A stretch of DNA of 64,000 bases from Nitrospirota bacterium (GTDB lineage: Bacteria; Nitrospirota; Nitrospiria; Nitrospirales; Nitrospiraceae), in assembly GCA_026387665.1 (NCBI GenBank), contig JAPLLG010000008.1:186001-250000 (forward strand), read 5' to 3'. The notes below the pieces were generated by a model that saw nothing but the letters and a program-made list of their open reading frames with translations, made no database searches and was not told the origin of the DNA. The stretch's first letter is position 1. Each line of letters opens with the position of its first letter. Below, piece by piece: positions 1-64,000 of this stretch. Position numbers and translations under genes: made by a program.

Positions 1-2
1 AC

Positions 3-386
3 ACGGGGCTAATGCAGGCCACCACGCCCTATATATTTGTCGTGGCCTGCGACATGCCGTTTCTCGATCCGGCAGTCATTGCCCAATTCACGAGCCGGCG
101 AGCCAACGCTGACATCGTGATGGCGAAGCTTGCCTCCCGCATGCATCCGATGCATGCCTTGTATAGCAAGCGATGTTTGCCTGTCGTTGAACGGATGATT
201 CAGGCGCGACAGCTCAAGATCCAGGAGATGGTATCGGACCGGTCTCTCCATGTGCGCTATGTGACTGAGGATGATCTCCGGGCTATCGACCCTTCCGGAC
301 GTTCCTTCCAGAACGTGAATACTCCAGCAGACCTGGAGGTGGCACGGTCACTGCTGTCTCAGTTGCCTCCACCCAAGCCCGTATAG
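3..386 (+). CDS. mobA: Molybdenum cofactor guanylyltransferase MobA (C-terminal part)
   Basis: The open frame enters from the left edge of the window, so the N-terminus is missing. The visible start TGLMQATTPYIFVVACDMPF carries the hydrophobic strand followed by ACDMPFLDP, the metal/GTP-binding Asp region typical of MobA. Near the C-terminus, FQNVNTPADLE is the usual MobA ending. The enzyme attaches GMP to molybdopterin to make Mo-guanine dinucleotide, the cofactor used by DMSO-reductase-family enzymes, which fits a chromosome carrying nitrite oxidoreductase accessory genes. The stop codon is 8 nt before the next gene. Family assignment is from motifs only; about the last 125 residues are present. 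Confidence 0.85.
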   Translation, partial: TGLMQATTPYIFVVACDMPFLDPAVIAQFTSRRANADIVMAKLASRMHPMHALYSKRCLPVVERMIQARQLKIQEMVSDRSLHVRYVTEDDLRAIDPSGRSFQNVNTPADLEVARSLLSQLPPPKPV

Positions 387-393
387 CGCCGCC

Positions 394-1392
394 GTGACAC
401 GAACGATCGTCATCATCCATCCCGGCAGCCTTGGCGATGTGCTTTTGGCTGTTCCCTCCATGATTCGGTTGCGCAACCGCTTCCCCACCCATAGGCTGAT
501 GCTCTGTGCGCAGGATCAGGTCGCGCAGCTGCTTCTCGCCTGTGGCATCATTGATGAGTGGACCTCTGTGCAGGGACGAGCCTGTTCGGACTTGTTCGCC
601 GGGGTGGACTCGGACAGGAGGCAGTTACAGGCCTGGCTGGAGGTCTGCGATCTTGCCATTGGCTGGATGGAGGATCGCGATGGGACCTTGAGCGAGAGGC
701 TCAGGAGGGTCGGCGCTCGAGAGGCGGTCGTGCGGTCTCCCTTCTCGCCCACGATTCAGGCAATCCATCAACGTGACCGGTTTCTTGAAGCGATTCAGGA
801 GGCGCCGTCTGATGGCGGGGGGACTGCCCTGTTGACGGTGCCGGAGCCGCTTCTCCATCTTGGGCAAGTCTGTCTTAACGATGCAGGATTCCCGGTCGGA
901 TCGCTGCTCGTCGTCATTCATCCCGGGAGTGGCAGCGCTCATAAATGTGTGGCGCCTGAGGTCTTGGCCTCTGTTGTGGCCGCCATCCAGACCTCCGGGG
1001 CGATCCCAGTGATTCTGGAAGGACCGGCAGACCGTGAGCCAGCCGAGCGGCTGATGCAGTCTTGCGTAAGCTCACCGATCGTCCTGAAGGGCCTGGATCT
1101 TCTCACTCTGGCCGGGGTGCTGGCCCAGGCGAGCCTTTTTGTCGGGCAGGACTCAGGCGTCACCCATCTGGCAGGTCTGATAGGGGTGCGGACGGTGGCT
1201 TTGTTTGGGCCGACCGACCCGGCTCGTTGGGCTCCCAGCGGAACCAAGGTCACAGTGCTGCAGGGCGCACCCTGTCTTTGCCAGTCGTGGAACGATGTCA
1301 GTCGGTGTGAGGGAAAGCCTTGTCTCAAGGTCTCGCAGACCCATCTTGAGGCAGTCTGTCTGGCTCACCTTAGAGAGGCCGCATCTCGATAG
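394..1392 (+). CDS. Glycosyltransferase family 9 (ADP-heptose:LPS heptosyltransferase-like)
   Basis: A 332-residue protein starting at a GTG close behind mobA. The N-terminal IIHPGSLGDVLLAVPSMIRL (residues 7-26) is the nucleotide-sugar transferase start of the GT9/WaaF family. VVIHPGSGSAHK in the middle and FVGQDSGVTHLAGLIGVRTV followed by ALFGPTDPARWAP form the ADP-heptose-binding C-terminal Rossmann domain. The family adds heptose or a related sugar to lipopolysaccharide core on the cytoplasmic face. C-terminal cysteines (APCLCQSWNDVSRCEGKPCL) resemble those of other family members. The exact acceptor cannot be told from sequence; WaaF- or RfaQ-like roles are both possible. Confidence 0.85.
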   Translation: MTRTIVIIHPGSLGDVLLAVPSMIRLRNRFPTHRLMLCAQDQVAQLLLACGIIDEWTSVQGRACSDLFAGVDSDRRQLQAWLEVCDLAIGWMEDRDGTLSERLRRVGAREAVVRSPFSPTIQAIHQRDRFLEAIQEAPSDGGGTALLTVPEPLLHLGQVCLNDAGFPVGSLLVVIHPGSGSAHKCVAPEVLASVVAAIQTSGAIPVILEGPADREPAERLMQSCVSSPIVLKGLDLLTLAGVLAQASLFVGQDSGVTHLAGLIGVRTVALFGPTDPARWAPSGTKVTVLQGAPCLCQSWNDVSRCEGKPCLKVSQTHLEAVCLAHLREAASR

Positions 1393-1486
1393 AGAAGCCC
1401 TGCTGGCTGCCTTGTCACTGCCTATTCCGTATGCTAGAGTGACCAGTTCGTTTTTCCTTTCATTGGTAAGGACTTAGGAGCTTTCT

Positions 1487-3241
1487 TTGTCTAGTGGAGT
1501 CGTGCAGGAAAAGGTCACCAGTGCGCTCCTCGGAGCGCTCAATGGAGCCAAAAAAAAAGGCCAACTGAAGACGGAAGCCTGGCCCGAGCTGAGTCTGGAT
1601 GCTCCCAAACGGCCTGAATGGGGAGACCTCGCCTCAACGGTCGCCATGTCTCTTGCTGCCTCAGAGCAACGAGCGCCCCACGACATTGCCCAAATCATCA
1701 TCGACAATCTTTCTCAGGACGAGCAACTTTTCGACCGGGTCGAAATTGCCAGGCCCGGGTTCCTCAACCTCACGCTCAAGCCTGCCATCTGGCAAGAAGT
1801 GCTCAGGGAAATCGAGCTGAAAGGGTCGGCCTACGGGCGAGCCGAAGTGGGGGAGCGACGTCGCGTGTTGGTGGAATATGTGAGTGCGAATCCGACCGGC
1901 CCGTTGCATGTGGGCCATGGGCGCGGCGCAGCGGTCGGGCAGGCGGTCGCGAATATGCTGAAGGCGATCGGGTATGACGTCGTGAGCGAATACTATATCA
2001 ACGACGCAGGCCGACAGATGAAATTGCTGGGAACTTCCGTCTACGCACGGTACGAGGAACTCTCGAATCGGCCGATCGAATTTCCGACAGAGGGGTATCA
2101 CGGGGCCTACATCACTGCCGTGGCCGAGCGAGTGAAGCAGCAGCTCGGGGCCGAGCTGGCCGGGCGTGAGGCGACAGAGGTGGAGGCGCGTTGCCGAACG
2201 TTTGCCTATCAGGAGCTGCTGGGTCTGATTCGCGAGGATCTGAAATCCTTCGGGATCGAGTTCGAGTCCTGGTTCAGCGAGGCCTCCCTCGTGGATTCAG
2301 GGGCGGTTCAGCGGGTCTTGGATGAATTGAAAGCGCAGCAGTTTCTCTTCGAAGAGGAAGGCGCCTGGTGGTTCCGGTCTTCAGCCTTCGGTGACGAGAA
2401 GGATCGCGTCGTCCGGAAGCAGGACGGCGAATATACCTACCTGGCCTCCGACATTGCCTACCATCAAGACAAATTGCGGCGCGGATACGATCTGCTCATC
2501 GACGTCTGGGGCGCGGATCACCATGGCTATATTCCCCGCATGCAAGCGGTGGTGCAGGCTTATGGCCATCCGAAAGATCGCCTCCAGGTCGTGCTGGTCC
2601 AGATGGTGAATCTGTTGCGCGGCGGGAAAAAAGTGGAAATGTCGAAGCGGGCCGGCGAGTTCATCACGATGCGGGAAGTCATCGATGAAGTCGGGGCCGA
2701 CGCGGCCAAGTTCTTTTTCCTCATGCGTGATTCCAATTCGCATCTCGACTTTGATTTGGAGCTGGCCAAGCAGCGGTCTTCCGATAATCCCGTCTACTAT
2801 GTGCAATATGCCCATGCCAGGATCTCCAGCCTCTGGCGCGTTGCGGCTTCCAGAGGCATCGTCTGCCCCCTGCCGAGCGAGGCGGATCTCACCGTCTTGA
2901 CGGACCCGGACGAGTTGGGGCTGATTCGCAAGCTCTCCGCCTATCCCTCTGTCTTACAGGGCAGCGCGATGGAGTATCAGCCTCACCGGATGACCTATTA
3001 CCTGCAGCAATTGGCCGGGCTGCTCCATACGTTCTATAACAAGCACAGAGTTTTGCCTCCCGCGGCGGATCGCGATCTGTTGGCGGTCACGCCGGAGGGA
3101 TTGGTTCCAGGGGAGGGGCTGCCGAAAGAGGTGTTGTCCCCGGAACGGACTGCGGCGAGATTGGCGTTGATGCGAGGCATCCAGCAGGTGTTGAAGAACG
3201 GACTCGCTGTGCTCGGAATTTCTGCACCGGATCAGATGTAG
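1487..3241 (+). CDS. argS: Arginyl-tRNA synthetase
   Basis: A class I aminoacyl-tRNA synthetase of 584 residues, the usual length. The N-terminal additional domain is followed by SANPTGPLHVGHGRGAAVG, the HIGH-type ATP-binding signature with the ArgRS-specific context. EMSKRAGEF is the KMSKS equivalent, and the C-terminal DALR anticodon-binding domain ends the protein (YLQQLAGLLHTFYNKHRVL). It charges tRNA-Arg in the cytoplasm. The start is a TTG at 1487, supported by AGGAG at 1476-1480, six bases upstream. It is the first gene of a same-strand run with tgt, yajC, secD and secF. A short poly-A run near the start (aaaaaaaa at about 1550) may be a slippage-prone site. Confidence 0.96.
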   Translation: MSSGVVQEKVTSALLGALNGAKKKGQLKTEAWPELSLDAPKRPEWGDLASTVAMSLAASEQRAPHDIAQIIIDNLSQDEQLFDRVEIARPGFLNLTLKPAIWQEVLREIELKGSAYGRAEVGERRRVLVEYVSANPTGPLHVGHGRGAAVGQAVANMLKAIGYDVVSEYYINDAGRQMKLLGTSVYARYEELSNRPIEFPTEGYHGAYITAVAERVKQQLGAELAGREATEVEARCRTFAYQELLGLIREDLKSFGIEFESWFSEASLVDSGAVQRVLDELKAQQFLFEEEGAWWFRSSAFGDEKDRVVRKQDGEYTYLASDIAYHQDKLRRGYDLLIDVWGADHHGYIPRMQAVVQAYGHPKDRLQVVLVQMVNLLRGGKKVEMSKRAGEFITMREVIDEVGADAAKFFFLMRDSNSHLDFDLELAKQRSSDNPVYYVQYAHARISSLWRVAASRGIVCPLPSEADLTVLTDPDELGLIRKLSAYPSVLQGSAMEYQPHRMTYYLQQLAGLLHTFYNKHRVLPPAADRDLLAVTPEGLVPGEGLPKEVLSPERTAARLALMRGIQQVLKNGLAVLGISAPDQM

Positions 3242-3256
3242 GGAGCAAGAGGGATT

Positions 3257-4405
3257 GTGGACTTTTCCGTGCAGCAGGCAGATCGTGAGACGAGTGCGCG
3301 ACTGGGGAGACTCAGCACCGCCCACGGCGCGATCGACACGCCGGCCTTTATGCCGGTTGGCACGTTGGGGCCGGTGAAGGGCATCGATCCGGCCGACCTG
3401 GAGAAGCTCGGATTCGGGCTCATGCTGAACAACGCCTACCACCTGTATCTGCGGCCCGGGCACAAGGTCGTGGCTGAGATGGGCGGGTTGCATCGGTTCA
3501 CCGGTTGGCCTGGCGCGATTCTGACGGACAGCGGTGGATTTCAGATTTTCAGTCTTGCGAAACTGTGTAAGGTGACGGACGATGGGGTGAGCTTTCAGTC
3601 CCATCTCGACGGGTCTGCGCATTTCATCACGCCGGAGACGGCCATTGAGATTGAAGAAGCGCTGGGGGCCGATATCATGATGGCCTTCGATCATTGCGTG
3701 GCTTTGCCGGCTGAAAAGGACGTGGTGCGCGATGCGGTGCGCCGGACCACCCTCTGGGCCAAACGTTGTCAGGATAGTCGTCGCCGCACGGACCAAGCCC
3801 TCTTCGGAATTGTGCAAGGCGGCTTGGATCAGGATCTCCGCGTGACGTCGGCGCGCGACCTTGTGGGGCTCGGTTTCGAGGGTTATGCGGTCGGAGGGCT
3901 TTCGGTGGGAGAGTCGAAGCCCGAGATGTATGCCATGCTGGATGTGACCGTGCCGGAACTGCCGGTGTCGAAGCCACGGTATTTGATGGGTGTGGGGATG
4001 CCGGAGGATTTGATCGAAGGCGTGGCCAGAGGGATCGATCTCTTCGATTGCGTCGTCCCCTCGCGCCATGGACGGACCGGCTCGCTCTTTACGAGTTTCG
4101 GGCGGGTGGTGATCAAGCAAGCGAGGTATGTGCGGGATGAGCAGCCGATCGACCCGGCCTGCGGCTGTCCAGTCTGTGCGCGCTATTCGCGGGCCTATCT
4201 CCATCATCTCTATCAGGTGAAAGAGATGCTGTCGTCGAGACTGAATACGATCCACAATTTGTGGTATTTTGCCGATCTCATGAGGCGGGTCCGTTCGGCG
4301 ATCGCGCAGGGCAGCCTGCGGTCGTTCCGAGAAGAGTTTTATCGGTCCCGCGACCTGACTGCCGCAGCGGAGGCCGAGGACCATCGGCGAAACGCGGCAG
4401 ATTAA
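3257..4405 (+). CDS. tgt: tRNA-guanine transglycosylase (queuine/preQ1)
   Basis: A TIM-barrel enzyme of 382 residues that exchanges guanine 34 for preQ1 in tRNAs with GUN anticodons. ILTDSGGFQIFSLAKL holds the general acid/base Asp, FGIVQGG and AVGGLSVGE line the substrate pocket, and FDCVVPSRHGRTGSLFT holds the nucleophilic Asp. The usual bacterial text at this last site is closer to TRNARNG, so RHGRTG is a mild departure. The zinc site is seen as CGCPVCARYSRAYLHH. It starts with a GTG 15 bases after argS. The tgt-yajC-secD-secF order is conserved in many bacteria. Confidence 0.95.
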   Translation: MDFSVQQADRETSARLGRLSTAHGAIDTPAFMPVGTLGPVKGIDPADLEKLGFGLMLNNAYHLYLRPGHKVVAEMGGLHRFTGWPGAILTDSGGFQIFSLAKLCKVTDDGVSFQSHLDGSAHFITPETAIEIEEALGADIMMAFDHCVALPAEKDVVRDAVRRTTLWAKRCQDSRRRTDQALFGIVQGGLDQDLRVTSARDLVGLGFEGYAVGGLSVGESKPEMYAMLDVTVPELPVSKPRYLMGVGMPEDLIEGVARGIDLFDCVVPSRHGRTGSLFTSFGRVVIKQARYVRDEQPIDPACGCPVCARYSRAYLHHLYQVKEMLSSRLNTIHNLWYFADLMRRVRSAIAQGSLRSFREEFYRSRDLTAAAEAEDHRRNAAD

Positions 4406-4430
4406 CTGTGAGGAGAAGGGATAGGTTCGT

Positions 4431-4775
4431 ATGGTAATGCAATCGGTCGCATGGGCTCAAGGAATCGGTGGCGGGAGTTCTGGGTCGAGCTCCGGGACGC
4501 TCTTGTCCCTCGTGCCGTTCGTGCTGATTTTCGTCATTTTCTATTTCCTGCTCATTCTGCCGCAGCAAAAACGCCAGAAACAGCAGAAGGCCTTGCTGGA
4601 GGCCTTGAAGAAGGGCGATAAGGTGATCACGGGATCCGGCATCTGGGGCACGGTCACGAATCTCGGGAAAGAGACCGTGACGCTGCAGATCGCCGACAGC
4701 GCGAAGATCCGGATTCAGAGGGAACATATTGCGCGATTACGCGCCGACGATGAGGACAAGGACAAGGACTCGTAG
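4431..4775 (+). CDS. yajC: Sec translocon accessory protein YajC
   Basis: A 114-residue single-span membrane protein. After a Gly/Ser-rich lead, LVPFVLIFVIFYFLLILPQQ is the transmembrane helix and QQKRQKQQKALLEALKKGD the characteristic basic stretch after it. KVITGSGIWGTVTNLG begins the conserved small cytoplasmic beta domain, and the tail is acidic and charged. YajC associates with SecDF and assists SecYEG-dependent export. A purine-rich Shine-Dalgarno region precedes the ATG. An alternative ATG lies two codons downstream. Confidence 0.93.
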   Translation: MVMQSVAWAQGIGGGSSGSSSGTLLSLVPFVLIFVIFYFLLILPQQKRQKQQKALLEALKKGDKVITGSGIWGTVTNLGKETVTLQIADSAKIRIQREHIARLRADDEDKDKDS

Positions 4776-4805
4776 ACCGCGAGTGACAAAGGGGTTACAG
4801 ACAAC

Positions 4806-6449
4806 ATGAAAAAAGTGGGTGGGCGGTTAATAGTATTGGCGCTGGTGGTGGTGCTGTCGGTGATCTTCTTCATTCCCTCCTATCAGCCGTTCTACCAGGC
4901 GTTGCCCGCCTGGCTGAAGGCGGTAATGCCCAACAAAGGCATTACGCTGGGATTGGACCTCCAGGGCGGGATTCATCTCGTCATGGAAGTGGACGAAGAT
5001 CGCGCGGTCGAGATTGCCGTGGATCGATCGGTCGTATCCCTCCAAGATTTGTTGGTGGATAAGAAAATCCCCGTCGAGTCTGTGACGCGAACAGGCCCGA
5101 CTCAGGTGACGATCCAATTCCAAAATGCCGAGCTCAAGGCGCAGATCCAGAAAATGATCGAGGACTATCCGACGTTCCTTGAGACGGAGTCTGCCGGATC
5201 GGCCAACATGCTGGTGTGGGAGCTGCGGGAGCTGGAGATCAAGCGCATCAAGGATTCCGCGATCAACCAGGCGCTGGAAACGATCCGGAACCGCATCGAC
5301 CAGTTTGGCGTGGCGGAACCGATGGTGCAGCGGCAGGGGCTGAAGCAGATCGTCGTGCAGCTGCCCGGCGTCAAAGAGCCCAAGCGCGCCAAGGATCTGA
5401 TCAAAGAGACGGCGTTGCTTGAATTTAAGCTGCTGGACGAAGACAACCAGGTGAAGATGGATCTCCCCGCCCGCATCCCGAAAGAGAAAGAGGCGGAGGT
5501 GCTGAGGCAGGCCGAGGCGAAGTTGCCGGTCGGCGACCAGATCCTGTTCGAACGGGCGGTCGACAAAGACACTGGCCGCGAATATCGGATTCCCTATCTC
5601 GTGAAAAAGCGGGTGATGTTGACCGGCGATGTGTTGAGCGATGCGCGGGTCTCGATCGGCCAATTCAACGATCCCTACGTGTCGATCACCTTCGACGCCA
5701 AGGGCGGCCGGGAGTTCGATCGGATCACGGGCGACAACGTCAAGAAGCGCATGGCCGTCGTGCTGGACAACACGATCTACTCGGCGCCGGTGATTCAGGA
5801 GCGCATTACCGGGGGCCGCGCGCAAATCACCGGAACCTTCTCGATGCAAGAGGCGAGCGATTTGGCGATCGTCCTTCGGGCCGGCGCCTTGCCGGCTCCG
5901 CTGAAGATCATTCAAGATCTCACGGTCGGACCGTCGCTGGGGAAAGACTCGATCGACAAGGGCGTGCAGGCCACGTTGTTTGCCGGCGCGCTGGTGGTGC
6001 TGTTTATGATGGTCTATTATCGGACGTCCGGGGTGATTGCCGACTTTGCGCTGGCATTGAACCTCCTTTGTTTGATGGGGGCGCTCTCGGCGCTGAACGC
6101 GACCCTGACCCTGCCGGGGATCGCCGGCATCGTGCTCACGATCGGGATGGGCGTCGATTCGAACGTCCTGATCTTCGAGCGCATTCGTGAAGAGCTGCGA
6201 GCGGGGAAAGCGGTTCGGCTGGCTGTCGACGGAGGCTATGAGAAGGCGCTGTTGACGATCGTCGACTCGCACGTGACGACGCTGATCACGGGGGTGGCGC
6301 TGTTCCTCTTCGGGACGGGGCCGATCAAAGGGTTTGCCGTGACCTTGTGCCTTGGCATCGGGATCAATCTCTTTACGGCCCTGGTGGGCACCAAGGTCAT
6401 CTTCGACCTTATGAATCAACGACACAAAGTCGAACAGTTAAGCATCTAG
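4806..6449 (+). CDS. secD: Protein translocase subunit SecD
   Basis: A 547-residue RND-family membrane protein, with an N-terminal helix (about 8-26), a large periplasmic region (P1 base and head) and five C-terminal membrane helices. GITLGLDLQGGIHLVMEVD is the SecD signature following helix 1. RNRIDQFGVAEPMVQRQG marks the first repeat, and AIVLRAGALPAPLKI leads into the membrane part. MGVDSNVLIFERIREELRAG is the D4-type motif used in proton-driven pulling of exported proteins. It is followed 15 bases later by secF. Confidence 0.96.
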   Translation: MKKVGGRLIVLALVVVLSVIFFIPSYQPFYQALPAWLKAVMPNKGITLGLDLQGGIHLVMEVDEDRAVEIAVDRSVVSLQDLLVDKKIPVESVTRTGPTQVTIQFQNAELKAQIQKMIEDYPTFLETESAGSANMLVWELRELEIKRIKDSAINQALETIRNRIDQFGVAEPMVQRQGLKQIVVQLPGVKEPKRAKDLIKETALLEFKLLDEDNQVKMDLPARIPKEKEAEVLRQAEAKLPVGDQILFERAVDKDTGREYRIPYLVKKRVMLTGDVLSDARVSIGQFNDPYVSITFDAKGGREFDRITGDNVKKRMAVVLDNTIYSAPVIQERITGGRAQITGTFSMQEASDLAIVLRAGALPAPLKIIQDLTVGPSLGKDSIDKGVQATLFAGALVVLFMMVYYRTSGVIADFALALNLLCLMGALSALNATLTLPGIAGIVLTIGMGVDSNVLIFERIREELRAGKAVRLAVDGGYEKALLTIVDSHVTTLITGVALFLFGTGPIKGFAVTLCLGIGINLFTALVGTKVIFDLMNQRHKVEQLSI

Positions 6450-6464
6450 TCCGAAGGAGCCGGC

Positions 6465-7382
6465 ATGTTAGAGATTCTCGGAAAAACCAATATCGATTTC
6501 ATGGGAAAGCGCCGCTGGGCCTTTCTGTTTTCCGGCATCATGGTGATGCTGGGGCTGGTGGCAGTCGTGCAGATTAGCCGAGGGTCGGCAAACCTCGGCA
6601 TCGATTTCGCGGGCGGGACCGCGGTGCAGCTGAAGTTCGACCAAGCGATCCGGATCGACGAAGCCAGGAAAATCTTGGAGGCGAATGGCCTGGGCAACGC
6701 CGAACTCCAAGAATTCGGGCAGGAGAACAAACTCCTGATTCGCCTGAAGGCCTCGACGACCATCGAAGAAAAGGTGGCCGAACGGGTCGTGGCGGTCTTT
6801 ACGAAGGAGTTTCCTTCGAACCATTTCGTGGTCGATTCCAGTACGGAGATCGGGCCGACCATCGGGAAGAAGCTGCAAGAGGACGCCCTCATTGCGATTC
6901 TTATTTCCTTTGTCGGGATCATCCTCTATGTGGCGGGGCGATTTGAGTTTCGCTTCGGCATCGCTGCGGCCTTGGCGACCTTTCACGATGTGCTGGCAGT
7001 GCTGGGCGCCTTTTACCTTTTAGATAAAGAGATCACCTTGCTGGTGGTGACCGCGCTGCTGACCTTGGCCGGCTACTCGATGACCGACACGGTCGTCGTG
7101 TTCGACCGGATCAGAGAAAATCTCCGGATGCGGAGGCGGGACAGCGAGGAGACGATCATCAACAATGCGGTCAACCAGGTCTTGAGCCGCACGATCGTCA
7201 CGAGTTTGACCGTCGTGTTGGTGCTGATTCCTCTGACGCTGGCCGGAGGAGAGGTCTTGCATGACTTCTCGCTCGCTCTGTTGTGGGGCGTGATCTTCGG
7301 GACCTATTCATCCATTTTCGTCGCGAGTCCGTTGCTGCTGCTGTGGCCCGGAGCGTCCGGGCGGCTCTTGAAGCGGAGCTAG
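6465..7382 (+). CDS. secF: Protein translocase subunit SecF
   Basis: A 305-residue partner of SecD. The N-terminal helix is followed by NLGIDFAGGTAVQLKFD, the SecF/SecD periplasmic signature. The membrane domain carries YSMTDTVVVFDRIREN and ends with LLWGVIFGTYSSIFVASPLL, both characteristic of SecF. It forms the SecDF complex that uses the proton gradient to complete export. The Shine-Dalgarno sequence (GAAGGAG) sits just before the ATG. It is the last gene of the Sec block; the next start is 69 bases downstream. Confidence 0.96.
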   Translation: MLEILGKTNIDFMGKRRWAFLFSGIMVMLGLVAVVQISRGSANLGIDFAGGTAVQLKFDQAIRIDEARKILEANGLGNAELQEFGQENKLLIRLKASTTIEEKVAERVVAVFTKEFPSNHFVVDSSTEIGPTIGKKLQEDALIAILISFVGIILYVAGRFEFRFGIAAALATFHDVLAVLGAFYLLDKEITLLVVTALLTLAGYSMTDTVVVFDRIRENLRMRRRDSEETIINNAVNQVLSRTIVTSLTVVLVLIPLTLAGGEVLHDFSLALLWGVIFGTYSSIFVASPLLLLWPGASGRLLKRS

Positions 7383-7451
7383 TCTGCAGCCGTTGGCGGA
7401 GAGACACGAGGCTGCGATCGGGCCATCCGGTCGCAGCAGCGGTTCGCTGGC

Positions 7452-10400
7452 ATGCCCATGACATTCTGGAGTCGGTCTCACAGTCTCCAGCACAAGATCA
7501 TCACGGCGATCGTGCTGGTCGGCCTTCTGCCCCTGACACTTCTGCTTGTCCTCACCTACGTCGAAGAGCGGCGCGCGCTTCGCGAAATGACCGGCGCGAA
7601 CTTCAAAGAAGTCGCCGTGGAAGCCGCTCGTCGTATTGAAATGCAGGTCGGTCGCGGGATGAACGAGGCACAGCAGCTCGCGACCACCCCGTTTCTTCGC
7701 ACCGCCGTTACGGAATCCAATCGCACGTACGAGGGGAAGGATGCGCACAGCATCCAGGGGATGATCAAGGATTGGCAGCAGCGGTGGCGTCAGCGGGACA
7801 AGCGCAGCGAGTTTCCTCTCTTCATCAATCGTATCGTCACCAACTATCTCATCCGATGGCACGATATCCGAAAGTCCGACTATGTCGGGATTCTGGTGAC
7901 CGACCAGCAGGGCGCGCTGGTGGTGAGCTCCATCCCGCAAGTGGAGTACTTTTACGGCAAGACGCCCTGGTGGCAAGCGGTGATGACAGGGGCCGGTCCC
8001 AGCGGCTACGTGAGCGAGATCGCGTTCGACCCCAGTTTCGGGACCCATGTGATTATGGTCGCAGTCCCTATTCTGGACGATGCGAAGGAGTCGGCGATCG
8101 GCGCAGTCACGGTGTTGCTGCGCCGGGATACGATTTTTCATGCCATTGCCGATGTCACGGTCGGGGAGACTGGTCATGCGATGCTGTTCAGCTCCGATGG
8201 AGGCCTGGTGATTTGTCCGGTCCTGGCCCCGGAGGAACATTCGATCAAGCCAGAGTTCATCGGCGCCCTCGGCGGGCTGAAAGCCGGGTGGTCCGTCGTG
8301 GCGGACGATTCGCATGGAGGCCAGCAGGCCTTGATCGGATTTGCGCCGGTCCGATTCAGCGAGCGGTTGGCGCCTGGAAGTCTCGGAGGCAAACAGTGGG
8401 TGACCGTGGTGCGGCAGGATCCCCGGGAGACCTATGCGCCGCTGGCCGAACTGGTGGCGAAGGTGTTGCTCTACGGGTTGCTCGTCCTGGCCGTGTTGTG
8501 GGGGACCGGGATGGTCGTGGCCCGTCGGATTGCCCGACCGATTCAGTTGTTACATGACGGGGTGCGGGAGATCGGAAGCGGACGATTGGACCGGCGGCTG
8601 GCCCTGAAGACCGGCGACGAAATCGAAGGCCTCGCCGAGGCGTTCAATCAGATGGCCACCAATCTCCAGCGGTCGTTCGGGCAGATCGAGCAGCGGATGG
8701 AGGATGTGCATCGGCTGGAGGAAAAGTACCGCGATTTGATCGAACATTCGCCGGAGATGATCTGCCAATTGAACCGGAGCGGCTGTTTCGTCCATGTGAA
8801 CAAGACAGGGCTGGATAAACTGAAGTATACGCTGGATGAGATGTTGGAGATGAAGCTGTGGGACCTGGTGCCGCGCGGGCAGGAATCGCTCGTCTTGCAG
8901 TATCTGGAGCGATTGGTGGCCCAGGGGCGCAGTTCGATGGAGACGGTGTTTCTGGCGAAAGACGGCCATCCCATCGATGTGGAGATTCATGCCACGGCTT
9001 TGATCGATCAAGAGAGGGGCGGTCTGGTCCATTCCCGCGCCTTCGTGCGCGACGTGACGGAACGGCGCCGGCTCGAGCAGCAGCTGCAGGAATATACGAC
9101 GAAATTGGAAGAGGCCGTGTCGGAGCGAACCCAACAGTTGGTGGCGTCGCAGGCGCGCTACAAGGCCCTGTTCGACTTGGTGGCGGACTCGGTGTTCATG
9201 GTGAACGAGTCCGGCACGATCGTGGCGGTCAATAAACGTGAGGAGCAGGCCCTGGGCTATACGGAGGCGACGGTGGTCGGCCGGAGCCTGTTCGAGGTCG
9301 TGCTGGCCGGGCATCATGATGCGTTGCGCGGGTGGATGGCCGATATCATCACGGGCCAGCGGAAAGTGGCCACGCAAGAGATTATGGTGCGCCATGCCGA
9401 CGGTCTGGAAACGCCGGTCGAAATGGATTTGATTCGAGTCGGTGCGGACGACCAATTGTTGGTGATGGTGCAGCTGCGCGACATTACAGACCGAAAGAAG
9501 CTGGAGCGGCAGCTGCAGACCTATCGCGAAGAGTTGGAGCAGAAAGTGCGAGAGCGCACGAGGGAAATCGAAGAGACCAAGCAGTATCTGGAGAACTTGC
9601 TCGAGAACGCGAACGATGTCATCTATACGCTCGATACCGAGCAGCGGTTTACCTACGTCAACAGCAAGGTCGAAGCCTGGGGCTATCGGAAAGAGGATCT
9701 GATCGGCCGTCCCTATCTGGCCCTGTTGTCCAAGCGGCATCGGGGGCGGCGGCTGAAGAGCACCTTGGACATCGGGGCGAAACAGGTGTATGAGGTTGAA
9801 GTCGTGACGCGCACGGGGGAGCCGAGGGCGGTGATGGTCAGCGTTTCTCCCCTGCATGCGGTTGAGGGGACGCTTCTCGGAGTGTTGGGCATTGCGCGGG
9901 ATATGACCGAGACCAAAAAGCTGGAACAGCAGATCAGGAACTCGGAGAAGCTCGCATCGGTGGGTCGTCTGGCTGCCGGGGTGGCCCATGAAATCAATAA
10001 TCCCTTGGGCGGCATCCTCAATTGTCTCTACAATTTACGGAAGGGCACCTTGTCGGCCAGCCGGCAGGAGGAATATCGGGCTTCCATGGAGGATGGGGTG
10101 CAGCGGGTGCAAAAGATTGTTCGGCAGTTGCTCGACTTCTCCCAGCAGCATGAGCCGGAGTTCGCCTTGACGGATATCAATCATATCGTCGACCGGGTCT
10201 TGGTGTTGACGACGCACCTCTTTGTTCCGAACCGAATCGTCTTGGAAACGGTGCTGGGCCATGGGCTGCCATCTGTCATGGTCGATCGGCATATGATCGA
10301 GCAAGTCTTGATGAACCTGGTGTTGAATGCGGTGCAAGCGATGAAAGAGGGCGGGGCGCTGACGATTCAAACCGTGGTCGTCGAAGGAGTCTGTCTGGTC

Positions 10401-10637
10401 GAAGTGCGCGATACGGGGTCGGGCATTCCGCCGGCGGTCCTGCCTCGCATTTTCGATCCATTTTTCACGACGAAGAGCGAAGGGGAAGGCACCGGCCTTG
10501 GCCTGTCGGTCAGTCTCGGCATTGTGGAGCGCCATGGAGGAAGGATCGTGGTGGATAGCGAGGTGGGGAAGGGGACGACCTTTACGCTCTATCTGCCGGT
10601 TTCGCGCGAACGTTCGTTCCTGGAGAGACTGTCATGA
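7452..10637 (+). CDS. Membrane-bound multi-PAS sensor histidine kinase
   Basis: A 1061-residue sensor kinase. A first membrane helix (about 17-37) leads to a periplasmic dCache-like sensor (FYGKTPWWQAVM and LFSSDGGLVICP are typical). A second helix follows near 335-357, then HAMP, with ARPIQLLHDGVREIGSGRLD. Three PAS domains follow (about 425-540, 565-690, 715-830), linked by coiled segments. HisKA has GRLAAGVAHEINNPLGGI with phospho-acceptor His846, and the ATPase domain has N (NLVLNAVQAM), G1 (DTGSGIPP) and G2 (GTGLGLS) boxes. The stop overlaps the next start as ATGA, so the following regulator is its likely partner. The ligand is unknown. The start could also be the ATG two codons later. 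Confidence 0.93.
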   Translation: MPMTFWSRSHSLQHKIITAIVLVGLLPLTLLLVLTYVEERRALREMTGANFKEVAVEAARRIEMQVGRGMNEAQQLATTPFLRTAVTESNRTYEGKDAHSIQGMIKDWQQRWRQRDKRSEFPLFINRIVTNYLIRWHDIRKSDYVGILVTDQQGALVVSSIPQVEYFYGKTPWWQAVMTGAGPSGYVSEIAFDPSFGTHVIMVAVPILDDAKESAIGAVTVLLRRDTIFHAIADVTVGETGHAMLFSSDGGLVICPVLAPEEHSIKPEFIGALGGLKAGWSVVADDSHGGQQALIGFAPVRFSERLAPGSLGGKQWVTVVRQDPRETYAPLAELVAKVLLYGLLVLAVLWGTGMVVARRIARPIQLLHDGVREIGSGRLDRRLALKTGDEIEGLAEAFNQMATNLQRSFGQIEQRMEDVHRLEEKYRDLIEHSPEMICQLNRSGCFVHVNKTGLDKLKYTLDEMLEMKLWDLVPRGQESLVLQYLERLVAQGRSSMETVFLAKDGHPIDVEIHATALIDQERGGLVHSRAFVRDVTERRRLEQQLQEYTTKLEEAVSERTQQLVASQARYKALFDLVADSVFMVNESGTIVAVNKREEQALGYTEATVVGRSLFEVVLAGHHDALRGWMADIITGQRKVATQEIMVRHADGLETPVEMDLIRVGADDQLLVMVQLRDITDRKKLERQLQTYREELEQKVRERTREIEETKQYLENLLENANDVIYTLDTEQRFTYVNSKVEAWGYRKEDLIGRPYLALLSKRHRGRRLKSTLDIGAKQVYEVEVVTRTGEPRAVMVSVSPLHAVEGTLLGVLGIARDMTETKKLEQQIRNSEKLASVGRLAAGVAHEINNPLGGILNCLYNLRKGTLSASRQEEYRASMEDGVQRVQKIVRQLLDFSQQHEPEFALTDINHIVDRVLVLTTHLFVPNRIVLETVLGHGLPSVMVDRHMIEQVLMNLVLNAVQAMKEGGALTIQTVVVEGVCLVEVRDTGSGIPPAVLPRIFDPFFTTKSEGEGTGLGLSVSLGIVERHGGRIVVDSEVGKGTTFTLYLPVSRERSFLERLS

Positions 10638-12067
10638 AGGGGCTCAGGATTCTGCTCGTGGATGACGAGCCGTTGATGCGACTTTCGATGGTCGATGCGC
10701 TGGAGGCCGTCGGCCATGAAGTGGAAGCGGCGGCATCCGGCACGGACGGCCTCGACGCCGTCCGTCGGCGGCCCTTCGATTTGGTGATTACGGATCTGCG
10801 CCTGCCAGGCGCGGACGGCCTCACGGTGCTCACTGCGACCAAGGAGCAAGCGCCCCACACGGAGGTGGTGGTGATTACCGCCCACGGGTCGGTGGAAACG
10901 GCGGTCGGGGCGATGAAGCTCGGCGCCTTCGACTACATCACCAAACCGTTCCAGATGGACGAATTATTATTGATCGTCGAACGGGTGGGCCGTGTGGTGG
11001 CGCTACGGCGCGAGAATCAGGACCTCAAGGAAGCTCTGGAAGATAAGTTCAGCTTCGGGGGCATTCTCGGCACGAACAATCAAATGCGCGCGGTGCTCGA
11101 CAAGATCAAGCTGGTGGCCGGCACGGATTCGACGACGTTGATTCTTGGAGAGAGCGGCACCGGCAAGGAGCTGGTGGCCAATGCCATCCATCAAAACAGC
11201 GCCAGAAGCCAACACCCTCTGATCAAGGTCAGTTGCGCGGCCTTGCCGGAAACCTTGCTGGAGGCGGAGCTCTTCGGCCATGAGAAGGGGGCCTTCACCG
11301 GGGCGATGAAGCAGCGGCGCGGACGATTCGAGCTGGCGCATCGCGGGACGCTGTTTCTCGACGAAATCGGGGAAATTTCTCCGGTCATCCAGGTCAAACT
11401 CTTGCGGGTGCTTCAAGAGCGGCAGTTCGAGCGTGTCGGAGGGAACGACCGGATCGACGTCGACGTGCGGCTGGTCTGTGCGACGCAAAAAGATCTGCGG
11501 AAAGAAGTCTCGCAGGGACGGTTTCGCGAAGATCTGTTTTACCGGCTCAATGTCGTGCATATCGTGATCCCGCCGTTGCGCCAACGGCAGGAAGACATCA
11601 TGGTCATTGCGGAGCATGTGCTGAAGACTTGCGCCAGCAAGATGAATAAAACGGTGAAGGGGCTTTCGCCCGTGGCGCGCGAGCTGTTTTTGCGCTATTC
11701 GTTTCCCGGGAATGTGCGGGAATTAGAGAATATGGTCGAGCGGGCGGTGGCGCTGGGGCGGGATCGTGAGGCGATTCAGCCGGCTGATCTCTGCGGCTTC
11801 CAGTCCTGTCCCTATACGGGAGGGCTCCCTCAAGAGTCTTGCGGGTTCTGTAGCGAAGGACTGACGGGGCAGAAGCGCGAGGAGCGGCCGCTGACCTCGC
11901 TGGCGACGGCGCGGGAGCAATTCGAGCGTGAATATATTGTGTCGGTCCTCGGACGGGTAGAGGGCAGCCGAACGACGGCCGCGAAGGTCCTTGGTCTCTC
12001 GCGCAAAGCTCTCTGGGAAAAGTGCAAACGCTACGGGATTCCATCGGCTAAGGATGAACCAGAGTAG
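10634..12067 (+). CDS. NtrC-family sigma-54 response regulator
   Basis: A 477-residue regulator with receiver, AAA+ and Fis-type domains. The receiver has the acidic pair at 10-12 and phospho-acceptor Asp54 in ITDLRLPG. The AAA+ domain has Walker A GESGTGKE, the sigma-54-contacting GAFTGA loop (EKGAFTGAMKQRRGRFE) and TLFLDEIGEI as Walker B. A Cys-rich stretch (CGFQSCPYTGGLPQESCGFC) sits in the linker before the helix-turn-helix ARTTAAKVLGLSRK-like region near the C-terminus. That Cys cluster is unusual and could bind metal. It overlaps the kinase gene by 4 nt, so a two-component pair is inferred. No convincing sigma-54 promoter was found nearby. Confidence 0.94.
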   Translation: MKGLRILLVDDEPLMRLSMVDALEAVGHEVEAAASGTDGLDAVRRRPFDLVITDLRLPGADGLTVLTATKEQAPHTEVVVITAHGSVETAVGAMKLGAFDYITKPFQMDELLLIVERVGRVVALRRENQDLKEALEDKFSFGGILGTNNQMRAVLDKIKLVAGTDSTTLILGESGTGKELVANAIHQNSARSQHPLIKVSCAALPETLLEAELFGHEKGAFTGAMKQRRGRFELAHRGTLFLDEIGEISPVIQVKLLRVLQERQFERVGGNDRIDVDVRLVCATQKDLRKEVSQGRFREDLFYRLNVVHIVIPPLRQRQEDIMVIAEHVLKTCASKMNKTVKGLSPVARELFLRYSFPGNVRELENMVERAVALGRDREAIQPADLCGFQSCPYTGGLPQESCGFCSEGLTGQKREERPLTSLATAREQFEREYIVSVLGRVEGSRTTAAKVLGLSRKALWEKCKRYGIPSAKDEPE

Positions 12068-12132
12068 GCGTAACGGATAGTCAAACGTCCGTTCAGCATG
12101 AACATGCTGAACGGACGTTTTGAGCATCCTGC
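12065..12132 (+). repeat. Short family A element / terminator hairpin after the response regulator
   Basis: An 18-bp perfect inverted repeat (12083-12100 with 12103-12120) is followed by TTTTGAGCATCCTGC, the same right end as the longer family A elements. The left boundary coincides with the TAG stop of the response regulator gene. It looks like a shortened or internally deleted copy, and should also work as a rho-independent terminator for the kinase-regulator operon. Confidence 0.7.
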
Positions 12133-12155
12133 CAAACTTCGCAGCTCGACGGGGA

Positions 12156-13256
12156 TTACTCGGCTGGTTCTGTTCCCCCGGCCCACAGTTTCACCGTGCG
12201 ATCCCATGACGCGCTGGCCAATGTCATGCCGTCCGGTGAGAGGCTGATCCCGCGAATGCCGCCTGTATGAGCCTTGAGCGTTCTGAAGCAACGGCCGTTC
12301 GATAAATCCCAAAACCGAATCGTTTCATCGTCGCCGGCGCTGATGAGCACTTTGTTGTCAGGCGTGACGGCGAGGGCGCGCACCCAGGCGGTGTGGCCTT
12401 TCAGGGTCCGTTGTTCCGTCATGTTGGGCATGTCGAACAGTTTGATCGTTTTATCGCGGCTCCCGGTGATGAGGAGCTTGGCGTCGGGGGTAAAGGTCAT
12501 CGCGCCGATCCAATAGTCCATCGGCTTTTGAAAGCCACCGTCGTCTTCGACGAAGTATCCGCGGGTTTCGCTGCTATCATCCTCGTCCTGCTTCCAATGT
12601 CCGTTATGCAGGATCTTTTCTTCTCCGCTGGGCAGCACTTCCCAGAGTTTGATCTTGCCGATGTCCGTTCCGCTGGCGAGATGCATGCCGTCCGGTGAAA
12701 AGGTAACGCAGACCGACCAATGGTGGTCGTACTGGTCCTTGCCGAGGAGGGTCATGAGCTCGGTGCCGGTGGTGACTTCCCAGATCTTGATGTCTTTGTT
12801 GTGGCTGCCGCGCGCCAGCATGAGGCCGTCCGGCGAGAGGGAGAGGCTGACGACATTGTGGTCGTAGCGCGTAAAGAGCAATTTTTTCGATTCGCCGGTG
12901 TGCGGGTTCCACAGCCGGATGGTGCGGTCCTCGCTGGCGGTGGCCAGCGTCTGGCCGTCCGGCGTGAAGACGACGGATCGGATGTCTGCCGTGTGGCCCC
13001 TGAGGGAGCGCAGCAAGCGCCCTGTCTCAATGTCCCAGATACGGACGAGCCGGTCGACTCCTCCGCTGGCAAGGGTCAATCCGTCCGGTGAGAAGGCGAC
13101 CGACCAGACTCCATGCGAATGGCCGCGAAAGGTGGTGAGCTCCCGTGCTCCGCTCTTCCAATACTCGAGGAAATCGACCGGTGCATTGCCTGCACCCGAT
13201 GATGGCGTGAGTGGAGAGGGCGATGGGGCCAGTTGAGGCGCAATCTGATCAGCCAT
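12156..13256 (-). CDS. WD40 repeat protein
   Basis: A 366-residue protein built from seven or so WD40 blades. Repeated units such as SVAFSPDGLTLASGGVDRL, VRIWDIETGR and TVKLWAGG end each blade with a WD/LW pair. The N-terminal 35 residues are Pro/Ser-rich with no signal peptide, so a cytoplasmic scaffold role is likely. WD40 propellers act as interaction platforms; no enzymatic domain is attached here. It is transcribed away from the 13.5 kb locus and toward the kinase-regulator pair, from which it is separated by the family A hairpin. Confidence 0.88.
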   Translation of the reverse strand: MADQIAPQLAPSPSPLTPSSGAGNAPVDFLEYWKSGARELTTFRGHSHGVWSVAFSPDGLTLASGGVDRLVRIWDIETGRLLRSLRGHTADIRSVVFTPDGQTLATASEDRTIRLWNPHTGESKKLLFTRYDHNVVSLSLSPDGLMLARGSHNKDIKIWEVTTGTELMTLLGKDQYDHHWSVCVTFSPDGMHLASGTDIGKIKLWEVLPSGEEKILHNGHWKQDEDDSSETRGYFVEDDGGFQKPMDYWIGAMTFTPDAKLLITGSRDKTIKLFDMPNMTEQRTLKGHTAWVRALAVTPDNKVLISAGDDETIRFWDLSNGRCFRTLKAHTGGIRGISLSPDGMTLASASWDRTVKLWAGGTEPAE

Positions 13257-13477
13257 GTTTCATAATCCTTACGGTCGGAGCAAGATGAAGCGGCCCGCGG
13301 CGACCGGCTTGATTGCAAATCGGCGATTCGGGCCAGTATAATTCGCGTCGGCTTGTCGGCTTGAGGTGATCGTAAGAGAAGCCCTGCCACCAAGTCAAGC
13401 CGCGATGAGAGCCGGTTCGCATCCCTCAACGGGGTGTGCCGGCCATGCCAGTCCGGATTGGACGATCAAGGACTATT

Positions 13478-14476
13478 ATGGAACTGCGTTTTCAGCCCGC
13501 ATTGTTGCAAGAGGTCATCGACTCGTTCGTCGAAAAGACGGAGCGTGAAGGCGATCCGACCTATTATAAGGAATTTCACGAGCTGGCCGATCCGATCTAC
13601 GAGAAGTTTACGCTCGACGATCGGGAGAGCGAGTTTAAGAAGCTCTACCAGTACATGTTCGGGACCTGGGGATTTTCCGACATCATCCGGGATGCGTTCA
13701 ACGAATATCCCCTGCTGAAAGAACGGGTTGGTATCGTCCTGGTCAAGGGCGTGCTCAAGGAAGATCAGGAAGGCGTCGATATTCTCAGGAAGTGGGGCTC
13801 CGTCGAGCACGAGATGGCTCGGGAGTTCGAAGAGAAAGGGTTGAGAGGCGTCGGGATCAAGCTCATTCCGCGGCGATTCTACGATCCCGCGCTCACGCGC
13901 TATTGCCGTCATGAGTTGCTGCATATCTCGGACATGCTGGACCCGGTCTTTGGCTATGACCCTGATACCAAGGTCGGACAGAACCCCGGCGAAGAAACGC
14001 TCATCCTCCATCGCTATCGGATTTTATGGAGTCTCACCGTCGACAGCCGTCTGACGGCAGCCGGCAAAGAGCCGATGCTGCGCAAGGAAGACCGGTTCAA
14101 AGAGTTCCGCTCCTGGTATCGCAAAATCCCTGCGCCACAGTTGAAGTCGGTGTTCGAGGGGCTGTGGCAGACGAGTTTCTTCACCCACTCGGAATTGATC
14201 GAAATGGCCTCGGACACCTTGCGCGTGATGGATCGCGCCGTGGATGTCGAGGGCGGAGAAGTTCCGGAAACCGAAAACAAAGTCATGTTGATGCCGGGGT
14301 TCCCGTGCCCCTTATGCCGATTCCCGACCTATTCGTGGGTCGAAGATATGGGCAATAAGATCGAGTCGTACGTGCTCGATTTTATCCGCGAGAATCACCC
14401 GGGCTGGGATATCGAATTTGGGGCCTGCGACCGTTGTGTCGAGGTCTATAAGTTACGCGCCGACGGCGTGATGTAA
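13478..14476 (+). CDS. Unknown protein with HELLH motif and C-terminal zinc-ribbon cysteines
   Basis: A 332-residue soluble protein of no family I recognise. The start at 13478 is preferred over an ATG at 13436 because AAGGA lies five bases before it. Residues 145-149 read HELLH, followed by ISDMLDPVFGY, which has the form of a zincin HExxH active site with acidic residues as possible third ligand. The C-terminus has FPCPLC and, 42 residues later, CDRC, a probable zinc ribbon. It sits 10 nt before the ferredoxin and opens the putative nitrite-oxidoreductase accessory locus, so a maturation or quality-control role is one inference. Protease activity is not shown; the HExxH may be coincidental. 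Confidence 0.7.
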   Translation: MELRFQPALLQEVIDSFVEKTEREGDPTYYKEFHELADPIYEKFTLDDRESEFKKLYQYMFGTWGFSDIIRDAFNEYPLLKERVGIVLVKGVLKEDQEGVDILRKWGSVEHEMAREFEEKGLRGVGIKLIPRRFYDPALTRYCRHELLHISDMLDPVFGYDPDTKVGQNPGEETLILHRYRILWSLTVDSRLTAAGKEPMLRKEDRFKEFRSWYRKIPAPQLKSVFEGLWQTSFFTHSELIEMASDTLRVMDRAVDVEGGEVPETENKVMLMPGFPCPLCRFPTYSWVEDMGNKIESYVLDFIRENHPGWDIEFGACDRCVEVYKLRADGVM

Positions 14477-14486
14477 GGTCACTCTT

Positions 14487-15086
14487 GTGGCAAACGATCC
14501 GACATATGGCCGGCGTGATTTCCTCAAGGACTCGGTCGTCTCCGTTGCCAAGGCGGCCCAGGAATTTTCCAAGCAACAGGAAGTTGTGCCGGAACGATCG
14601 GCTCCACTGGTGCGGACGGATTGGCTGCGTCCTCCCGGTGCGGTTGACGAGACGCTGTTTTTAGAGCGGTGCACGAAGTGCGGTGACTGCGCTACGGTCT
14701 GTCCTCACGGATCGATCACGTTTCACCAGCAGGATGGGACGCCGGTCATTTTTGCGGATCAGATCCCGTGCTATCTCTGCGAGGATGTGCCCTGCATCGC
14801 AGCTTGCGCGACGGAAGCATTGCTTGCCGTCGGAGGGCTCGAGCAGGTACGAATGGGCCTAGCCATCGTATCCCATCGTATCTGCACGGCAGGGCAGGGA
14901 TGCCATGCATGTGCCTCTAAATGTCCGACGGATGCCTTATCGATGGACTTTGATACGCAGCGTTTGGGCGTGATGACTGAACGTTGTGTCGGGTGCGGCC
15001 TATGCGAACAGGTCTGCCGGACCGTGAACGATCAGGTGGCGATTCGCGTGACACCGTTCAGGTTACTGGCACGGTCGCTTTTGTGA
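14487..15086 (+). CDS. Four-cluster [4Fe-4S] ferredoxin, NapF/NapG-like
   Basis: A 199-residue protein starting at a GTG. The N-terminal YGRRDFLKDSVVSVAK resembles a twin-arginine signal, although the hydrophobic part is short and weak, so it may stay cytoplasmic as NapF does. Four cysteine clusters follow: CTKCGDCATVCP, CYLCEDVPCIAACA, CTAGQGCHACASKCP and CVGCGLCEQVC. In nitrate reductase systems such proteins insert or deliver iron-sulfur clusters or pass electrons. Its neighbours, a TorD-type chaperone and an NxrC-like subunit, suggest a similar job for a molybdoenzyme. Confidence 0.85.
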   Translation: MANDPTYGRRDFLKDSVVSVAKAAQEFSKQQEVVPERSAPLVRTDWLRPPGAVDETLFLERCTKCGDCATVCPHGSITFHQQDGTPVIFADQIPCYLCEDVPCIAACATEALLAVGGLEQVRMGLAIVSHRICTAGQGCHACASKCPTDALSMDFDTQRLGVMTERCVGCGLCEQVCRTVNDQVAIRVTPFRLLARSLL

Positions 15087-15318
15087 GAGGCAAAAACGTG
15101 AGGCAAAAGCAAGAGGGAAAATCGAAAAGAAATCGTGCGGGGAAATGTGAGAAATAACGTGAAAAATCATTATCTTAGATCATCAATTCGAGAGTACGAG
15201 TTCGCGCTTGACAACCCCAGGGCTGTTACCTATCATACGCGAGCCTGTGCCAAAGGTTTGATCCCCGATGTCCAGGATATCCAATCGGGCAACAGGGGAA
15301 ACCGAGGAGCTGATTCTC

Positions 15319-16290
15319 ATGACGAGTAAACAGCCGGTGCAAACGAATTCTCCAGCGGGAGCTGCGGTTATCGCAGCTCCGCCGGCCATTAAAGACTCAC
15401 CTGCAGTCGAACGCGCCCTCAATCGCAGCAAACTCTATTTGCTTGTTTCGTGGAGTCTGCTCTATCCCGAGGACGACGAATTTCTTGATTACGTGCAATG
15501 CGGTGAATTTGTCGAGGATGGGCGGGCCGCGGTCGATGCCCTGAGCCTGGTGCTCGACGGGATCGGCGGCGAACGCGCGAAGCAAAAGCTGGTGTTGCTG
15601 CGCAAGCAGTTCGATCAACTTGAAAAGGTTGTGGCGTCTGAGTGTGTCAATTGGCAACTCAGCGATCTCCAGTCCGAGCATCGCCGCGTGTTCAGTAACG
15701 TTATTACCCTAGATTGCCCCCCCTACGAAACCCTGTTTGGAAACGACCACGTCTTTGCCCAATCTCAAGTCATGGGCGATATCGCCGGATTCTACCGGGC
15801 GTTCGGGGTCGAGTTGTCCAAGGACATCCATGAACGGCTCGACCATTTGAGCGTCGAGTTCGAGTTCATGCATTTCCTGGCCTACAAAGAGTCCTACTCG
15901 CGCTGCCACGACGGAGCGGACAAGACGCAGATCGTCCTGGATGCGCAGAAGAAGTTCGTCAAAAACCACATCGGGCGATGGGTGCCGCTGTTCTGCCGGA
16001 TGCTGGTCAAGAAAGCCGATTCAGGTCTGTACAAGCACGTGGCGGACTTGATGGCGGAATGGATGGACTTCGAAGCCGCGTTCCTGGGCGTCGTGCCGCA
16101 GCCCTATTCGGAAACCGATTATCGCCCGGCGACGTTTAATGCGCCGGAAGGCCAGACCTATGAGTGCGGCGCGCAAGATCAAGGCAACGAGCTCAGCTTG
16201 CTGTTGAACGAAGTCGGCGCCGAATCATTCTTGGATAAAAAAGATCAAGGGAAAGACAAGGACGATGGGGGGCCGGTCGGAACCGCCTAG
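15319..16290 (+). CDS. TorD/NarJ-type molybdoenzyme chaperone
   Basis: A 323-residue protein. The ATG at 15319 has GAGGAG at 15304-15309; an in-frame ATG at 15268 lacks a comparable site. The helical core has LVSWSLLYPEDDEF, then DCPPYETLFGNDHVF and MGDIAGFYRAFGVEL, which match the Y-E and GD..GFYRAFG signatures of the TorD/DmsD/NarJ chaperones, followed by DHLSVEFEFMHFLAYKE. These proteins bind the Tat signal or N-terminus of a molybdopterin oxidoreductase and hold it until its cofactors are inserted. The C-terminal tail (about 60 residues) is longer than in TorD. The catalytic client, probably NxrA, is not in this window. Confidence 0.85.
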   Translation: MTSKQPVQTNSPAGAAVIAAPPAIKDSPAVERALNRSKLYLLVSWSLLYPEDDEFLDYVQCGEFVEDGRAAVDALSLVLDGIGGERAKQKLVLLRKQFDQLEKVVASECVNWQLSDLQSEHRRVFSNVITLDCPPYETLFGNDHVFAQSQVMGDIAGFYRAFGVELSKDIHERLDHLSVEFEFMHFLAYKESYSRCHDGADKTQIVLDAQKKFVKNHIGRWVPLFCRMLVKKADSGLYKHVADLMAEWMDFEAAFLGVVPQPYSETDYRPATFNAPEGQTYECGAQDQGNELSLLLNEVGAESFLDKKDQGKDKDDGGPVGTA

Positions 16291-16385
16291 CCATCAAGTA
16301 TTCGTGAGGGTTTCTATTTTTTGTTTGTTGTCAGTTATCTTGGGCCACCGTTCTTAATCTTTTAATCGAGAGGAGGAGTAGTCCT

Positions 16386-17339
16386 ATGAGAGTTGTGCAG
16401 ACACACAGTAAGCGTGTGGTGTTTGGCATTCTTCTCTCTGCGTTGATCGTTGGCGTGATGCTGACGATCGGGCAGGTGCCGTTGGCTGTCAGCCAGCCGG
16501 TCACGATTCCGGCGAAGGCCATCAAGGGATCGATTCCCATGGACGGCGCGAACCCAGTCTGGGAGAGCGTGCCAGGGGTGATCGTGCCGTTGAGCGGACA
16601 GCTGATCACCACACCGATGCATCCGAATATTTCGGTGAAGTCGGTGTTCGTGAAAGCCATGACCAACGGCAAAGAAGTCGGCCTGCGTTTAGAGTGGAAC
16701 GATCAGACCAAGAACGATACGACCATCGGTCCTCAGGATTTCCGGGATCAGGTCGCGATCATGTTCCCAGTCAATACGGCTGGCGCGCCCCCCTTCCAGT
16801 GCATGGGCCAGTCCGGCGGCACCACCAACATCTGGCGGTGGAACGCAGAGTGGCAGAAGGATCTCGGCAAGGATAGCGCGGGTATGTGGGACGTGGACGA
16901 TCAATACCCGGGCATTTTCTGGGACTACTATTTCGAAGAGCCTGCGGGCGGCGTGACCTATCCTGACCGGATCGGTCGCAGCCTTGGGCCTTTCAATCCC
17001 GGTATCTGGTCCGGCAACATCATGTCTGACCCGACGCTGCGCGTGAGCTCGGTCGAGGATCTGAACGCCAATGGCTTCAGCACCCTGACCACGCAAGCGC
17101 ATCAGGATGTCATCGGAAACGGCGTGTGGGAGCCATCAGGCTCCGTCAAGGGCGGTGGTTACACCGGTCCAACCTGGCGCGTGGTGGTGAAGCGCACGTT
17201 GGAAACCGGTGATGCCAACGATACCCAGTTCAAGTCAGGTGCGTCTGTGCCAGTCGCCTTCGCGGTCTGGGACGGCAACAACGTTGAACGTAACGGCATG
17301 AAGGCGCTCTCCACCTGGTTTACCCTGAAGTTGCAGTAG
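16386..17339 (+). CDS. NxrC-like heme-b binding subunit (ethylbenzene dehydrogenase gamma family), copy 1
   Basis: A 317-residue exported protein with an N-terminal signal (VVFGILLSALIVGVMLTIG) ending near VSQP. The body matches the heme-b binding gamma subunits of DMSO-reductase-family dehydrogenases: IPLSGQLITTPM near the start, VGLRLEWNDQTKND, FRDQVAIMFPV, PFQCMGQSGGTTNIWRWNAE, and the C-terminal VAFAVWDGNNVERNGMKALS. Nitrospira NxrC candidates belong to this family and are thought to carry electrons from periplasmic NxrAB. A strong GAGAGGAGGAG site precedes the ATG, suggesting high expression. A strong terminator follows. The call as NxrC, rather than another gamma subunit, is inference from the neighbourhood. 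Confidence 0.85.
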   Translation: MRVVQTHSKRVVFGILLSALIVGVMLTIGQVPLAVSQPVTIPAKAIKGSIPMDGANPVWESVPGVIVPLSGQLITTPMHPNISVKSVFVKAMTNGKEVGLRLEWNDQTKNDTTIGPQDFRDQVAIMFPVNTAGAPPFQCMGQSGGTTNIWRWNAEWQKDLGKDSAGMWDVDDQYPGIFWDYYFEEPAGGVTYPDRIGRSLGPFNPGIWSGNIMSDPTLRVSSVEDLNANGFSTLTTQAHQDVIGNGVWEPSGSVKGGGYTGPTWRVVVKRTLETGDANDTQFKSGASVPVAFAVWDGNNVERNGMKALSTWFTLKLQ

Positions 17340-17396
17340 GATAACCGGTCTCTGGAGAGACCATCTCGTACCGCTAGGGCACGAGTGATAGTGAGC

Positions 17397-17444
17397 GAGA
17401 AAGCCCCAGTCCGGCATCAGGCCGGGCTGGGGCTTTCTCTTTTT
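17397..17444 (+). terminator. Strong rho-independent terminator after NxrC-like copy 1
   Basis: An 18-bp stem (17397-17414 with 17422-17439, one G-T pair) around a 7-base loop is followed by TTTTT at 17440-17444. It lies 58 bases after the stop codon and should isolate the NxrC-like gene from the radical SAM gene. Confidence 0.9.
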
Positions 17445-17606
17445 CTGCGGCGGGCGATACCGATGATGATCCTTCGCGTGATTCGCTCTTGGCAGGGCTT
17501 GGAGCCGGCTCCCATGGTTGCATTTGGCCGATGGCGGAGTGTATAAAAACATGTGCATTTTCTTGAGATAACGCCGTAATTTTCACTGAGTTGGTAGTGA
17601 TTCAGC

Positions 17607-19388
17607 ATGAAAGTCTCACTGCTTTTTCCTCCAACCTGGCATCCGTCACAGCCCTACCTGAGCCTCCCCTCCTTGACGGGGTTCTTGGTGCAAGGCGGCG
17701 TCAACAACGTCTCCCAACGCGATCTCGGCATTGAACTCTTAGACGGAGTGGTCACCCAAGCCTACGGGGCCGAACTCTATCAGGAACTGGTCGATAAACA
17801 GCGCGCCCTTGAGCAGAGCCACACCGGCGACACGGGACCGGGAAGCGCCGAACACTTGGCGCGTATCGTTGAGTCGCTGGACCGCTTCCCCTATCTCATC
17901 GACCGGATCGAGCCGGCCAAGGAGACCCTGCGCGGGGAGGGCTTCTACGATCTCGAGTCCTATAAGGAAAGCCTTTTCCTCATCGACAAATGGCTGGAGG
18001 TCCTCTCCACGCTTTATTTCCCGACTAGACTAACGGTCGTCGACAATCAATTCGGCAACTGCTCCATCTATTCGTCCAAAGACCTGATGAAGATCATCAG
18101 GGATGAAACCCAGAACCCCTACATCAAGCTGTTCCGCGAGCGTTTTCTGAAATCGATCATCGGGGATCAGCCGGACTTGATCGGCGTCTCGATTACGGCG
18201 ACCTCGCAGATTATCCCTGGCCTGACACTCTGCCGTTTGATCAAGGAAGCCGCGCCCGACATCCATCTGACCATCGGCGGCAGTATCTTCACCAGGCTGG
18301 TCGATAACCTGCGCCGCTGCCCGAGTCTCTTCGATCTGACCGACGACATCATCGTCTTCGAGGGCGAAACGGCGCTGCTCGAACTGGTCCATCAGCTGGA
18401 TGGGAAAAAAGATTTCAGCAAGGTCCCGAACCTGATCTATCGCCAGAACGGGAAGATCACGGTCAACCAGCCGTTCTACTCCGAGAATATCAACCAGTTG
18501 CCGGCGCCCAATTACGATGGCTTTCCGCTGGGTCTGTATCTGTCGCCGGAGCCGGTCTTGCCCGTGCAGTTTTCGCGCGGCTGTTACTACAAGGATTGCG
18601 CGTTTTGCGCCCTCACGCTGGATCACCAGAATTTCCGGCAGAAAGAACCGGGGCGCACCGTCGAGGAATTGGAATGGCTCAAGCAGCGCTACGGCGCCAG
18701 CCGGTTCTTCTTCACCGACGAATGTTTCGCCCTCTCGCCGACCAAGCGGTTGTGCCAGCAGATCATCGACAAGAATCTGGACATTAAATGGACCTGCGAG
18801 ATGCGCTTCGAGAAGCACCTGACGCGGGAACTCCTGGCCTCGATGAAGGATGCCGGCTGCCTGAAGATCGTCTTCGGGTTGGAGTCCTTCAACCAGCGGG
18901 TGATGGATTTCATGAAGAAGGGAATCAAGCAGGAGTGGGTGCGGCGCATTGTCGACGATTGCGTCGATCTGGGGATCGCGGTCCACTGTTACATCATCGT
19001 GGGATTCCCGACCGAAAAAGAAGAAGAAGCGCGGGAGACGATGAATTTCATCGTCGAGAACGAGCGGCTGCATAGCTCTTATGGCTTCTCCTGCCAGCCC
19101 TGCCTCTTCGATTTGGAAAAAGAAGCGCCGATCATGAGCGACCCCGGCAGCTACGGTATCCGGCGCATCATGCGCCCGTCGGCGGAGGACTTGAGCCTGG
19201 GCTTCTTCTATGAAGTGTCCGAAGGCATGACGCCCGATGAATCGGAAGCCCTTTATCAGCATGTCTACGAAAAGATCAGCGAAGTCGTGTGCGAGTTGCC
19301 GTTCAACTACTCCATGGCGGACGGGTTGCTGTACATCGCGCGGGCCAAGGCGCAAGAAGTGGGCGTGCCGCAGCCGGCGAGATCGTGA
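17607..19388 (+). CDS. B12-binding-domain radical SAM protein
   Basis: A 593-residue protein. The N-terminal part (LFPPTWHPSQPYLSLPSLTG, later PDLIGVSITATSQIIPGL and LTIGGSIFTRL) resembles a cobalamin-binding Rossmann domain, without a clear DxHxxG. The radical SAM domain has FSRGCYYKDCAFC with cysteines at 326, 331 and 334, a Cx4CxxC spacing in place of the usual Cx3CxxC. FFFTDECFALSP, IVFGLESFNQRVMDFMKKG and HCYIIVGFPTEKEEE are typical downstream motifs. The substrate is unknown. Related proteins modify peptides, lipids or cofactors. It begins the second transcription block of the NXR-like locus. Confidence 0.85.
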   Translation: MKVSLLFPPTWHPSQPYLSLPSLTGFLVQGGVNNVSQRDLGIELLDGVVTQAYGAELYQELVDKQRALEQSHTGDTGPGSAEHLARIVESLDRFPYLIDRIEPAKETLRGEGFYDLESYKESLFLIDKWLEVLSTLYFPTRLTVVDNQFGNCSIYSSKDLMKIIRDETQNPYIKLFRERFLKSIIGDQPDLIGVSITATSQIIPGLTLCRLIKEAAPDIHLTIGGSIFTRLVDNLRRCPSLFDLTDDIIVFEGETALLELVHQLDGKKDFSKVPNLIYRQNGKITVNQPFYSENINQLPAPNYDGFPLGLYLSPEPVLPVQFSRGCYYKDCAFCALTLDHQNFRQKEPGRTVEELEWLKQRYGASRFFFTDECFALSPTKRLCQQIIDKNLDIKWTCEMRFEKHLTRELLASMKDAGCLKIVFGLESFNQRVMDFMKKGIKQEWVRRIVDDCVDLGIAVHCYIIVGFPTEKEEEARETMNFIVENERLHSSYGFSCQPCLFDLEKEAPIMSDPGSYGIRRIMRPSAEDLSLGFFYEVSEGMTPDESEALYQHVYEKISEVVCELPFNYSMADGLLYIARAKAQEVGVPQPARS

Positions 19389-19461
19389 TGCGCCGGCCCC
19401 GCACGACGGTGACCCTCTTGTTCGCGCAGTATAATTCGGGCCTCCTGTAAGGATCGACAGC

Positions 19462-20583
19462 ATGATTGCCGCGAATGCCATGATTGACCGGATGACGGGA
19501 CGGATCAACGACCAATCGTTGTTGTTCCAGTACACAATCAAGCTCGTCCTGATCGTCTCCTTCTCGGAGTTGATCCTCTATCGGCTCGTGTCGCGGCTGG
19601 GGATGCATCTCAGCAAGCTGGCGCAGACGCATGAGTGGATTATTCCGACCTTCACGGCCCTGACGGGGATCGGCGAGTGGCTGCTCAACGTCGTGGCGAT
19701 TCTGTTATTCCTCGCCCTGGCCGTGGGCGTCGTCAATCGGATGGCCGGGCGCGGGTTCGTGGGCTCGAACCGGATCGTCGTCCCCTCCGTGGCGCTTCTA
19801 TTGCTCCTCACGGCGGGCTTCCTCTTGGTCCCTCCCGCGTTTTTGGGATCGGCGATCTATAACTTCGTAGCCCTGGTCGCGCTGGTCTGTCTGATGACGG
19901 AGTATCTCTCGGCCCATACCGAATGGTCGCATCGCGCGATGGGGCTCACCTATCTCCTGGGGATCGGGGGCTGGTTGTATTACCAGATCGTGTCCACGAC
20001 CTATAGTTTCATCGGGACCGTGGCGGCGCCGCCGTTGGTCTACGAGGCCCATCGCGCGGGCGAGGCCTTGATGGTCCTGTCCAGCATCCTGGTGTTTTGG
20101 GCCTATGGGCGGGGCGTCTCGTTTCGGACGCGCAATCAGCGGCAGCGCCGCCGCGCCATCTGGTTTTGGGCCACCGCCGGGTCTGTTTTTACGCTGATGC
20201 TGTTCCTGGATTATCTGCTCAAGCAGTATGACCCGGGGCTGGCCAACAACATTCGGAAAGCGGCGGACGGCATCGGGTGGATTTTTCAGTTCGGCATGGG
20301 CTACACGTTCTTCCTTCCCTTTGCCCTCTACATGGCAGGCCTGTTGTGCTGGGGTTACACGGTTATTAAGCTGCTGACGATGGGGCGGCTGGCCGGCTAT
20401 GGGATCGGGTTGATGTTTATTGCGGGCTATGCGCTGCTGTACTCGAATCTGACGCTCATGGTGGTGCTTGGCGTGATGCTCTTAACCATGGACCGGCATC
20501 GGCGCGATGCGGCTGATTCGGCGCCGGCGACGAACGCGCCGGTGATCGGCACGCCGGATTCATTGGCGGGCGGACATATCTAA
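19462..20583 (+). CDS. Polytopic membrane protein of unknown function
   Basis: A 373-residue hydrophobic protein with about eight or nine predicted membrane helices, starting near residue 25 (IKLVLIVSFSELILYRLV) and ending with GIGLMFIAGYALLYSNLTLMVVLGVML. A short basic loop (RTRNQRQRRRA) separates two groups of helices. Histidines fall in or beside helices (LSAHTEWSHRAMGLTY), so heme binding or quinol contact is conceivable but unproven. It lies between the radical SAM and TPR genes in the NXR-like locus. I do not recognise the family. Confidence 0.75.
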   Translation: MIAANAMIDRMTGRINDQSLLFQYTIKLVLIVSFSELILYRLVSRLGMHLSKLAQTHEWIIPTFTALTGIGEWLLNVVAILLFLALAVGVVNRMAGRGFVGSNRIVVPSVALLLLLTAGFLLVPPAFLGSAIYNFVALVALVCLMTEYLSAHTEWSHRAMGLTYLLGIGGWLYYQIVSTTYSFIGTVAAPPLVYEAHRAGEALMVLSSILVFWAYGRGVSFRTRNQRQRRRAIWFWATAGSVFTLMLFLDYLLKQYDPGLANNIRKAADGIGWIFQFGMGYTFFLPFALYMAGLLCWGYTVIKLLTMGRLAGYGIGLMFIAGYALLYSNLTLMVVLGVMLLTMDRHRRDAADSAPATNAPVIGTPDSLAGGHI

Positions 20584-20609
20584 CGAACCTTTTTACTATA
20601 GGGAATCGT

Positions 20610-21419
20610 ATGAACGAACCAACCTCTTCTGTTTCCGATCCAGGTCAGACCGTTGTCGATCCGGGCGATCAGCCGTTGAATCCGGACGAAGAAATTGCCG
20701 AGATTGAAAAGCTTCTGGCGGTTGAGCCGGACGATTTTCAGGCCCGCTGCCGGTTGGGCGAGCTCTATTTCAGCAAAGGCCGGATGGACGATGCGCTTGT
20801 CGAGGTCAAGAAATCGATTGAGATGGCGGAGGGCCTCCGCGCCGAAATGAACCGCTCGCTCGCGATGTACTATTCGAATCTGGGCACGATCTACGCGACG
20901 AAGGCCATGACGGACGAAGCGGAAACCGAGTTCAAACATGCGCTCGAAGTGTTCCCCCACGATGTCCTGGCGCTGTTCAATCTCGGGCGGGTCTATGCCG
21001 ACAAAAAGAAGTTCATGGAAGCCAAAGATTATTACGAGCGCCTCGTGGAGATCACCCCGGACGATCCCATGGCCTGGTACAATCTCGCCGGGGTCTATGT
21101 CGAGCTCGACAACCCCCAGGTCTCGGATTACAACACCATCGACATGGCCATCCAGTGCTACATCCGCACGCTCGAACTGGACCCGAAGCATCTGGAGGGC
21201 AGTTTCAAGCTGATGGAACTGGCGATGAATCACAAGAAGACGGACCTCGCCATCAAGGTCATGGAAGATGCCGTCGAGCAGAATCCCGAGGAGCCGCTGG
21301 CCTACTACAATTTGATCAGCGTCTACGACAAGGCCAAGATGTTCGAACAGGCCGAACAGGCCCGGAATCGGTTGAAGGAACGGTTTTCAAAGCGGGCCAA
21401 AGAGACCAGCGCATCCTAA
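20610..21419 (+). CDS. TPR-repeat protein
   Basis: A 269-residue protein with about five or six tetratricopeptide repeats starting around residue 35 ([20 protein letters not shown], then [54 protein letters not shown] and [20 protein letters not shown]). There is no signal peptide, so a cytoplasmic assembly or scaffold role is likely. It sits 28 nt upstream of tatA and is probably cotranscribed with it. No specific partner can be named. Confidence 0.88.
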
Positions 21420-21447
21420 GTTACCCATTCAGACGGAGGAACACACC

Positions 21448-21738
21448 ATGTTTGGGAGTCTTGGTTTTACAGAGTTGATTTTGATCCTGTTCATCGTGCT
21501 GATCATTTTCGGCGCGGGCAAGCTGCCGCAGTTGGGCGAGGGGATCGGCAAGGCGATCAAGGGGTTTAAGAAGTCCGTGCATGAGGCGGACCAGATCGAA
21601 GCAGACGCTCTCGCCGCTCAAGCGGCCCAGCAGCAGACAGCCGCTGCTCCGCAGCAGGCGATTCCGGAGTCGACGGTGCAAGCAGCCGCGCCAGTGGCGC
21701 AGCCGGTCGAGACCGTTCAATCAGTTTCACGCGGCTAA
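21448..21738 (+). CDS. tatA: Twin-arginine translocase subunit TatA
   Basis: A 96-residue protein. [20 protein letters not shown] is the single membrane helix, [20 protein letters not shown] the hinge and amphipathic helix that define TatA/E, followed by an Ala/Gln/Pro-rich tail. TatA forms the pore that moves folded, cofactor-loaded proteins across the membrane. Its position within a locus holding a molybdoenzyme chaperone and exported subunits suggests dedicated export of that enzyme. TatB and TatC are not in this window. Confidence 0.93.
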
Positions 21739-21764
21739 TCAGCCGGGATTAAGGCCACAGGTCT

Positions 21765-23018
21765 ATGGAAACCGAACTCCAGCTCGCAGTCGGCTATATC
21801 GAAACCTTCGCAGGCAACGGCAAGGCCCGGAGCACCGGCGATGGAAAGCGGGCGGTCAAGTCGGGGATTCCCTTGCCCCATCACGCCGCATTGGACAAGG
21901 ACGAGACCTGGTTTTATTTTGCCGAGTCCGGGTCCGATCGCATCAGACGGGTGAGCCTCAAGGAGGGCACCCTCCATAATTTCGCCGGCATCGGCGAAAC
22001 CTGCTACAGCGGCGACGAAGGCCTCTGTGGGGAGGCGGGACTCTATTTGCCGCTCGACGTGGCGTTCGATTCCCACAACGATCTCTATATCTGCGATTCC
22101 GGCAGCAACCGCATCAGGAAAATCGACCACGAGACCGGCATCATCACCACGATCATCGGCACCGGCCAACATGGCTTCAATGGCGATGGTCCGGCTCTGG
22201 AGACCAATCTCACCTGGCCTGCCGCCATTGCCTTCGATCCCAATGACGTGATGTACATCGCCGATACTCAGGCGCACCGGATCCGCCGCTACGATCCCAA
22301 GACCGGCATGGTCACGACGGTGGCAGGGGCCTGGACTGCCGAAGACGAAGCCCGCGAGCAGCCGCTTGTGGCGCGGAATCTGGTCGTGCTCTCCGGCGAT
22401 GCCATCGGCATCGATTTCAGCGACGACCATGGCTGGCTCATGCCTGTTTGTTCGGATGGCTTGGACATGTCCATGTACCTCGACGATGGCAAGCCCGCGC
22501 TGGAGGCCCGCATCTACGATGTCGTCGGGCTTACGGTGAACGGGAAGGGCGATATCATTTTCGTCGACAAGGGCAGCAACCGCGTCCGCAGCATCGATCA
22601 CACGACCGGCATCATCTCGACCGTGGCCGGCGTCTGCCGGTACGGCTACGATGGCGACGACAAGCCGGCGATTAGAGCCATGCTCCATGCGCCGGAAGCC
22701 GTGGTGGTCGATCAGCAGGACAATCTCTACATCTCCGACACGATGAATCATCGTGTGCGCAAAGTGGACGTCGCCACCGGTGTGATCACGACGGTCGCGG
22801 GCAACGGAGATAGCGGTTACGAAGACAAGAATATGGGCGGTTGCGGCGCGGCGCGGTTCGTGGCGAAAGAATCGTCCGGGACCGTGAAGCATGGCGACGG
22901 ACTGCTCGGCATCGAGGCCGTCGTGAATTCTCCCGTCGGCCTCTCGCTGGATTCCCAGGGCTATCTCTATATCTGCGAGCGTGGCGAAAACAAAATTCGC
23001 CGCGTGAAACTCTGGTAG
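21765..23018 (+). CDS. NHL-repeat beta-propeller protein
   Basis: A 417-residue protein made of NHL-type repeats: ISTVAGVCRYGYDGDDKPA, VVVDQQDNLYISDTMNHRVR, ITTVAGNGDSGYED and LSLDSQGYLYICERGENKIR recur with a period of 50-60 residues, giving about six blades. No signal peptide is visible, so it is probably cytoplasmic, although many such proteins are exported. An insertion near 195-235 (QPLVARNLVVLSGDAIGIDF) interrupts the regular pattern. NHL propellers are binding platforms. It lies between tatA and the second NxrC-like gene. Confidence 0.88.
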   Translation: METELQLAVGYIETFAGNGKARSTGDGKRAVKSGIPLPHHAALDKDETWFYFAESGSDRIRRVSLKEGTLHNFAGIGETCYSGDEGLCGEAGLYLPLDVAFDSHNDLYICDSGSNRIRKIDHETGIITTIIGTGQHGFNGDGPALETNLTWPAAIAFDPNDVMYIADTQAHRIRRYDPKTGMVTTVAGAWTAEDEAREQPLVARNLVVLSGDAIGIDFSDDHGWLMPVCSDGLDMSMYLDDGKPALEARIYDVVGLTVNGKGDIIFVDKGSNRVRSIDHTTGIISTVAGVCRYGYDGDDKPAIRAMLHAPEAVVVDQQDNLYISDTMNHRVRKVDVATGVITTVAGNGDSGYEDKNMGGCGAARFVAKESSGTVKHGDGLLGIEAVVNSPVGLSLDSQGYLYICERGENKIRRVKLW

Positions 23019-23109
23019 CCATCCGCATGCAGTCGGATTGGTCTCGCTCGGGCTTTGTGGTATTCTGAGCCCCTCGCGATGGACTCGCGCGGTCACCCGA
23101 GGACCTTGC

Positions 23110-23934
23110 ATGGTGCGTACGACGAAGAGTTCTTCCCGCCCGCTACTGTTGCTCCTATTCATCCTGGTCGTGGCCGGCGTGTTCGTCGGCTTCGGCGTGC
23201 CCCTCGTCAGTTCCGAGGGCATGATCATCCGCGCGCGCCTCGTCGAGGGAGAGCTGCCGGTTGGGCCGGAGGATGCAGCCTGGGCCACAGTGGCGCCGAT
23301 GACTATTCCTTTGAGCGGCCAGGTCATTACCAGACCGGTCTGGCCTGAGCCGACGGCGCGGGCCTTGACGGTGCGGACGCTCCATAACGGCATCGAGATC
23401 GCGTTTCTGCTGGAATGGCAGGACAACACGAAGAACGATCGTTTGACGCCAGGGACCTTTCGCGACGGCGTCGCGATCGGGTTGCCGCTCGGCGATGCCC
23501 CCGCATTTTTCTGCATGGGCCAACTCGACCACTACATCAATATCTGGCATTGGAAAGCCGACTGGCAGAGCGATATCGATCGCCGAGCCGCCCGGGCCTC
23601 CGAGAGGGCTCGCGAAGGCGTGCGGACATTCGAAGTCATTCCGCGCCGGGTCTCCTCGGTCGAAGACCTCATTGGCGGGGGCTTCAGCACGCTGACAACC
23701 AAAGAAAAGCAGGGGCGGGTCCAGGGCAAGGCTGTGTGGAAAGAGGGAGTCTGGCATGTCGTCATGCGCAGACCCCTGGTGAGCGAAGAGCAGGAGAACG
23801 AAGCCAAGCTGATTCCAGGCCGGGTGCAAACCGTGTCCTTCGCCGTCTGGAACGGCGAGAACAAGGAACGAAACGGGCAAAAATCCGTGGCCCCGTGGTT
23901 TCAGCTGGTCATCGACCCTGTGGCGAAGCTTTAG
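23110..23934 (+). CDS. NxrC-like heme-b binding subunit, divergent copy 2
   Basis: A 274-residue paralogue of the protein at 16386. The ATG at 23110 is chosen because GAGGA lies six bases before it and a signal helix follows at once (PLLLLLFILVVAGVFVGFGV); an ATG at 23038 would add a meaningless lead. Shared motifs are TIPLSGQVITRPVWPE, EIAFLLEWQDNTKNDR, FRDGVAIGLPL, FFCMGQLDHYINIWHWKADW and VSFAVWNGENKERNGQKS. Compared with copy 1 the middle is shorter, lacking the WDVDDQYPGIFWDYYFE region. Both could serve different oxidoreductase complexes or be alternative NxrC subunits. Confidence 0.85.
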   Translation: MVRTTKSSSRPLLLLLFILVVAGVFVGFGVPLVSSEGMIIRARLVEGELPVGPEDAAWATVAPMTIPLSGQVITRPVWPEPTARALTVRTLHNGIEIAFLLEWQDNTKNDRLTPGTFRDGVAIGLPLGDAPAFFCMGQLDHYINIWHWKADWQSDIDRRAARASERAREGVRTFEVIPRRVSSVEDLIGGGFSTLTTKEKQGRVQGKAVWKEGVWHVVMRRPLVSEEQENEAKLIPGRVQTVSFAVWNGENKERNGQKSVAPWFQLVIDPVAKL

Positions 23935-24059
23935 CAGGATGCTGAAACAGGCCGCCAGCTTCGTTCTCGGCTCATCGAAATCCTCAACGTACCCCTGAGG
24001 GTACGCCTCCGGTTTCGATTCGCCTGCGGCCTCGCTGACGGCCTGTTTGAGCATCCTGC
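23932..24059 (+). repeat. Family A palindromic element, anchored at TAG stop
   Basis: The element starts with the TAG stop codon of the NxrC-like copy 2 gene. The ends GCAGGATGCTGAAACAGG and GCCTGTTTGAGCATCCTGC pair with each other. Inside are a middle stem (CGAAATCC with GGTTTCG) and a hairpin CGTACCC-CTGA-GGGTACG. A-rich and T-rich flanks on the two arms make it a plausible bidirectional terminator. Confidence 0.85.
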
Positions 24060-24113
24060 GGGAAAAGTGTTTTGGTTGCGATGACCGTATCTGTGCCGTA
24101 GAGCCGTAGAAAG

Positions 24114-24596
24114 GTGTACACGTTGGAGGATGCTCGTATCGGTTTAGTGAGCGCTCGTACAAAGGCCCTTCGGAGTGGAAGGGCCTTTCTTTTGTGTCTT
24201 GGATTCAGCCTGGGCCTGTTGAGCGGGTTTTCGTCGGCGGCTGAGTCGGAGCCGATGACCGTGGAGGAGGCCGCGAAGCTGGGGGAAGATTTCGGCGTGA
24301 TCGTCGGAGACGTGGACGAGGAAATTAAACGAGAATTGAAGTTGGAACGGGCGCAGGGCGTCGCCGTCTTCGAAGTGATCGGAAACTCGCGCGCCGACTA
24401 TGCCGGCATCAAGGTCCGATCCGTCATCAAGGAAATCGACAAGACTGAGATCAGGAACATGCTCGACTTCGGAAAAGCGATCAAACGAGGGATGAAAGAA
24501 TGCAACTTCACCGTCGGCACCTATGAGCCGGCCGATCCGGGCGATCCGGTCGGGTGGGGCGTGAATTTTCATTTCGTCGGATGCAGGCGGGATTAA
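24114..24596 (+). CDS. Small exported PDZ-domain protein
   Basis: A 160-residue protein starting at a GTG. The signal-like helix is AFLLCLGFSLGLLSGFSSAA, and the mature part is one PDZ domain: LKLERAQGVAVFEVIGNS, ADYAGIKVRSVIKEIDKTEI and the final strand GWGVNFHFVGC. No protease domain is attached, so it probably acts as an adaptor or peptide-binding subunit in the periplasm. The true start is uncertain (TTG at 24123 and GTG at 24147 are possible). The stop lies 2 nt before the next gene, a pentaheme cytochrome, so they are likely cotranscribed. Confidence 0.75.
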   Translation: MYTLEDARIGLVSARTKALRSGRAFLLCLGFSLGLLSGFSSAAESEPMTVEEAAKLGEDFGVIVGDVDEEIKRELKLERAQGVAVFEVIGNSRADYAGIKVRSVIKEIDKTEIRNMLDFGKAIKRGMKECNFTVGTYEPADPGDPVGWGVNFHFVGCRRD

Positions 24597-24598
24597 GC

Positions 24599-25906
24599 AT
24601 GTTACGACGCAGCAGCTCCGTACAACGAATGGCCTTGGGTTTGGTCTTCCTGCTTATTGTGGGCCTCATCGCCCTGTTTCAAGGGCCTGCCATCGCCCAG
24701 AAGTCAGAGGTTAAGGCGTCGTCCGATTGGGTGGAGGAAATCGAAAAGATCTTCATCAGATCGGAAGACTGCAAGCAATGCCACGATCGGCATTATGAAG
24801 AGTGGAAGGGCGTGCGCGAACAGACGCCGGATCTCAAGACCTTTGGCCGGGTCGATGCGGCTCTTCTGCACGGCACCTCGCTGGAGTCGCCGGTCTTCCG
24901 CACCGTGTTGGGCGTCTGGCTCCAGACTAATCCGACCACCGATGAGCGCCGACGCTGTCTCTCCTGTCATGTGCCCTCGACTACCGTCTTCCCGCAACAT
25001 GCCGAAAAGATCGTGGCCCAGGTGTTGGCCGGCAAGCCGCAAGTGGAGGGCATCGGCTGCGCCTCCTGCCATCTGATCAAGCAGGTCGAGCAGACCAAGG
25101 ATTCTCCGCCGTCGTTCAAGATCGAGCCTGGCAAGATGATCTATGGCCCCTATGCGGACCCGGAGGAAAACCTCGTCCATCCTGCGATGCAGTCCGATCT
25201 GTTCCGCGGCGCGAACTATTGTGCCTCCTGCCACTTCGATAAGGTGAAGGATGTGACGCAGAAGGATTTGGCAGGGGAGATTTTACAGGGGACGGTGTGC
25301 CAGGACTGCCATATGGAGCCGTCCACCGGCAGTTCCACCTCGCGGCGCGGCTCCATGACCCGCGCGATCGGCCGGCATTGGTTCCGCGGCGTGGTGATCC
25401 CCGGCACACTCCTCAAGAATCGCAACCTCCAAGCCGAATGGATGCCCCGTGTGGATCTTGAGGCCACCAAGTCTGCCTCTGCGGTGGAGGGAACGGCGCT
25501 GGTGAAAGTCGGCAGCCTCCCGCACAGTTTTCCGGACGGAGACCCGGTGCTCAAGCAATTCTATCTGGTTCTGACCGCCAAGGATGCGCAGGGCAAGGTG
25601 CTGAAGGAAGAGACCAAGCAGTTCGGTTTGCCCTACGACAAGATTCTCCGCGGTCCGATTCCCGACCCCTTCATCAAGGGCGGCCATACGAGAAAAGTGC
25701 CCTTCTCCCTGGCGATTCCGGCCGGCACGACGGCCGCCTCGATTGAAGCGGTCTTGAACTATGCGTTGATCCCGACGCCGGAGCCCGCGCTCAAGGAGAA
25801 GTATCTCGCCACCCTGGCGACCGACAAAGAGCGGGAGAGCGCGAAGAAGATTTTCGATGAGTATACGCAGCCACGGTTGCTGACGTACCGAGCCAAAACA
25901 CTCTGA
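24599..25906 (+). CDS. Pentaheme c-type cytochrome, copy 1
   Basis: A 435-residue exported protein with five CXXCH heme sites: CKQCH, CLSCH, CASCH, CASCH and CQDCH. The ATG at 24599 gives a proper signal (MALGLVFLLIVGLIALFQG); an in-frame ATG at 24554 would overlap the PDZ gene. The heme part resembles the cytochrome c554 family. The C-terminal third is a beta-rich domain beginning near VKVGSLPHSFPDGDPV. It is probably a periplasmic or membrane-anchored electron carrier. The next gene is a close paralogue, sharing the run CHLIKQV, then GPYAD or GPYKD. Confidence 0.85.
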   Translation: MLRRSSSVQRMALGLVFLLIVGLIALFQGPAIAQKSEVKASSDWVEEIEKIFIRSEDCKQCHDRHYEEWKGVREQTPDLKTFGRVDAALLHGTSLESPVFRTVLGVWLQTNPTTDERRRCLSCHVPSTTVFPQHAEKIVAQVLAGKPQVEGIGCASCHLIKQVEQTKDSPPSFKIEPGKMIYGPYADPEENLVHPAMQSDLFRGANYCASCHFDKVKDVTQKDLAGEILQGTVCQDCHMEPSTGSSTSRRGSMTRAIGRHWFRGVVIPGTLLKNRNLQAEWMPRVDLEATKSASAVEGTALVKVGSLPHSFPDGDPVLKQFYLVLTAKDAQGKVLKEETKQFGLPYDKILRGPIPDPFIKGGHTRKVPFSLAIPAGTTAASIEAVLNYALIPTPEPALKEKYLATLATDKERESAKKIFDEYTQPRLLTYRAKTL

Positions 25907-25928
25907 GCCGTTGAAGTAGAAGGGCTGC

Positions 25929-27164
25929 ATGATGGGACGAAATTTGATGGGTGTGAAGCTCGGGATCGGCGCGGTGATCGTGGCGGCCTTGTGTCTGTCG
26001 CAGTGGCTCGATCATGCCCTCTATGCGCAAGAGGCTCCCAAGCCCACCCTTGAAAAGGCCTTTCCCAGCTCCAGTAAGTGCAAGCGCTGCCATGAGCGCG
26101 TGTTTGAAGAATGGGAAACCTCGCCGCTGTCGAAGTCCATTCATTCCCCGGCCTTCCGCGCCTCCCTCGATGCATTCCTGGCGTCCCCGGCAGGGAAAGA
26201 CAAGGCCCTCTGCTTCCGCTGCCATGCGCCGCACGTGCGCGAATTCCCTGAGCAGGCGCAGCTCTTCATCGATCAGGCCAAGGCCGGCGACCCCTCGCTG
26301 GACGGGGTGGCCTGCGCGCAATGCCACTTGATCAAGCAGGTCGATCGGACCAAACAGCCGCCGGAGCCCAAGTACGAGCTCGGGAGCAAGACGCTCTACG
26401 GTCCCTATAAGGACTTTGTGCAGAACTTGGCCCACCAGTCGATGGAGCTGGGGCTGTTTCAGAAATCCGATCTCTGCCTCAACTGCCACCAGTCTGTTCC
26501 ATCGGCGGCCAACTTAGGCAAGAGCAACGACCTGCTGGGCAACTGGGATCAGAGCAAGGCGGTGAAATCCGGCAAGGAATGCCAGAGCTGCCACATGCCG
26601 GAGCAGGTCGGGGAGTCGGCCAACGGGGAGAAGAAGCGGAAAACCGCGAACCATACCTTCCCCGGACGGATCGGCAAGCTCCGCCAGGAAGCGGCCAAGC
26701 TGGATGTCCAGACCAAAATCGACGGCGACAAGACCATCGTCACGGTGAAGGTGCAGAGTCTCGTGCCGCACAGTTTGCCGACCACCCATCCGGCCTGGGC
26801 GAGCGTGGCGCTGGATCTGGATATCAAAGGAAAGAATCTGAAGACCGTCTTTACCGACAAGCGGGTCTATGGCCGGGTCTATCAGGATGCCAAGGGGCAG
26901 AAGACCAGCTTCGATTTCGAAGCGGTCAAGGTCCTGGAAGATACGGTCTTGAAGCCGGAAGAAACCCGCGTCGAGACCTTCACCTTCCCCACGCCGAAAG
27001 ACACCAAGACTTTCGACGTCGAAGTGACCCTCAACTACGCGCCGATCACCGGCTCAGCCTCCTTCCTGCAGCGAGTCGAAGCGGAGTCCTCCAAAGGCTC
27101 GCAAGATCCCGTCTTCCAGTCGATCGAGATCGTGAAGTTCGCGGAGAATATATCAGTCAAGTAG
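25929..27164 (+). CDS. Pentaheme c-type cytochrome, copy 2
   Basis: A 411-residue paralogue of the preceding gene, 22 nt downstream. The signal region is LGIGAVIVAALCLSQWL, and the hemes bind at CKRCH, CFRCH, CAQCH, CLNCH and CQSCH. The same beta-rich C-terminal domain follows (VKVQSLVPHSLPTTHPAW). Tandem duplication followed by divergence is the simplest explanation. The acceptor and donor are unknown; proximity to two NxrC-like genes suggests a link to electrons from nitrite oxidation, but no direct evidence is visible. Confidence 0.85.
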   Translation: MMGRNLMGVKLGIGAVIVAALCLSQWLDHALYAQEAPKPTLEKAFPSSSKCKRCHERVFEEWETSPLSKSIHSPAFRASLDAFLASPAGKDKALCFRCHAPHVREFPEQAQLFIDQAKAGDPSLDGVACAQCHLIKQVDRTKQPPEPKYELGSKTLYGPYKDFVQNLAHQSMELGLFQKSDLCLNCHQSVPSAANLGKSNDLLGNWDQSKAVKSGKECQSCHMPEQVGESANGEKKRKTANHTFPGRIGKLRQEAAKLDVQTKIDGDKTIVTVKVQSLVPHSLPTTHPAWASVALDLDIKGKNLKTVFTDKRVYGRVYQDAKGQKTSFDFEAVKVLEDTVLKPEETRVETFTFPTPKDTKTFDVEVTLNYAPITGSASFLQRVEAESSKGSQDPVFQSIEIVKFAENISVK

Positions 27165-27239
27165 GCGAGAGGCTTAGAGTACGAAGACTTGGCCTATCGC
27201 CTCTAGCTTCGTGCCGCTCGTCCGATTTAGGAGGTGGGG

Positions 27240-27503
27240 CTAGTCGTAGTGGGTCCACATGCGCAGGACTTTGACGATCTTCTCTTGTTCGAGGACTTGA
27301 TAGACGAGCCTATGCTGGATGTTAATCCTGCGAGGATAGGCGCCGGCCAAATCACCGATTAGTTTTTCGTAGGGGGGAGGGGTTTGAAACGGATTCTTGC
27401 GTAAGAGGTCAAGCAGACGTTCGGTTTTATCTCGCAGGCCTGCCGCCGCGTTTTTCTTCGAGTCCTGCTGCGCTTGTTTGGTAAAGACCAGTTCCCATTT
27501 CAC
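27240..27503 (-). CDS. yoeB: YoeB/Txe-family mRNA interferase toxin
   Basis: An 87-residue toxin, the usual YoeB length when the GTG at 27503 is used. That GTG overlaps the antitoxin stop as GTGA, the classic translational coupling; an upstream ATG at 27524 would overlap by 25 nt. Motifs are WELVFTKQAQQDSKK, LLDLLRKNPFQTPPPYEKL, YPRRINIQHRLVYQV and the terminal RMWTHYD, which hold the Glu, Arg, His and Tyr of the RelE-fold active site. YoeB cleaves mRNA on the ribosome and is held inactive by YefM. Confidence 0.9.
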   Translation of the reverse strand: MKWELVFTKQAQQDSKKNAAAGLRDKTERLLDLLRKNPFQTPPPYEKLIGDLAGAYPRRINIQHRLVYQVLEQEKIVKVLRMWTHYD

Positions 27504-27742
27504 CAGGGGAGTTCTTTCGCGCATTTCCCAACCGGGGTCGCGAGGCCTTTGCGAATGGATTGCCTCATGCGGGAGATGGAGAGCAGATAGACCGTTTCCT
27601 GGATGGCTCGCCAATCATCCTCGGAGACGAGCACCGCACTTGAGCGTTTCCCCGCAATCATGATTGGTTCATGAGATGAAGCCGTTTCATCGATGAGACG
27701 ATATAATTTCGACCGTGCAGCGCTTGCTTTGAGGGTTGTCAT
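27500..27742 (-). CDS. yefM: YefM/Phd-family antitoxin
   Basis: An 80-residue protein upstream of the toxin on the same strand. ASAARSKLYRLIDETASSHE and IMIAGKRSSAVLVSEDDWRA are the DNA-binding Phd/YefM fold; the C-terminal helix (YLLSISRMRQSIRKG) would thread onto the toxin. Members repress their own promoter with toxin as co-repressor. A palindromic operator overlapping a TTGACA box lies about 40-70 bases upstream. Confidence 0.9.
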   Translation of the reverse strand: MTTLKASAARSKLYRLIDETASSHEPIMIAGKRSSAVLVSEDDWRAIQETVYLLSISRMRQSIRKGLATPVGKCAKELPW

Positions 27743-27782
27743 GTCGTCTGCTCCTCATCCTCTCCGTTGGTATCTGCATAAT

Positions 27783-27811
27783 ACGGTACGTGATTGCGTA
27801 CGCACTGTCAA
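27783..27811 (-). promoter_or_regulatory. Promoter with palindromic operator of the yefM-yoeB pair
   Basis: On the minus strand TTGACA (27811-27806) is followed after 17 bases by TACCGT (27788-27783). The inverted repeat GTACG-N6-CGTAC (27786-27801) covers the -10 side. This is the arrangement expected for YefM autorepression. The -10 match is weak. Confidence 0.5.
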
Positions 27812-27885
27812 GGGAGCGAAGAGAAGTTGGTGCCGGTGTGTAGCAGCCGGTTGCGTACGATGCTTCACGAGATACGTGTCACGAA

Positions 27886-28008
27886 GGGTGTTCAAAAAGC
27901 CTGTCCAGCAAGGCCGCAGCGAGTGAAGGGCCGAGGCATACCCGGAGGGTATGTTGAGGGTCTGAACGAAGCGAGAACGAAGCTGGCGGGCTTTTTGACT
28001 GCCCGCTA
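27886..28008 (-). repeat. Family A palindromic element, inverted orientation, anchored at TAG stop
   Basis: Read on the minus strand it begins at the TAG stop of the gene at 28006-28260, then continues with CAAAAAGCCCGCCAGC and ends with GCTGGACAGGCTTTTTGA. The inner hairpin is CATACCC-TCC-GGGTATG, a compensated variant of the CGTACCC/GGGTACG hairpin in other copies. The outermost bases have diverged from GCAGGATGCT. Confidence 0.8.
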
Positions 28009-28260
28009 GTCGGAGATGACGCTGGAGCCCGGCGACTTCATCTTAAAGATCTGCACGGCATTATACATGCCCTTCGCCGGGTGGTTGAGGATGAGGCGGG
28101 AATTAGTAATGTGGGTGTCGAGCAGCTCGTATTGCCCCCCGCTGAAATAGATGTCGCAGTCGTCGATCGCGCAGTTTTTGTAGACGTGGTTGTCCAGCGA
28201 CAGCTTCGCCTTGCTGAACGTCTGCCCATCAATGACGATGTAATTCGGTTCCATTCCCAT
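28006..28260 (-). CDS. Small protein of unknown function, beta-helix-like
   Basis: An 84-residue protein starting MGMEPNYIVIDGQTFSKAKL. The start is chosen because GGAGG precedes it; a second ATG two codons later is equally possible. Short alternating strands with Asn/Asp turns (NHVYKNCAIDDCDIYFSGGQ) look like a few rungs of a right-handed beta-helix. No signal peptide. Similar short proteins occur as lone genes. Its stop codon is the anchor of a family A repeat. Function unknown. Confidence 0.6.
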   Translation of the reverse strand: MGMEPNYIVIDGQTFSKAKLSLDNHVYKNCAIDDCDIYFSGGQYELLDTHITNSRLILNHPAKGMYNAVQIFKMKSPGSSVISD

Positions 28261-28893
28261 AGGCCCTCCACCTGCGCGAACTATAACAACTCTCTTTTTG
28301 ATCCGCAAACTAACCCACTTCAATGGAAAAATGCGGCCGTTTGCGTTTTCATTTCAGTTTCGTTCTTTTTTGAGGGGATACCCGATGTCGGTTCCCCTCC
28401 GCTCGTCGAGCGAGGCCCTTCTCCGGGCGCGCGTTCCGGGAGCACAGGACCAACGTGGGTCTCCCTTCCGATTCTTTACTTTCTCCATAGGGAGCAGGCA
28501 AGCCGTCCTGTACTGCGCGCATCGGACGAGCACATTCCGATTGTGCGCGTTCTGCGAGCAAGAAGGACGGTTGCCTGCTTCTGTCTCCCTTCCAATCTTG
28601 CTCGTTCTCTCTTTAGGGATGGGGGCTGATTGATCTTCCATTGCGCGCGTCCAACGAGGGCCTTCCGAGGCCGCGCGTTGCGCGAGCACAGAAGATCATC
28701 AGTCTCCATCCACGCCCTTTTTCGCCCTTGATCCCCTTCTCTCACCTGTATAGAATGGCCCGACTTTTCAGTTAGTTAGCTGCACGGATCGATTCTGTAC
28801 CACTTCGCGGTTTGCCATCGAACACGTCATCGTGATGGATGGAGGCCAGAGGAAATGGGTGTCCCCTAACACCCCTAACAGGAGGAGACCATT
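28261..28893. other. 633-base gene-free region with structured repeats
   Basis: No credible coding frame is seen: open frames on both strands here are low-complexity shadows of inverted repeats. The region holds three family B units (28375-28702). Just before hppA, the short direct repeat CCCCTAACA occurs twice (about 28863-28880), next to the GGAGGAG Shine-Dalgarno sequence. Confidence 0.7.
28375..28702 (+). repeat. Three family B structured repeat units
   Basis: Units lie at 28375-28465, 28490-28590 and 28626-28702. Each has an outer pair of arms unique to the unit (for example AGCAGGCAAGCCGTCC with GGACGGTTGCCTGCT in unit 2, and CTGATTGATCTTC with GAAGATCATCAG in unit 3) and a shared core with GCGCGC, ACGAG, GCGCGTT and GAGCA. 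Inside the core a second stem also varies while staying paired: GCCC/GGGC, GCACA/TGTGC, GGCCT/AGGCC. A fourth unit lies at 31545-31637 in the opposite orientation. Confidence 0.8.
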
Positions 28894-30883
28894 GTGAGCG
28901 ACTCATCCATCATTACGTTTGCGTTGGTATCGGCGGTGACCGGCATTGCCTATGGCCTCTATCTGGCCATGTGGGTGTTTAAGCTGGATGCCGGCAATCC
29001 GAAGATGCAAGAAATTGCCAAGGCCATTCAGGAAGGCGCGAGCGCCTATCTGAACCGCCAGTATCGGACCGTCGGCGTCGTTGCGGCTGTGTTGTTCGCG
29101 ATGTTGTGGGGCGGAGGGGCGTTCTCCGACAAATTCGGTTTGCTGACTGCGATCGGATTTTTGATTGGCGCAGGCGCGTCGTCGCTGGCCGGCTATGTGG
29201 GCATGGTCATCGCGGTGCGGGCGAACGTGCGGACGGCGCAGGCTGCGCATAACGGGATGAATGCGGCGTTGACCGTGGCCTTCCGCGGCGGCGCGGTGAC
29301 GGGGCTCTTGTTGATCGGCTTGGGCCTGCTGGCCATCACCACCTTCTATGTGGTGGCGTCGCAGATTGCGGGGCAGGAGAAGGCGATTCATGCCCTGTTG
29401 AGTCTTGGATTCGGCGGCAGTTTGATTTCGGTCTTTGCCCGGGTGGGCGGCGGTATCTATACAAAAGCGGCGGACGTTGGCGCGGATCTCGTCGGGAAAG
29501 TCGAAGCGGGGATTCCGGAAGACGATCCGCGCAACCCGGCAGTCATCGCGGATAACGTGGGAGACAATGTCGGCGATTGCGCCGGTATGGCCGCGGATCT
29601 CTTCGAGACCTACGCGGTGACGACGGTCGCAGCGATGGTCCTGGCCTTCACCCTGTTCAAGGGAGTCAGCGCGCCGATTCTGTATCCTCTGGCGTTGGGC
29701 GGCGTGACGATCTTCGCGACGATCATCGGCATTCTCTTTGTGAAGGTGAGCGAAGGCGGCGGGATCATGCCGGCGCTCTACAAGGGCCTGTTCGTGGCGG
29801 GCGGCATCGCTGCGGTAGCCTTCTATCCTGTGACGACCTCGATCATGTCTGGTGTGGGCGGCGTGAGCGGGATGAGCTACTACCTCGCCTCGTTGATCGG
29901 CTTGGCCGTGACCCTTGCCCTCGTCTTTATCACCGATTACTACACGTCGAAGAGCTATGCGCCGGTGAAGGCGATTGCCAAGGCCAGCGAAACGGGCCAT
30001 GCGACGAACATCATTGCAGGATTGGCCGTTGGAATGGAGGCGACGGCCTTGCCGGTGGTGGTGATCGGCGCGGCGATTCTGACGAGCTACTGGCTGTGTG
30101 GCGGCGCGGCATCGGGCGGCTTGTATGGCGTGGCCACTGCGGCAGTCTCGATGTTGTCGATGGCCGGGATTGTGGTGGCGATCGATGCCTTCGGTCCGAT
30201 TACCGACAACGCAGGCGGCATTGCGGAGATGGCGCACCTCGGCAAAGAGGTGCGGGACATTACCGATCCGTTGGATGCGGTCGGCAATACGACCAAAGCC
30301 GTGACGAAGGGCTATGCGATCGGATCGGCCGGTCTTGCGGCGGTGGTGTTGTTCGCCGAATATGCCCGTGAAGTGGCGAAGGGGAGCGGGGCGAGCACCT
30401 TCGACCTCTCCAATCCTTCGGTCCTGGTCGGACTTTTCCTGGGCGGCATGTTGCCCTTCATCTTCGGGGCCCTCTGTATGAAGGCTGTGGGAGAAGCAGC
30501 AGGCCTCGTGGTGGAAGAAGTGCGGCGGCAGTTCCGGACGATCAAGGGGATCATGGAAGGCACAGGCAAGCCGGAATACGGGACCTGCGTGGATATTGTC
30601 ACGCAGGCGGCGATCAAGAAGATGATGGTGCCGGGATTGATTCCCGTCATCTCCCCGATCCTGGTCGGCGTGATTCTGGGGCCGCAGGCCTTGGGCGGCA
30701 TGCTCGTCGGCAGCATTGTCACCGGTCTGTTCGTCGCGATTGAAGGGGACGGACACGCACAAGGCGGCCGTCACCGGCGACACGGTTGGCGATCCCTACA
30801 AGGATACGGCCGGCCCGGCGATCAATCCGATGATCAAGGTCATTAACATCGTGGCTCTGCTCATCGTCTCGCTGCTCGTGTAG
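28894..30883 (+). CDS. hppA: K+-independent H+-translocating pyrophosphatase, broken near its 3' end
   Basis: The membrane pyrophosphatase couples PPi hydrolysis to proton pumping. Intact parts include [20 protein letters not shown] and [18 protein letters not shown] (substrate and Mg binding), [12 protein letters not shown] and [13 protein letters not shown]; Lys in GNTTKA marks the K+-independent subclass. After VTGLFVAI (ending 30741) the frame switches: the next expected residues, [20 protein letters not shown], are read in the +1 frame from 30743 and continue to a TAG at 30881-30883. The conserved segment with GGGAWDNAKK, about 25 codons, is missing at the junction. The unshifted frame runs into an aberrant tail ending at 30846. 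The start is GTG 28894 behind GGAGGAG. Either a recent inactivating deletion or an assembly error. Confidence 0.92.
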
Positions 30884-31008
30884 CAGGATGCTGAAAAAGT
30901 CCGCCAGCTTCGTTCTCGGCTCATCGAAATCCTCAACGTACCCCTGAGGGTACGCCTCCGGTTTCGATTCGCCTGCGGCCTTGCTGGACGGAATTTTTGA
31001 GCATCCTG
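30881..31008 (+). repeat. Family A palindromic element, anchored at the hppA TAG
   Basis: It begins with the TAG that would end the restored hppA frame, then GCAGGATGCTGAAAAAGTCC, and ends GGAATTTTTGAGCATCCTG. Its interior is nearly identical to the copy at 23932 (same CGTACCC-CTGA-GGGTACG hairpin), while the outer arms differ but remain paired. Confidence 0.85.
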
Positions 31009-31074
31009 GAAGTGATTCTCGGCGTTCCTGAATGGCGAGCATGGGATTGGTCAGTATTCAGCTTTCAGCTCCGT

Positions 31075-31151
31075 GCTGATGGCTGAATGCTGACGGCTGA
31101 TCGCTGAGGGCTTATGTCGTTTCACGTTTTACGTCTCACGTTTCACGTTTT
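31075..31151. repeat. Imperfect short tandem repeats between hppA and pup
   Basis: Between the family A element and pup no gene is seen. The stretch has GCTGA-type units repeated about five times (31075-31108) and then CACGTTT/ACGTCT units (31119-31151). A similar pattern, GTGAAACGTGAAAC, occurs inside the repeat at 46361 and GCTGATCGCTGACAGCT near 43430. Confidence 0.65.
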
Positions 31152-31253
31152 GTCACTCGGCTTGACGGCTGAAATGACCCTGGAGTAAGGTGACCGCAGG
31201 GATCACGTTGTGCTGGTCCACGAGAGTTTCCCAGCTGTACGGGAGGTGCTCGG

Positions 31254-31451
31254 ATGGAGAAACAGGAGCGCAAGCAAGAGCCTAAGCGAGAGCCGCAGGG
31301 GAAAGACGACGTTAAGGCCAATCCGAAGGTCGTCGAAGCCGGCAAGAAGATGAAAGAAGACATCGACAAGCTGGTCGATGAAATCGACGACGTCCTCGAG
31401 AAAAACGCAGAAGAATTCGTCAAGAACTACGTGCAAAAAGGGGGGGAGTAG
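31254..31451 (+). CDS. pup: Prokaryotic ubiquitin-like protein (Pup / UBact)
   Basis: A 65-residue, highly charged protein with no hydrophobic core: Lys/Glu/Arg-rich N-terminus (MEKQERKQEPKREPQGKDD), a central helix (KKMKEDIDKLVDEIDDVLEK) and the C-terminal sequence FVKNYVQKGGE. The terminal Gly-Gly-Glu is the form ligated to target lysines by PafA-type ligases, without prior deamidation by Dop. Tagged proteins are fed to a bacterial proteasome. Nitrospirota are among the Gram-negative groups described to carry this UBact branch. GGGAGG sits 9 bases before the ATG. Ligase, Mpa and proteasome genes are not within the window. Confidence 0.9.
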   Translation: MEKQERKQEPKREPQGKDDVKANPKVVEAGKKMKEDIDKLVDEIDDVLEKNAEEFVKNYVQKGGE

Positions 31452-31512
31452 CGACAGGCTACTTCCCTCTTTTTCTTTCTCTCCTTCTCCTCATCTCACA
31501 GGTCGATGTTCT

Positions 31513-31723
31513 GCAGGATGCTGAAGCCGTCCGCCAGCAGGGTGGGATGGCCCAGTGAGTCCCCTGTGCTCGTGCAACGCGCGGTCTCAGAAGACCCTCG
31601 TTGGACGCGCGCAGTGGGGGACTCATCCGGGCCATCCTAGGAAACGTACACGAGCAAGCTTGGAAGAACCATCTTGGATCGCTCGCTTGCGGCCTTGCTG
31701 GACGGACGGTTTGAGCATCCTGC
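31513..31723 (+). repeat. Chimeric element: family A ends around an inverted family B unit
   Basis: The ends GCAGGATGCTGAAGCCGTCC and GGACGGACGGTTTGAGCATC are family A. In place of the usual interior lies a family B unit (31545-31637) in minus orientation, with arms GGATGGCCCAGTGAGTCCCC and GGGGACTCATCCGGGCCATC and inner stem GGTCT/AGACC. The remainder to 31700 is unique. The surrounding gap 31452-31923 holds no credible gene. Confidence 0.8.
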
Positions 31724-31835
31724 GGGAGTGCTTTCCTGTTGTGCCCACATGGAGACCCTCGATGCGTTTGCGTGCCCTGTAGTTTTTCATGGCCCGCTTG
31801 AGAGCCAATACTGATGCGGCCTCCCGTCTGTTGGT

Positions 31836-31864
31836 TTGACAACGCAGCAACGAGCGGCTAGTAT
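31836..31864 (+). promoter_or_regulatory. Sigma-70-type promoter upstream of recJ
   Basis: TTGACA (31836-31841), a 17-base spacer and TAGTAT (31859-31864) form a good promoter, predicting a transcript start near 31871, about 53 bases before the recJ ATG. Confidence 0.65.
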
Positions 31865-31923
31865 CCCTTTAATTCTCAGCTAGTTAGCTTCTACTGCGAC
31901 TCAGAACCATTCGAGGAACTTTC

Positions 31924-33621
31924 ATGAAATCCAAGCTCTGGGTCTTCCGTGACATCAATCTCTCTCAGCGGGCGTCGTTGGTCCAGGCCCTTTCCATTTC
32001 TCCTGCGACGGCTTCGCTCTTTTTGGCTCGCGGCGTGACGACGCCGGATGAAGCCACGTCCTGGATGTCGCTGCAGTCGCCGCACGATCCGTTTTTAATT
32101 CCCGATATGGAGCAGGCGGTCGAACGGTTGCATCGCGCGGTCACGACACGGGAGCCGATCTGTTTTTACGGCGACTACGATGTCGACGGGATTACGGCGA
32201 CCAGTGTCTACCTGTCGTTCTTCGGCGGGCTGGGCGCCAATGTGCGCGCTTATGTGCCGCATCGTCTGCGCGAAGGCTATGGGCTCAATCTCAGCGCCGT
32301 GCAGCGGCTGCATGACGAAGGCATCTCGCTGCTGGTGACCTCCGATTGCGGGACGACTTCCCATAAAGAAATCGCGTTGGCGGCCAAGCTGGGTATGGAT
32401 GTGGTGGTGACCGACCATCACCAGAGCGACGAGGAGATGCCGCCGGCTGTGGCGGTGCTCAATCCCCATCGCGCAGGGGCCCTCTATCCCTTCCGCGGGC
32501 TCTGCTCTGCGGCGCTGGCCTACAAGGTGGCGCAGGCCTATCAGCTGCGTTACGGGGTGGCCGGGGTGCCGTTGGAGTCGTTGCTCGATCTCGTGGCTTT
32601 GGCGACAGTGGCCGACGTGGTGCCGTTGCACGATGAGAATCGAAATTTTGTGCGTGAGGGGCTGGTCCAGTTGTCGCGCGGCGCGCGCTGCGGCGTGCGG
32701 GCCTTGAAGCAGGTGGCGGGGGTGACGCGGGATTGCACGGCGGAAACGATCGCCTTCAAGCTGGCGCCCCGCATCAATGCCGCCGGGCGATTGGACGATG
32801 CCATGTTAGGGGTGCGGTTGCTGACGACCGACAATCCGCTCGAGGCGCAGCAGTTGGCAGACCGGCTGGAGCAGTTGAATCGGGAACGGCAGCGCATCGA
32901 AGTGGACATCATGGAAGAGGCGCTGGCGTCATTGAAGGATAAAGAGTTGCCGCCCGCATTGGTCTTGGCTTCCAGGAACTGGCATCTTGGCGTGGTTGGA
33001 ATTGTCGCCGCTCGGTTGGTGGACCGGTTTCAGCGTCCGGCGATCGTCATGGCCATCAATGAGCAGGGCATTGCGAAGGGCTCGGCGCGGACGACCGGCG
33101 GGTTCGATCTCTATCAAGGTTTGGCGTCCTGCCGGGAGATGCTGGAGGCATTCGGCGGACATCCCAGCGCTGCCGGAGTGACGATTCGCGAATCCAGGAT
33201 TGACGAGTTCCGCGCCAAATTTTCCGATGCAGTCGTAGGCTGGACCCACGAGGGGGCCAAGGTGCCGACGTTAAATGTCGATGCCGAGGTCCGGCTGGAC
33301 GAAGTGAATCTGAAGCTGATCCAGGAAATCTGTTCGCTGCATCCGTTCGGGGCCGGCAATCCTGAGCCCACGTTTGCCGTGACCCGGCTTGAAGTGATGG
33401 AGGCCCGCACCGTCGGCGAGAAACATCTGAAAATGACCGTGCGGCAGGGCTCCTCGGTGCCGTTCGATAGTATTGCGTTCGGGATGAGGTCGTTGCTGGA
33501 GCGGGGCATTCCGTCCCGCACGCCGGTGGATCTGGCCTTCACGCCTGAACTGAACCATTGGAACGGCCGTGACAGGATTCAGCTCCGCATTCGCGATGTT
33601 CGTCCGAGTGTGATGGAGTGA
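31924..33621 (+). CDS. recJ: Single-strand DNA-specific exonuclease RecJ
   Basis: A 565-residue 5'-3' exonuclease of recombination and mismatch repair. The DHH domain shows YGDYDVDGITAT (metal-binding Asp pair), SDCGTTSHKEI and VTDHHQSDEEMP. The DHHA1 domain shows ASRNWHLGVVGIVAARLVD and AFGGHPSAAGVTI, and the C-terminal OB-like domain begins near NVDAEVRLDEVNL. Length fits the family. A promoter-like sequence lies upstream, and rel follows after 7 nt, probably in the same transcript. Confidence 0.96.
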   Translation: MKSKLWVFRDINLSQRASLVQALSISPATASLFLARGVTTPDEATSWMSLQSPHDPFLIPDMEQAVERLHRAVTTREPICFYGDYDVDGITATSVYLSFFGGLGANVRAYVPHRLREGYGLNLSAVQRLHDEGISLLVTSDCGTTSHKEIALAAKLGMDVVVTDHHQSDEEMPPAVAVLNPHRAGALYPFRGLCSAALAYKVAQAYQLRYGVAGVPLESLLDLVALATVADVVPLHDENRNFVREGLVQLSRGARCGVRALKQVAGVTRDCTAETIAFKLAPRINAAGRLDDAMLGVRLLTTDNPLEAQQLADRLEQLNRERQRIEVDIMEEALASLKDKELPPALVLASRNWHLGVVGIVAARLVDRFQRPAIVMAINEQGIAKGSARTTGGFDLYQGLASCREMLEAFGGHPSAAGVTIRESRIDEFRAKFSDAVVGWTHEGAKVPTLNVDAEVRLDEVNLKLIQEICSLHPFGAGNPEPTFAVTRLEVMEARTVGEKHLKMTVRQGSSVPFDSIAFGMRSLLERGIPSRTPVDLAFTPELNHWNGRDRIQLRIRDVRPSVME

Positions 33622-33628
33622 GTGAGCC

Positions 33629-35806
33629 ATGGTGTACGAAACCGTCACAGATCTTGACCAGTTGCTGGATCGGATCAAGAGTTATGCCGCCGATGCCGAT
33701 CTCGGGCTAGTCCGCAAGGCCTACGAATTCTCTGCGAAAGCGCATGAAGGGCAGCGGCGCCGGTCCGGAGAACCCTACCTGCAACATCCCATCGCGGTCG
33801 CCGGAGTCCTCACCTCGCTTAAAACGGATGTGACCGCCATCGTCGCGGGCCTCCTGCACGATACCCTGGAAGATACGGTCGCCACAGCTGACGAACTTGA
33901 AAGAGAGTTCGGCAAGGATGTGCTGCATCTGGTCGACGGGGTGACCAAGATCGGCAAGATCACGTTCCGGAGCTATGAAGAGAAGCAGGCGGAGAATTTC
34001 CGCAAGATGTTGCTCTCGATGGCGGACGACATCCGGGTCGTCCTCATCAAGCTCGCCGACCGGCTCCACAACATGCGCACCTTGGAACATCTCGGCGCAG
34101 CCAAGCGGCAGGAGATTGCCCAGGAGACGCTGGAGATCTATGCGCCGCTGGCCAATCGCCTCGGGATCGGGTGGGTAAAGAATGAGCTGGAAGACCTCTG
34201 TCTCAAGCATCTCAAGCCGGATATCTACGAAATGCTGCGTACCCGCGTGGCGAAACGGGATGAGGATCGGCAGCAGTACATCGATGAAGTCAGCCAGCTT
34301 GTGCAGAAGGCCATGCAGGAGAACGGGTTGGCCGGAGAAGTGTACGGCCGCCCCAAGCACCTCTATGGCATCTATCAAAAGATGAACAAGCAGTCGATTA
34401 CGTTCGAAGAGGTCTATGATCTGACGGCGCTGCGGATCGTGACGGATCTCAAGATGAACTGCTACGCCGTGCTGGGCGTGATCCATTCCCTCTGGCGGCC
34501 CGTGCCGGGGCGCTTCAAAGATTACATCGCGATTCCGAAGTCCAATCTCTATCAGTCGCTTCACACGACGGTGGTGGGCCCGAAGGGGGAGCACGTCGAG
34601 TTCCAGATTCGCACGGAGGACATGCATCGCATCGCCGAGCACGGCATCGCGGCGCACTGGAAGTATAAGGAGCAGGGACAGGTCGCCGATCGTGACAGCA
34701 AGGCGTTCGGCTGGCTCCACCAGTTCGTCGAGTGGCATGAGGATTTGTCGGATAACCGGCAGTTCATGGACTCGGTGAAGCTCGATCTCTTCCACGACGT
34801 GGTCTATGTGTTCACGCCGAAAGGGATCGTGAAGGAGTTGCCGAAGGGATCGACCCCCGTCGATTTTGCTTTCGCGATTCATACCGAGGTCGGAGACCAT
34901 TGCGTCGGGGCCAAGGTGGACGGGAAGATCGTGCCGCTCAAGCATGAGCTGGCCAGCGGCGATACGGTCGAAATTCTGACCTCGCCTACGCAAACGCCGC
35001 ACAAGGACTGGCTGAAGTTCGTCCGCACCTCGCGCGCGAAGACCAAGATCAAACATTGGATCAAGCTTGAAGAGCAGACGCGGAGCGTTGAGATCGGCCG
35101 CCGGTTGCTGGAGTCAGAGTTCCGCCGTCATGGCATGGCGCCGGCTCAGATGTTCAAGTCGGCAGAGCTGTTGGAGGCGGCCCGTCAATCGGGATTCGAC
35201 AGCACCGAGGAATTGACCGCCGCCGTGGGCTTCGGCAGCGTGGCGACCTCACAGGTCATCGGCAAACTCGTCCCGCCATCCGGCACGCAGGAGCCGGTTC
35301 AGGAACGTCCCGTCGCACACAAACTGGTGGGAGGGAAGAGCGACGGCACCGGGGTGCAGGTCAAGGGATCGCGCGACCTGCTCATGCAGTTGTCGCGCTG
35401 TTGTCATCCCGTGCCTGGCGATCGCATCCTCGGCTATATCACGCGAGGGCGCGGCCTGACGATCCATGCTGTCGACTGTCCGAACCTTGTGGCGCTGGAC
35501 TATGATAAAGAGCGGCTAGTTGAAGTGGAGTGGGACTCGGCCACACCCGGCACCCATTCTGTCAAAATGTCCATTGTGGCCGTCGATAAGACCGGGGTGC
35601 TGGCGAATGTGTCCTCTGCGATTGCGGCTTGCCACGCCAACATCAGCCGCGCCGAGATTACGACGCGGGAGGATCAGAAAGCTGAGCTGGATTTCGTCGT
35701 AGAAGTGTCAGGCACCCAGCATCTCGATCAGGTGCTAAAAGCCGTCGAACGGGTGGATGGCGTCATTACCGCGAGAAGATTACGGGCCTGGCAGGAACGA
35801 TCCTAG
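33629..35806 (+). CDS. rel: Bifunctional (p)ppGpp synthetase/hydrolase
   Basis: A 725-residue Rel/SpoT protein. The hydrolase domain retains its HD site (VAGLLHDTLEDTVATAD, near residues 73-89) and HNMRTLEHL. The synthetase domain has RFKDYIAIPKSNLYQSLHTT, then FQIRTEDMHRIAEHGIAAHW. TGS (VYVFTPKGIVKELPKGSTPV), a conserved-cysteine region (LSRCCHPVPGD) and a C-terminal ACT domain follow. Both active sites look intact, so it can make and degrade the stringent-response alarmone. The TAG stop is the anchor of a family A repeat. Confidence 0.95.
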   Translation: MVYETVTDLDQLLDRIKSYAADADLGLVRKAYEFSAKAHEGQRRRSGEPYLQHPIAVAGVLTSLKTDVTAIVAGLLHDTLEDTVATADELEREFGKDVLHLVDGVTKIGKITFRSYEEKQAENFRKMLLSMADDIRVVLIKLADRLHNMRTLEHLGAAKRQEIAQETLEIYAPLANRLGIGWVKNELEDLCLKHLKPDIYEMLRTRVAKRDEDRQQYIDEVSQLVQKAMQENGLAGEVYGRPKHLYGIYQKMNKQSITFEEVYDLTALRIVTDLKMNCYAVLGVIHSLWRPVPGRFKDYIAIPKSNLYQSLHTTVVGPKGEHVEFQIRTEDMHRIAEHGIAAHWKYKEQGQVADRDSKAFGWLHQFVEWHEDLSDNRQFMDSVKLDLFHDVVYVFTPKGIVKELPKGSTPVDFAFAIHTEVGDHCVGAKVDGKIVPLKHELASGDTVEILTSPTQTPHKDWLKFVRTSRAKTKIKHWIKLEEQTRSVEIGRRLLESEFRRHGMAPAQMFKSAELLEAARQSGFDSTEELTAAVGFGSVATSQVIGKLVPPSGTQEPVQERPVAHKLVGGKSDGTGVQVKGSRDLLMQLSRCCHPVPGDRILGYITRGRGLTIHAVDCPNLVALDYDKERLVEVEWDSATPGTHSVKMSIVAVDKTGVLANVSSAIAACHANISRAEITTREDQKAELDFVVEVSGTQHLDQVLKAVERVDGVITARRLRAWQERS

Positions 35807-35933
35807 TCGGATGCTGAAAAAACCCACCAGCGGCGTTCTCGCCTCGAAAGCATCCTGAACATAGCCCAGAGGCTACGCCTCCGGTGCTTTCATCGGCTGC
35901 GGCCTTGCTGGATGAGCTTTTTGAGCATCCTGC
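35804..35933 (+). repeat. Family A palindromic element, anchored at the rel TAG
   Basis: It starts at TAG, then TCGGATGCTGAAAAAACCC, and ends GAGCTTTTTGAGCATCCTGC. The middle stem is GAAAGCATC/GGTGCTTTC and the inner hairpin has TAGCC/GGCTA, both changed from other copies with pairing kept. Confidence 0.85.
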
Positions 35934-35947
35934 ATAAAGATAGTTCG

Positions 35948-36409
35948 TCAGGGAACCTTGAATTGTAACTTCGATCCCCTCTGCAACTTCAAACTCTCCG
36001 CTCTGCCTCCCGCGAGTTCCAGGACATAGAGCGACTCGTCATTCGGACGATATTGCGGGCAACTGTCGTCCTGTCTCGTGCAGATCGGGACGTTCGACTC
36101 GATGTGGACGATCTGCTTCTTGTCGTTCATCCAAATAATGTCGAGCGGGATCTTGGTGTTCTTCATCCAGAAGGTCCAGGGCTGCGCTTGGAGGAACGTG
36201 AAGAGCATGCCGCGGTCGGCGCCGAGGTGTGTGCGGTACATCAAGCCTTCTGCGCGTTTCTGGGGCGTGTCTGCCAGCTCCGCATGGATGATGGCGCCGC
36301 CTGGGAGGGTAATCGGGATCAGGCCTGCCGGAACCTGGTCGGGTCCAGCCTGTGTGGAGCCAGGGAAGAAGAGGAGCAGGATGAAGAGCGCCGCGAGTCG
36401 TCGTTGCAT
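35948..36409 (-). CDS. Exported DUF192 protein
   Basis: A 153-residue protein with a signal peptide (LAALFILLLFFPGSTQAG). The body is a DUF192 domain: AELADTPQKRAEGLMYRTHL, RGMLFTFLQAQPWTFWMKNT, IPLDIIWMNDKKQIVHIE and the terminal VLELAGGRAESLKLQRGSKL. The family is widespread and small, of uncertain biochemical role. Two cysteines (CTRQDDSC) could form a disulfide. It is convergent with rel, separated by the family A element. Confidence 0.88.
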   Translation of the reverse strand: MQRRLAALFILLLFFPGSTQAGPDQVPAGLIPITLPGGAIIHAELADTPQKRAEGLMYRTHLGADRGMLFTFLQAQPWTFWMKNTKIPLDIIWMNDKKQIVHIESNVPICTRQDDSCPQYRPNDESLYVLELAGGRAESLKLQRGSKLQFKVP

Positions 36410-36554
36410 CGCGGCATCCTATCGGCCAGTCGGAGATGAGTCAAGCTGGGGGCCGCACGGTGGCAGGGGGCCATTGGCAATATTGGCCGGGGGTATCTTG
36501 CAATCACATTGTTGCCTATGCGATCCTCGGCTAACTTACGCAAGGGAGGGGCCC

Positions 36555-36740
36555 ATGAAAGAGGTTCGGAAAGTTCATTACGTCAAAGGCGTGTTTGTGT
36601 GTCCGACGTGCCGACAGTCCTATGTGCAGGAAAAGTGGATCGAAGCCTGGCGGGTCCGTTGCCACAAGTGCGATTACCGCGGGGCCCTCACGGACGTCTC
36701 TGTCGAAGAGCGCATGGAAGAGGAAATCGTCCGTCGTTGA
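36555..36740 (+). CDS. Very small zinc-ribbon protein
   Basis: A 61-residue protein behind a strong GGGAGG site. FVCPTCRQSYVQ and VRCHKCDYRG give a CPxC-N(about 18)-CxxC zinc ribbon; the tail is acidic (SVEERMEEEIVRR). An open frame continues far upstream, but coding there is not supported. Zinc ribbons of this size bind nucleic acids or proteins. Function unknown. Confidence 0.65.
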   Translation: MKEVRKVHYVKGVFVCPTCRQSYVQEKWIEAWRVRCHKCDYRGALTDVSVEERMEEEIVRR

Positions 36741-36784
36741 ACCGGCGTCACGCCTGTGCACCGATTCCTGCTCCCTGTGAGTCG

Positions 36785-37420
36785 ATGTTGTCTGCTCGCA
36801 CCTCCATTTCACGACTCCGCTCCATTGGCTCGCTATTCCTCTGTGTCCTGCTTCTGGTACTGGGCATCGGCTCCGGCGAAACCTTCGCCGACGAGCCGGC
36901 CCAACTGGTGAAGGTCCTCGTGACCTATCATTCGTTGTCCGGCAATACCGAACGCATGGCTGAAGCGGTGGCCGAGGGCGCGAGAAGCGTGCTCGGCGCC
37001 GAGGTGCTGCTGAAACGGGTCGGCCAGGTGACGGCGGAGGATCTGTTCTCCGCCGATGCGGTCGTGGTCGGTTCGCCGGTCTATTGGTCGAATATGTCGG
37101 GTGAGGTGAAGACCTTCTTCGATAACTGGCAGTTCAAGTTTGGCGTGTTCCCTGAATTCAAGATGAAGAACAAAGTCGGCGCGGCCTTTGCGACCGGCGG
37201 CCAGATTTCCAGCGGTAAAGAAGTGACGATGTTGACGATCCTTGCCGCGATGTTGGGGAATCAGATGATCGTCGTCAGCGGGGGCGGGGCCTTCGGTGCC
37301 TCTGCGACCACGGAAGGCGATAGCCCCGGCATCGACAACAAGGAATTGGCCGAGGCCAAGGCCTTAGGCTTGCGCGTCGCTGAAGTCGCGACAAGGTTCA
37401 AGGCCGGTTCGGTTAAGTAG
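36785..37420 (+). CDS. Exported flavodoxin/WrbA-type NAD(P)H:quinone oxidoreductase
   Basis: A 211-residue flavodoxin-fold protein. VLVTYHSLSGNTERMAEAVA is the FMN phosphate-binding loop, ADAVVVGSPVYWSNMSGEVK and AAFATGGQISSGKEVTML the WrbA-type isoalloxazine contacts, and VVSGGGAFGASATTEGDSPG closes the site. WrbA reduces quinones with two electrons and is normally cytoplasmic. Here the ATG at 36785 gives an N-terminal signal (LRSIGSLFLCVLLLVLGIGS, ending near TFADE), implying a periplasmic location. The Shine-Dalgarno sequence is weak, so the start is not certain. Confidence 0.82.
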   Translation: MLSARTSISRLRSIGSLFLCVLLLVLGIGSGETFADEPAQLVKVLVTYHSLSGNTERMAEAVAEGARSVLGAEVLLKRVGQVTAEDLFSADAVVVGSPVYWSNMSGEVKTFFDNWQFKFGVFPEFKMKNKVGAAFATGGQISSGKEVTMLTILAAMLGNQMIVVSGGGAFGASATTEGDSPGIDNKELAEAKALGLRVAEVATRFKAGSVK

Positions 37421-37580
37421 CGCCTCCGCCACATCTTTCTCTTTCCATTTGCATTCCCCGTGCAGTAATTAGTCGAATGCAATGTTCCTGCAACGTTTTG
37501 CTGCTTTGCTGCAAGGTCGAGCAGCCGATGAGAGAGGGGGCGATAACAGTGGCAAGCGATCCCCTATCTCGCACTAGGAA

Positions 37581-38321
37581 TCACGAGTAGTTCTCAAGCT
37601 TTTCAATGAGGTACTGACCAATTGTTAGGCAGAGAATTCTGCACACATGGGCAACCTTTTGTTCTGAAATGCCAGGATGGGCTCCTTCCTCGCTGAGGTA
37701 GCCATATACACCATCGATAAGTTTGTCTCTCTCATTTTTCTGAAGAAAGCAAACCGTTACCAAGTAGTTGCGAACCTTGAGAGGTTTGTCTAAATCTGGT
37801 TTTTCACTGCGTTGCTTTGCCAAATGCATTGCGATGTCATGCAATAATTGCTCGATGAAGTTTCGGGCCTGGGCAATCGAGGCATCCCATTTTCCGTCTG
37901 TATATAAGTCAATATTTTGCTTGAGATGATGGTGGAGGATATCCTGGGACAGGTAGGGGTTTCGCTCAATAATTGTTTCCAGTGCCGATCGCTCCTCGGT
38001 AATTGATACTGGACCAGCTTCAATCTTCCCATCAGTAACCGTAAACCCATCGGCGGTTAGTGCTGATTCTAGGTGTTCAAGAGATGTGCAGCTTGGTTCC
38101 TGTAGGATTGCTTGAGCGATGCTTTTGAGTGTTGTGAAATCTTTCCTTCTTGTCAGTTCTTTGAGGACCTCACCAGCTAGCTTTAGCTTAGAATATGATT
38201 CTGGCCTCTCTGCGAATAGCTCTGTTGGTACACCATGCTTTCCCAAGAAGTGATCAAGCTGAGGGCGAGTTTTGCTTGATAGGTGTTCAGCGAGGTAGCT
38301 GGTTGTTTTGTGATTAAACAT
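37581..38321 (-). CDS. Abortive-infection-like protein (Abi_C / HEPN-type C-terminus)
   Basis: A 246-residue protein in a patch visibly AT-richer than its neighbours, suggesting transfer. The N-terminal half (TRPQLDHFLGKHGVPTELFA) is unassigned. The C-terminal half resembles the Abi_C HEPN-like domain: YTDGKWDASIAQARNFIEQL, then GYLSEEGAHPGISEQKVAHV and a final helix. Such domains occur in lone defence or stress genes. No recognisable partner or nuclease Rx4-6H motif was confirmed. The assignment rests on fold-like pattern only. Confidence 0.6.
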   Translation of the reverse strand: MFNHKTTSYLAEHLSSKTRPQLDHFLGKHGVPTELFAERPESYSKLKLAGEVLKELTRRKDFTTLKSIAQAILQEPSCTSLEHLESALTADGFTVTDGKIEAGPVSITEERSALETIIERNPYLSQDILHHHLKQNIDLYTDGKWDASIAQARNFIEQLLHDIAMHLAKQRSEKPDLDKPLKVRNYLVTVCFLQKNERDKLIDGVYGYLSEEGAHPGISEQKVAHVCRILCLTIGQYLIEKLENYS

Positions 38322-38347
38322 ATTTAAAATGCCTCACGCCGAAATAC

Positions 38348-40171
38348 TTACAGCGTCTGTTCCAGCTGATCCACCATCTCGCTGATCGTATCGAACCCCG
38401 ATTGCCAGAAATCCTCAGAAGCCATATCGACTCCGACTTTGGCAAGAATGGTCTGCGGCGATTCCGATCCGCCAGTACTCAGCAGCTCCAGATATTTGGG
38501 CACGAACGAGGCTCCTTCTTTTTGATACATGCGATACAGTGCGAGGACCAGTAAGTTCCCGAAGCTGTAGGCGTAGCAATAGAAGGGGCTGGCAAAGATG
38601 TGGGGAATGGTCAGCCATTCCCATTGAAACTCTTCCGGGACCTTGATGCCTTTTCCGAACTGCTGCCGCACTTCTGCCAGATAGGTCTTGGCCAGATCCT
38701 TCACGGTCGCGCCCTGGGCGATCATCTCATGGGCCTGATTTTCAAATTGGACGAAATAGGCCTGCCGGAGAACCGTGGCGTAGATGTCGTCCAGCTGGTT
38801 GAGCAGGAGTCCCTGTCTCACCTTCTTGTCCCGCTCCTGGTTCATGAGGGCATCGGACAGGATGCGTTCCCCGAACACCGAGGCGGTTTCCGCCAGCGGG
38901 AGGGTGGAATGGAAGGTGAAGATGGAATGATGTTGCGCCAGCATGCCGTGGACGGCATGGCCGAGTTCATGGGCCATCGTGGCGATATCGCGCGCTTCGC
39001 CGGTGAAGTTCAGCAGCACGTAGGGGGTCATGCTGGGCACGACGCTGTAGCAATAGGCGCCCCCGATTTTCCCCGGTCTCGTCCGCGCATCGATATGGCG
39101 TTCATGCACCACCCGCTCCGCCAGGTCGGCTAGTTGCGGAGAAAATCCTCGATAGGCCTCCAGCACCATGTTGATGGCGTCCTGATAGCGATAGGATTTC
39201 TGCTCCGTGCGATGGGGCGCATAGATGTGGTAGCGGCTCATCGGCGTGATCTTGCAGAGGCGGGCCTTGATGCGGAAGTAGCGCTGGAAGATGCCCGCGT
39301 TTTTCTGACAGACCTTGAGGAGCGAGGCTACGGCTGCATCGGGAATGTCGTTGCCGAGGTTGCGGGTGGCAATCGGGCTGGTGAAGTGGCGCAGCTGAAG
39401 ATTCTCCGCCTTCCAGTCGTTGACCAGGGTCTTGTAGATCTCGCCCAGCAGGTCGTGCTGATCGGCATAGACACGGTAGAGCTCCCGATAGGCAGCTTCG
39501 CGCAGCCGTCCTTGCGCATGGCGCAGATAGGCCGTCAGCTCCTCGCGCGTCATCGTCTTTCGTTTGCCATTGACGGTGAGGGTGAAGGTGAAGGCGTTGG
39601 TCACGACGTCGTAGAGCGAATGGACGGCGCTACGGCCCGTGATGTTCTTGATGTTGACGATCTTCTCTTCCGGTTCAGAGAGCGTGTGAGGCTTGAACCG
39701 GCGGATGGTTTCGAGGTGGTACCGGAGCGTGCCGGTTCCGGCCATGAGCCGGCGCGCATTGTCCTCATCGACGCTTTGCCACCAGAGGTCGAAGAACACC
39801 AGGCGGTTCTGGAGCGCTGTGAGCCGCTCCTCGACCTTGTCCTTAAATGAGCGGGCGGCGAGGTCTTTCGTGTTTTCTGAAAACCAAAGATAGGCGTAGG
39901 CGCTGAGCTTGGACGAGGCAGCTGCGATGTTCTCACTGAGCGTCAGGAGCGGGTGGAAGACGGCTGTCTCCATGGTCGGACTGAACTGGGTTCGCGCCGC
40001 TTCGAATTGCGCTACCTGGGACTCGATCTTTGCCAGCAGGGTTTCAAAATGTTTGACCGGATTCTCTGCCAAATGGGAGAGGTCCCAGCGCTCGGCATAG
40101 GTGGATTTCTGCCGTTTCGGGGAAGCGGTCTTGCGCGAGGTCGACTTTTTCAGGCTGGTCTTCGCTGGCAT
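38348..40171 (-). CDS. pepF: Oligoendopeptidase F (M3 family)
   Basis: A 607-residue metallopeptidase. The zinc site reads MAHELGHAVHGMLAQHH, preceded by GKIGGAYCYSVVPSMTPYVL and followed by the downstream Glu in LPLAETASVFGERILSD. WEWLTIPHIFASPFYCYAYS is also typical of PepF. It degrades short peptides in the cytoplasm. AAGGAG lies properly before the ATG at 40171; the ATG at 40189 overlaps that site and is rejected. The N-terminal 25 residues are unusually Lys/Ser/Thr-rich. Confidence 0.93.
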   Translation of the reverse strand: MPAKTSLKKSTSRKTASPKRQKSTYAERWDLSHLAENPVKHFETLLAKIESQVAQFEAARTQFSPTMETAVFHPLLTLSENIAAASSKLSAYAYLWFSENTKDLAARSFKDKVEERLTALQNRLVFFDLWWQSVDEDNARRLMAGTGTLRYHLETIRRFKPHTLSEPEEKIVNIKNITGRSAVHSLYDVVTNAFTFTLTVNGKRKTMTREELTAYLRHAQGRLREAAYRELYRVYADQHDLLGEIYKTLVNDWKAENLQLRHFTSPIATRNLGNDIPDAAVASLLKVCQKNAGIFQRYFRIKARLCKITPMSRYHIYAPHRTEQKSYRYQDAINMVLEAYRGFSPQLADLAERVVHERHIDARTRPGKIGGAYCYSVVPSMTPYVLLNFTGEARDIATMAHELGHAVHGMLAQHHSIFTFHSTLPLAETASVFGERILSDALMNQERDKKVRQGLLLNQLDDIYATVLRQAYFVQFENQAHEMIAQGATVKDLAKTYLAEVRQQFGKGIKVPEEFQWEWLTIPHIFASPFYCYAYSFGNLLVLALYRMYQKEGASFVPKYLELLSTGGSESPQTILAKVGVDMASEDFWQSGFDTISEMVDQLEQTL

Positions 40172-40329
40172 AGATAATATCTCCTTCATCTCGCCTTCAC
40201 ATTATGCGGGCTCAGGATCATACCATTCTCGTTGACGAGGCCGGAGAAATTTTCTCTTGCCGAGTTCAGGGGAAATCTTCCATCTGCTCTGGCATCTCGG
40301 TATGATGCGCCAAGAGTAACGGAGATCTC

Positions 40330-40665
40330 ATGACCGACCAAGAACTCAATCGGGCCATTCAATATGTCACAGCCAGCACGTCCTATGGGCGAGACACGGT
40401 GGCCGATATCCTGACGACCGGCCTTGGTGAAATGACGACGCTCGCCACACACTCGTCGGAGCGGTTTGAGCGGGAGGTGCTGCTGGAATATGTCTGCCAA
40501 TGGACGATCAAACGGACGGGCCAGCCGGAACCGCTAGTCAGGGAGATTCTGGGCTACGCGAGCCGCTGGCTGGACGAAGTGTATGAGGAAATTTCCAAGC
40601 GCGAGCCGGAATCTCTCGGCCTGGCTTCGACTGATGATGACGACGACGGAGCGGAGCCAGTTTAG
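40330..40665 (+). CDS. Small acidic protein of unknown function
   Basis: A 111-residue helical protein starting MTDQELNRAIQYVTASTSYG and ending in an Asp-rich tail (STDDDDDGAEPV). No membrane segment, cysteine or recognised motif. A purine-rich AACGGAGA site is just upstream. It converges with the TPR gene, overlapping it by 4 nt. Confidence 0.6.
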   Translation: MTDQELNRAIQYVTASTSYGRDTVADILTTGLGEMTTLATHSSERFEREVLLEYVCQWTIKRTGQPEPLVREILGYASRWLDEVYEEISKREPESLGLASTDDDDDGAEPV

Positions 40666-40979
40666 GCGGGCAGCGAGCCAGTGAGCGATTCCAGACTCTT
40701 CGTGACCATCATGTCGCCGTTTTTTGTGGAGACGTCGATGCCGGTGGCGCAGACGGTTCGACATTCGTCGATTCGATCCAGCTTGTGCAGCGATTGGGCC
40801 AGAGCATAGTAGGCGGCTGAGTAGGTGGGCTTGACCGTGACACATTGCTGCAGGGCCTTGGCCGCCTCTTCGAAGTTCGCATCTTCCATATAGGCTTTCC
40901 CGAGCCCAAACCAGGCGACTTCGTCGGTCGGATCGATCTCCAGGACTTTTTTGAGCGGTTCGATGCGGCGATTCGCCAT
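40662..40979 (-). CDS. Small TPR protein
   Basis: A 105-residue protein with two to three TPR units (EVAWFGLGKAYMEDANFEEA, YSAAYYALAQSLHKLDRIDE). The ATG at 40979 directly follows a GGAGGG site; an upstream TTG at 40991 lies within that site and is rejected. It is likely a cytoplasmic adaptor. The stop overlaps the convergent neighbour by 4 nt. Confidence 0.75.
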   Translation of the reverse strand: MANRRIEPLKKVLEIDPTDEVAWFGLGKAYMEDANFEEAAKALQQCVTVKPTYSAAYYALAQSLHKLDRIDECRTVCATGIDVSTKNGDMMVTKSLESLTGSLPA

Positions 40980-41056
40980 GATTCCCTCCAAGTATATGTG
41001 ACGATAGCAGTGGCGAACGCTCGTTGTCTATGCAGTTTCCTGCATGCTACGATTCG

Positions 41057-41179
41057 GCAGGACGCTGAAAAAGTCTGCCAGCTTCGTGCTCGCGTCGCTC
41101 AACGCCTCAACGTACTGGAAGTACGCCTCGGCATCTCGCTCGCTGCGGCCTTGCGGGGCAGCCATTTTGAGCGTCCTGC
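41057..41179 (+). repeat. Family A palindromic element upstream of the deacetylase gene
   Basis: Ends GCAGGACGCTGAAAAAGTC and CATTTTGAGCGTCCTGC pair, with a compensated change (GATGCT to GACGCT, AGCATC to AGCGTC). The inner hairpin is CGTACT-GGA-AGTACG. Unlike most copies, it is not attached to a stop codon and precedes a gene by 23 bases, so it could affect that gene's translation or leader. Confidence 0.8.
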
Positions 41180-41202
41180 TGGGTAAGCAAGCTGGAGCAT
41201 TT

Positions 41203-42147
41203 ATGGGCAACACCGGACTCGTTTACGATCCACGCTATCTCGAGCACGATATGGGTGCAGGGCATCCTGAGTCGCCCAATCGGCTGCGTGCGATTATGCA
41301 GCAGCTGGAACAGAGCGGGACTGCGGCTCGGTTGACCAGGATTGAACCGAGAAAGGCGGAGGACGAATGGATTACGCAGATCCACGAGGCGTCCTATCTT
41401 GAGATGCTGAAGGCTGAGGCTCCGGCGACTGGGCGGGTCTCCCTCGATGCCGATACCTCCATGTCTCCCGGTTCCTTGACCGCTGCCTATCTGGCAGCAG
41501 GCGGGGCCTTGGCCGCCGTCGATGCCATCATGTCGAAAAAAGTCGATCATGTGTTCTGTGCGGTGCGGCCGCCGGGACACCATGCAGAGGCGGGGCACGC
41601 GATGGGCTTCTGTCTCTTCAATAATGTGGCGATTGCCGCGCGCTATGCGCAGAAGCGCTATGGGTTGAGCCGGGTTTTGATCGTCGATTGGGACGTGCAT
41701 CACGGGAATGGCACGCAGCATAGTTTTGAAGAGGACCCGTCGGTCTTGTTCTTCAGTACCCATCAGTTTCCCCATTATCCAGGCACGGGCCGCGCGACGG
41801 AGCGGGGCCGAGGGGCAGGGGAGGGGTTCACGATCAATGTGCCGATGGAAGCGGGGGAGGGCGATGAGGAGTACCGCGCCGTCTTTCAGAAAACGCTGGT
41901 CCCGGCAGCCGATGCCTTCAAGCCTGAATTCGTGATCATCTCAGCCGGTTTCGATGCCCATCAAGACGATCCGCTTGCGAGCATGGGGTTGACGGAAGAG
42001 GGCTACGAGGATCTCACCGGCATCGTGGCCGGCATTGCCAAGCGTCATGCAAACGGCCGCATCCTCTCGTCGCTCGAAGGCGGGTACCATCTGACATCCT
42101 TGGCTGCGTCGGTGGATCGTCACATCCAGGCTTTGTTAGCCGCATGA
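41203..42147 (+). CDS. Histone-deacetylase-family (AcuC/HDAC-like) protein
   Basis: A 314-residue class II HDAC-like amidohydrolase. The ATG at 41203 has GGAG before it and removes an upstream extension that would be translated from the repeat. Key sites: RPPGHHAEAGHAMGFCLFNN (tandem His charge relay), VLIVDWDVHHGNGTQHSF (zinc-binding Asp/His), SAGFDAHQDDPLASMG and SLEGGYHL. It probably removes acetyl groups from lysines or small amines. It overlaps the next gene by ATGA, so it is cotranslated with a pentaheme cytochrome. Confidence 0.92.
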   Translation: MGNTGLVYDPRYLEHDMGAGHPESPNRLRAIMQQLEQSGTAARLTRIEPRKAEDEWITQIHEASYLEMLKAEAPATGRVSLDADTSMSPGSLTAAYLAAGGALAAVDAIMSKKVDHVFCAVRPPGHHAEAGHAMGFCLFNNVAIAARYAQKRYGLSRVLIVDWDVHHGNGTQHSFEEDPSVLFFSTHQFPHYPGTGRATERGRGAGEGFTINVPMEAGEGDEEYRAVFQKTLVPAADAFKPEFVIISAGFDAHQDDPLASMGLTEEGYEDLTGIVAGIAKRHANGRILSSLEGGYHLTSLAASVDRHIQALLAA

Positions 42148-43430
42148 AAACCCTTCTTAAGATTCTGCTCGGTTCTGCTCTAGTCGGTCTGCTCGTCTAT
42201 CTCTATTACACCGAGGTCAAGCCGGTCGTGATTTTCGGGTTGCGGTCCGATTATGCCCATGCGATCCCGTTTCAAAAGATCCCGGAGGGGCTGACGAGCT
42301 TGAAGGCCGAATCCTGCGGCCAATGCCACCGTGAGATTTACGACGAGTGGAAGACGAGCATCCATGCCCATGCCTATGAAGACCCGTTCTTTCAGGCCTA
42401 TTGGAAGAAGGATAAGAACATTTGGGTCTGTTTGAACTGCCACACCCCGCTGGAAAACCAGCAGCCGACGTTGGTGAAGGAGATTCCGCGAGGGCGCGTC
42501 GAAAAGGCGGTGCAAGAGCCCAATCCCCATTACGACCCCGAGTATCAAAAAGAGTCGGTGACTTGCGCGGCCTGCCATGTGCGGGACGGAGTCGTCTATG
42601 GACCGTTCGAAGATTCCGCCGCGCCGCATCCGACCAAGTTCGATCCGAGTTTTCGCACCGCGCAGGTCTGCCAGCGTTGCCATAACGTGGTGTCCGGTCC
42701 GGCCCAGTTCTATAATGTGGGGCCCTGCGGGACCTACTCGGAGTATGAAGGCAAGTTCTTCATGCAGGAGCGGGGCTTCATTTGCCAGAGTTGTCACATG
42801 CCTGAAATCGACCGGCCGGTGGCGACGAATAGTCCGATCCGGCGGGGACGGCAGCATCTCTGGCGCGGCGGGCACGACCCGGATATGGTGAAACGGGCGG
42901 TGGGGGTGCAGGTCAAGGCCGATATCGTCTCCCCCAAGCCTGGCGATCGAGTGAGTTTTACCCTCACGGTCATCAATGCGGGAGCCGGCCATAAGATTCC
43001 GACGGGCGATCCGGACCGGTTTTTCACGGTGGAGTTTTCCGTAGAGGACCGGGACGGGCATGTGCTGGATCAGCAGACCTCCACGATGGGCCGCTGGATC
43101 ATGTGGCAGCCGGCTATCGTCGAGTTGTATGATAACCGCCTCTTGCCCCTGGCCAGCCGGGAGTACCAGTTTACGTACCAGCTCCCGGCTCAGGCAGAGG
43201 GCTTGAAAGTCAAGGCGCGGGTGCAGTACCACATCCTGACCGACAAGCAGCATGAGATGTTGCAGACTCAGTATGGGTTGACGGGAAACGATCCCTACCG
43301 ATTCGTCGTGTACGAGCGGGAGTTCCCGCTGTCCGGCGATCTTGCGGCGGCGTTAAGTGAGAACGAGCGGTCAGCGGCCCTGAGCCGCCAGCCAGAGGGG
43401 ACAAGTTGTAAGGCCGGAGCTGCGGGCTGA
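42144..43430 (+). CDS. Membrane-anchored pentaheme c-type cytochrome, copy 3
   Basis: A 428-residue protein with an N-terminal helix (LLKILLGSALVGLLVYLYYT) and five heme sites: CGQCH, CLNCH, CAACH, CQRCH and CQSCH. It ends with a beta domain opening with SFTLTVINAGAGHKIPTGDP, the same plan as the cytochromes at 24.6 and 25.9 kb but more diverged. Coupling with a deacetylase by ATGA overlap is odd. It is likely a periplasmic electron-transfer protein anchored in the inner membrane. Confidence 0.85.
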   Translation: MKTLLKILLGSALVGLLVYLYYTEVKPVVIFGLRSDYAHAIPFQKIPEGLTSLKAESCGQCHREIYDEWKTSIHAHAYEDPFFQAYWKKDKNIWVCLNCHTPLENQQPTLVKEIPRGRVEKAVQEPNPHYDPEYQKESVTCAACHVRDGVVYGPFEDSAAPHPTKFDPSFRTAQVCQRCHNVVSGPAQFYNVGPCGTYSEYEGKFFMQERGFICQSCHMPEIDRPVATNSPIRRGRQHLWRGGHDPDMVKRAVGVQVKADIVSPKPGDRVSFTLTVINAGAGHKIPTGDPDRFFTVEFSVEDRDGHVLDQQTSTMGRWIMWQPAIVELYDNRLLPLASREYQFTYQLPAQAEGLKVKARVQYHILTDKQHEMLQTQYGLTGNDPYRFVVYEREFPLSGDLAAALSENERSAALSRQPEGTSCKAGAAG

Positions 43431-43461
43431 TCGCTGACAGCTCAAACCACAAAGGAACGAC

Positions 43462-44340
43462 ATGACACACCCGTTGCTGATCGATACCGAAACCCTTCAA
43501 CAGAACTTGGGCCAGTCCGGCCTGGTGATTCTCGACGTGCGGGGGCGGGCCGCCTACGAATTCGGCGGCCATATTCCCGGCGCGGTGCATTCGACCTGGC
43601 ACGAGTACAGCGACCCCAAGGCCGTGCCGAAGGGTCTGCTCGATCCCGATCGCGCCAGGCTGGAACAGAAGATCCGCGCCTTGGGCATCAGTCAGGACAG
43701 CGACGTGGTGATCTATTCGAATCCCTTCGACAACTGGGGCGACGAAGGCCGCATGTTCTGGATGTTGGAATATTTCGGCCATACGAAGCTGCGGATTCTC
43801 GACGGAGGGTGGGTCAAGTGGGTGCAGGAAAAGCGGCCGTTCGAACATGGTTGTGTGACGCCCAAGCCTGGGACCTTCATCGTCAAGCCGGTGACGGCCG
43901 TGATCGCGGGCAAAGAGGAGTTGAAGCAGCTCGTGAAGCAGCCGCATCCCGGCACCGTGATTTTGGATGCGCGCAGCCTCGAAGAATATCTCGGGAAAGA
44001 GGTCTCGGGCATTCCGCGGCCTGGCCATATCCCCACCGCGATCCATCTGGCCTGGACGGGATTTCTTCAGCCGAACGCCACGCTGAAAGATCTGGAAACG
44101 ATTACGGAGAGTTTGGCCGATAAGGGGCTCACGCAGGACCAAGAGGTCATCTGTTATTGCACGGGCGGCGTCCGCTCAGCCTGGCTCTATTTCGTCCTCA
44201 AGCTGGCCGGCTACCGGAAGGTCCGCAACTACCCTGGATCCTGGTGGGAGTGGAGCCGTGACTTCGCTTGTCCGGTGGAAAAAGACGCCAAGGGACTACA
44301 ACATATCCTGAACGTCGATCCACAAGTGCGGCCTTCTTGA
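43462..44340 (+). CDS. Two-domain rhodanese (thiosulfate/3-mercaptopyruvate sulfurtransferase)
   Basis: A 292-residue sulfurtransferase. The inactive N-terminal domain has VILDVRGRAAYEFGGHIPGA; the C-terminal domain has VILDARSLEEYLG and the active cysteine in EVICYCTGGVRSAW. The CTGGVR loop fits neither the thiosulfate (CRxGKT) nor the mercaptopyruvate (CGSGVT) consensus exactly, so substrate is unclear. No signal peptide. It is separated from the cytochrome by 31 bases. Confidence 0.88.
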   Translation: MTHPLLIDTETLQQNLGQSGLVILDVRGRAAYEFGGHIPGAVHSTWHEYSDPKAVPKGLLDPDRARLEQKIRALGISQDSDVVIYSNPFDNWGDEGRMFWMLEYFGHTKLRILDGGWVKWVQEKRPFEHGCVTPKPGTFIVKPVTAVIAGKEELKQLVKQPHPGTVILDARSLEEYLGKEVSGIPRPGHIPTAIHLAWTGFLQPNATLKDLETITESLADKGLTQDQEVICYCTGGVRSAWLYFVLKLAGYRKVRNYPGSWWEWSRDFACPVEKDAKGLQHILNVDPQVRPS

Positions 44341-44365
44341 CAGTCAAAAAACGGCTGTGTAAGGT
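44337..44365 (+). promoter_or_regulatory. Possible promoter of the smbP-like gene
   Basis: TTGACA (44337-44342), 17 bases and TAAGGT (44360-44365) with TGTG before it. The -35 box is perfect, the -10 poor. It would give a leader of about 60 bases before the strong GAGGAGG site of the next gene. Confidence 0.4.
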
Positions 44366-44432
44366 GAACGAGCCGATGATTATGCAACGGTTTATGTCAG
44401 TCGAATAAAGCTTAACCCTTGAGGAGGAACCC

Positions 44433-44780
44433 ATGAAAATCAGAATCCATCGCGGAGCACTGGTCGTGGCGGCGGTGGCCGCACTTGTTGGTTTCCCGCT
44501 ATTCACTGGGCTCGCTCTTGCCGAGAACAAGCATGTGAGTGAAGCGGTGGAACATGCCAAGGAAGCCGTGGCGCATGGCAAGCAGGGGCATGCCGATGCC
44601 CTGGTGCAGCATGCCGAGGGAGCGCTTAAGCATGCCGAGGCGGCAGGCCTGAAGAATCCGCATCTGGACGAAGGCATCAAGCATCTCAAAGAAGCCGTGT
44701 CCCATGGCAAGGCCGGTCACGTCGATGTGGCCACCCAACATGCGGAAGGGGCAGTCACCCATTTGTCAGAAGTGAAGTAA
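44433..44780 (+). CDS. smbP: SmbP-like periplasmic small metal-binding protein
   Basis: A 115-residue exported protein. The signal is [20 protein letters not shown] with cleavage near LAE. The mature part is a helical bundle of His-spaced repeats: [59 protein letters not shown] and [17 protein letters not shown]. The same pattern defines SmbP of the ammonia oxidiser Nitrosomonas europaea, a copper-binding protein. Here it would buffer copper in the periplasm of a copper-demanding nitrifier. A GAGGAGG site precedes the ATG. Confidence 0.88.
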
Positions 44781-44804
44781 GCCGTTCAGTCAGAGTTTTT
44801 TCTG

Positions 44805-44832
44805 GAACGGGCAGGGGCGACCCTGCCCGTTC
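44805..44832 (+). terminator. Hairpin terminator after the smbP-like gene
   Basis: A perfect 12-bp stem (GAACGGGCAGGG with CCCTGCCCGTTC) around a GCGA loop, 24 bases after the stop. The T tract behind it is short (TGCTTT), so termination may be partial. Confidence 0.65.
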
Positions 44833-44847
44833 TGCTTTAGGAACAGG

Positions 44848-45642
44848 ATGGTCATGCGAGTCGGGTATTTTCAATTCGCGCCACAGTTCGGTGAGGTCTC
44901 GCGCAATCTCGATACGATTGTGCACATGCTCGACCACGCGGATGCCGACTTGATCGTTTTGCCAGAGCTGTGCGCCTCCGGGTATCAGTTCACATCGCAG
45001 CAGGAAGTGCTCGCTCTGTCGGAGTCGGTGCCGGATGGACCGACGACGCAACGGCTGATCGATCTGGCGAAGCGTCGCAAGATGGTGATTGTCGCCGGTC
45101 TTCCTGAGCGGGCCGGATCTGTCTGCTATAACTCCGCCGTGGTCGTCGGCCCATCCGGGTTCATCGGCTGCTATCGCAAGACCCATCTGTTTTTCGAAGA
45201 AACGCTGTTCTTTACGCCGGGCGATACGGGGTTTCAGGTCTGGGATATCGGACCGGCCAAGATCGGCGTGATGATCTGTTTTGATTGGTATTACCCGGAA
45301 GCCGCTCGCACCTTGGCGCTCAAGGGGGCGGAGATCATCTGTCATCCCTCGAACTTGGTGCTGCCGGATTGCCCCGACTCCATGCCGGTTCGGTGCCGTG
45401 AGAATCGCGTCTTCGCGATTACGAGTAACCGCACGGGCAGCGAAGCACGAGGCGGCAAAGACCGGCTGACCTTTATCGGGAACAGCGAGGTTGTCGCTTC
45501 GAAGGGGGCGATTCTGCATCGTGCGCCGCGCGACCAGGACGAACTGTACATGGTTGAGATCGACCCTGCCGACGCGCGGAACAAAGCCCTCACGCCTTAC
45601 AACGACCTCCTCCGTGATCGCCGCGAATCCCTCTACCGCTAG
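44848..45642 (+). CDS. Carbon-nitrogen hydrolase (nitrilase superfamily amidase)
   Basis: A 264-residue enzyme with the Glu-Lys-Cys triad: Glu40 in LIVLPELCASGYQF, Lys in GCYRKTHLFFEE and Cys in IGVMICFDWYYPEAART. RCRENRVFAITSNRTGSE is the usual fourth conserved segment. The family hydrolyses amides, N-carbamoyl compounds or nitriles; the substrate is not deducible. The ATG at 44848 is followed by a second at 44854. The TAG stop anchors a truncated family A element. Confidence 0.9.
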   Translation: MVMRVGYFQFAPQFGEVSRNLDTIVHMLDHADADLIVLPELCASGYQFTSQQEVLALSESVPDGPTTQRLIDLAKRRKMVIVAGLPERAGSVCYNSAVVVGPSGFIGCYRKTHLFFEETLFFTPGDTGFQVWDIGPAKIGVMICFDWYYPEAARTLALKGAEIICHPSNLVLPDCPDSMPVRCRENRVFAITSNRTGSEARGGKDRLTFIGNSEVVASKGAILHRAPRDQDELYMVEIDPADARNKALTPYNDLLRDRRESLYR

Positions 45643-45669
45643 CAGGATGCTGAAACAGGCCGCTGGCTA
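45640..45669 (+). repeat. Truncated family A element (left end only)
   Basis: It starts at the amidase TAG and reads GCAGGATGCTGAAACAGGCC before diverging into short GATGA/GAGCGATGA-like repeats. No matching right end is found before the next gene. Confidence 0.7.
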
Positions 45670-45802
45670 GAAAGCGATGAACGGTGAGCGATGAGCTATG
45701 AACCGGGAGACGATTGTCCCTTCAGCGTTCCGCGTTCATCGTTTTGGGCTCGGTTTTCCGTGCCGCTTGCACCCCACAGGTTCGCACGGTAGGATTACAG
45801 CT

Positions 45803-46363
45803 ATGAAAGCTCCACTCGGAAAAGGCATCTTCCTCATTGCAGCGCCGTCCTTGCGCGATCCGAATTTTCGGCAGACCGTGGTGTTGCTGTGCGAGCACGG
45901 GGCTGAGGGCGCGCTGGGCGTCGTGGTCAATCGCCCGACGGCCATGTCGGTCTCGGAGGCCTTGCCGCAAGTGCCGATTCTCGAAGGCCAGCGGCACGTG
46001 CTGTTTTCCGGAGGGCCGGTGCAGACGAATCAGGTCATGATGCTTTATCGCTTGGATCAACTGCCTGAGAATTCCCATCATGTCTTCGATGGGATTTGTC
46101 TCGGAGGGGATGCAGAACTGGTCGATCGTATTTTAACTGCCAGTGAAGGGCGCGATGCGTTCCGTGCCTATCTCGGCTATTCCGGCTGGGGGCCAGGGCA
46201 GTTGGAGTCTGAAATGAAGACCGGATCCTGGTTCACCATCCCGGCAGATTCCGATGTTGTCTTCGACAAGGATCCCACTCGTGTCTGGCCCGACATCGTG
46301 AGTGCCCTCGGTGACGACTATCGCCTGTATGCGGACATGCCGTTCGACCCCTCCCTAAATTAG
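45803..46363 (+). CDS. YqgE/AlgH family (UPF0301) protein
   Basis: A 186-residue protein, the normal family length when the ATG at 45803 is used rather than one at 45698. GKGIFLIAAPSLRDPNFRQT, GALGVVVNRPTAMSVSEALP, LFSGGPVQTNQVMML and YLGYSGWGPGQLESEMKTGS are family hallmarks. The molecular role is unsettled. AlgH was linked to alginate regulation in pseudomonads. The TAG stop anchors a family A element. Confidence 0.92.
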   Translation: MKAPLGKGIFLIAAPSLRDPNFRQTVVLLCEHGAEGALGVVVNRPTAMSVSEALPQVPILEGQRHVLFSGGPVQTNQVMMLYRLDQLPENSHHVFDGICLGGDAELVDRILTASEGRDAFRAYLGYSGWGPGQLESEMKTGSWFTIPADSDVVFDKDPTRVWPDIVSALGDDYRLYADMPFDPSLN

Positions 46364-46470
46364 CAGGATGCTGAAAAAGCCCGCCAGCTTCGTTCTCGGA
46401 ACCCGTGAAACGTGAAACGAGGGTCAGCTCGGAGCTGCGGTTTTGCTGACGGTATTTTTGAGCATCCTGC
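46361..46470 (+). repeat. Family A element with altered interior, anchored at the yqgE TAG
   Basis: Ends are canonical (GCAGGATGCTGAAAAAGCCC and ATTTTTGAGCATCCTGC), but the middle is replaced by GTGAAACGTGAAAC and a small hairpin CAGCTCGGAGCTG. The interior thus looks exchangeable while the ends are conserved. Confidence 0.8.
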
Positions 46471-46640
46471 GGGGGGCGCCGTCCAGGAGCTGTTCGCGGT
46501 GTGGATTCAGTGAATGCCCACCAGGTTTCAATAGCCTGTTAGTCTCGCGGCTATTCTTCCTCCCTCAGTTCCATTGCAGCCTGTTTGTGCCGGTGGTACC
46601 CTGCCTCCTCGTGCGGTTTGCCTCTTTGGAGCGGCGTTGT

Positions 46641-47867
46641 ATGGGGAGACGGATTGGCTGTTGTGTCGGACTAGCCCTCCTTGCCTATGCCTGTTCCGGC
46701 TGCGGCGTGCTCTATACAGCGGTGAAATCTGAATCCAAACTGGATCGGCTGGCTGTGCCGATGACGAAGGCCGAGGTGATTGACCAGATCGGCCGTCCGG
46801 ATCGTGTCTTGCGCGACGATGGCCGCCTCCTGGTCTGGGAATATTCCCTCACGGCCCGTAAACAGTGGCTCTATGAGTTGGCGCTCTGCCCTGTGTCCGT
46901 CTGGATCGGCGGCTGCATTTTCTACCCCTTCACCAACGTCGCAACAGAACATCAACGCGAATATCCCTACCACGTCGTGCTGGTGAACGATGAGCTTTGT
47001 GCCTGGGGTGCGCCATCAGCCATTCTGCAACGGCGCCGCGCCTGTGCCTCGTCCGGCATTGCCGCGCTAGGATCCGGCGGGATGCTTGGACGGCCTGAGC
47101 CGGTCGTCACCGGCGTCGGCCCGATCAATCGGGACACGATCGATCGCTATCGGACGATGGCCGTGCTGCCTTTCGTCGATGCGGCAGCAGCCCAAGGATC
47201 CGGCTCTCGTGTCGCCGGGATCGTGACGACCTTGCTGTTGGACTTGGACGTCAATATGGTCGAGCGAGCCAAGCTCGACGACCTGCTCAAGGAACAGGTC
47301 ATTCAACTGAAACATGCCGACGATGCTGCGGTCCTGAAAGTCGGGAAGCTCGTCGGCGCGCAGGCCATTGTCGTAGGCGAAGTGCAACAATGGGAGCGCA
47401 CAGAGGGAGATCAGGTCAGCCGTGTGTCGTTGGCGCTACGGATGATCGATGTCGAGAGCGGCTTGGTGTTATTCAACGGGGACGGGCAGGGCTCGGATGC
47501 CACGGCGGATGATCCGGAGGGTTTGGCCCGCGTCATCGCGCACCGGATTCTCGCGCGGTTCGGTTCACAGACCGGGCTGCTCGGGTCCGGACGGATCGGC
47601 GTGAACTGGGAGCTGCAAGAGTTAGCCGGCGCTCGCTACTACCTCGTGAAGGAACTGCGCGGCGGCCTGCCTGCTGACAAGGCAGGTCTCAAGGTCGGGG
47701 ATCGAGTCGTGGCCTGTAACGGGGTCGGCCTGGCGACAGTTCAATCAGAACGAGCGGCCAAGCGGCTCTGTCAGGTCGAAGTAGGTCAGATCTTGAAACT
47801 CGATATCCGGCGAGGTGGTTCTCCGTTGGAACTCAGCATCATAGCCGAATCGAGACCGGGGCTCTGA
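46641..47867 (+). CDS. Lipoprotein with SmpA-like, CsgG-like and PDZ regions
   Basis: A 408-residue protein. The ATG at 46641 gives a short signal (GCCVGLALLAYACSGCG) with a plausible lipidation cysteine; longer starts are not credible. The first region resembles SmpA/OmlA (MTKAEVIDQIGRPDRVLRDD then LLVWEYSL). The second, from about 160, resembles CsgG/GNA1162-type outer-membrane proteins (RTMAVLPFVDAAAAQGSGSR, LVGAQAIVVGEVQQWER, SLALRMIDVESGLVLFNGDG). The last 80 residues form a PDZ-like domain (LRGGLPADKAGLKVGDRVVA). I know of no named family with this combination. It is probably anchored in the outer membrane. It ends 4 nt before the regulator. Confidence 0.78.
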   Translation: MGRRIGCCVGLALLAYACSGCGVLYTAVKSESKLDRLAVPMTKAEVIDQIGRPDRVLRDDGRLLVWEYSLTARKQWLYELALCPVSVWIGGCIFYPFTNVATEHQREYPYHVVLVNDELCAWGAPSAILQRRRACASSGIAALGSGGMLGRPEPVVTGVGPINRDTIDRYRTMAVLPFVDAAAAQGSGSRVAGIVTTLLLDLDVNMVERAKLDDLLKEQVIQLKHADDAAVLKVGKLVGAQAIVVGEVQQWERTEGDQVSRVSLALRMIDVESGLVLFNGDGQGSDATADDPEGLARVIAHRILARFGSQTGLLGSGRIGVNWELQELAGARYYLVKELRGGLPADKAGLKVGDRVVACNGVGLATVQSERAAKRLCQVEVGQILKLDIRRGGSPLELSIIAESRPGL

Positions 47868-47871
47868 ACCG

Positions 47872-48894
47872 ATGGATAAGACGCGCAACCTAAGAGGGCG
47901 GAAGCGAGGGGCCTATACGCAGGCCGATCGCCTCGTCCGTATGATGCGGACTTTGGCCAGTCGAGCTGTGACGATCAATGGGCTGGCCGGCGAATTCGGG
48001 ATTACCCGACGGCAGGTGTATCGTGATCTGGCGGAGATTGAAAAAGAAGGTCACCCCATCGAACGGTCTGAGGGATCGGGCGAGAAGATGTGGCAATTGC
48101 CTCTCGGCTACAAAGGTCTTCCGCAGATTGCCATCACTCAGTATGAACTCATGTCGCTGCATCTGGCGAAGAATCATCTGGCCTATTTGAATGGCACGCC
48201 GTTCGTCGATGACCTCGAAAGCGTGATTGCGAAAGTCGAGGCTGGGCTTCCCGCCAAGACTGCGAATCATCTGGAGCGAATCAGCCGTGTGTTTGCCCCC
48301 GTACAAGGACCGAAACGGTCCTATGCGAAGCAGAAGAAGATTTTGACCGATCTCAGGAGGGCGCTGCTCCTGCAACGCACCGTGATTCTGGACCATCAAA
48401 GGCCGGATTATGAGGAGTCGACTCCGCATTGTGTCGACCCCTATGTGTTGGTGCTTTACCAGTATGGCCTCTATGTGGTGGGCTACTCGCATCGCGCCAA
48501 GGCGCCGCGCATGTTTGCCGTTGAGCGCATCCATCGAGTCCAACTTACGGAGGATAGTTTTAATATGCCTTCTGATCCTTTGCGGGAGGCCTTGCCTCGT
48601 AACTCTTTCGGTTTGATCGACGAGCCCCCCAAGGCCGTGCGTATCCGGTTCAGTCCGAATGTGGCCTACCTGCTCAAAGAGCGTCAGTGGCATCCAACCC
48701 AATCGCTCACACAGCATAAAGACAAGTCCGTCACCGTTACCTTCGAGGCGGGTGGGCTGGACGAAATCACCTCGTGGGTCCTTTCCTGGGGCGCCGATGC
48801 CAAAGTGCTGAGTCCGCCAGAGTTAGTCCAGTCTGTTCGTGCTCATCTCACCGCAGCCAGCAAGCAATACTCGACAAATAAATTGAAGGCGTGA
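47872..48894 (+). CDS. HTH/WYL-domain transcriptional regulator
   Basis: A 340-residue regulator. The N-terminal winged helix has LASRAVTINGLAGEFGITRR, QVYRDLAEIEKEGHPIE; the WYL domain has DPYVLVLYQYGLYVVGYSHR then RMFAVERIHRVQLTEDSF, in which the WYL triplet is degenerate, and the C-terminal WCX extension follows (VTFEAGGLDEITSWVLSWGA). Such proteins bind DNA and sense nucleic-acid or nucleotide ligands, and often regulate DNA repair or defence genes. The next gene, a primase-like protein, follows after 57 bases and could be a target. Confidence 0.88.
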   Translation: MDKTRNLRGRKRGAYTQADRLVRMMRTLASRAVTINGLAGEFGITRRQVYRDLAEIEKEGHPIERSEGSGEKMWQLPLGYKGLPQIAITQYELMSLHLAKNHLAYLNGTPFVDDLESVIAKVEAGLPAKTANHLERISRVFAPVQGPKRSYAKQKKILTDLRRALLLQRTVILDHQRPDYEESTPHCVDPYVLVLYQYGLYVVGYSHRAKAPRMFAVERIHRVQLTEDSFNMPSDPLREALPRNSFGLIDEPPKAVRIRFSPNVAYLLKERQWHPTQSLTQHKDKSVTVTFEAGGLDEITSWVLSWGADAKVLSPPELVQSVRAHLTAASKQYSTNKLKA

Positions 48895-48951
48895 CGTAGT
48901 CTGTCACAGGCCGGTGCTAGCTTCCTTGCATATCTACAAAGGAGGCTCGCT

Positions 48952-50238
48952 ATGCTCAATAGACGTGCATTCATTCAGACTGCGGCGGCCGTAGGACTCA
49001 GCAGCCTCGTTCCTCTGCTCTCGCAATCCAGCGTCTCAGCCAGTGATGAAAGGTTCGTTGCTCCTGGTAGGCAGGCAGGCGGAATAGTGAGCGGCAGCGC
49101 GGGGAGTCTTGTGGCCGTTGAGCAATGGGAAAATCTCCTGGACGATTTGGATTGCATCGAGCTGGCAGCTCGTTATACCTGGCTGACAAGCATCGCCGGA
49201 AAAATGGCACGCACCGGTGGAGAAGCGTTAAGCTTCTATGCCCATTGTCCCTTCTGTTCCTCAAACGACAGCCTCTATCTGAGAGAGGGTTCGTATCATT
49301 GCTGTGACTGTCAGTCGCATGGCTCAGCGATTGACTTCTTTATGAACGTAGAGAAGTGCTCCTGTTCTACGGCAATCGCCGGTCTTCAATCATTGCTGAA
49401 TGCCGGTGATCTACAGGGGCGTCGGCTTGAACAGCAGCAGCGTTGGGAAATCATGGCCGAGGCTAGACGGTTCTATCAGGAGGTGCTCTGGCACCGTGCG
49501 GAGGGAGCTAGGGCCAAGAGATGGTTGAGCGAACAGGGGATTGGAACGGGCACGGTCGAACGCTTTGGGCTTGGCTATGCTCCTCTGGAGTCGGATGAGT
49601 TGTTGCAGAATCATCTGCTCGGCCAGGGATATAGCCTTGGCGCCATGGAGGCCTCCGGAGTGATCTTCCGGAACGCCAAGGACCGGATGAAAGATTCGTG
49701 CAAGGGCATGATTATTCCAATTGGTGATCATGAGGGAAACTTATGTGGATTTTGCACGAACAGAAATATGGTCGATGCAGATCCCTCAGTCGCAGACCAT
49801 TGGGTGCAAAGTACCTCTTCCTTTTCGGAACGACGCTTGAGGCGGTTGATCGTGCCTGCGCCGATGTGGCCTCAGGATTTGAATAAGTTTGAGGAGGTCG
49901 TCATCACGAGAACCGCGTGGGAAGTTGTGTTGTTGCACAGCGTAGGGATAGAGAATGCCGTCTATATTGTTGAGGACTGGCACCGGCCGAATCCCCATGC
50001 CATGAGAACGGTCTGTGCGCTTGCCAAGACTCTTATCTATCCTTGCCGCGCAGAAGGCGATACGAGCCGAGAGATTGAAGCGATCATGGAGCAAGTGGGA
50101 TCCGACTATCCGCGAGCAAAACTCTTGGTCCTGCCGGAGGGAAGGTGGCTGTTGGAATTGCTACAGCGGCAAGGCCTCGAAGCCGTACGGACCGCAATGG
50201 GGTCGGCAGTTCCCTTGAGTAAGATGCTGGCTTCTTGA
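48952..50238 (+). CDS. DnaG-like primase homologue with a Tat-type N-terminal signal
   Basis: A 428-residue protein. Residues 1-32 look like a twin-arginine signal: LNRRAFIQTAAAVGLSSLVP, then SASD as cleavage region. The ATG follows a near-perfect AAAGGAGG. From residue 57 the sequence follows DnaG: a CHC2-type zinc finger (HCPFCSSNDSLYL, YHCCDCQSHGSAIDFFM) and the core (VERFGLGYAPLESDELLQNH, GMIIPIGDHEGNLCGFCTNR). The Toprim segment is degenerate: VVITRTAWEVVLLHSVGIEN lacks the EG motif. A weaker GTG start at 49111, after GGGGAG, would drop the signal. Real export of a primase-like protein would be without precedent known to me; an inactive DNA-binding role is possible. Confidence 0.75.
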   Translation: MLNRRAFIQTAAAVGLSSLVPLLSQSSVSASDERFVAPGRQAGGIVSGSAGSLVAVEQWENLLDDLDCIELAARYTWLTSIAGKMARTGGEALSFYAHCPFCSSNDSLYLREGSYHCCDCQSHGSAIDFFMNVEKCSCSTAIAGLQSLLNAGDLQGRRLEQQQRWEIMAEARRFYQEVLWHRAEGARAKRWLSEQGIGTGTVERFGLGYAPLESDELLQNHLLGQGYSLGAMEASGVIFRNAKDRMKDSCKGMIIPIGDHEGNLCGFCTNRNMVDADPSVADHWVQSTSSFSERRLRRLIVPAPMWPQDLNKFEEVVITRTAWEVVLLHSVGIENAVYIVEDWHRPNPHAMRTVCALAKTLIYPCRAEGDTSREIEAIMEQVGSDYPRAKLLVLPEGRWLLELLQRQGLEAVRTAMGSAVPLSKMLAS

Positions 50239-50514
50239 TCGGTGAAACGAGGGTAGCGTGCCAAAATGGAATGGGTCTTGAGTCTGATTCCTCAGCTCGT
50301 CAGTGCAGCGGATGATCTCAGCCAAGCGACCATGGACAGGCCGCTCACAGCGGTCATACAGGAGCACATTGTCTGTAGGAAAACTTCGGACATCACGAAG
50401 ATGAGTTTCTGGAGGCGATGCGGATCGAAAATCCGGCACGACGAAGCCATGCGCTGGAATCTCTGAGAGTGCAAGTGTTGGATAGGTGTGGCGTGCGATT
50501 CTAGGAGGAGGAGT

Positions 50515-50775
50515 ATGGCAACCAAATGCAAGTTTTGTAACTCTACGTCGTTCGGTTCCGGCTGTTCCACGAGCCCTCATAAACGACACGAGCACAGTGG
50601 AATGGATGAAAAACATTGCGTGTTTTGCAACTTAACGTCCTATGGCCGAGGCTGCGCCAACGGCCTCTCGAATGTTCACCGTCATGGCAGCGGTACGAAC
50701 AAGTGCGTATACTGCGGCTTGACCGCCATGGGCAGTGGGTGCCCCAATAGTCCGCATAAGAATCATGAACGATGA
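50515..50775 (+). CDS. Triple zinc-knuckle repeat protein
   Basis: An 86-residue protein behind AGGAGGAG. It consists of three near-identical repeats of 26-30 residues: KCKFCNSTSFGSGCSTSPHK, HCVFCNLTSYGRGCANGLSN and KCVYCGLTAMGSGCPNSPHK, each followed by an HxH or NHE group. The pattern CxxC-N9-C-N5-7-H could bind one zinc ion per repeat. No family is recognised. It precedes the UDG-like gene by 36 nt and may be cotranscribed. Zinc knuckles suggest nucleic-acid binding. Confidence 0.7.
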   Translation: MATKCKFCNSTSFGSGCSTSPHKRHEHSGMDEKHCVFCNLTSYGRGCANGLSNVHRHGSGTNKCVYCGLTAMGSGCPNSPHKNHER

Positions 50776-50811
50776 GTATATTTGAAGAAACGGATAAGCT
50801 GATCAAGAAAT

Positions 50812-51543
50812 ATGGATAACATACAGCTAAAGGCTCTCTATACGGAGTTCTTTGAGGAAATCGCTTTTGACTCGGAGATAGCAGGAAAATGTTCGCTGCC
50901 ACTATTGTTGCACGTAGGGCCTACATGGAAGGAGAGCAAGCACAGGTTGCTAATTGTCGGACAGGAAACCCGTGGTTGGGATTTTCATCAAGGAGACTAT
51001 TACGATTGGCCGTATCCACCGATAAAGCACCTCTCAGAATTCGTCAACTTAGCTAATCGCATCGGTGTTCTGATGAAGGGATACAGAGACTTCGAATTCG
51101 CAAAACATCAAGTGCCAGAGCATAGAAGCCCTTTCTGGCGAGCGTTTAGACATCTGGGTGCGTCACCTGATGTCTCAGTCCTTTGGACCAATCTGTTTCG
51201 CGTCTCTTTCAAAGGGGGATCAGTTATTCAGAATACATCTCCTGGAGAACTGAACCATATACTCAGTACACAGAAAGGTCTCTTAGAAAAAGAGGTTCGT
51301 TTGCTTCAGCCTACAGCCGTGGTATTTTTCACCGGACCATACTATGACTGTGCACTTCGAAATGAGTTCGCCGACGTCAGTTTTCATCCGGTGCAAGGTC
51401 ACGAAGAGCGGCAGTTTGCTCAACTGCGAGCCAACAGCCTGCCGACTCAATCGTATCGCACGTATCACCCGAATTATCTTGCTCGAAGTCGAGAGCGTTG
51501 GACATGGCTCAATCAATTCGCTCAACTAATAATCCCTAGTTGA
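50812..51543 (+). CDS. Protein with weak uracil-DNA-glycosylase-fold resemblance
   Basis: A 243-residue protein in AT-richer DNA. HRLLIVGQETRGWDF resembles motif 1 of UDG-superfamily proteins, and QSYRTYHPNYLARSRERWTW near the C-terminus resembles the HPS-type motif. LLQPTAVVFFTGPYYDCAL is a central strand-loop. The catalytic Asp/Asn of the classical families is not evident, so glycosylase activity is uncertain. It could be a base-modification or defence component. It follows the zinc-knuckle gene and converges with uvrA at 11 bases. Confidence 0.5.
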   Translation: MDNIQLKALYTEFFEEIAFDSEIAGKCSLPLLLHVGPTWKESKHRLLIVGQETRGWDFHQGDYYDWPYPPIKHLSEFVNLANRIGVLMKGYRDFEFAKHQVPEHRSPFWRAFRHLGASPDVSVLWTNLFRVSFKGGSVIQNTSPGELNHILSTQKGLLEKEVRLLQPTAVVFFTGPYYDCALRNEFADVSFHPVQGHEERQFAQLRANSLPTQSYRTYHPNYLARSRERWTWLNQFAQLIIPS

Positions 51544-51553
51544 GAGCGGCGTG

Positions 51554-54343
51554 TTATCTAGTGGTCAGTGCGCTTGCGAGAAATCTCCCCGTATGAGACC
51601 CGGCCACCTTCGCGACCTGTTCCGGTCTTCCTTCCGCCACGATCTGTCCGCCTGCCGATCCGCCTTCCGGCCCTAGGTCGATAATCCAATCGGCGCTCTT
51701 GATCACGTCCAGATTGTGTTCCACGACCACCACGGTATTGCCGCTGTTCACCAGCTTCTGCAACATCGCCAGGAGCTTCTTGATGTCCTCGACGTGCAGA
51801 CCCGTAGTCGGCTCATCCATGATATAGAGCCCGTTCTTCGTGGAGGAGCCTTTGAGTTCTGCTGCGATTTTCAACCGCTGGGCTTCGCCGCCGGAGAGGG
51901 TGGTCGCGGCTTGGCCGAGCCGGAGATAGCCGAGCCCGATGGACGTGAGCAGGTGGAGTTTTTCTGTCAGCTTGGGCGAACCGCTGAAAAAGCCCAGCGC
52001 GTCTTCGGCGGTCATCTGCAAGACGTCATGGATCGTTTTCCCGCGATAGCGAATGGAGAGGACGCTCGGTTTGAATCGCTTCCCGTCGCAGGCGTCGCAG
52101 GTGGCATAGATATCCTCGAAGAAATACATTTCCAGCTTTTCGACGCCGCTCCCTTCGCATTTGTCGCATCGGCCACCGGCGGTATTAAAGGAGAAATGGC
52201 CGGGAGTCAGCCCGCCTCTGAGCGCCTCGCGTTCGGAGGCGAAGAGGGCGCGAACTTCATCGAAGGCTTTCAGGTAGGTGATTGGATTGGAGCGGGGGGT
52301 TCGGCCGATCGGTTCCTGGTCGATGAGTTTGATGCCGGTCAGATGTTCGATTCCCTTGATCGCGCGAAACTTGCCCATGGGCAGCGACTCAGTGCGAAAG
52401 GCGCGGGCGACGGCGCGATAGAGCGTGTCTTCGACCAAGGTGCTCTTGCCGGAGCCGGAGACACCGGTGACACAGACCAACATGCCGAGCGGAATACGGA
52501 CAAAGAGATCTTTGAGGTTGTTCTCGCAGGCTCCGGCGATGACCAGCAGTTTCCCATTTCCCTTCCGGCGAGAGCGGGGCGTGGCAATCTCGTCTTCGCC
52601 ACGCAGGTAGCGCGCCGTAATCGACCGCTTGTCTGCGATGAATTCCTGTCGCGGCGCGGCGCAGATCACCTCGCCGCCCTTTTCTCCCGACAGGGGGCCC
52701 AGCTCGACGAGATAGTCGGATGCCAGCATCATCTGGCGATCATGTTCGACGACGACCACGGTGTTGCCCTGGATTGCCAGCTCTCGCAGGATGCCGGCGA
52801 GCGTCGCTGTGTCGCGCGGGTGGAGCCCGATGGTCGGCTCGTCGAGGACGTAGAGCGTGCCGACCAATCGCGCGCCGAGTTGATTGGCCAAGGCGGCACG
52901 CTGGGCCTCGCCTCCCGAGAGCGTGCGGGTCTGACGGGAGAGCGTCAGATAGCTGAGGCCCACGCGGAGGAGAAAGCCGAGTTTGGCCGTCAACTGTCTG
53001 AGGATGTCGCAGGCGACCTGTTCTTCATAGGACGAGAGGGGGAGGGCTGTGATCCAGGCTGCAACCTCTTCGATCGTGAGAGCCGAAATCTCATGAATGT
53101 CTCGGCCTGCGATCTTCACGTAGCGCGCGTCCGGTCTGAGGCGGGAGCCAGCGCAAGTCGGGCAGGGGACCGGCGTCCTGTAGCGGCTGAGCATGACGCG
53201 CACATGCAGTTTGTAGCGCTTCCCTTCCAGGTAGTCGAAGAATTGCTGCACCCCCTCCATCTTGCCTGCTCCCTGCCAGAGGATCTGCTGGATATCCTGG
53301 GGCAGGTCCTTGTAGGGGAGGGAGAGGTCAACGCCGCGCCGCTTCATGGAGAGCAACATTTGCTTCTGCCACCAATCGCCGCTGGGCTTGCTCCAGGGCT
53401 CGATGGCGCCTTGGGCCAGCGACTTGCTGTGGTCGGGAATGACGAGGTCGGGATCGTAGCGGAGAATATTGCCAAACCCTTTGCATTCGGGACAGGCGCC
53501 GAGCGGATGATTGAAGGAAAAGAGGACCGGACGAATCGGTTCGAAGGTTCTGCCGCATGGCTGGCAGCGGAAGTCCGTGCTGTAGGTGCGGGCGCCCTGG
53601 TCGATGACCTCCACGCGGCAGAGGCCCTCGCCCTCGCGCAACGCGGTTTCGATCGCTTCGACGAGGCGGGACCGATTGTCTTCCCGGATCACCAGCCGGT
53701 CGAGGACCACATGGAGATGGTCCGGCCTGGCCTTGGGCAGGCTGTGGACCTCGTGGAGATCAAGGATTTCCTTGTCGCACTGGAGTCTGGTGAAGCCGCG
53801 CAGTAAGAGTGATTGGAGAAAGGCCTGGTCCTGTTTCGGAGCCGGGGCTTTGACCGGAAAGAGGATCATCGCACGGGCGTCGGCGCAATGGCTCAGGAGG
53901 TCGTCGGCGATGCTGCCAGGCTGAAAGCTGCGCGCTTCGATGGCGCAGTCGGGGCAGACCGGATGGCCCACCTTGGCGAAGAGGAGTCGCAGGAGGTCGG
54001 CAATCTCGGTCGTGGTCCCGACCGTCGAACGGGCGGTGCGGATGGGGTTCTTCTGCTCGATCGCAATGGCGGGGCGGACGTTGATGATCCGGTCGACATC
54101 GGGCCGATTGACCTTGTCGAGAAACATGCGGGCATAGATGGAGAGCGATTCCACATAGCGCCATTGGCCTTCGGCGAACAGGGTGTCGAAGGCGAGCGAG
54201 GATTTTCCCGATCCCGATACCCCCGTGATGGCCGTGACCTGATTGTGGGGGATGCGGAGCGAGATGTTCTTGAGGTTGTTTTGACGCGCCCCTTCGACGA
54301 TCAGGTCTCGTGCAGGAATGGGAGGCTGCCTAGTGCTTGCCAT
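51554..54343 (-). CDS. uvrA: Excinuclease ABC subunit A (divergent UvrA)
   Basis: A 929-residue double ABC ATPase of nucleotide excision repair. Both Walker A motifs (GVSGSGKSSLAFDTLFAEG; GVSGSGKSTLVEDTLYRAV) and both signatures (LSGGEAQRAALANQL; LSGGEAQRLKIAAEL) are present, with zinc modules at CQPC/CPEC and CDKC/CDAC. The UvrB-binding region lies between about 120 and 240. Some conserved text is unusual: SLSIYARMFLDKVNRPDVDR, and RPAIAIEQKNPIRTARSTVG in place of the common ISIDQKTTSRNPRSTVG. This may be a second class of UvrA. It is 8 kb from, and opposite to, uvrB. Confidence 0.93.
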   Translation of the reverse strand: MASTRQPPIPARDLIVEGARQNNLKNISLRIPHNQVTAITGVSGSGKSSLAFDTLFAEGQWRYVESLSIYARMFLDKVNRPDVDRIINVRPAIAIEQKNPIRTARSTVGTTTEIADLLRLLFAKVGHPVCPDCAIEARSFQPGSIADDLLSHCADARAMILFPVKAPAPKQDQAFLQSLLLRGFTRLQCDKEILDLHEVHSLPKARPDHLHVVLDRLVIREDNRSRLVEAIETALREGEGLCRVEVIDQGARTYSTDFRCQPCGRTFEPIRPVLFSFNHPLGACPECKGFGNILRYDPDLVIPDHSKSLAQGAIEPWSKPSGDWWQKQMLLSMKRRGVDLSLPYKDLPQDIQQILWQGAGKMEGVQQFFDYLEGKRYKLHVRVMLSRYRTPVPCPTCAGSRLRPDARYVKIAGRDIHEISALTIEEVAAWITALPLSSYEEQVACDILRQLTAKLGFLLRVGLSYLTLSRQTRTLSGGEAQRAALANQLGARLVGTLYVLDEPTIGLHPRDTATLAGILRELAIQGNTVVVVEHDRQMMLASDYLVELGPLSGEKGGEVICAAPRQEFIADKRSITARYLRGEDEIATPRSRRKGNGKLLVIAGACENNLKDLFVRIPLGMLVCVTGVSGSGKSTLVEDTLYRAVARAFRTESLPMGKFRAIKGIEHLTGIKLIDQEPIGRTPRSNPITYLKAFDEVRALFASEREALRGGLTPGHFSFNTAGGRCDKCEGSGVEKLEMYFFEDIYATCDACDGKRFKPSVLSIRYRGKTIHDVLQMTAEDALGFFSGSPKLTEKLHLLTSIGLGYLRLGQAATTLSGGEAQRLKIAAELKGSSTKNGLYIMDEPTTGLHVEDIKKLLAMLQKLVNSGNTVVVVEHNLDVIKSADWIIDLGPEGGSAGGQIVAEGRPEQVAKVAGSHTGRFLASALTTR

Positions 54344-54431
54344 AGATTGTTGCGCGGTCCAGAAAATCTGAGCATCGTAACAATCCCCCAGCAGGGGTTC
54401 AAGGAGAGATCGAGAGAAGCGGACGCGGCGG

Positions 54432-54770
54432 TTATCGGATGGCCAGTTTGACCAGCCCGATACAGCCGAAGTAGAGGGTCATGGAGAGGGCCATGGCAGG
54501 CCAGAAGCCGATTCTCGGCACGCCATGGATCATGGCAAGCACGTAGACGATCCAGGGCGGCACAAACCACAAGAGGTTCTTCGCGTAGCCCACCAGGGAC
54601 TCGCTGCCCCCGTTCAGATAGATCAGAATGAACGTCGCTCCCGTGATGGCAGGGAAGGTGCTGGCAAAGGCGGCGAGGAACGAACGGCCTTGAGAGCCGA
54701 GGTAGGTGGAGACGCTGACGATGGTGCCGCCCAATAGAAAATAGACTGCATATTTCACGAAATCATTCAC
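54432..54770 (-). CDS. Small membrane protein with four helices
   Basis: A 112-residue protein. Helices are at about 5-25, 30-50, 62-82 and 88-108. AFASTFPAITGATFILIYLN resembles the GlpM/DUF3147 type, but the match is by eye. It starts 12 bases before the next minus-strand stop and 5' of uvrA. Function unknown. Confidence 0.65.
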   Translation of the reverse strand: MNDFVKYAVYFLLGGTIVSVSTYLGSQGRSFLAAFASTFPAITGATFILIYLNGGSESLVGYAKNLLWFVPPWIVYVLAMIHGVPRIGFWPAMALSMTLYFGCIGLVKLAIR

Positions 54771-54782
54771 GTTGCCCTCTCC

Positions 54783-55802
54783 TCAGGTTCCTTGAAACGC
54801 TTCTCTCGCCTCTCGCTCCAAGGCTTCGCCCTGTCCTGTATACCGGGGTGAGAAGTGAAAGACGACTAAGTCGCGCACCTGGGCCTTGCGTGCCATGAGG
54901 CCTGCCTGTCTGGCGGTCAGATGATAGCGGCTGCGGGCTTTTTCTGCATCGACCTCCAGGTAGGGTGATTCACAGTAGAGCAGGTCTGCGCCCTGAGCGA
55001 GGGCAATGATTTTCGCTTCATTCTCTTCGTCGAATCTGGCATCGACCACGTAGGCAATCTTTTGCCCTCGTGAGATGGTGCAAAACCGTTCTTTGACCTC
55101 GCCCAATATCAGCTCCCGCTCCTCGCGGTGGTGTTCATCGTAGAGGGTGGCCGTGAAGCGGAACTCGTCCGGTTGCCCCTGCCAGACGTATTGCTTCACA
55201 TCCTTGAGCCAGGAGCCGACCGGCAGGTTCGCCTCGTGGAGCTTCTGCTTATTCACATTGATATGGAATTGTTCCTCCAGGGAATAGGCAAACGAGGGAA
55301 TGCGATGGTTCAAGGCGACCGCGTTCACGGTGAACATGGGATCGGTGAGGACCGTGAATCGGCCTGTGGCTGGTTCCTGTGCGAGCGCGCGCGATGGTTG
55401 TGCGTCGGGGCGGAATGAGTCGGTGGCGCGGAATAGGGTCCGTTTGATTTCCTGAGGATGAAATTCCTGAACGTCCAGGGTCAGGGGATAGCCATCCACT
55501 AGATTCCAGGTGTAGCCCTGCAATTTGCCCTGCACATTGTTGATGAGTCCGGGAGGGCCGAACAGCCGGACGGTCTTGCCCCGCCCCAAGGCCACTCGCA
55601 GGACTCGGTCGAAGCCGATGAAGTGGTCCAGGTGCGTGTGGGAAATAAAGATGTCGTTGGCTCGCAGGAGCCTCCTCGCTCCCAGCCCGTCATTGTGGCC
55701 GAGGTCGAACAGCAGCGCCTGCTTCGACCAGCGAACCTCGACATAGACGCCAGGGTCCCCGAAGACGTCATTTACCAGAACACTGGAGAAGGAAGGGTTC
55801 AT
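54783..55802 (-). CDS. Metallo-beta-lactamase-fold hydrolase (RNase Z-like)
   Basis: A 339-residue protein. The metal site ISHTHLDHFIGFDRVLRVAL is the HxHxDH motif; ALLFDLGHNDGLGARRLL precedes it, and DLVVFHFSPRYTGQGE near the end holds the last His. RLFGPPGLINNVQGKLQGYT is typical of RNase Z/ElaC relatives. It may mature tRNA 3' ends or hydrolyse another substrate. Its spacing (7 nt) to the upstream protease-like gene suggests one transcript. Confidence 0.85.
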   Translation of the reverse strand: MNPSFSSVLVNDVFGDPGVYVEVRWSKQALLFDLGHNDGLGARRLLRANDIFISHTHLDHFIGFDRVLRVALGRGKTVRLFGPPGLINNVQGKLQGYTWNLVDGYPLTLDVQEFHPQEIKRTLFRATDSFRPDAQPSRALAQEPATGRFTVLTDPMFTVNAVALNHRIPSFAYSLEEQFHINVNKQKLHEANLPVGSWLKDVKQYVWQGQPDEFRFTATLYDEHHREERELILGEVKERFCTISRGQKIAYVVDARFDEENEAKIIALAQGADLLYCESPYLEVDAEKARSRYHLTARQAGLMARKAQVRDLVVFHFSPRYTGQGEALEREAREAFQGT

Positions 55803-55809
55803 GGATCGC

Positions 55810-56526
55810 TCATGGCATTAGGGTAGCCCGGATGGCGCAATACATCACCAGTACTTCCACGGCGTGGGCGATGATCGTGGCATAGAGGTTATTGGTTCTC
55901 AGCCAGATGATGCCCCAGATGAGACCGTCCCAGAGGGCGATCCAATGGAGGTGCTGGAAAGTATTGACCATGAAGGGGTCGAATGCAAATGTGATCGCGC
56001 TGATTCCCAGCGCCATGGCGCTCGCCAGTGGAGAGAGTTTCGGACCAAGCAGTTGCCTCCCCCAGGAAAGCAGCCGTCCCAGCATAAAGCCGCGAAAGTT
56101 GATTTCGACAAAGAGCGCAATGAGGCAGATGAACCAGGGGACCATGACGAAGAGGGGCAGTTGGGCATGCGGCGTCGTTATCAGGAAGCCGATGTCATAG
56201 CCCAGAGAGGGAGAGATCGAGAGAATCACGACGCTGTTGAGGCAACCGAGCAGCAAGCCGGTCAGGAGCCCCCAACGAAGACCCTCCCCTATATTTCGTT
56301 GTTCCAACCCGAGCCGCGCCGCGATACCGCGGTTCTGTGTGGCCCAAAGGCCGAAGGCCAGATAGGCGAGGATCTGTGGCGCGAATTGGACGAGCGTCTG
56401 TTCTTGGAGCGCGGCGGGAAGGGCATAGAAGTCGAGCGTCGCGGCGATGGGGAGCAGCGCGAGGACCGCGCCCCGTTCTTCTGCCTGAGTCGGTGCTGCG
56501 TGAGGACCAGGCCCGGGCTCCATCAT
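55810..56526 (-). CDS. CPBP/CAAX-like membrane protein with degenerate active site
   Basis: A 238-residue membrane protein with six or so helices. ALFVEINFRGFMLGRLL aligns with the EExxxRG motif of CPBP intramembrane proteases, but the first Glu is Val, and the second motif (FxxxH) reads FAFDPFMV with no His. The third, NNLYATIIAHAVEVLVMY, keeps its His. Catalysis is doubtful. It could be a pseudo-protease. Confidence 0.7.
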   Translation of the reverse strand: MMEPGPGPHAAPTQAEERGAVLALLPIAATLDFYALPAALQEQTLVQFAPQILAYLAFGLWATQNRGIAARLGLEQRNIGEGLRWGLLTGLLLGCLNSVVILSISPSLGYDIGFLITTPHAQLPLFVMVPWFICLIALFVEINFRGFMLGRLLSWGRQLLGPKLSPLASAMALGISAITFAFDPFMVNTFQHLHWIALWDGLIWGIIWLRTNNLYATIIAHAVEVLVMYCAIRATLMP

Positions 56527-56534
56527 GGAGGCCG

Positions 56535-58100
56535 TCAGTTGAGTTGGAAGTTGTAGCGGTCGAGGGTGGTGGCTTTGTGCCGCGCGAGGTTGGAGAGCGC
56601 TTTGTTGTAGTCGACTGTGGCGCGTAATTCGTTCCCTTGGGCCGTCGCAAGGTCTCGTTGGAAGTCGAGGACGAAGCGAGTCGTGCTCAGTCCTACTTTT
56701 AGCCGCTCTTGCTCCGCCTGCAACTGTTTCTCTGCCATGATTCTGGCTGATCGGGTGGTCTCGATCCGTTTGAAATCCGTCTGGACGCGGCGGACCGCTT
56801 CGCGCACGCCCACGATGATCTGCTGCCGCACACTCACGAGCGAGGCTTCGGCGTTCTTGCCCTCCAGCTGCCGCTTGTTGTAGGTGCTCCAGGCAGAGCG
56901 GTTGCCGAGCGGATAGCTCAAGACGAGGCCCGCGCCATAATTGTAGTAATCGCCGTTGAAGTTTTTGTTCACGGAATCAGCGTAGTCTTTTCCGAGCCCT
57001 GCCATGCCCATTGTGCCTTGGAAGGAGAGGGTCGGGAGGATCTGGTTTTTGGCAAACTTGGTATTGAGGTCGCTCGACTCCATATTCTTTTTCGCCTGGA
57101 CGATTTCCGGCCGTTGCGCGATGGCCGTGTCGATGGCTTCCTGCAGGCTGATGGGTTCGAGGGTCACGACTGGTTGGTCGAGCGGGGTCAAGCGTAAGTC
57201 CTGCCGCAGGTCCTCTTCCGCTGGATTGAGCAGGCGGCGCAACTGATCCTCCTGGTCTCGAATCGTTTTATCCGCAATCAGGACCTGTTCAACCCGCGAG
57301 GCGACGGCCGCTTCGGCTTGGAGGACATCGACGATCGACATGACGCCCGCCTTCGCTTTGGCGCGGTTGCTGGCCAGGAGCTCCTGCGCGGCCTTCAGGG
57401 CTGCCTCCGCCACTTTCAGGTTCTCATTGGCGAAGACGACTTCCCAATAGGTTTGTTCCACCGTGGCCAGGACGGTGAGGACGCGATCGCGGAAGACATG
57501 TTCTTCCACGGTGGCATTGTTCTGCGCGACGCGGATGAAGGTCTTGGTGACGTCAAGGCCGGCGTTGCGGAGCAAGGGCTGTGTGAGCGTCAGGGCGAGG
57601 CCGCCGGTGTAAGAAGGGTTGAACAGGAAGCCACTGGCCGCATTTTGATTCACCGCTGTCCGCGCGGGACTGTAGTTCATGTCGACGTTGCCGCCGGTGA
57701 GCAAGTTGGTCGTCGCATCGAGCGTGACGGAGTGGTTCCGTTGATCGAAGGTCGTAATCTCGCCCAAGGCGCCGGGGGTTCCGCCGAATACCGGCCGGTT
57801 GAGCGGGTTCACCGTTCGGTTGTATTGACCGTTGACGCTGAGCGTCGGGTCGAACTTGGCCTGTTCGACGGTGATGTCGGCCTGTCGGCTCTCCTTCGTC
57901 TGGCGGCTGATGTTGATGTCCAGATTATGTTTCAGCGCTTGGAGTGCCGCGTCGGCCAGGGAGATGGACTCCCGCCTTTCCGTGGGAGGAGTTTTGCTAA
58001 TTTCCAGACTCCAACTGAGTCCAGGTGCCAGGATCAGGCTAAGGCTGACGGCATAACAACATGGGCGCCACCATCCATCTGTTCCTGTATGCTGCTCCAT
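56535..58100 (-). CDS. TolC-family outer-membrane efflux protein
   Basis: A 521-residue exported protein with a signal (PCCYAVSLSLILAPGLSWSL). SLADAALQALKHNLDINISR opens the first long coiled-coil repeat; LQEAIDTAIAQRPEIVQAKK opens the second; TMGMAGLGKDYADSVNKNFN and VLSYPLGNRSAWSTYNKRQL form the beta-barrel strands. It would make the outer-membrane duct of an export pump. No inner-membrane pump or adaptor gene is adjacent, so it may be shared. Confidence 0.9.
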   Translation of the reverse strand: MEQHTGTDGWWRPCCYAVSLSLILAPGLSWSLEISKTPPTERRESISLADAALQALKHNLDINISRQTKESRQADITVEQAKFDPTLSVNGQYNRTVNPLNRPVFGGTPGALGEITTFDQRNHSVTLDATTNLLTGGNVDMNYSPARTAVNQNAASGFLFNPSYTGGLALTLTQPLLRNAGLDVTKTFIRVAQNNATVEEHVFRDRVLTVLATVEQTYWEVVFANENLKVAEAALKAAQELLASNRAKAKAGVMSIVDVLQAEAAVASRVEQVLIADKTIRDQEDQLRRLLNPAEEDLRQDLRLTPLDQPVVTLEPISLQEAIDTAIAQRPEIVQAKKNMESSDLNTKFAKNQILPTLSFQGTMGMAGLGKDYADSVNKNFNGDYYNYGAGLVLSYPLGNRSAWSTYNKRQLEGKNAEASLVSVRQQIIVGVREAVRRVQTDFKRIETTRSARIMAEKQLQAEQERLKVGLSTTRFVLDFQRDLATAQGNELRATVDYNKALSNLARHKATTLDRYNFQLN

Positions 58101-58115
58101 GGCCCCCCCCTGTGA

Positions 58116-58144
58116 TCGACAAAGAATATGCCACGTACTATAAT
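58116..58144 (+). promoter_or_regulatory. Good sigma-70 promoter upstream of the 58.2 kb gene
   Basis: TCGACA (58116-58121), a 17-base spacer and a perfect TATAAT (58139-58144). The predicted start of transcription is near 58151, which coincides with the first in-frame ATG, so translation is either leaderless or begins at a later codon. Confidence 0.7.
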
Positions 58145-58150
58145 GAATTT

Positions 58151-58609
58151 ATGCGAATCTGTCATGGGCTAAGTTTGGTGAGATGCCAGATCCATCGCGT
58201 CACGCAACCTATGCTGCCTGCGGTGTTTTGTGCGCTGGCTCTGCTCGCATGGGGACTGTCGTCGCTGGATTCGCAGGCGTGGGGACAATCGATCTCCAGT
58301 GTTCGCTCGTTCGACGGAGGGGTCGCGCCGCTGTTTAATTTAACCGGCCCGGGCAATCTCTATCTCGACAATCAGGGCACGCAGGGATTTCTCTACAATC
58401 CCGGAAGTAATTTTCAATCGTATAGTTTTCGGAATCCCACGACCGGCCAGGCCTGGAGCGGGGCTGTGACCACGCTCGGGCCGCAATTGTCGATCGGACT
58501 GATCCAGGGCGCCAACCAGGGCGGTTCACCGCTCGTCCTGCCTGGTCCTCCACGTCAAGCTGCGCCTGTGCCGTCGATTCAGTCCAATATTCTCGACGAG
58601 ATCCCCTAA
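58151..58609 (+). CDS. Small secreted protein of unknown function
   Basis: A protein of 152 residues from the ATG at 58151, or 132 from the one at 58211. The second ATG yields a cleaner signal (LPAVFCALALLAWGLSSLDS, then AWGQ). The mature part is rich in Gly, Asn, Ser and Pro (FNLTGPGNLYLDNQGTQGFL), lacks cysteines and looks partly disordered. The gene diverges from the TolC-like gene. Function unknown. Confidence 0.6.
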   Translation: MRICHGLSLVRCQIHRVTQPMLPAVFCALALLAWGLSSLDSQAWGQSISSVRSFDGGVAPLFNLTGPGNLYLDNQGTQGFLYNPGSNFQSYSFRNPTTGQAWSGAVTTLGPQLSIGLIQGANQGGSPLVLPGPPRQAAPVPSIQSNILDEIP

Positions 58610-58771
58610 TTGTCAGCGTGTCTTGCTGCGGCTCTTCTCTTTCGGCAGAGCGCGGAGGTATTATGCCCGGATCGAGCAACAGTCCCGGAGCGCAGGGGGC
58701 AGCGGGGATTAGATTTGGTTGGCTCCGGTAGCGGAGCGTGAAGATGTTGAGCGTATTGTAGGGAGGGTGCC

Positions 58772-59023
58772 GTGGCCGCAGGCGACTCAGGCAAAGGGTT
58801 ATACGATCATCTCTACCGCCGATTCTTTGAGAATCGCGAGTCGCGCCAGGGCTATGATTTTCAGCATGCGCCTGGGGGCAGTGTGCCACCGCCGGTGGTC
58901 CCGTTTCGGAGTCGCCTTCGATGGTGGACCTGGGATCGATGGCAACGGCGGAAGGCGATCTCCGCGGCGCGAGACCGGTTCCAGCAGGATATTCTGGATC
59001 TTAAGAAGCGGCCATCGAAGTAA
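58772..59023 (+). CDS. Small basic protein of unknown function
   Basis: An 83-residue protein starting at a GTG with GGGAGG in front. It is basic and aromatic (RSRLRWWTWDRWQRRKAISA), lacking cysteine and membrane segments. It ends 21 bases before the next gene and is probably cotranscribed. No family is recognised. Confidence 0.5.
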   Translation: MAAGDSGKGLYDHLYRRFFENRESRQGYDFQHAPGGSVPPPVVPFRSRLRWWTWDRWQRRKAISAARDRFQQDILDLKKRPSK

Positions 59024-59044
59024 AAAGTGATTGAGGGGATAGAC

Positions 59045-59845
59045 GTGAGAGAGCGGGGCATTCGTATTCGGTTTGGGCGCATCGGCAGGGTCTTCCTGCT
59101 ATGCGCACTGGCTGCTATTGCCAGTGACTGGAGCCTGTCTGTCGAGCGGTCGCAGGCCATTCAGCTTGAGAGCCATGCGGAAAAAGAAGCCAACTTGAAA
59201 GATCAGTCCCGGGAGGGACTGTTCAATCGCTGGACCTTCGACCAGCAACAGTCCGGCGAGGCACCGGCCGGATTCTCGATGCTGGGGTTTGGCGAGGGGC
59301 CGGCTGCAGACTGGACGATCAAGGGTGACCGCGAGGCCCCTTCGGCGGCCAACATTCTGGCCGTGAATTCATCCTGCCAAGCCGCAACCTGTTACCGGTT
59401 GATCGTCGCCAACGGGTTTCAGTATGAATATCCGGATGTGTCGGTCCGGATGCGATTCCCCCTCGACGCCGCAACAGGGGTGGGCGGAGTGGTATTCGGG
59501 GTGAAGGATGCCACGCACTTTTATGCCGCGGTGGTCAATCTTGCGACCAAGACGTTGGACGTGAGCCGAGTGGTAGATGGCAAGGAACTGAGACTTGCGC
59601 AGGCGCTGATTCTGCCCAAAGGGGTTCCTTGGCATACGTTGCGAATCCAGCGAAATACCACCCTCACCAAGGACTTTATCGAGACCTTCTTTGACGGGCA
59701 GTTCGTCGTGACAGTTGAAGATCAGTCGCTGGCGATCGGGCAAGTTGGGCTCCTGGTTCGAGGGGAAACCTCTTTAGATTTTGACAGCTTGCATGCCATC
59801 CCCCTGTTTTCACAGCGCCCGCTGTCTGCCCCTGCGGCCTATTAG
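59045..59845 (+). CDS. Exported protein with LamG/DUF1080-like jelly-roll domain
   Basis: A 266-residue protein from the GTG at 59045 behind GAGGGG (59027 would be an alternative). The signal is VFLLCALAAIASDWSLSV. The mature part resembles a concanavalin-like beta-sandwich: WTFDQQQSGEAPAGFSMLGF, YPDVSVRMRFPLDAATGVGG, AAVVNLATKTLDVSRVVDGK and WHTLRIQRNTTLTKDFIETF. Such domains bind sugars or surfaces. Two cysteines (CQAATC) may form a disulfide. Substrate unknown. Confidence 0.72.
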   Translation: MRERGIRIRFGRIGRVFLLCALAAIASDWSLSVERSQAIQLESHAEKEANLKDQSREGLFNRWTFDQQQSGEAPAGFSMLGFGEGPAADWTIKGDREAPSAANILAVNSSCQAATCYRLIVANGFQYEYPDVSVRMRFPLDAATGVGGVVFGVKDATHFYAAVVNLATKTLDVSRVVDGKELRLAQALILPKGVPWHTLRIQRNTTLTKDFIETFFDGQFVVTVEDQSLAIGQVGLLVRGETSLDFDSLHAIPLFSQRPLSAPAAY

Positions 59846-60111
59846 CGAGCAACCTTGTTTCGCGCATGATTGCGCCATCGCTTGCATTTGAGGGGCTTGA
59901 GGAGTACAGTGTCGTTTGTGTGTCATCGCGAAGGGCCTGGTGGTGATACTGCAGAGAGTGACAAGGCCTCAGACAGATGTTGTTTTGGTTTTGTGTGGGA
60001 ATTTGATCGGAAGCCAGCCTTGAGTCGCCATGGTCTTTGCGTCTTCGGCCCATTCCTTCCTCACTTTGATCTCCAGTCCAAGACAACACATATTTTCAAA
60101 GGAGGAGCCCA

Positions 60112-60408
60112 ATGGGTTCTAAGATTTACGTCGGCGGTTTGCCTTATTCCACAACTGAACAACAGCTGAGCGATCTGTTTGCTGTTCATGGAGCAGTGAC
60201 CTCATCCAGAATCATCACGGATAAGTTCACCGGCCAGTCCCGCGGGTTTGGATTCGTGGAAATGTCCTCGGATTCGGAAGCGCAATCAGCGATCACTGCG
60301 CTGAACGGCACTGAGTTGGGTGGTCGCACGTTGACCGTCAACGAAGCGCGTCCGCAGGAGCCCCGCACTGGTGGCGGCGGCGGTGGCCGCGGCGGAGACC
60401 GGTACTAA
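60112..60408 (+). CDS. RRM-type RNA-binding protein with Gly-rich tail
   Basis: A 98-residue protein with one RRM. RNP2 is KIYVGGLPY (residues 4-12) and RNP1 is SRGFGFVEM, both with the aromatic residues that stack on RNA. The tail RTGGGGGGRGGDRY is Gly/Arg-rich. Bacterial proteins of this type act as RNA chaperones, often in cold response. AAAGGAGGAG precedes the ATG. The 266-base region upstream has no gene and may be a regulated leader. A terminator follows, then a DEAD-box helicase. Confidence 0.93.
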   Translation: MGSKIYVGGLPYSTTEQQLSDLFAVHGAVTSSRIITDKFTGQSRGFGFVEMSSDSEAQSAITALNGTELGGRTLTVNEARPQEPRTGGGGGGRGGDRY

Positions 60409-60430
60409 TCCTAGCGAGTGTTTCTCACGT

Positions 60431-60455
60431 CGGGGCTGCCTATCCGGCAGCCCCG
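60431..60455 (+). terminator. Terminator after the RRM gene
   Basis: A perfect 10-bp stem (CGGGGCTGCC with GGCAGCCCCG) and a 5-base loop, followed by CTATTTCCTT. It lies 22 bases past the stop. Confidence 0.75.
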
Positions 60456-60558
60456 CTATTTCCTTCCTAGAATTGCCCATCACTTCGATGCGTTTCCCGG
60501 CCCTCTGACGAGGTCGGACCGTGCAGTCCCAGGAAGTTTGCCCCGTACAAGGAGTTCT

Positions 60559-61899
60559 ATGTCTACGTTTGCTGATATGAATCTACAGCCCTCCCTTGCC
60601 CAGCGCCTGATACAGGCTGGTCTGACGACACCGACACCGGTGCAGCAGGCTGCCATTCCCGTGGCGCTGGAAGGTCGGGATATTATGGCGCAGGCCAAAA
60701 CAGGGAGCGGCAAAACCCTGGCGTTTTTGCTGCCGATTATCGAACAAGTCATGCGGCGGGAGGCCTCGGCGCCCGCGCCTGGCCCCTATGCCAAGTCTGG
60801 CGGACCGAGCCATTCTGCTGGCCCGAAGTTTCTCGTGCTGGCGCCGACGCGTGAGCTGGCGCTTCAGATTGAAATGGAGCTGCGCAAGTATGCTCCGGCG
60901 TCCGTGACCTCCTTGTCGGTCTATGGCGGCACGCCGATCGAACGGCAGTACCGCGCGTTGCAACGGCCTCCCTTGGTGGTGGTCGGAACGCCGGGCCGGT
61001 TGCTCGACTTGGCCGGGTCCGGTCACTTGAAGTTGGGCGGCGTGACGTTTCTCGTGATGGATGAAGCCGATCAGATGTTGGACCGCGGATTCCTGCGCGA
61101 CATCCAGCGGATCATCCGTCTCCTTCCAGCTGAGCGTCAGACGCTGTTGTTCTCCGCGACATTTTCGGGGGACATTCAGACGCTCGCGCAGAGCATGCAG
61201 CGCGATCCCGCGCGCATCGCGGTTGACCCTGGGATCAACAGTCCGACGACGATCGTGCATGCCTACTATGTCGTGCCGGGAGACCAGGTGCGCACACAGC
61301 TCGTGCATACCTTGCTCCATGCGTTGAAGGGTGGGGAGCGGTCGATGGTGTTCTGCGATCAAAAGTATAAGGTGCGGCGATTGGCGGCCCATTTGGGCGG
61401 GGAACCGTCTTCGATCGGTTCCTTGACCGGCAACCATAGCCAGGCACAGCGGGAACGGACGCTCGGCGCCTTTCGGGCCGGCAAGATCCGCTCGCTCGTG
61501 GCGACCGATGTGGCAGCCAGAGGCCTCGATATTCAGGATGTGGTGCAGGTGATTCATTATGAGTTGCCGACCAATCCGAATTCGTATGTCCACCGGACCG
61601 GCCGGACCGGTCGCGCAGAGAAGGAAGGGTCGACCTTCCTGATTCTCTCGCAGTCAGAAGAGCGAGAGTATCTTCGCATGGTGAGACAGTTGAAGATCGA
61701 GACGACGAAGCTCGCGCTTCCCGTGCTGGCCGCTCTTCCCACTCCGGCTCCTATGCCGGCGAGCGACTATCAGGATCCTCGCGCGCGGCCCCGCCGAAGC
61801 TCGGAGCCGGCTGGTCGACGCTCCTTCGGGGGTGAGAACCGTGGTTCCGCTCATAGACCGGGAGCCCCGGTCGGCGCGATCAGGCATTCACGCTACTAA
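60559..61899 (+). CDS. DEAD-box ATP-dependent RNA helicase
   Basis: A 446-residue helicase; the ATG at 60559 has AAGGAG 5 bases before it. Motifs: Q (TTPTPVQQAAIP), I (AQAKTGSGKT), Ia (PTRELALQIE), II (VMDEADQMLDRGF), III (FSAT), IV (SMVFCDQK), V (VATDVAARGLDIQD) and VI (HRTGRTGRAEKEG). The C-terminal 80 residues are Pro/Arg-rich. It unwinds structured RNA, in ribosome assembly or decay. Its position next to an RRM protein suggests joint work on structured RNAs. Confidence 0.95.
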   Translation: MSTFADMNLQPSLAQRLIQAGLTTPTPVQQAAIPVALEGRDIMAQAKTGSGKTLAFLLPIIEQVMRREASAPAPGPYAKSGGPSHSAGPKFLVLAPTRELALQIEMELRKYAPASVTSLSVYGGTPIERQYRALQRPPLVVVGTPGRLLDLAGSGHLKLGGVTFLVMDEADQMLDRGFLRDIQRIIRLLPAERQTLLFSATFSGDIQTLAQSMQRDPARIAVDPGINSPTTIVHAYYVVPGDQVRTQLVHTLLHALKGGERSMVFCDQKYKVRRLAAHLGGEPSSIGSLTGNHSQAQRERTLGAFRAGKIRSLVATDVAARGLDIQDVVQVIHYELPTNPNSYVHRTGRTGRAEKEGSTFLILSQSEEREYLRMVRQLKIETTKLALPVLAALPTPAPMPASDYQDPRARPRRSSEPAGRRSFGGENRGSAHRPGAPVGAIRHSRY

Positions 61900-61914
61900 G
61901 ACACTCAGCTGCTG

Positions 61915-61934
61915 CCGGCCCCGAAAGGGGCCGG
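61915..61934 (+). terminator. GNRA-capped hairpin after the helicase gene
   Basis: CCGGCCCC-GAAA-GGGGCCGG, a perfect 8-bp stem with GAAA loop 15 bases past the stop. There is no T tract, so it may be a weak terminator or an RNA-stabilising 3' end. Confidence 0.5.
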
Positions 61935-62023
61935 TGGTGTGTTGAGGGCCAGTCCCTCTCCCCTGGCGCGCTTCTGTGCGTACGCGCTGTTCGATGGTAA
62001 GATAACGGCTGAAAGGTCGTTCC

Positions 62024-64000
<1,977 letters not shown>

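Follow-up and report, generated by a model that had tools for sequence, protein, structure and literature searches.

Palindromic elements in the window

The window, i.e. the whole stretch of DNA that was analysed, is 64 kb long and lies on contig 8 of a 2.64-Mb, 14-contig Nitrospira genome (G000, 99.8% complete). The assignment to Nitrospira comes from a search for genes related to its RelA/SpoT gene. The window contains eight copies of one family of palindromic elements and a doubtful ninth member:

12103..12132, plus strand: doubtful member, right-end-like 30 bp only, after a conserved hairpin
23932..24059, plus strand: copy 1, palindrome from the G at 23934 after the target TA at 23932-23933; right TIR eroded
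27885..28008, minus strand: copy 2, diverged left tip, TAG followed by CGGGCAGTC
30881..31009, plus strand: copy 3, starting at TAG 30881-30883, where the H+-pyrophosphatase gene actually ends
31513..31723, plus strand: copy 4, composite interior subtype with a GTGCTCGTGCAACGCGCGG block within the palindrome; no stop codon at its start
35804..35933, plus strand: copy 5, left tip TAGTCGG; the RelA/SpoT gene 33629-35806 ends in TAG 35804-35806
41057..41179, plus strand: copy 6, intergenic, no stop codon at its start
45640..45675 (end approximate), plus strand: copy 7, left-end fragment
46361..46470, plus strand: copy 8, internally shortened palindrome

Besides the stops given above, TAG 23932-23934 is the stop of an ethylbenzene-dehydrogenase-domain gene ending at 23934 (copy 1), TAG 28008-28006 that of the minus-strand gene 28254-28006 (copy 2), TAG 45640-45642 that of the carbon-nitrogen hydrolase gene 44848-45642 (copy 7) and TAG 46361-46363 that of the AlgH-like (DUF179) gene 45803-46363 (copy 8). 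The first-pass annotation of this DNA had counted seven elements beginning at the TAG of the upstream gene. Six of them are solid (those at 23932, 30881, 35804, 45640 and 46361, and the minus-strand one at 28008-28006, whose TAG is flush with a diverged tip), and the elements at 31513 and 41057 are indeed not at a stop codon, as that annotation implied. The seventh, at 12065, is doubtful, as its match to the family is limited to about 30 bp (12103-12132, E 5e-4). At 12067-12132, 3' of a sigma-54 regulator gene ending at 12067, we observed a hairpin (GTCCGTTCAGCAT...ATGCTGAACGGAC) followed by TTTT, which is kept in the ortholog of the relative G001; it is likely the intrinsic terminator of the regulator gene, with an end resembling that of the element.

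The stop at copy 3 is missed by the gene call. Compared to the relative L105, the H+-pyrophosphatase gene (28936-30883) misses 62 bp near 30740, and because this deletion shifts the frame, the call stops early, at TAA 30846, whereas the frame with the conserved C-terminus ends at TAG 30881-30883. The gap points to a genuine pseudogene or else to a mistake in the assembly. The orthologs in L105 and L182 are without the element. At the copy 1 stop, other species have a different subtype or none, e.g. an element-free TAA in L140 and L181, and of copy 6 only GCAGGACGCTGG is kept in the orthologs L140 and L180. The composite subtype of copy 4 (31513-31723) has a second block, GTGCTCGCGCAACGCGCGG...TCGTTGGACGCGCGC, in its palindrome, possibly a nested element, and is also found at L049, L076, L079, L081, L087 and L091.

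The complete element and its candidate transposase

Genome-wide, the end motif GCAGGATGCTSAAA gave 379 matches at up to two mismatches, compared to 20 for a reversed control, from which we estimate about 180 elements in this genome. All statistics for the genome are based on a sample of 70 stretches around copies plus the window, selected by sequence matches, with seven loci having come in via a TAG-containing pattern. A search of this sample with a profile made from full-length copies identified 120 copies or pieces, including 98 full palindromes, and the gene context was taken from a simple codon-based gene finder.

The palindrome makes up just one section of a transposon, a point that the first-pass annotation had missed. 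The complete element is about 200 bp long and consists of a left TIR (GCAGGATGCTGAAAAA), a 127-bp imperfect palindrome, a variable tail of about 60 bp and a right inverted repeat, which reads TTTTTCCGCAGCCTGC at the end of the element (TIR GCAGGCTGCGGAAAAA) and is followed by a second TA. An empty site for the copy at L035 is available in G001 (L218; GGACTAGGCC), where GGACTA^GGCC corresponds to GGACTA[200 bp]TAGGCC in an alignment of 459 bp at 90% identity; the insert starts with GCAGGATGCTGAAAA, followed by the 127-bp palindrome, the variable tail and TTTTTCCGCAGCCTGC. A further insertion, at L134:7892, is seen in comparison to many relatives. The sample holds 48 two-ended copies, 20 of which are 199-203 bp long, and TA is present on both sides in 25 of the two-ended copies (target CTAG in 13, TTAG in 5). 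Of 45 candidate right TIRs, 21 have TA directly behind them, including nearly all of the best ones, and a recognisable right TIR remains in only about a fifth of copies. None of the window copies has a recognisable right end, which is why the palindrome alone had been seen before. A model in which the third base of the old stop would directly follow the palindrome (TA^R) was rejected, given that the true right end lies 60-75 bp further on. Thus, the elements are a MITE family of Nitrospira that duplicates TA at a target that is mostly CTAG: they are too small for a transposase gene, have TIRs, show the TA duplication at empty sites and have a TIR in common with an IS.

When the palindrome alone is considered, the element looks one-sided, with YTAG on its left flank, and could be taken for a REP-like sequence spread as single strands by a RAYT (Y1/HUH) transposase, the TAG being the recognised foot of the hairpin; GTAG-REPs, moreover, are known to supply TAG stops. 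However, the palindrome is 127 bp long instead of 20-40 bp, complete copies have YTAG with TA on both sides and not a GTAG tag at one end, a search for Y1 transposases in this genome found none, and the Y1 genes elsewhere in the genus are not bordered by the element at both ends. This origin is also contradicted by the TA duplication seen at the empty site and by the second TIR, as HUH elements are not known to make either. We regard it as extremely improbable.

The MITE instead has a TIR in common with insertion sequences of two other Nitrospira species. Both ends of the IS at L305 (G022) are perfect copies of the TIR GCAGGCTGCGGAAAAA, equal to the right end of the MITE, and the IS at L313 (G021) matches it at 15 of 16 positions; both are about 1.32 kb long and flanked by CTA...TAG, and the L305 transposase scores 280.6 bits with the IS5-family model NF033581 (cut-off 140). 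Between the left TIR of the MITE and the IS TIR there are 2 mismatches in 16 bases. From the common TIR and target we infer that an IS5-like transposase would move the MITE, the IS5-family IS of these two species being its likely transposase source. This parent IS is present elsewhere in the genus and was not found in G000: searches of this 99.8% complete genome for Y1, DDE_3, DUF4096 and DDE_Tnp_1 transposases (PF01797, PF13358, PF13340, PF01609) and for a homolog of a related IS protein gave no hit.

We also examined other candidates for the parent. Carrying other TIRs in the loci seen, the DDE_3 (IS630) elements of the genus were rejected, the TIRs of DUF4096-type IS5 elements do not match in the loci seen, and a gene between two inverted copies at L093 is aminotransferase-like by its sequence and no transposase. 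A second IS group (L298-L300 and L311; TIR GCAGGCTGTTGACAAA, 1.36-1.38 kb) makes a TA duplication in CTAG and falls between the IS5 and IS1182 models, under both cut-offs; its L298 copy lies 8 bp past the uvrB stop, and its L299 copy, which is autonomous, lies flush with a TAG stop.

Insertion at TA and the upstream stop codon

The pattern at stop codons noticed in the window is real genome-wide. We found 41 of the 98 full palindromes flush with the stop of the upstream same-strand gene (40 before the H+-pyrophosphatase case in the window was corrected), and these stops are TAG in 34 cases, TAA in 4 and TGA in 3. By comparison, TAA or TAG stop codons make up 17% of the non-coding CTAG sites in our sample and 20% in G001, and against an expectation of 20.5% the observed fraction has p = 1.3e-6. 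Of the 18 complete copies bordered by TA at each end, 9 are at a stop, again more than the expected 17-20% (p 0.0015-0.005), and in the relatives 17 of 35 copies are flush (14 TAG, 3 TAA). TGA is under-represented, ending 3 of the 41 genes with flush copies versus 29% of genes (p = 6e-4). Of the 41 flush copies, 38 retain the left TA, compared to only 18 of the 57 others. Right ends can be flush as well, with the TAG stops of convergent genes (L047, L083 and L098).

We consider it very probable that the anchoring is explained by a MITE that inserts at TA and thereby rebuilds a TAG stop. Insertion is targeted to TA, in CTAG more than in TTAG, and because both element ends start with G, an insertion behind TA in a stop codon, TAG or TAA, gives TAG in frame whatever the old third base. 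The TA target occurs in TAG and TAA but not in TGA, and the rarity of TGA at flush copies is as this predicts. The first-pass annotation had treated the stop codon as in effect part of the repeat, which holds for its G, the first base of the element, whereas its TA belongs to the target. Of the three explanations it had offered, insertion targeted to TAG and mobilisation with a TAG-containing end thus each capture a part, and a terminator fused to the stop is unsupported. Insertions within genes would presumably be purged by selection, leaving stop codons among the few tolerated sites near genes, and in old copies, as TA retention suggests, selection would preserve the stop's TA even as the remainder of the ends erodes. 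At stops the element would therefore keep an intact tip, which makes the stop look like a part of the repeat. The seven flush copies with TAA or TGA must be due to later mutation or to a different insertion history.

Comparison with element-free orthologs allowed us to ask where the genes end when no copy is present. In 104 comparisons, a set weighted by three genes with many orthologs, the position of the stop is identical in 69 and differs by at most one codon in 100, so that proteins keep their C-terminus, as expected if insertion rebuilds the stop. The element-free stops are TAA 29, TAG 22 and TGA 18. These numbers bear on an alternative, namely that the element inserts anywhere near gene ends and that the new stop truncates or extends the protein. 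Some loci fit this: the ortholog is 14 codons longer at L071 and 9 codons longer, ending in TGA, at L072, and at L100 the right flank TAC suggests that the codon before insertion was no stop. At L071 and L100 the insertion may thus have made a new, earlier stop. As a general account it is very unlikely, given that 100 of the 104 comparisons end within one codon and that the other-frame stop within the element (TGA, 12 nt in) is used just once among the copies of this genome (L072, d = -11).

Excess of stop use and maintenance of the palindrome

Stops are hit or retained about 2.5 times above the availability of non-coding CTAG sites, and given this excess an account based on target and selection may be incomplete. 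Selection against insertion near promoters would yield such an excess. Another explanation is that the palindromes are kept at stops because their hairpin serves as a transcription terminator or stabilises the 3' end of the mRNA, in which case selection would set the position. In addition to the 2.5-fold excess itself, this is in line with a very stable hairpin (-56 to -74 kcal/mol for three window copies, z -4.5 to -10), with compensatory changes in 16 of 28 consensus pairs (71 copies) and with a mean pairwise identity of 78% in the palindrome compared to 50% in the tail (17 near-complete copies). Yet a function in RNA would not need the exact register between TA and G, nor would it account for the avoidance of genes ending in TGA, for the right ends of complete copies lying at stops in the same register or for the L299 IS, which has no palindrome and is likewise flush with a stop. 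Convergent next genes are no commoner than in the background (26 codirectional to 11 convergent, versus 256 to 102), and this counts against a role in termination as the cause. Two-sided changes in the arms also far outnumber one-sided ones (122 versus 26 cells, which are not independent events), and this scarcity of one-sided intermediates fits correction between the arms in DNA better than selection on RNA. Taken together, an RNA function as the reason for the stop register is very unlikely.

Returning to insertion at TA as the preferred explanation, the machinery might in addition favour stops or 3' ends, for example through transcription-coupled exposure of targets, with arm-to-arm correction in DNA letting the palindrome outlive the transposon ends; we offer this combination tentatively, as a rather unlikely possibility. 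The strong co-variation of the arms offers a wealth of natural replicates for work on the maintenance of long palindromes.

Relation to known systems and recurrence among relatives

The first-pass annotation held that no stop-anchored REP or MITE family had been described. This claim to novelty fails, since the supply of stops has been published for GTAG-REPs and TnRErm46: Di Nocera et al. showed that the termini of GTAG-REPs often give a TAG stop codon (PMC3733652), and TnRErm46 of Rhodococcus equi, with ISRe46 (IS481 family), targets CTAG with a junction that gives some target genes their TAG stop, so that these stay functional (PMC6794481). The likeness to the GTAG-REP/RAYT system (PMC3733652, PMC2817692) is limited to the stop-providing termini, as those elements are 20-40 bp long, carry a GTAG tag, depend on a Y1 transposase and make no target duplication, and the Nitrospira element differs in size, tag and transposase. 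TnRErm46 has the CTAG target and the stop-sparing insertion in common with it, but is an autonomous element of 6.9 kb with an NCTAGN direct repeat, whereas the Nitrospira MITE is non-autonomous, about 200 bp long, duplicates TA and has an IS5-type TIR.

MITEs with TA ends are a standard bacterial kind (PMC5896051, PMC2229807). RUP of Streptococcus pneumoniae, a 107-bp MITE of IS630-Spn1 with a TA target (PMC2229807), resembles the Nitrospira MITE in being short, abundant and intergenic and in having a TIR common to its probable mobilising IS; it differs in its length and its IS630 parent, and the text consulted reports no stop-codon register. ERIC (RU-1/RU-2) and Correia/NEMIS elements are palindromic and MITE-like, with TA duplications and hairpins, and some lie at gene 3' ends (PMC2759123, PMC2229807). 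Their sequence is unrelated, and for an ERIC insertion at a gene end, loss of the stop and a longer protein are reported, whereas the Nitrospira MITE would rebuild TAG. We found no described Nitrospira MITE or palindrome in the open-access literature. The family is thus apparently undescribed; it is new but belongs to a known kind, and its stop-sparing rule is unusually clear.

Stop codons of the TAG and TAA type cannot be destroyed by an element that inserts at TA and has G as its first base. Under such a rule, about 180 copies can build up in a 2.6-Mb genome with proteins little changed, and the rule predicts which stop codons can be occupied, i.e. not TGA. Being so widespread in its taxonomic family, the element is also relevant to annotating genes and to the use of stop codons in this group, which has a central place in nitrification.

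The palindrome has matches in 117 of the 118 genomes of the taxonomic family that were searched, representing 22 genera. At the orthologous stops of the RelA/SpoT, H+-pyrophosphatase and ethylbenzene-dehydrogenase-domain genes, the interior of the element differs by species, or the element is absent; as far as sequence comparison goes, these differences would fit either repeated insertion at a permitted site or exchange of interiors. In addition, a different long palindromic repeat (TCTATTTGGTCTATCTGGTTTGTTTGGTTG...) was observed directly after the RelA/SpoT stop in L105-L107, L113, L115, L140, L144 and L149.
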